Shown here piece after piece: positions 1-6,608 of a stretch of 6,608 nt of DNA. Under the pieces are notes generated by a model. It searched no databases, was not told the DNA's origin, and saw nothing but the letters and a program-made list of their open reading frames with translations. A program made the translations under genes and the position numbers. The stretch comes from Methylocystaceae bacterium (GTDB taxonomy: Bacteria > Pseudomonadota > Alphaproteobacteria > Rhizobiales > Beijerinckiaceae), in assembly GCA_003152255.1 (NCBI GenBank), contig PLZT01000328.1, positions 1-6,608 of the forward strand, read 5' to 3'. The first letter of the stretch is position 1; every line of letters begins with the position of its first letter.

Positions 1-1
1 C

Positions 2-487
2 GCGCAGGGCGTCGCTGGCCAGGCGATCAACGCCTTGGGAATCGTCAATGCGTTCGGATTGCCGCCGCTCACCGGCAACGCCTCGTCGAACCCCACAAAT
101 TCGCTGACGAGCTTCAAGGCCTCGGCGGCCTATGTCTGGGATCATACGATCAGCGGCACGGTCGGCTATTTCAGCGTGCGCGGCACGGCGGACGGGACGC
201 TGTATGGCAACGCTCTTCTGGGCCTGTCCGGTCCCTCCGCCTATGGCTCGCCGGACGGCAAGGGGCTGATCTTCGACATCGCCTATATGCCCTTCAGCAA
301 GGGCAGTCCGGGCCTCTATCCGTGGGCCAACGCCAAGATCGGCCTGTCCTATACGCATTACCTTCAGCTCTATGGCGGGACGACCAATTTCGACGGGCTC
401 GGAACCTATTACAACGGCAGCAGCTGGCGCTCGCACACGGCGACCGACAACAACACGCTGTTCCTCTATACCTGGATCGCGTTCTAA
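2..487 (+). CDS. Outer-membrane beta-barrel protein, C-terminal part (5' end outside window)
   Basis: The reading frame is open from the left edge and stops with TAA at 485-487, so about 161 C-terminal residues are visible and the start is missing. The protein shows alternating, aromatic-rich amphipathic stretches that look like transmembrane beta-strands (around SFKASAAYVWDHTISG, GLIFDIAYMPF, AKIGLSYTHYLQLYG). It ends in a terminal strand finishing ...FLYTWIAF. A C-terminal Phe on a strand with alternating hydrophobic residues is the usual recognition signal for the BAM outer-membrane assembly machinery. From memory, rhizobial and other proteobacterial outer-membrane proteins with a DNNTLFL-x-x-W-x-AF ending exist, some annotated as cytochrome-c-associated; no haem motif is visible here because the N-terminus is missing. 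Role in transport or electron transfer is unknown. Confidence is high for a real coding region and moderate for the barrel assignment. Confidence 0.8.
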   Translation, partial: AQGVAGQAINALGIVNAFGLPPLTGNASSNPTNSLTSFKASAAYVWDHTISGTVGYFSVRGTADGTLYGNALLGLSGPSAYGSPDGKGLIFDIAYMPFSKGSPGLYPWANAKIGLSYTHYLQLYGGTTNFDGLGTYYNGSSWRSHTATDNNTLFLYTWIAF

Positions 488-495
488 ACATCGAC

Positions 496-523
496 CGGCG
501 CCTCGATCAAAGTCGAGGCGCCG
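496..523. terminator. Hairpin between convergent genes, probable bidirectional terminator
   Basis: A perfect 11-bp inverted repeat (CGGCGCCTCGA at 496-506 and TCGAGGCGCCG at 513-523) surrounds a 6-nt loop. It sits 8 nt after the stop of the barrel gene and 6 nt before the stop codon of the oppositely oriented pirin gene. There is no long T-run on either side, so termination efficiency is uncertain. Position and stem strength make a shared terminator the most likely role. Confidence 0.7.
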
Positions 524-529
524 TCGCGC

Positions 530-1402
530 TCAAAACGGCGCGCCGTCAAGCGTTCCCATGCGGCCTTCCACATAGTCCGAATAGGCCTGTTCGATCGCCT
601 CGGTCGAATTGAACACATAGGGGCCGCGAAACACCAGCGGGCGCGGCGCGCGCTCGCCGCCGAGCAGCAGCACCTCCGTCGGCGTCGCGCCGGGATTGCC
701 CAGCATCACCATGGGCGCCGGATGCAGCAAGGCCAGTTCGGCGCGTGATGCTTCCTCGCCGCCGATGGCGGCCGCGCCCGCCAGCACGTAAATCGCCATT
801 TCGTGCGAGGGGTTCAGAGGCAGCGTCACGGAGGCGCCGGGCGCCAGCGCGATATGGATGAGCTGGGCCGGCCCTTGCAGCCGGATCGGCCCCGGCTCCC
901 CGAAATACAGCGCCAATTCCCCGCTGAGCAGTTTTATATGCGCGCCGGGCAGGGCGATTTGCGGCACGTTGTCCGCCGCGACCGAACCATAGCGCGGGGG
1001 CTGATCGTCGAAGGCGGCGGGCTGGCGCGTCCACAACTGCACGGTGTTCATCAGCCCATCGGCGCCGCCGCGCAGGATTTCCGCGTGAAGCATGCCGCGC
1101 CCCGAACTGATCCATTGCGCCCCACCCGCCGTGATCGTGCCCGCGTTGCCGAAGGAATCGCGGTGATCGTTCTCGCCGGACAGTAGATAGGAAATCACCT
1201 CTATCCCCGCGTGCGGATGCGCCGGCACGCCTTCGGGCGGCGGCTTGCCCGGACCGAACTGATCCAGAAACACGAAGGGTCCAACCGCCTCCAGCGCGGG
1301 CGTCGGCAGCGAGCGCAGCACCGCCACGCCGGCGCCGACGCTCGCTTGCGAGGGCGCGATCTTGAGCGCGATGGTCTTGTCCGCGACGTCGGTTATGGTC
1401 AT
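530..1402 (-). CDS. Pirin family protein (bicupin, quercetinase-like)
   Basis: A 290-residue protein of the pirin/YhhW bicupin family, normal in length for the family. The N-terminal cupin carries HPHAG at residues 62-66 and GMLHAEI at 103-109. This gives His62, His64, His106 and Glu108, the expected four metal ligands (His-x-His, then His-x-Glu) seen in human pirin and E. coli YhhW. The C-terminal half is the second, metal-free pirin-C cupin. Family members are cytosolic; some have quercetin 2,3-dioxygenase activity and others act as redox-sensing regulators, so the substrate cannot be read from sequence. I chose the ATG at 1400-1402 because a GGAG ribosome site lies 7 nt upstream (1410-1413). 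The open frame extends 71 codons further, but that part is Arg/Lys-rich and overlaps the neighbouring gene. The gene lies 100 nt downstream of the 185-residue exported protein on the same strand and may be co-transcribed. Confidence 0.95.
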   Translation of the reverse strand: MTITDVADKTIALKIAPSQASVGAGVAVLRSLPTPALEAVGPFVFLDQFGPGKPPPEGVPAHPHAGIEVISYLLSGENDHRDSFGNAGTITAGGAQWISSGRGMLHAEILRGGADGLMNTVQLWTRQPAAFDDQPPRYGSVAADNVPQIALPGAHIKLLSGELALYFGEPGPIRLQGPAQLIHIALAPGASVTLPLNPSHEMAIYVLAGAAAIGGEEASRAELALLHPAPMVMLGNPGATPTEVLLLGGERAPRPLVFRGPYVFNSTEAIEQAYSDYVEGRMGTLDGAPF

Positions 1403-1502
1403 AATTGGTCTCCACCAGTCATCGCGGGAAACATAGGGCGCGCCGCGCGGCGGCGCCACCGGGCTTGCGGCGCTTGCTTGGCGCTTCACGCGAGTTGGGG
1501 TT

Positions 1503-2060
1503 TTACGGCGTCGCGGTCGCGGCTTCCTGGCTCGCCGCCGGTTTATCTTTCGCGATATGCGAGCGGAAATCCTTTTTCCACAGCGTCGACCAGTCGATGC
1601 GCGAGGCGATGTCACAGCCCGCGGGCTCGCTGATCACGACCATCATGCTGTCGAGTTCGTATGACGAGAGGCCCAATAATTCTAGGGCGCGCTCTTTGAG
1701 ATGCTCGATGAACATGCCTCGGCTCTCTTCCCGCTGCGTGATCAGCCCGAGGTAGGCGAAGAATCGAGCGTCGCCGGCGGCGCCAATATGATCGAAAAGC
1801 GTCTTCGCCTGGAAATTGCGGGAAGTGGGGGAGACTTGAAGCGGGCGGTCGCAAGTTGGCGTGTCGAAAACCATCGGGTTGAGGAGTTCGCCGTCGACGT
1901 CGATGGTTCGCTTGAAGGAAAAACCGCGGCTGGTCATGAAATTCATGACCGCTTCGTCGATATGCACGTTCTCCCCGACGTCGTTTTGCGAAGTCGCCTT
2001 TATCGCGGCCGAGCACAGCAGCAAGGCCAGCAAGAGCCCCCGGACAAGCCAGCTATTCAT
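1503..2060 (-). CDS. Exported protein of unknown function, coupled to the exosortase gene
   Basis: This 185-residue protein starts with a hydrophobic signal sequence (residues about 5-20, LVRGLLLALLLCSAAIKA), so it is secreted to the periplasm or anchored by that segment. I do not recognise a named domain. Two cysteines in the mature region, Cys70 in FDTPTCDRP and Cys149 in SEPAGCDIA, flank the middle of the protein and could form a disulfide; the C-terminus continues IDWSTLWKKDF and a low-complexity Lys/Ala/Thr tail. Its ATG overlaps the last 8 nt of the exosortase gene (2053-2060) and has no Shine-Dalgarno of its own, which points to translational coupling and joint function. Exosortases are often paired with an accessory exported protein such as EpsI. 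This protein occupies that position, but I do not see a convincing EpsI signature, so the accessory role is inference from context. Confidence 0.85.
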   Translation of the reverse strand: MNSWLVRGLLLALLLCSAAIKATSQNDVGENVHIDEAVMNFMTSRGFSFKRTIDVDGELLNPMVFDTPTCDRPLQVSPTSRNFQAKTLFDHIGAAGDARFFAYLGLITQREESRGMFIEHLKERALELLGLSSYELDSMMVVISEPAGCDIASRIDWSTLWKKDFRSHIAKDKPAASQEAATATP

Positions 2061-2913
2061 GCTTCGCGCCGTCGATTGAAGCCCCCCACGCGCAGATCGC
2101 CGCGATGACGAACGACGCGGTCACGGCGAATATCTGGGCTCCGGCGCCATCGTGCCAATAGGCGAAGCTCTCGCGACCGAGCGAAATCGCATAAAGGCGC
2201 GCCGCGTTGAGCGCGATCATCGCGAGACAGGCCGCCGCGCCGAACTTGAAATCCGACCTGATGAATGTCGGCCGATGCAGTTTCGTCAAGGAAATCCAGC
2301 AAAGCGCCGCGAGCGAAATATTGTGAAAGGAAGAACAGTCGTTATAAATTCCGACCGTGAAACCTTGGGTCGAAATGACGTTTTCATGCCAGTCGAACCC
2401 GCCTCGCGTCAGTTTGAGGGCGACGCCGACGAGCGCGGCGTCGGCGCGCAGAAGATAGACGGTGAACAGACTAAATAACGTTGGGCCCCAAAGGGATTGC
2501 ACGGACAGAGCCCCGAGGACCGCGGCTCCCGCGCGGCCGTTCGATCCTTTTTCATTCCCCGCGTAGATATAGAGGGCCGCGAGCGTCGCCGCGATCCAGG
2601 TCGCCTTGCCGCTCGGCAGAAGATCGATCGCGCCGACAACGCCCGCCACCCAAAAGTCTCGGCGCGACGGGGGGGCGGACGATGTTTGAAGATAGAGCAA
2701 TCGCAGAACCGCGAACCAGCCAAGTATCTGGAATGCGCCGATACTCTCGAGACTGAGGGCCGTCGTGCCCCCATGTGTCATGCTTTGGGCGAAGGCCGAG
2801 GCGCAAAGAATCGACGCAAGCCAGATGAAAAGCTCTCGCCGCGAAAATTGGGCGCCGGCGTCGGCGATCGAGCCCATTCGGGTTGCATCCTCGAGCATAT
2901 GCATCGATCCCAT
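2053..2913 (-). CDS. Exosortase/archaeosortase family protein (membrane cysteine protease-transpeptidase)
   Basis: A 286-residue polytopic membrane protein with about seven or eight hydrophobic segments from residue 28 to 278. The family signature is in the C-terminal half: Cys193 in IYNDCSSFHNISLA, Arg239 in ALNAARLYA and His254 in YWHDGAGAQIF. The Cys, then Asn-x-x-Arg, then His about 15 residues later is the arrangement proposed as the catalytic triad of exosortases (EpsH/XrtA-like). These inner-membrane enzymes recognise a C-terminal tripartite tail (short motif, hydrophobic segment, basic cluster) and cleave or transfer the substrate. The start is uncertain. ATG at 2913 has no clear ribosome site, and in-frame ATGs at 2898 (GGGA 9 nt upstream) and 2877 (GAGG 11 nt upstream) are alternatives that do not affect the membrane domain. 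No glycosyltransferase or polysaccharide genes are nearby, unlike classic EPS-linked exosortases. Two putative substrates lie just upstream on the same strand. Confidence 0.85.
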   Translation of the reverse strand: MGSMHMLEDATRMGSIADAGAQFSRRELFIWLASILCASAFAQSMTHGGTTALSLESIGAFQILGWFAVLRLLYLQTSSAPPSRRDFWVAGVVGAIDLLPSGKATWIAATLAALYIYAGNEKGSNGRAGAAVLGALSVQSLWGPTLFSLFTVYLLRADAALVGVALKLTRGGFDWHENVISTQGFTVGIYNDCSSFHNISLAALCWISLTKLHRPTFIRSDFKFGAAACLAMIALNAARLYAISLGRESFAYWHDGAGAQIFAVTASFVIAAICAWGASIDGAKHE

Positions 2914-2920
2914 GGGCGAT

Positions 2921-2934
2921 TAGCGATATCGCTA
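2921..2934. promoter_or_regulatory. Perfect 14-bp palindrome in the exosortase 5' leader, possible operator
   Basis: TAGCGATATCGCTA is its own reverse complement and ends 7 bp before the most upstream exosortase ATG. A dyad of this length placed between promoter and start is typical of a dimeric repressor site, and as RNA it could also fold near the start codon. The binding protein is unknown. Confidence 0.4.
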
Positions 2935-3112
2935 CCCAATGCATGAAAAGAAATTTCCGCGCAATAAAGAGGGGACGAAAAACCGCCAGTTTTCTTAAAA
3001 TTTTGTGGATGTGTTGATTTCGTCGCGGACATGTGGCCGAACCAAGCGTCTTTGTTGCTCATTTTGGCGAAATGCAAATTCAGGAGCGCGATGGCCGCGA
3101 ACTCCATGGTCT

Positions 3113-3129
3113 CGCCGTGTGTCACGGCG
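3113..3129. repeat. Perfect 7-bp inverted repeat with 3-nt spacer
   Basis: CGCCGTG (3113-3119) and CACGGCG (3123-3129) flank TGT. It lies between the micro-gene and the exosortase gene. No T-run follows on the minus strand, so a factor-independent terminator in that direction is doubtful; on the plus strand a TTTGGTTT tract follows but no plus-strand gene is present. It may be a protein-binding dyad or an RNA-stabilising hairpin in a minus-strand read-through transcript. Confidence 0.35.
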
Positions 3130-3217
3130 TTTGGTTTCGCGATTTCACACGAATCGGAAGCAATGTTGTGCCGCGCATGGTGACAGGCGCCCGATCTCTC
3201 GCAAAACTCCCGATCGT

Positions 3218-3237
3218 GAAACCTCGGGGAAGGTTTC
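3218..3237 (-). terminator. Hairpin after micro-gene 1, possible terminator
   Basis: A 7-bp stem (GAAACCT at 3218-3224 with AGGTTTC at 3231-3237) and 6-nt loop lie 8 nt downstream of the micro-gene 1 stop codon. A short GTTTTGC tract follows about 11-14 nt later on the minus strand rather than immediately, so it may be only a partial terminator, allowing read-through toward the exosortase gene. Confidence 0.4.
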
Positions 3238-3245
3238 TCGACCGC

Positions 3246-3413
3246 TTACTTCTTCTTGAAGAAACGGGCTCCAAGCAACGCCCCGCCAACCGCGACCGCG
3301 GCGGGAATACCCAGGCCCAACAGCGGCGCCGGGCCTTTGCAGCCGAGGGCGCATTGAGCGAACACTGGCGTCGCCGCGATTACGAAACAAGCCGCTCCAA
3401 GAATTATACGCAT
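3246..3413 (-). CDS. Micro-protein 1 with signal peptide and exosortase-like C-terminal sorting tail
   Basis: A 55-residue protein. Residues 1-19 are a signal peptide (MRIILGAACF... ending VFA). Residues 20-27, QCALGCKG, form a tiny linker with Cys21 and Cys25. Residues 28-55 are the tail: PAPLLGLG, a hydrophobic segment (IPAAVAVGGALLG) and a basic end ARFFKKK. Motif plus membrane segment plus basic cluster is the plan of exosortase sorting signals such as PEP-CTERM, here with PAP instead of PEP. The two residues before Cys21 do not make a lipobox, so it is not an obvious lipoprotein. I chose the ATG at 3411-3413 because a GGAGAG ribosome site lies 6-8 nt upstream and the same site and start are conserved in micro-protein 2. 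A longer frame to 3497 would place the signal peptide internally. It lies 333 bp upstream of the exosortase gene on the same strand. No function is known; an inner-membrane two-helix micro-protein unrelated to sorting is the main alternative. Confidence 0.85.
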   Translation of the reverse strand: MRIILGAACFVIAATPVFAQCALGCKGPAPLLGLGIPAAVAVGGALLGARFFKKK

Positions 3414-3446
3414 ATCCGACTCTCCATCGCGACGCTCGTGCCGTTC

Positions 3447-3472
3447 TCTGGCTTGTATACAATCAAGCCAGA
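3447..3472. promoter_or_regulatory. 9-bp inverted repeat overlapping the micro-gene 1 promoter, possible operator
   Basis: TCTGGCTTG (3447-3455) and CAAGCCAGA (3464-3472) form a perfect dyad with an 8-bp spacer that covers the proposed -10 hexamer. In copy 2 only the CAAGCC arm is conserved, so the dyad is specific to micro-gene 1. It is a good candidate for a repressor site that would occlude RNA polymerase. Confidence 0.45.
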
Positions 3473-3481
3473 AAAGTGAAC
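3454..3481 (-). promoter_or_regulatory. Predicted promoter of micro-gene 1
   Basis: On the minus strand a -35-like GTTCAC (3476-3481) is separated by 16 bp from a -10-like TATACA (3454-3459), which ends about 40 nt before the start codon. Both elements and the spacing recur upstream of micro-gene 2 as GTTTAC and TAGACG, and the spacer GGCTTGATTG is identical. Conservation across the duplication, in a region otherwise diverged, is the main support. Confidence 0.5.
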
Positions 3482-3575
3482 GTCTCGCTAGCGCCAACTG
3501 GCCAATAGATCAGCTTGCGCTTTGAATTTGTGCGACCGAGTCACGATTTCGCGCCGCGCAAGCGTCGCCGTCGCC

Positions 3576-3592
3576 GTATTGCAAAGCAATAC
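3576..3592. promoter_or_regulatory. 17-bp dyad far upstream of micro-gene 1
   Basis: GTATTGC-AAA-GCAATAC is a perfect 7-bp inverted repeat about 163 bp upstream of the micro-gene 1 start. The corresponding part of copy 2 (around 4126-4137, GTTACAAAGTAC) is similar in sequence but keeps only a degraded dyad. It could be an activator or repressor site, or a hairpin ending an unseen transcript. Confidence 0.35.
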
Positions 3593-3728
3593 ATTTAGAT
3601 AACTCGTCGCCGCCGATCAGGAGGTTTACGCGCTTCTAGAAGCGCTGACGCGCGAGTGTTTCAAAGAAACTCCCGATCGCGAATATTTACCGAGGACCAG
3701 TAAGGGGCCTCGGAAGCGGCGTGTCGGG

Positions 3729-3751
3729 GCGCCTGATCTTGGATCGGGCGC
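3729..3751 (-). terminator. Hairpin after micro-gene 2, possible terminator
   Basis: GCGCCTGATC (3729-3738) and GATCGGGCGC (3742-3751) form a 10-bp stem with one imperfect pair and a 3-nt loop, 18 nt downstream of the micro-gene 2 stop. There is no T-run after it on the minus strand, so factor-independent termination is only possible, not clear. A second stem (3690-3713) follows. Confidence 0.4.
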
Positions 3752-3769
3752 GACCCTGAACTCGAACGC

Positions 3770-3943
3770 TCACTTCCTCTTTAGCAAGCGCGCTCCAAAT
3801 AACGCGCCGCCGACGGCGACCGCGGCGGGAAACCCTAGGCCCAATAGCGGAGCCGGGCCTTTACAGAGGAAGGAGGCGCACGGCCCCGCCCAAGCCGGCG
3901 CCGTGGCGAGGACGAAACAAACCGCTCCAAGAATCGCACGCAT
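3770..3943 (-). CDS. Micro-protein 2, paralogue of micro-protein 1, with exosortase-like sorting tail
   Basis: A 57-residue protein with the same plan as micro-protein 1. It has a signal peptide at residues 1-19 (ending APAWA), a linker GPCASFLCKG with Cys22 and Cys27, the motif PAPLLGLG (30-37), a hydrophobic segment, and the basic end ARLLKRK. From the second linker cysteine onward only a handful of positions differ from the paralogue. The linker between signal peptide and Cys differs in sequence and length (Cys-x4-Cys here, Cys-x3-Cys there). The ATG at 3941-3943 is chosen for its GGAGAG site, located as in the paralogue; the frame extends to 4000 without a better start. The tail is thus the most constrained part, as expected if it is recognised by the nearby exosortase. 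No function is known beyond that inference. Confidence 0.85.
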   Translation of the reverse strand: MRAILGAVCFVLATAPAWAGPCASFLCKGPAPLLGLGFPAAVAVGGALFGARLLKRK

Positions 3944-3987
3944 ATCGAACTCTCCTTCACTGCGCTTGCTCGCGCCGCGTTTTAACT

Positions 3988-4015
3988 CGTCTACAATCAA
4001 GCCTTAAACGTAAAC
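3988..4015 (-). promoter_or_regulatory. Predicted promoter of micro-gene 2
   Basis: Minus-strand GTTTAC (4010-4015) and TAGACG (3988-3993) with 16-bp spacing match the elements upstream of micro-gene 1. The -10 hexamer is poorer here, so this copy may be weaker or activator-dependent. Confidence 0.4.
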
Positions 4016-4019
4016 ATTG

Positions 4020-4037
4020 CGCCATCGCGAGATGGCG
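4020..4037. repeat. Perfect 7-bp inverted repeat upstream of the micro-gene 2 promoter
   Basis: CGCCATC (4020-4026) and GATGGCG (4031-4037) flank GCGA. The dyad begins 5 bp upstream of the proposed -35 hexamer, a position suited to an activator or repressor. Copy 1 has no equivalent of similar strength. Confidence 0.35.
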
Positions 4038-4057
4038 ACGGACCCGCTTGCGCCCCC

Positions 4058-4131
4058 AATTTGTGCAAGTAAGTTAATTTTGTTGCAGTTTCGCGCGGAT
4101 TGAACATCAGCTTTTGTCGCATTTTGTTACA
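4058..4131. promoter_or_regulatory. Cluster of TTTTGTYRCA-like elements
   Basis: ATTTTGTTGCA (4077-4087), CTTTTGTCGCA (4111-4121) and ATTTTGTTACA (4121-4131) are near-identical and in the same orientation; AATTTGTGCA (4058-4067) is a weaker fourth match, and only this one is conserved in copy 1. They lie 115-190 bp upstream of micro-gene 2 in an AT-rich segment. Start-to-start distances are 34 and 10 bp among the three good copies. They may be iterated binding sites for a regulator, or simply reflect local AT-rich bias. Confidence 0.35.
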
Positions 4132-4390
4132 AAGTACTTCATCGAGATAAGTCCTCGCCGGCATTGGCGATCCAGTCGATGGCTTGATCAAGACGAAATG
4201 CCAGCGGCGCGTTCCCGACGCGCTTGCGGCTCCGCTGAGCGGATAGGCGAATGACGTCATCCCTGAAAACCTGGCCATCACGCGCCGACGACCGACCGGC
4301 GCCGAAACGCTTCGCCATAGGCGTTGCTGAAGCGCGCGACGCTTGGCGGTGGTCGTTGCGTCGCGACTTCGCGCGTCCGAGCCGGCGACG
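4132..4390. other. Intergenic stretch between the duplication and the six-Cys gene
   Basis: Together with the upstream part of copy 2 this makes a gap of about 450 bp without a convincing gene. A minus-strand frame at 3997-4281 could encode 94 residues, but it lacks a ribosome site, overlaps the predicted micro-gene 2 promoter and resembles nothing I know. The remainder, 4282-4390, is GC-rich and I see no terminator or recognisable motif in it. Confidence 0.4.
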
Positions 4391-4759
4391 CTAGAAACAG
4401 TGATTGGCCTTGAGCTCGATCACCCAGGCGCCGCAGCTCTCGTGACGCCCCGGCCCCGACTGCTCTCTCACGCAGTTGTTGTAATTGTTTTCGATCGCGG
4501 CGCAGAGCGCGACCTTGGGATCGGCGACCGGAGGCGGCGCGCCCCCGCCGCGTTCGCCCTGGTATTCGCGTCGTTCGCGTTCCTCGTGCTCTTCATGCCG
4601 CATGTGCCGCAGACGTTCGCAGGCGCGCTCGTCCCCGCTTTCGCAAGCCTCGCGCAATTCATGCATATATTCTCGCCGCTCGCCCTCCTCCTGCGCGCGC
4701 GCGAGCGGAGCGGAGATCGCGAGAGCTAGTCCGGCGATAAGCAATAGCTTCGTTTTCAT
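4391..4759 (-). CDS. Small secreted six-cysteine protein of unknown function
   Basis: A 122-residue protein with a clear signal peptide (MKTKLLLIAGLALAISAPLARA, cleavage near residue 22). The mature part starts with a highly charged Glu/Arg/His-rich segment (residues 24-70) predicted helical, which contains REACESGDERACERL. That Cys-x-x-Gly-Asp-x-x-x-Cys spacing recalls Cys-bearing Sel1/Hcp-type helical repeats, but only one copy is present. A Gly/Pro linker (GGGAPPP, 71-77) leads to a C-terminal domain with Cys86, Cys96, Cys109 and Cys121. In total there are six mature cysteines (39, 47, 86, 96, 109, 121), an even number that suggests three disulfides in the periplasm. There is no lipobox and no sorting tail. 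The leader just before the ATG can form CTTCG-GGAAA-CGAAG, placing the purine-rich ribosome site in the loop. Divergent from tam. The function is not recognisable. Confidence 0.8.
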   Translation of the reverse strand: MKTKLLLIAGLALAISAPLARAQEEGERREYMHELREACESGDERACERLRHMRHEEHEERERREYQGERGGGAPPPVADPKVALCAAIENNYNNCVREQSGPGRHESCGAWVIELKANHCF

Positions 4760-4917
4760 AGCTTCGTTTCCCGAAGTTGGATGAGGCGAGGTCCTCCGAC
4801 GACTGGCGCGGAGCGGTGCTTAATATCCCGATTGTCCGTTAAGCGATAGCGCGCGGCCAAATCGATCCATTTCCTTGAACGCTCGACCTATCCTTCGCGT
4901 CAAACCTAGCCGGCGCG

Positions 4918-4975
4918 GCGACCCTGGGGTCGCGGCGCTCCTCCACCCGCTCGGCCTTCGGCCGCCAAGGAGGAG
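4918..4975. repeat. Two adjacent inverted repeats in the intergenic region
   Basis: GCGACCC-TG-GGGTCGC (4918-4933) is a perfect 7-bp dyad. Just after it, CTCCTCC (4938-4944) pairs with GGAGGAG (4969-4975) around an inner hairpin CGGCC-TTC-GGCCG (4952-4964). They may structure a leader or terminate a transcript, but no gene ends here, so the role is open. Confidence 0.4.
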
Positions 4976-5059
4976 AGTCGCATCGCCGGCGCGAAAATTC
5001 GCGCCTCGTCGGCGTCGCCAGTGGGATCGGCGAGCGTGCGCGGCGTCGCATATTCGGTT

Positions 5060-5084
5060 TATAATGCGGCGCAAACACAGGAGG
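5060..5084 (+). promoter_or_regulatory. tam -10-like TATAAT and strong ribosome binding site
   Basis: A perfect TATAAT (5060-5065) is followed by AGGAGG (5079-5084) placed 7 nt before the GTG at 5092. The ribosome site decides the start: no ATG in frame nearby has comparable support. The -35 region is poor, so the promoter part is tentative, and the implied leader would be very short. Confidence 0.5.
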
Positions 5085-5091
5085 CGCGCCG

Positions 5092-5862
5092 GTGGGCGAT
5101 TGGAATTCAGAACTTTATATGAAATTCGAGAGTGAGCGGACGCGGGCCGCGCGCGATCTTCTCGCTCAAGTTTCAGACATTAAGCCAAAAACCGTGTTCG
5201 ATCTTGGCTCCGGCCCCGGCAACAGCACGCAACTTCTGGTGGAAGCTTTTCCGGATGCGAAAGTCGTCGGCATCGACGATTCGCCAAACATGCTGGATGT
5301 CGCGCGCGCACGCGTTCCGGGCGCCCGATTCCTCAAGGAAGACATCGAGCGCTGGCGCCCCAGCGAACCGGCCGACCTCATCTTCGCCAATGCGACGCTG
5401 CATTTCGCGCTGGATCATTACGGGCTGATCAAGCGTCTCGCCGGCTGCCTCGCCGAGGGCGGCTGTCTCGCCGCGCAAATGCCCAACAATATGCAGGAGG
5501 TCTCGCACGCGCTGATGCGGATGATCGCGGCGGACGGCCCCTGGTCCGACCGGCTGGTGCCGATCGCCAAGACCAGAGCCGTGATCGGGCCGCTCGACGA
5601 ATATTACCGGCTGCTGCGGCCGCTCTGCTCGCGGCTGGACATTTGGCAGACCACTTATATCCATACGATCGACGGCGTGGACCGTATCGTCGAATGGTTC
5701 GAGGGGTCGGAACTGCGCCCGTTCCTGAAGCCGCTGTCCGAGCAAGAGCGCGAGACCTTTCTCGCGCGCTATCGCGAGGGGCTCACGCAATCCTATGCGC
5801 CGCAGCCCGATGGAACGGTTCTGCTGCCCTATCCGCGGCTGTTCCTGGTCGCGCAAAAGTAG
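5092..5862 (+). CDS. tam: Trans-aconitate 2-methyltransferase
   Basis: A 256-residue class I SAM-dependent methyltransferase that closely follows E. coli Tam over its full length. It has the N-terminal DWNSELYMKFESERTR segment, the SAM motif DLGSGPGNST (37-46), the acidic ribose-binding IDDSPNM (61-67), IFANATLHF (97-105), AQMPNN (128-133) and the C-terminal LPYPRLFLVAQK. Tam methyl-esterifies trans-aconitate, a spontaneous isomer of the TCA intermediate cis-aconitate that inhibits aconitase, and is cytosolic. The GTG start is fixed by the AGGAGG 7 nt upstream and by alignment of the N-terminus with Tam. The stop lies 9 nt before arsC, so the two genes form an operon. Nothing is truncated. 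Confidence in the family is very high; the exact substrate is inferred from overall similarity. Confidence 0.93.
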   Translation: MGDWNSELYMKFESERTRAARDLLAQVSDIKPKTVFDLGSGPGNSTQLLVEAFPDAKVVGIDDSPNMLDVARARVPGARFLKEDIERWRPSEPADLIFANATLHFALDHYGLIKRLAGCLAEGGCLAAQMPNNMQEVSHALMRMIAADGPWSDRLVPIAKTRAVIGPLDEYYRLLRPLCSRLDIWQTTYIHTIDGVDRIVEWFEGSELRPFLKPLSEQERETFLARYREGLTQSYAPQPDGTVLLPYPRLFLVAQK

Positions 5863-5871
5863 AAGGCCGAT

Positions 5872-6219
5872 ATGACCATCACCATCTATCACAACCCCGC
5901 CTGCGGAACGTCCCGCAATACGCTGGCGATGATCCGCCAGAGCGGCGCCGAGCCGGTTGTCGTCGAATATTTGAAAAACCCGCCGACGCGGGCGAGGCTG
6001 GTCGAGCTGCTGCGCAAAATGGGAATTTCCGCGCGCGAACTGCTGCGGCAGAGGGGGACGCCCTACGCCGAGCTCGGTCTCGCCGATCGCAAATGGAGCG
6101 AGGACGAGTTGATCGGCTTCATGCTCGAGCACCCCATTCTGCTCGAGCGGCCAATAGTCGAGACGCCGAAGGGCGCGCGGCTGTGCCGGCCGGCGGAGAA
6201 GGTGCTGGAGATTCTTTAA
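5872..6219 (+). CDS. arsC: Arsenate reductase, glutaredoxin-dependent ArsC type
   Basis: A 115-residue thioredoxin-fold protein that aligns from its first residues with plasmid R773 ArsC. It begins MTITIYHNPACGTSRNTL with the catalytic Cys11. The three arginines that bind and stabilise the arseno-intermediate are present as Arg59 (RELLR), Arg93 (LLERP) and Arg106 (RLCRP). The enzyme reduces arsenate to arsenite in the cytosol using glutathione and glutaredoxin. The protein stops at ...KVLEIL, about two dozen residues short of the R773 enzyme; many chromosomal homologues end here too, so this is not clearly a truncation. AGAAGG lies 5 nt before the ATG and overlaps the tam stop codon, supporting co-transcription. 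No arsR, arsB or acr3 is seen in the window, so arsenite export must be encoded elsewhere if this is a working resistance gene. Confidence 0.93.
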   Translation: MTITIYHNPACGTSRNTLAMIRQSGAEPVVVEYLKNPPTRARLVELLRKMGISARELLRQRGTPYAELGLADRKWSEDELIGFMLEHPILLERPIVETPKGARLCRPAEKVLEIL

Positions 6220-6267
6220 CCGCGCGCGCCGAACGCCTGGCCTGATCGTCGCGGCACATCACAGCTT

Positions 6268-6297
6268 CGCGGGCCGCCCTTGCAAGCAGAACCCGCG
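6268..6297 (+). terminator. Weak hairpin after arsC, possible terminator
   Basis: CGCGGG (6268-6273) pairs with CCCGCG (6292-6297) across an 18-nt loop, about 50 nt after the arsC stop. The loop is long and the next bases are A-rich rather than T-rich on the plus strand. On the minus strand the RNase P RNA terminates toward this region. Tentative. Confidence 0.25.
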
Positions 6298-6310
6298 CGA
6301 AACGAAAAAT

Positions 6311-6608
<298 letters not shown>

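Follow-up and report, generated by a model that had tools for sequence, protein, structure and literature searches.

An exosortase locus that probably encodes two substrates with almost no payload

What does an exosortase process when the proteins encoded beside it seem to hold little beyond an export signal and a sorting signal? The question was raised by a stretch of 6,608 nucleotides, here called the window. The host of the locus is a methanotroph-like bacterium. A sequence-only reading had placed two paralogous proteins of 55 and 57 residues on one strand with an exosortase gene, had described the Cys193/Arg239/His254 triad of the enzyme as intact, and had seen an exported protein coupled after it. 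All three observations were borne out: the genes share the minus strand (Table 1), the three residues are invariant in 41 aligned exosortase sequences (the window's own row included), and the reading frames of the exosortase and the 185-aa protein overlap. The two small proteins, which we call micro-proteins, are paralogues from a tandem duplication. The window contains direct repeats of 113 and 70 nt, with identities of 81% and 79% and spacings of 524 and 530 bp, and the upstream regions of both micro-genes are similar. In one close genome, G001, the proximal copy has ACG at the position of the window's ATG.

Table 1. Positions of the genes and duplicated units in the window.
Feature	Positions	Strand	Description
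57-aa micro-protein	3770..3943	-	signal peptide, 10-residue spacer GPCASFLCKG, tail PAPLLGLGFPAAVAVGGALFGARLLKRK
55-aa micro-protein	3246..3413	-	signal peptide, 8-residue spacer QCALGCKG, tail PAPLLGLGIPAAVAVGGALLGARFFKKK
Exosortase family protein, 286 aa	2053..2913	-	Cys193/Arg239/His254; PF09721 and TIGR04178 above cut-off
185-aa exported partner	1503..2060	-	8-nt overlap with exosortase; Cys70 and Cys149 invariant in partner family
Proximal unit of tandem duplication	3237..3533	not assigned	first copies of repeats D1-D3
Distal unit of tandem duplication	3761..4066	not assigned	second copies of repeats D1-D3; shared upstream block

The window enzyme scored above the curated cut-offs of PF09721 (26.2 bits, cut-off 25.7) and TIGR04178 (25, cut-off 23), in both cases only just, and on that basis is a predicted member of the exosortase/archaeosortase family. 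Its structure model (pLDDT 85, pTM 0.82) is mostly long helices, as in a multi-helix membrane protein. We take Cys193, Arg239 and His254 to be its catalytic active-site residues.

At E<=1 neither micro-protein matched anything in Pfam or NCBIfam, and the database contained 53 relatives, the weakest at E 1.1e-11. Across 55 micro-proteins the layout was a signal peptide, then 6-14 variable residues, then a 28-residue tail, with pairwise identities of 0.68, 0.16 and 0.90 in the three segments. The residues at -3 and -1 were small in all 55 (A/A in 50, A/G in 4, V/A in 1). PAP was present in 54 and replaced by PTP in P0002; at least two cysteines occurred in the spacer stretch of 52, and a cysteine stood 3 residues ahead of PAP in 54. 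As judged by a sequence rule only, the micro-proteins have the signal peptide, motif, helix and basic end of PEP-CTERM substrates, with PAP or PTP rather than Pro-Glu-Pro and no PEP-CTERM model match (no family at E<=1). The motif had earlier been called a variant; PAP is indeed present, but other tails of the class have similar PxP motifs. With 6-14 residues between two signals there would be almost nothing to sort, and so nearly empty a spacer fits poorly with ordinary sorting.

In the PEP-CTERM/exosortase (EpsH) system, as described in the portion of Haft et al. 2006 (PMC1569441) available to us, Pro-x-Pro substrates carry a signal peptide, a helix and a basic end, and the median number of targets is eight. 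The window resembles this system in its exosortase-family enzyme and in candidate substrates with the same four elements. It differs in having PAP, not PEP, with no family-model match; in the two targets found in G001; and in being almost payload-free, with no exopolysaccharide gene recognised nearby (none among 9 window proteins and 10 proteins of locus L001 scanned). Rhombosortase/GlyGly-CTERM dedicated systems likewise set an enzyme beside few targets, but in the available part of PMC3237569 the enzyme is of another family and the one target is full-size, whereas here two paralogous micro-targets are encoded. With MYXO-CTERM/myxosortase the window shares a tripartite tail in which a cysteine is kept near the membrane helix. 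There, to the extent that the portion of PMC11980579 at hand describes it, the enzyme is a CAAX protease (CPBP) and substrates such as TraA are receptors, whereas the enzyme neighbouring the near-empty peptides of the window is an exosortase, not a CPBP enzyme.

We then compared the distribution of micro-protein and enzyme across genomes. Among 39 genomes of the genus, both the micro-protein and the window's exosortase subtype were strong only in G001, where the enzyme scored 404 bits (next best 113). The micro-protein profile matched only the two micro loci of G001, and the tail profile identified the two micro-proteins clearly, plus one match at E 0.03. Both the window and G001 show few targets encoded beside the enzyme, as in a dedicated system, and many dissimilar targets were not found in G001. 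Six further genus genomes matched the micro profile weakly, at E 0.006-0.093 (G090, G218, G219, G018, G216 and G228); the G090 match lies inside a 250-aa frame, and those in G218 and G219 fall on exported proteins of 83 aa that lack the tail. A further search gave weak matches in five genomes (E 0.002-0.007). Matches in G481, inside an open frame of 560 aa, and in G405, inside one of 773 aa whose strand may have been read wrongly, were rejected. No convincing micro-protein was found in the other genomes searched, G001 being the one positive genome. Close homologues widespread in exosortase-free genomes, which the sequence-only reading had named as counting against it, were among what this search did not convincingly find. 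Its proposal that the micro-proteins are dedicated substrates gained support from the G001 profiles and from similar tails beside related enzymes. An indirect link came from contigs of equal size (60128, 203663, 68115, 43671 and 15515) common to micro-protein and exosortase clusters, which involved 6 of the 53 micro clusters; the other 47 had no equal-sized exosortase contig, a doubtful coincidence at 1176 being left out.

We also searched other alphaproteobacterial exosortase loci with a strict rule shaped on the first 22 of them (a length of 42-110 aa, a start like that of a signal peptide, a PxP motif, an uncharged helix and a basic end). From the exosortase matches 60 stretches were taken; the 14 left out were G285, G346, G573, a single G201 match and ten further matches that were weak. 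At the first 22 loci the rule found 13 reading frames within 2.5 kb of the exosortase, none in 188 kb farther away, and 1 in 6,284 kb of order-1 Markov sequence. Applied unchanged to 40 later loci, it found 6 near, none in 349 kb farther away and none in 5,786 kb of Markov sequence. Over all 62 loci there were 19 micro-substrates within 2.5 kb, at 15 loci, against none in 537 kb farther away; the other 47 loci had no strict micro-substrate within that distance. The locus had been described as unusually small and self-contained. That it has no recognised exopolysaccharide gene stands, but small adjacent candidate substrates occur at other loci too. A literature search, with subscription papers largely outside its reach, found no description of micro-substrates or of the partner family.

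A reading frame of the partner family lay at the exosortase stop in 51 of 61 loci (a positional rule, the count having no random-gene control), and the family was present in 16 of 17 exosortase-positive genomes versus 0 of 63 that had no matching exosortase. With two invariant cysteines and a reading frame at the exosortase stop, the 185-aa protein belongs to a conserved family of putative exosortase partners in Alphaproteobacteria, which is defined in this analysis and has no name. At E<=0.01 Pfam and NCBIfam gave no match for any of 52 members, a remote relation to EpsI or another named family being possible; when the profile of the window's partner family was compared with five other partners, the probability was 46 and E 2e-4. 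EpsI is a protein encoded beside an exosortase. Like the CrtB-associated protein and the XrtF partner (PMC12188702), the window's partner is also encoded beside an exosortase, but its lack of model matches sets its family apart from all three.

The reading that we favor, and consider probable, is that the window encodes a dedicated exosortase system with two nearly payload-free cognate substrates. Of the other exosortase relatives whose genome context is available, the two that score highest, L097 (282 bits) and L098 (269 bits), bear on it: L097 adjoins a 230-aa exported protein with the tail AAPAPSIGAGIPSMLAIGAMLLGT..., and L098 one of 313 aa that has a choice-of-anchor A domain and the tail GAPAPLIGASIPSFLILGGLLL... 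Identity between the window tail and these tails was 31-34% over a short alignment, to which the likeness is confined because tail profile A6 found nothing in G992 (L097) and only a match at E 0.01 in G038 (L098). In a tree of the 59 of 62 exosortases scoring at least 70 bits, the branch that joins the window enzyme to L097 and L098 was weakly supported (85/36); L041, L042 and L100, of the same clade as the window enzyme, have micro-proteins too.

Full-size proteins with a similar tail beside related enzymes are an argument for regarding the micro-proteins as genuine substrates that have next to no payload. They speak against the alternative that the micro-proteins are small membrane subunits or pseudo-substrates, never cut, that bind the exosortase to stabilise or regulate it. 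That alternative would account for the minimal payload, for a tail nearly frozen throughout its 28 residues, helix included, and for micro-proteins beside other exosortases; a subunit, however, would need neither a variable spacer with a kept cysteine pair nor duplicated copies with their own upstream regions, and we regard it as unlikely. Less likely still is that the micro-proteins are drifting relics of substrates whose payload has been lost. Payload-bearing proteins at related loci, the low spacer identity and the missing ATG in G001 would suit such decay, but a signal-peptidase site kept in every copy, the conserved tail with its cysteine at -3 of PAP, the 53 clusters in public data and the micro-proteins of L041, L042 and L100 would not. 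That they are small hydrophobic membrane peptides unrelated to the exosortase, of the toxin-antitoxin type for example, is very improbable: they are short and hydrophobic with a basic end and tandem copies, but they have a signal-peptidase site and PxP motif, lie near and never far under the strict rule, and occur with the window's enzyme subtype and not convincingly elsewhere.

If the two micro-proteins are substrates of a dedicated system, processing might run as follows. The signal peptide would export the micro-protein and be cut after A-x-A. The remaining chain of ~36 aa would then have its C-terminal helix lodged in the inner membrane, the layout putting the 6-14 variable, cysteine-bearing residues and PAP outside and the basic end inside. 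The exosortase, through Cys193/Arg239/His254 and probably with its co-translated partner, would recognise the PAPLLGLG[IF]P tail and cleave or transfer at the motif, presumably as has been proposed for other exosortases, whose activity we carry over by homology. The product, the least certain step, would be a ~10-residue peptide with a cysteine pair, either released or anchored through the newly formed C-terminus.

Since these tiny proteins are nearly only export and sorting signals around ~10 variable residues with cysteines, the maturation of small peptides may be the enzyme's task, in place of the sorting of ordinary surface proteins. Tentatively, and with less confidence than in the dedicated system itself, we suggest that the exosortase acts with signal peptidase to trim precursors of 55-57 aa down to ~10 residues; the resulting peptide would be secreted or lipid-anchored, with a cystine or a metal held by its cysteines, and would diversify fast in sequence beside a frozen recognition tail.

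For exosortases it is poorly defined where they cut, what they make and with which partners they act. With a single enzyme, a single coupled partner and two substrates that are nearly empty, the locus comes near to a minimal set for reconstitution, and its product would be of a size that mass spectrometry can read. The related enzymes beside full-size, similarly tailed proteins make it possible to compare, in natural systems, substrates that have a payload with ones that have almost none. The partner family with its two cysteines is a candidate general second component of exosortase systems. If peptide maturation is true, a protein-sorting enzyme would here serve as the base of a system for a peptide signal, a metal binder or an effector, with the cysteine-paired partner as its second subunit.

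The sequence-only reading of the locus as two micro-proteins, an exosortase carrying Cys193/Arg239/His254 and an overlapping exported protein was confirmed on the minus strand, where the four genes span window positions 1503-3943. The exosortase narrowly exceeded the PF09721 and TIGR04178 cut-offs, and the three residues showed no variation across a 41-row alignment. A locus from a Methylocystaceae bog MAG, L001, shared 93.4% identity with window 1-4830; Methylocystis appears in two database names. The two micro-gene copies originated by tandem duplication, upstream regions included. In L001 the proximal copy (2194-2358) has ACG in place of the window's ATG start, and could be an inactive copy, a copy with an unusual start or an assembly error.

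Coordinates and strands of the features discussed (partner, exported protein encoded at the exosortase stop)
Feature	Location	Strand	Remark
Pirin	window 530-1402	-	
185-aa exported protein (partner)	window 1503-2060	-	8-nt overlap with exosortase
Exosortase	window 2053-2913	-	
55-aa micro-protein	window 3246-3413	-	
57-aa micro-protein	window 3770-3943	-	
122-aa exported Glu/Arg-rich protein	window 4391-4759	-	several Cys, no C-terminal tail
Trans-aconitate 2-methyltransferase	window 5092-5862	+	
Arsenate reductase	window 5872-6219	+	
Bacterial RNase P RNA	window 6313-6608	-	
L097 partner	6754-7290	-	
L127 partner	7317-7829	-	

The locus had also been read as lacking exopolysaccharide genes, and this held for the 9 window and 10 L001 proteins scanned against Pfam: no exopolysaccharide enzyme was recognised, some proteins matched nothing, and the names returned included pirin, trans-aconitate methyltransferase-like protein, arsenate reductase, fumarase, NepR, PhyR, PTS IIA protein, hibernation factor and sigma-54. 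The 122-aa protein is kept in L001 (864-1217) and had no Pfam or NCBIfam match.

A protein search yielded 53 micro-protein relatives among 57 candidates (weakest E 1.1e-11), and layout statistics were computed on these plus the window's two. Across the 55 proteins, pairwise identity was 0.68 for the signal peptide (19 residues), 0.16 for the spacer minus its final three residues and 0.90 for the 28-residue tail, and there were 49 distinct spacers versus 23 distinct tails. Residues -3/-1 of the presumed signal-peptidase cut were A/A in 50, A/G in 4 and V/A in 1. Spacers measured 6-14 residues; two or more Cys occurred in 52 of the 55, and a Cys three residues ahead of the PAP motif was present in 54. 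The exported part would thus amount to about ten variable residues that keep a Cys pair.

We counted small substrates beside exosortases with a strict rule (a 42-110-aa ORF with signal-like start, PxP, uncharged helix and basic end) that had been designed from an initial set of 22 loci, the window and L001 among them. There it gave 13 hits within 2.5 kb of the enzyme, in 9 loci and all on the enzyme's strand, versus none in 188 kb farther out and 1 in the 6,284-kb Markov control. With the rule unchanged, 40 later loci gave 6 near hits in 6 loci (5 same-strand), none in 349 kb farther out and none in the 5,786-kb Markov control (near versus far, p 0.002); several of these held-out hits had longer spacers, some Gly-rich. 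At 47 of the 62 loci the rule found nothing within 2.5 kb. Small adjacent substrates recur within the exosortase class and are not peculiar to the window locus.

In the tree, the window exosortase fell within a clade of nine rows (support 99/94), placed with weak support (85/36) beside L097 and L098. The L097 exosortase (282 bits) adjoins a 230-aa exported protein ending in AAPAPSIGAGIPSMLAIGAMLLGTKLQARWRRS. The L098 enzyme (269 bits) has as its neighbour a protein of 313 aa, which carries a choice-of-anchor A domain (TIGR04215) and ends in GAPAPLIGASIPSFLILGGLLLALWLRRTGVRRI. Tail profile A6 gave no match to the former and found the latter only at E 0.01, so the likeness of the tails rests on a short alignment. 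Within the clade, L042 encodes four tandem micro-proteins (9213-10128, about 54-59 aa, PGPV/PAPV tail), L100 one, and L041 one, missed by the strict rule, if an internal Met is the start; L127 has a 57-aa candidate on the opposite strand with an unclear signal peptide, and L099 no credible micro-protein within 4 kb of the exosortase. PxPxxGxG[LI]P-type tails numbered 6 in genome G451 (some in frames >230 aa) and 5 in G1083, and 7 of the 17 genomes searched had no match. At another locus, L048, a 75-aa tail-bearing protein passed the cut-off of the LPXTG anchor only.

Among 39 genus genomes, four had profile-matching exosortases; the window subtype (404 bits; next 113) occurred only in G001, the genome of L001, which was also the one genome with a convincing micro-protein, while six others gave weak micro-protein matches. 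Searching 199 family genomes with one sequence returned G001 and five weak matches. One of 397 order genomes retained a convincing micro-protein, with at most 16 candidates scored per genome, once two matches situated inside long frames were discarded. Clusters of micro-proteins and exosortases on source contigs of equal size, an indirect pairing, accounted for 6 of 53 micro-protein clusters. Within G001, micro-protein profile matches were confined to the loci of the two micro-gene copies, and the tail profile matched these two and a third at E 0.03. A further G001 locus (L051, contig C291, 1643-3484) has a second, different exosortase with its own coupled partner and a tandem pair of micro-proteins (54 and 52 aa), whose PAPEIG and AAPEIG tails are unlike the window type.

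A search restricted to ORFs of 120-260 aa that begin with a hydrophobic stretch gave a candidate partner at the exosortase stop in 51 of 61 loci, a count that leaves out the window and has no random-gene control. Aligning 52 partners left two Cys as the sole invariant columns (Cys70 and Cys149 in the window partner), and single BLASTP comparisons of the window partner gave E 1e-16 with L097, 4e-16 with L041 and 3e-17 with L127. With leave-one-locus-out profiles the top rank went to the coupled ORF at 50 of 50 loci (E <=0.001), a test favoured by rows drawn from one joint alignment and by close kinship of some loci. The partner was found in 16 of 17 exosortase-positive versus 0 of 63 exosortase-negative genomes (exosortase match at E <=1e-10; Fisher p 6e-16). 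Most positives were themselves sources of profile rows; among the five others (G148, G285, G346, G354 and G573), four matched. Each of the 19 partner matches lay no more than 160 bp from an exosortase match. No member of the 52 matched Pfam or NCBIfam at E <=0.01, and the family appears to be unnamed; this kind of protein is already known, since exosortase-adjacent proteins are mentioned for Nostoc CrtB and Flavobacterium XrtF in PMC12188702.

Sequence comparison supports the earlier proposal that the micro-proteins are substrates. The gene set, family and pairing are observed, and all biochemical steps are inferred by analogy with the PMC1569441 model and MYXO-CTERM processing (PMC11980579): the micro-protein would be exported and its signal peptide removed, the tail would anchor the remaining chain, PAP would be recognised at the membrane face, and the Cys/Arg/His enzyme would carry out cleavage or transfer. 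Comparison supports the window locus as a putatively dedicated, near payload-free exosortase/PEP-CTERM-type system with an unnamed partner family. Its odd feature is the predicted product, some ten residues that include a Cys pair. Either the system exists to make a short cystine peptide, or the micro-proteins are there for the enzyme's sake.
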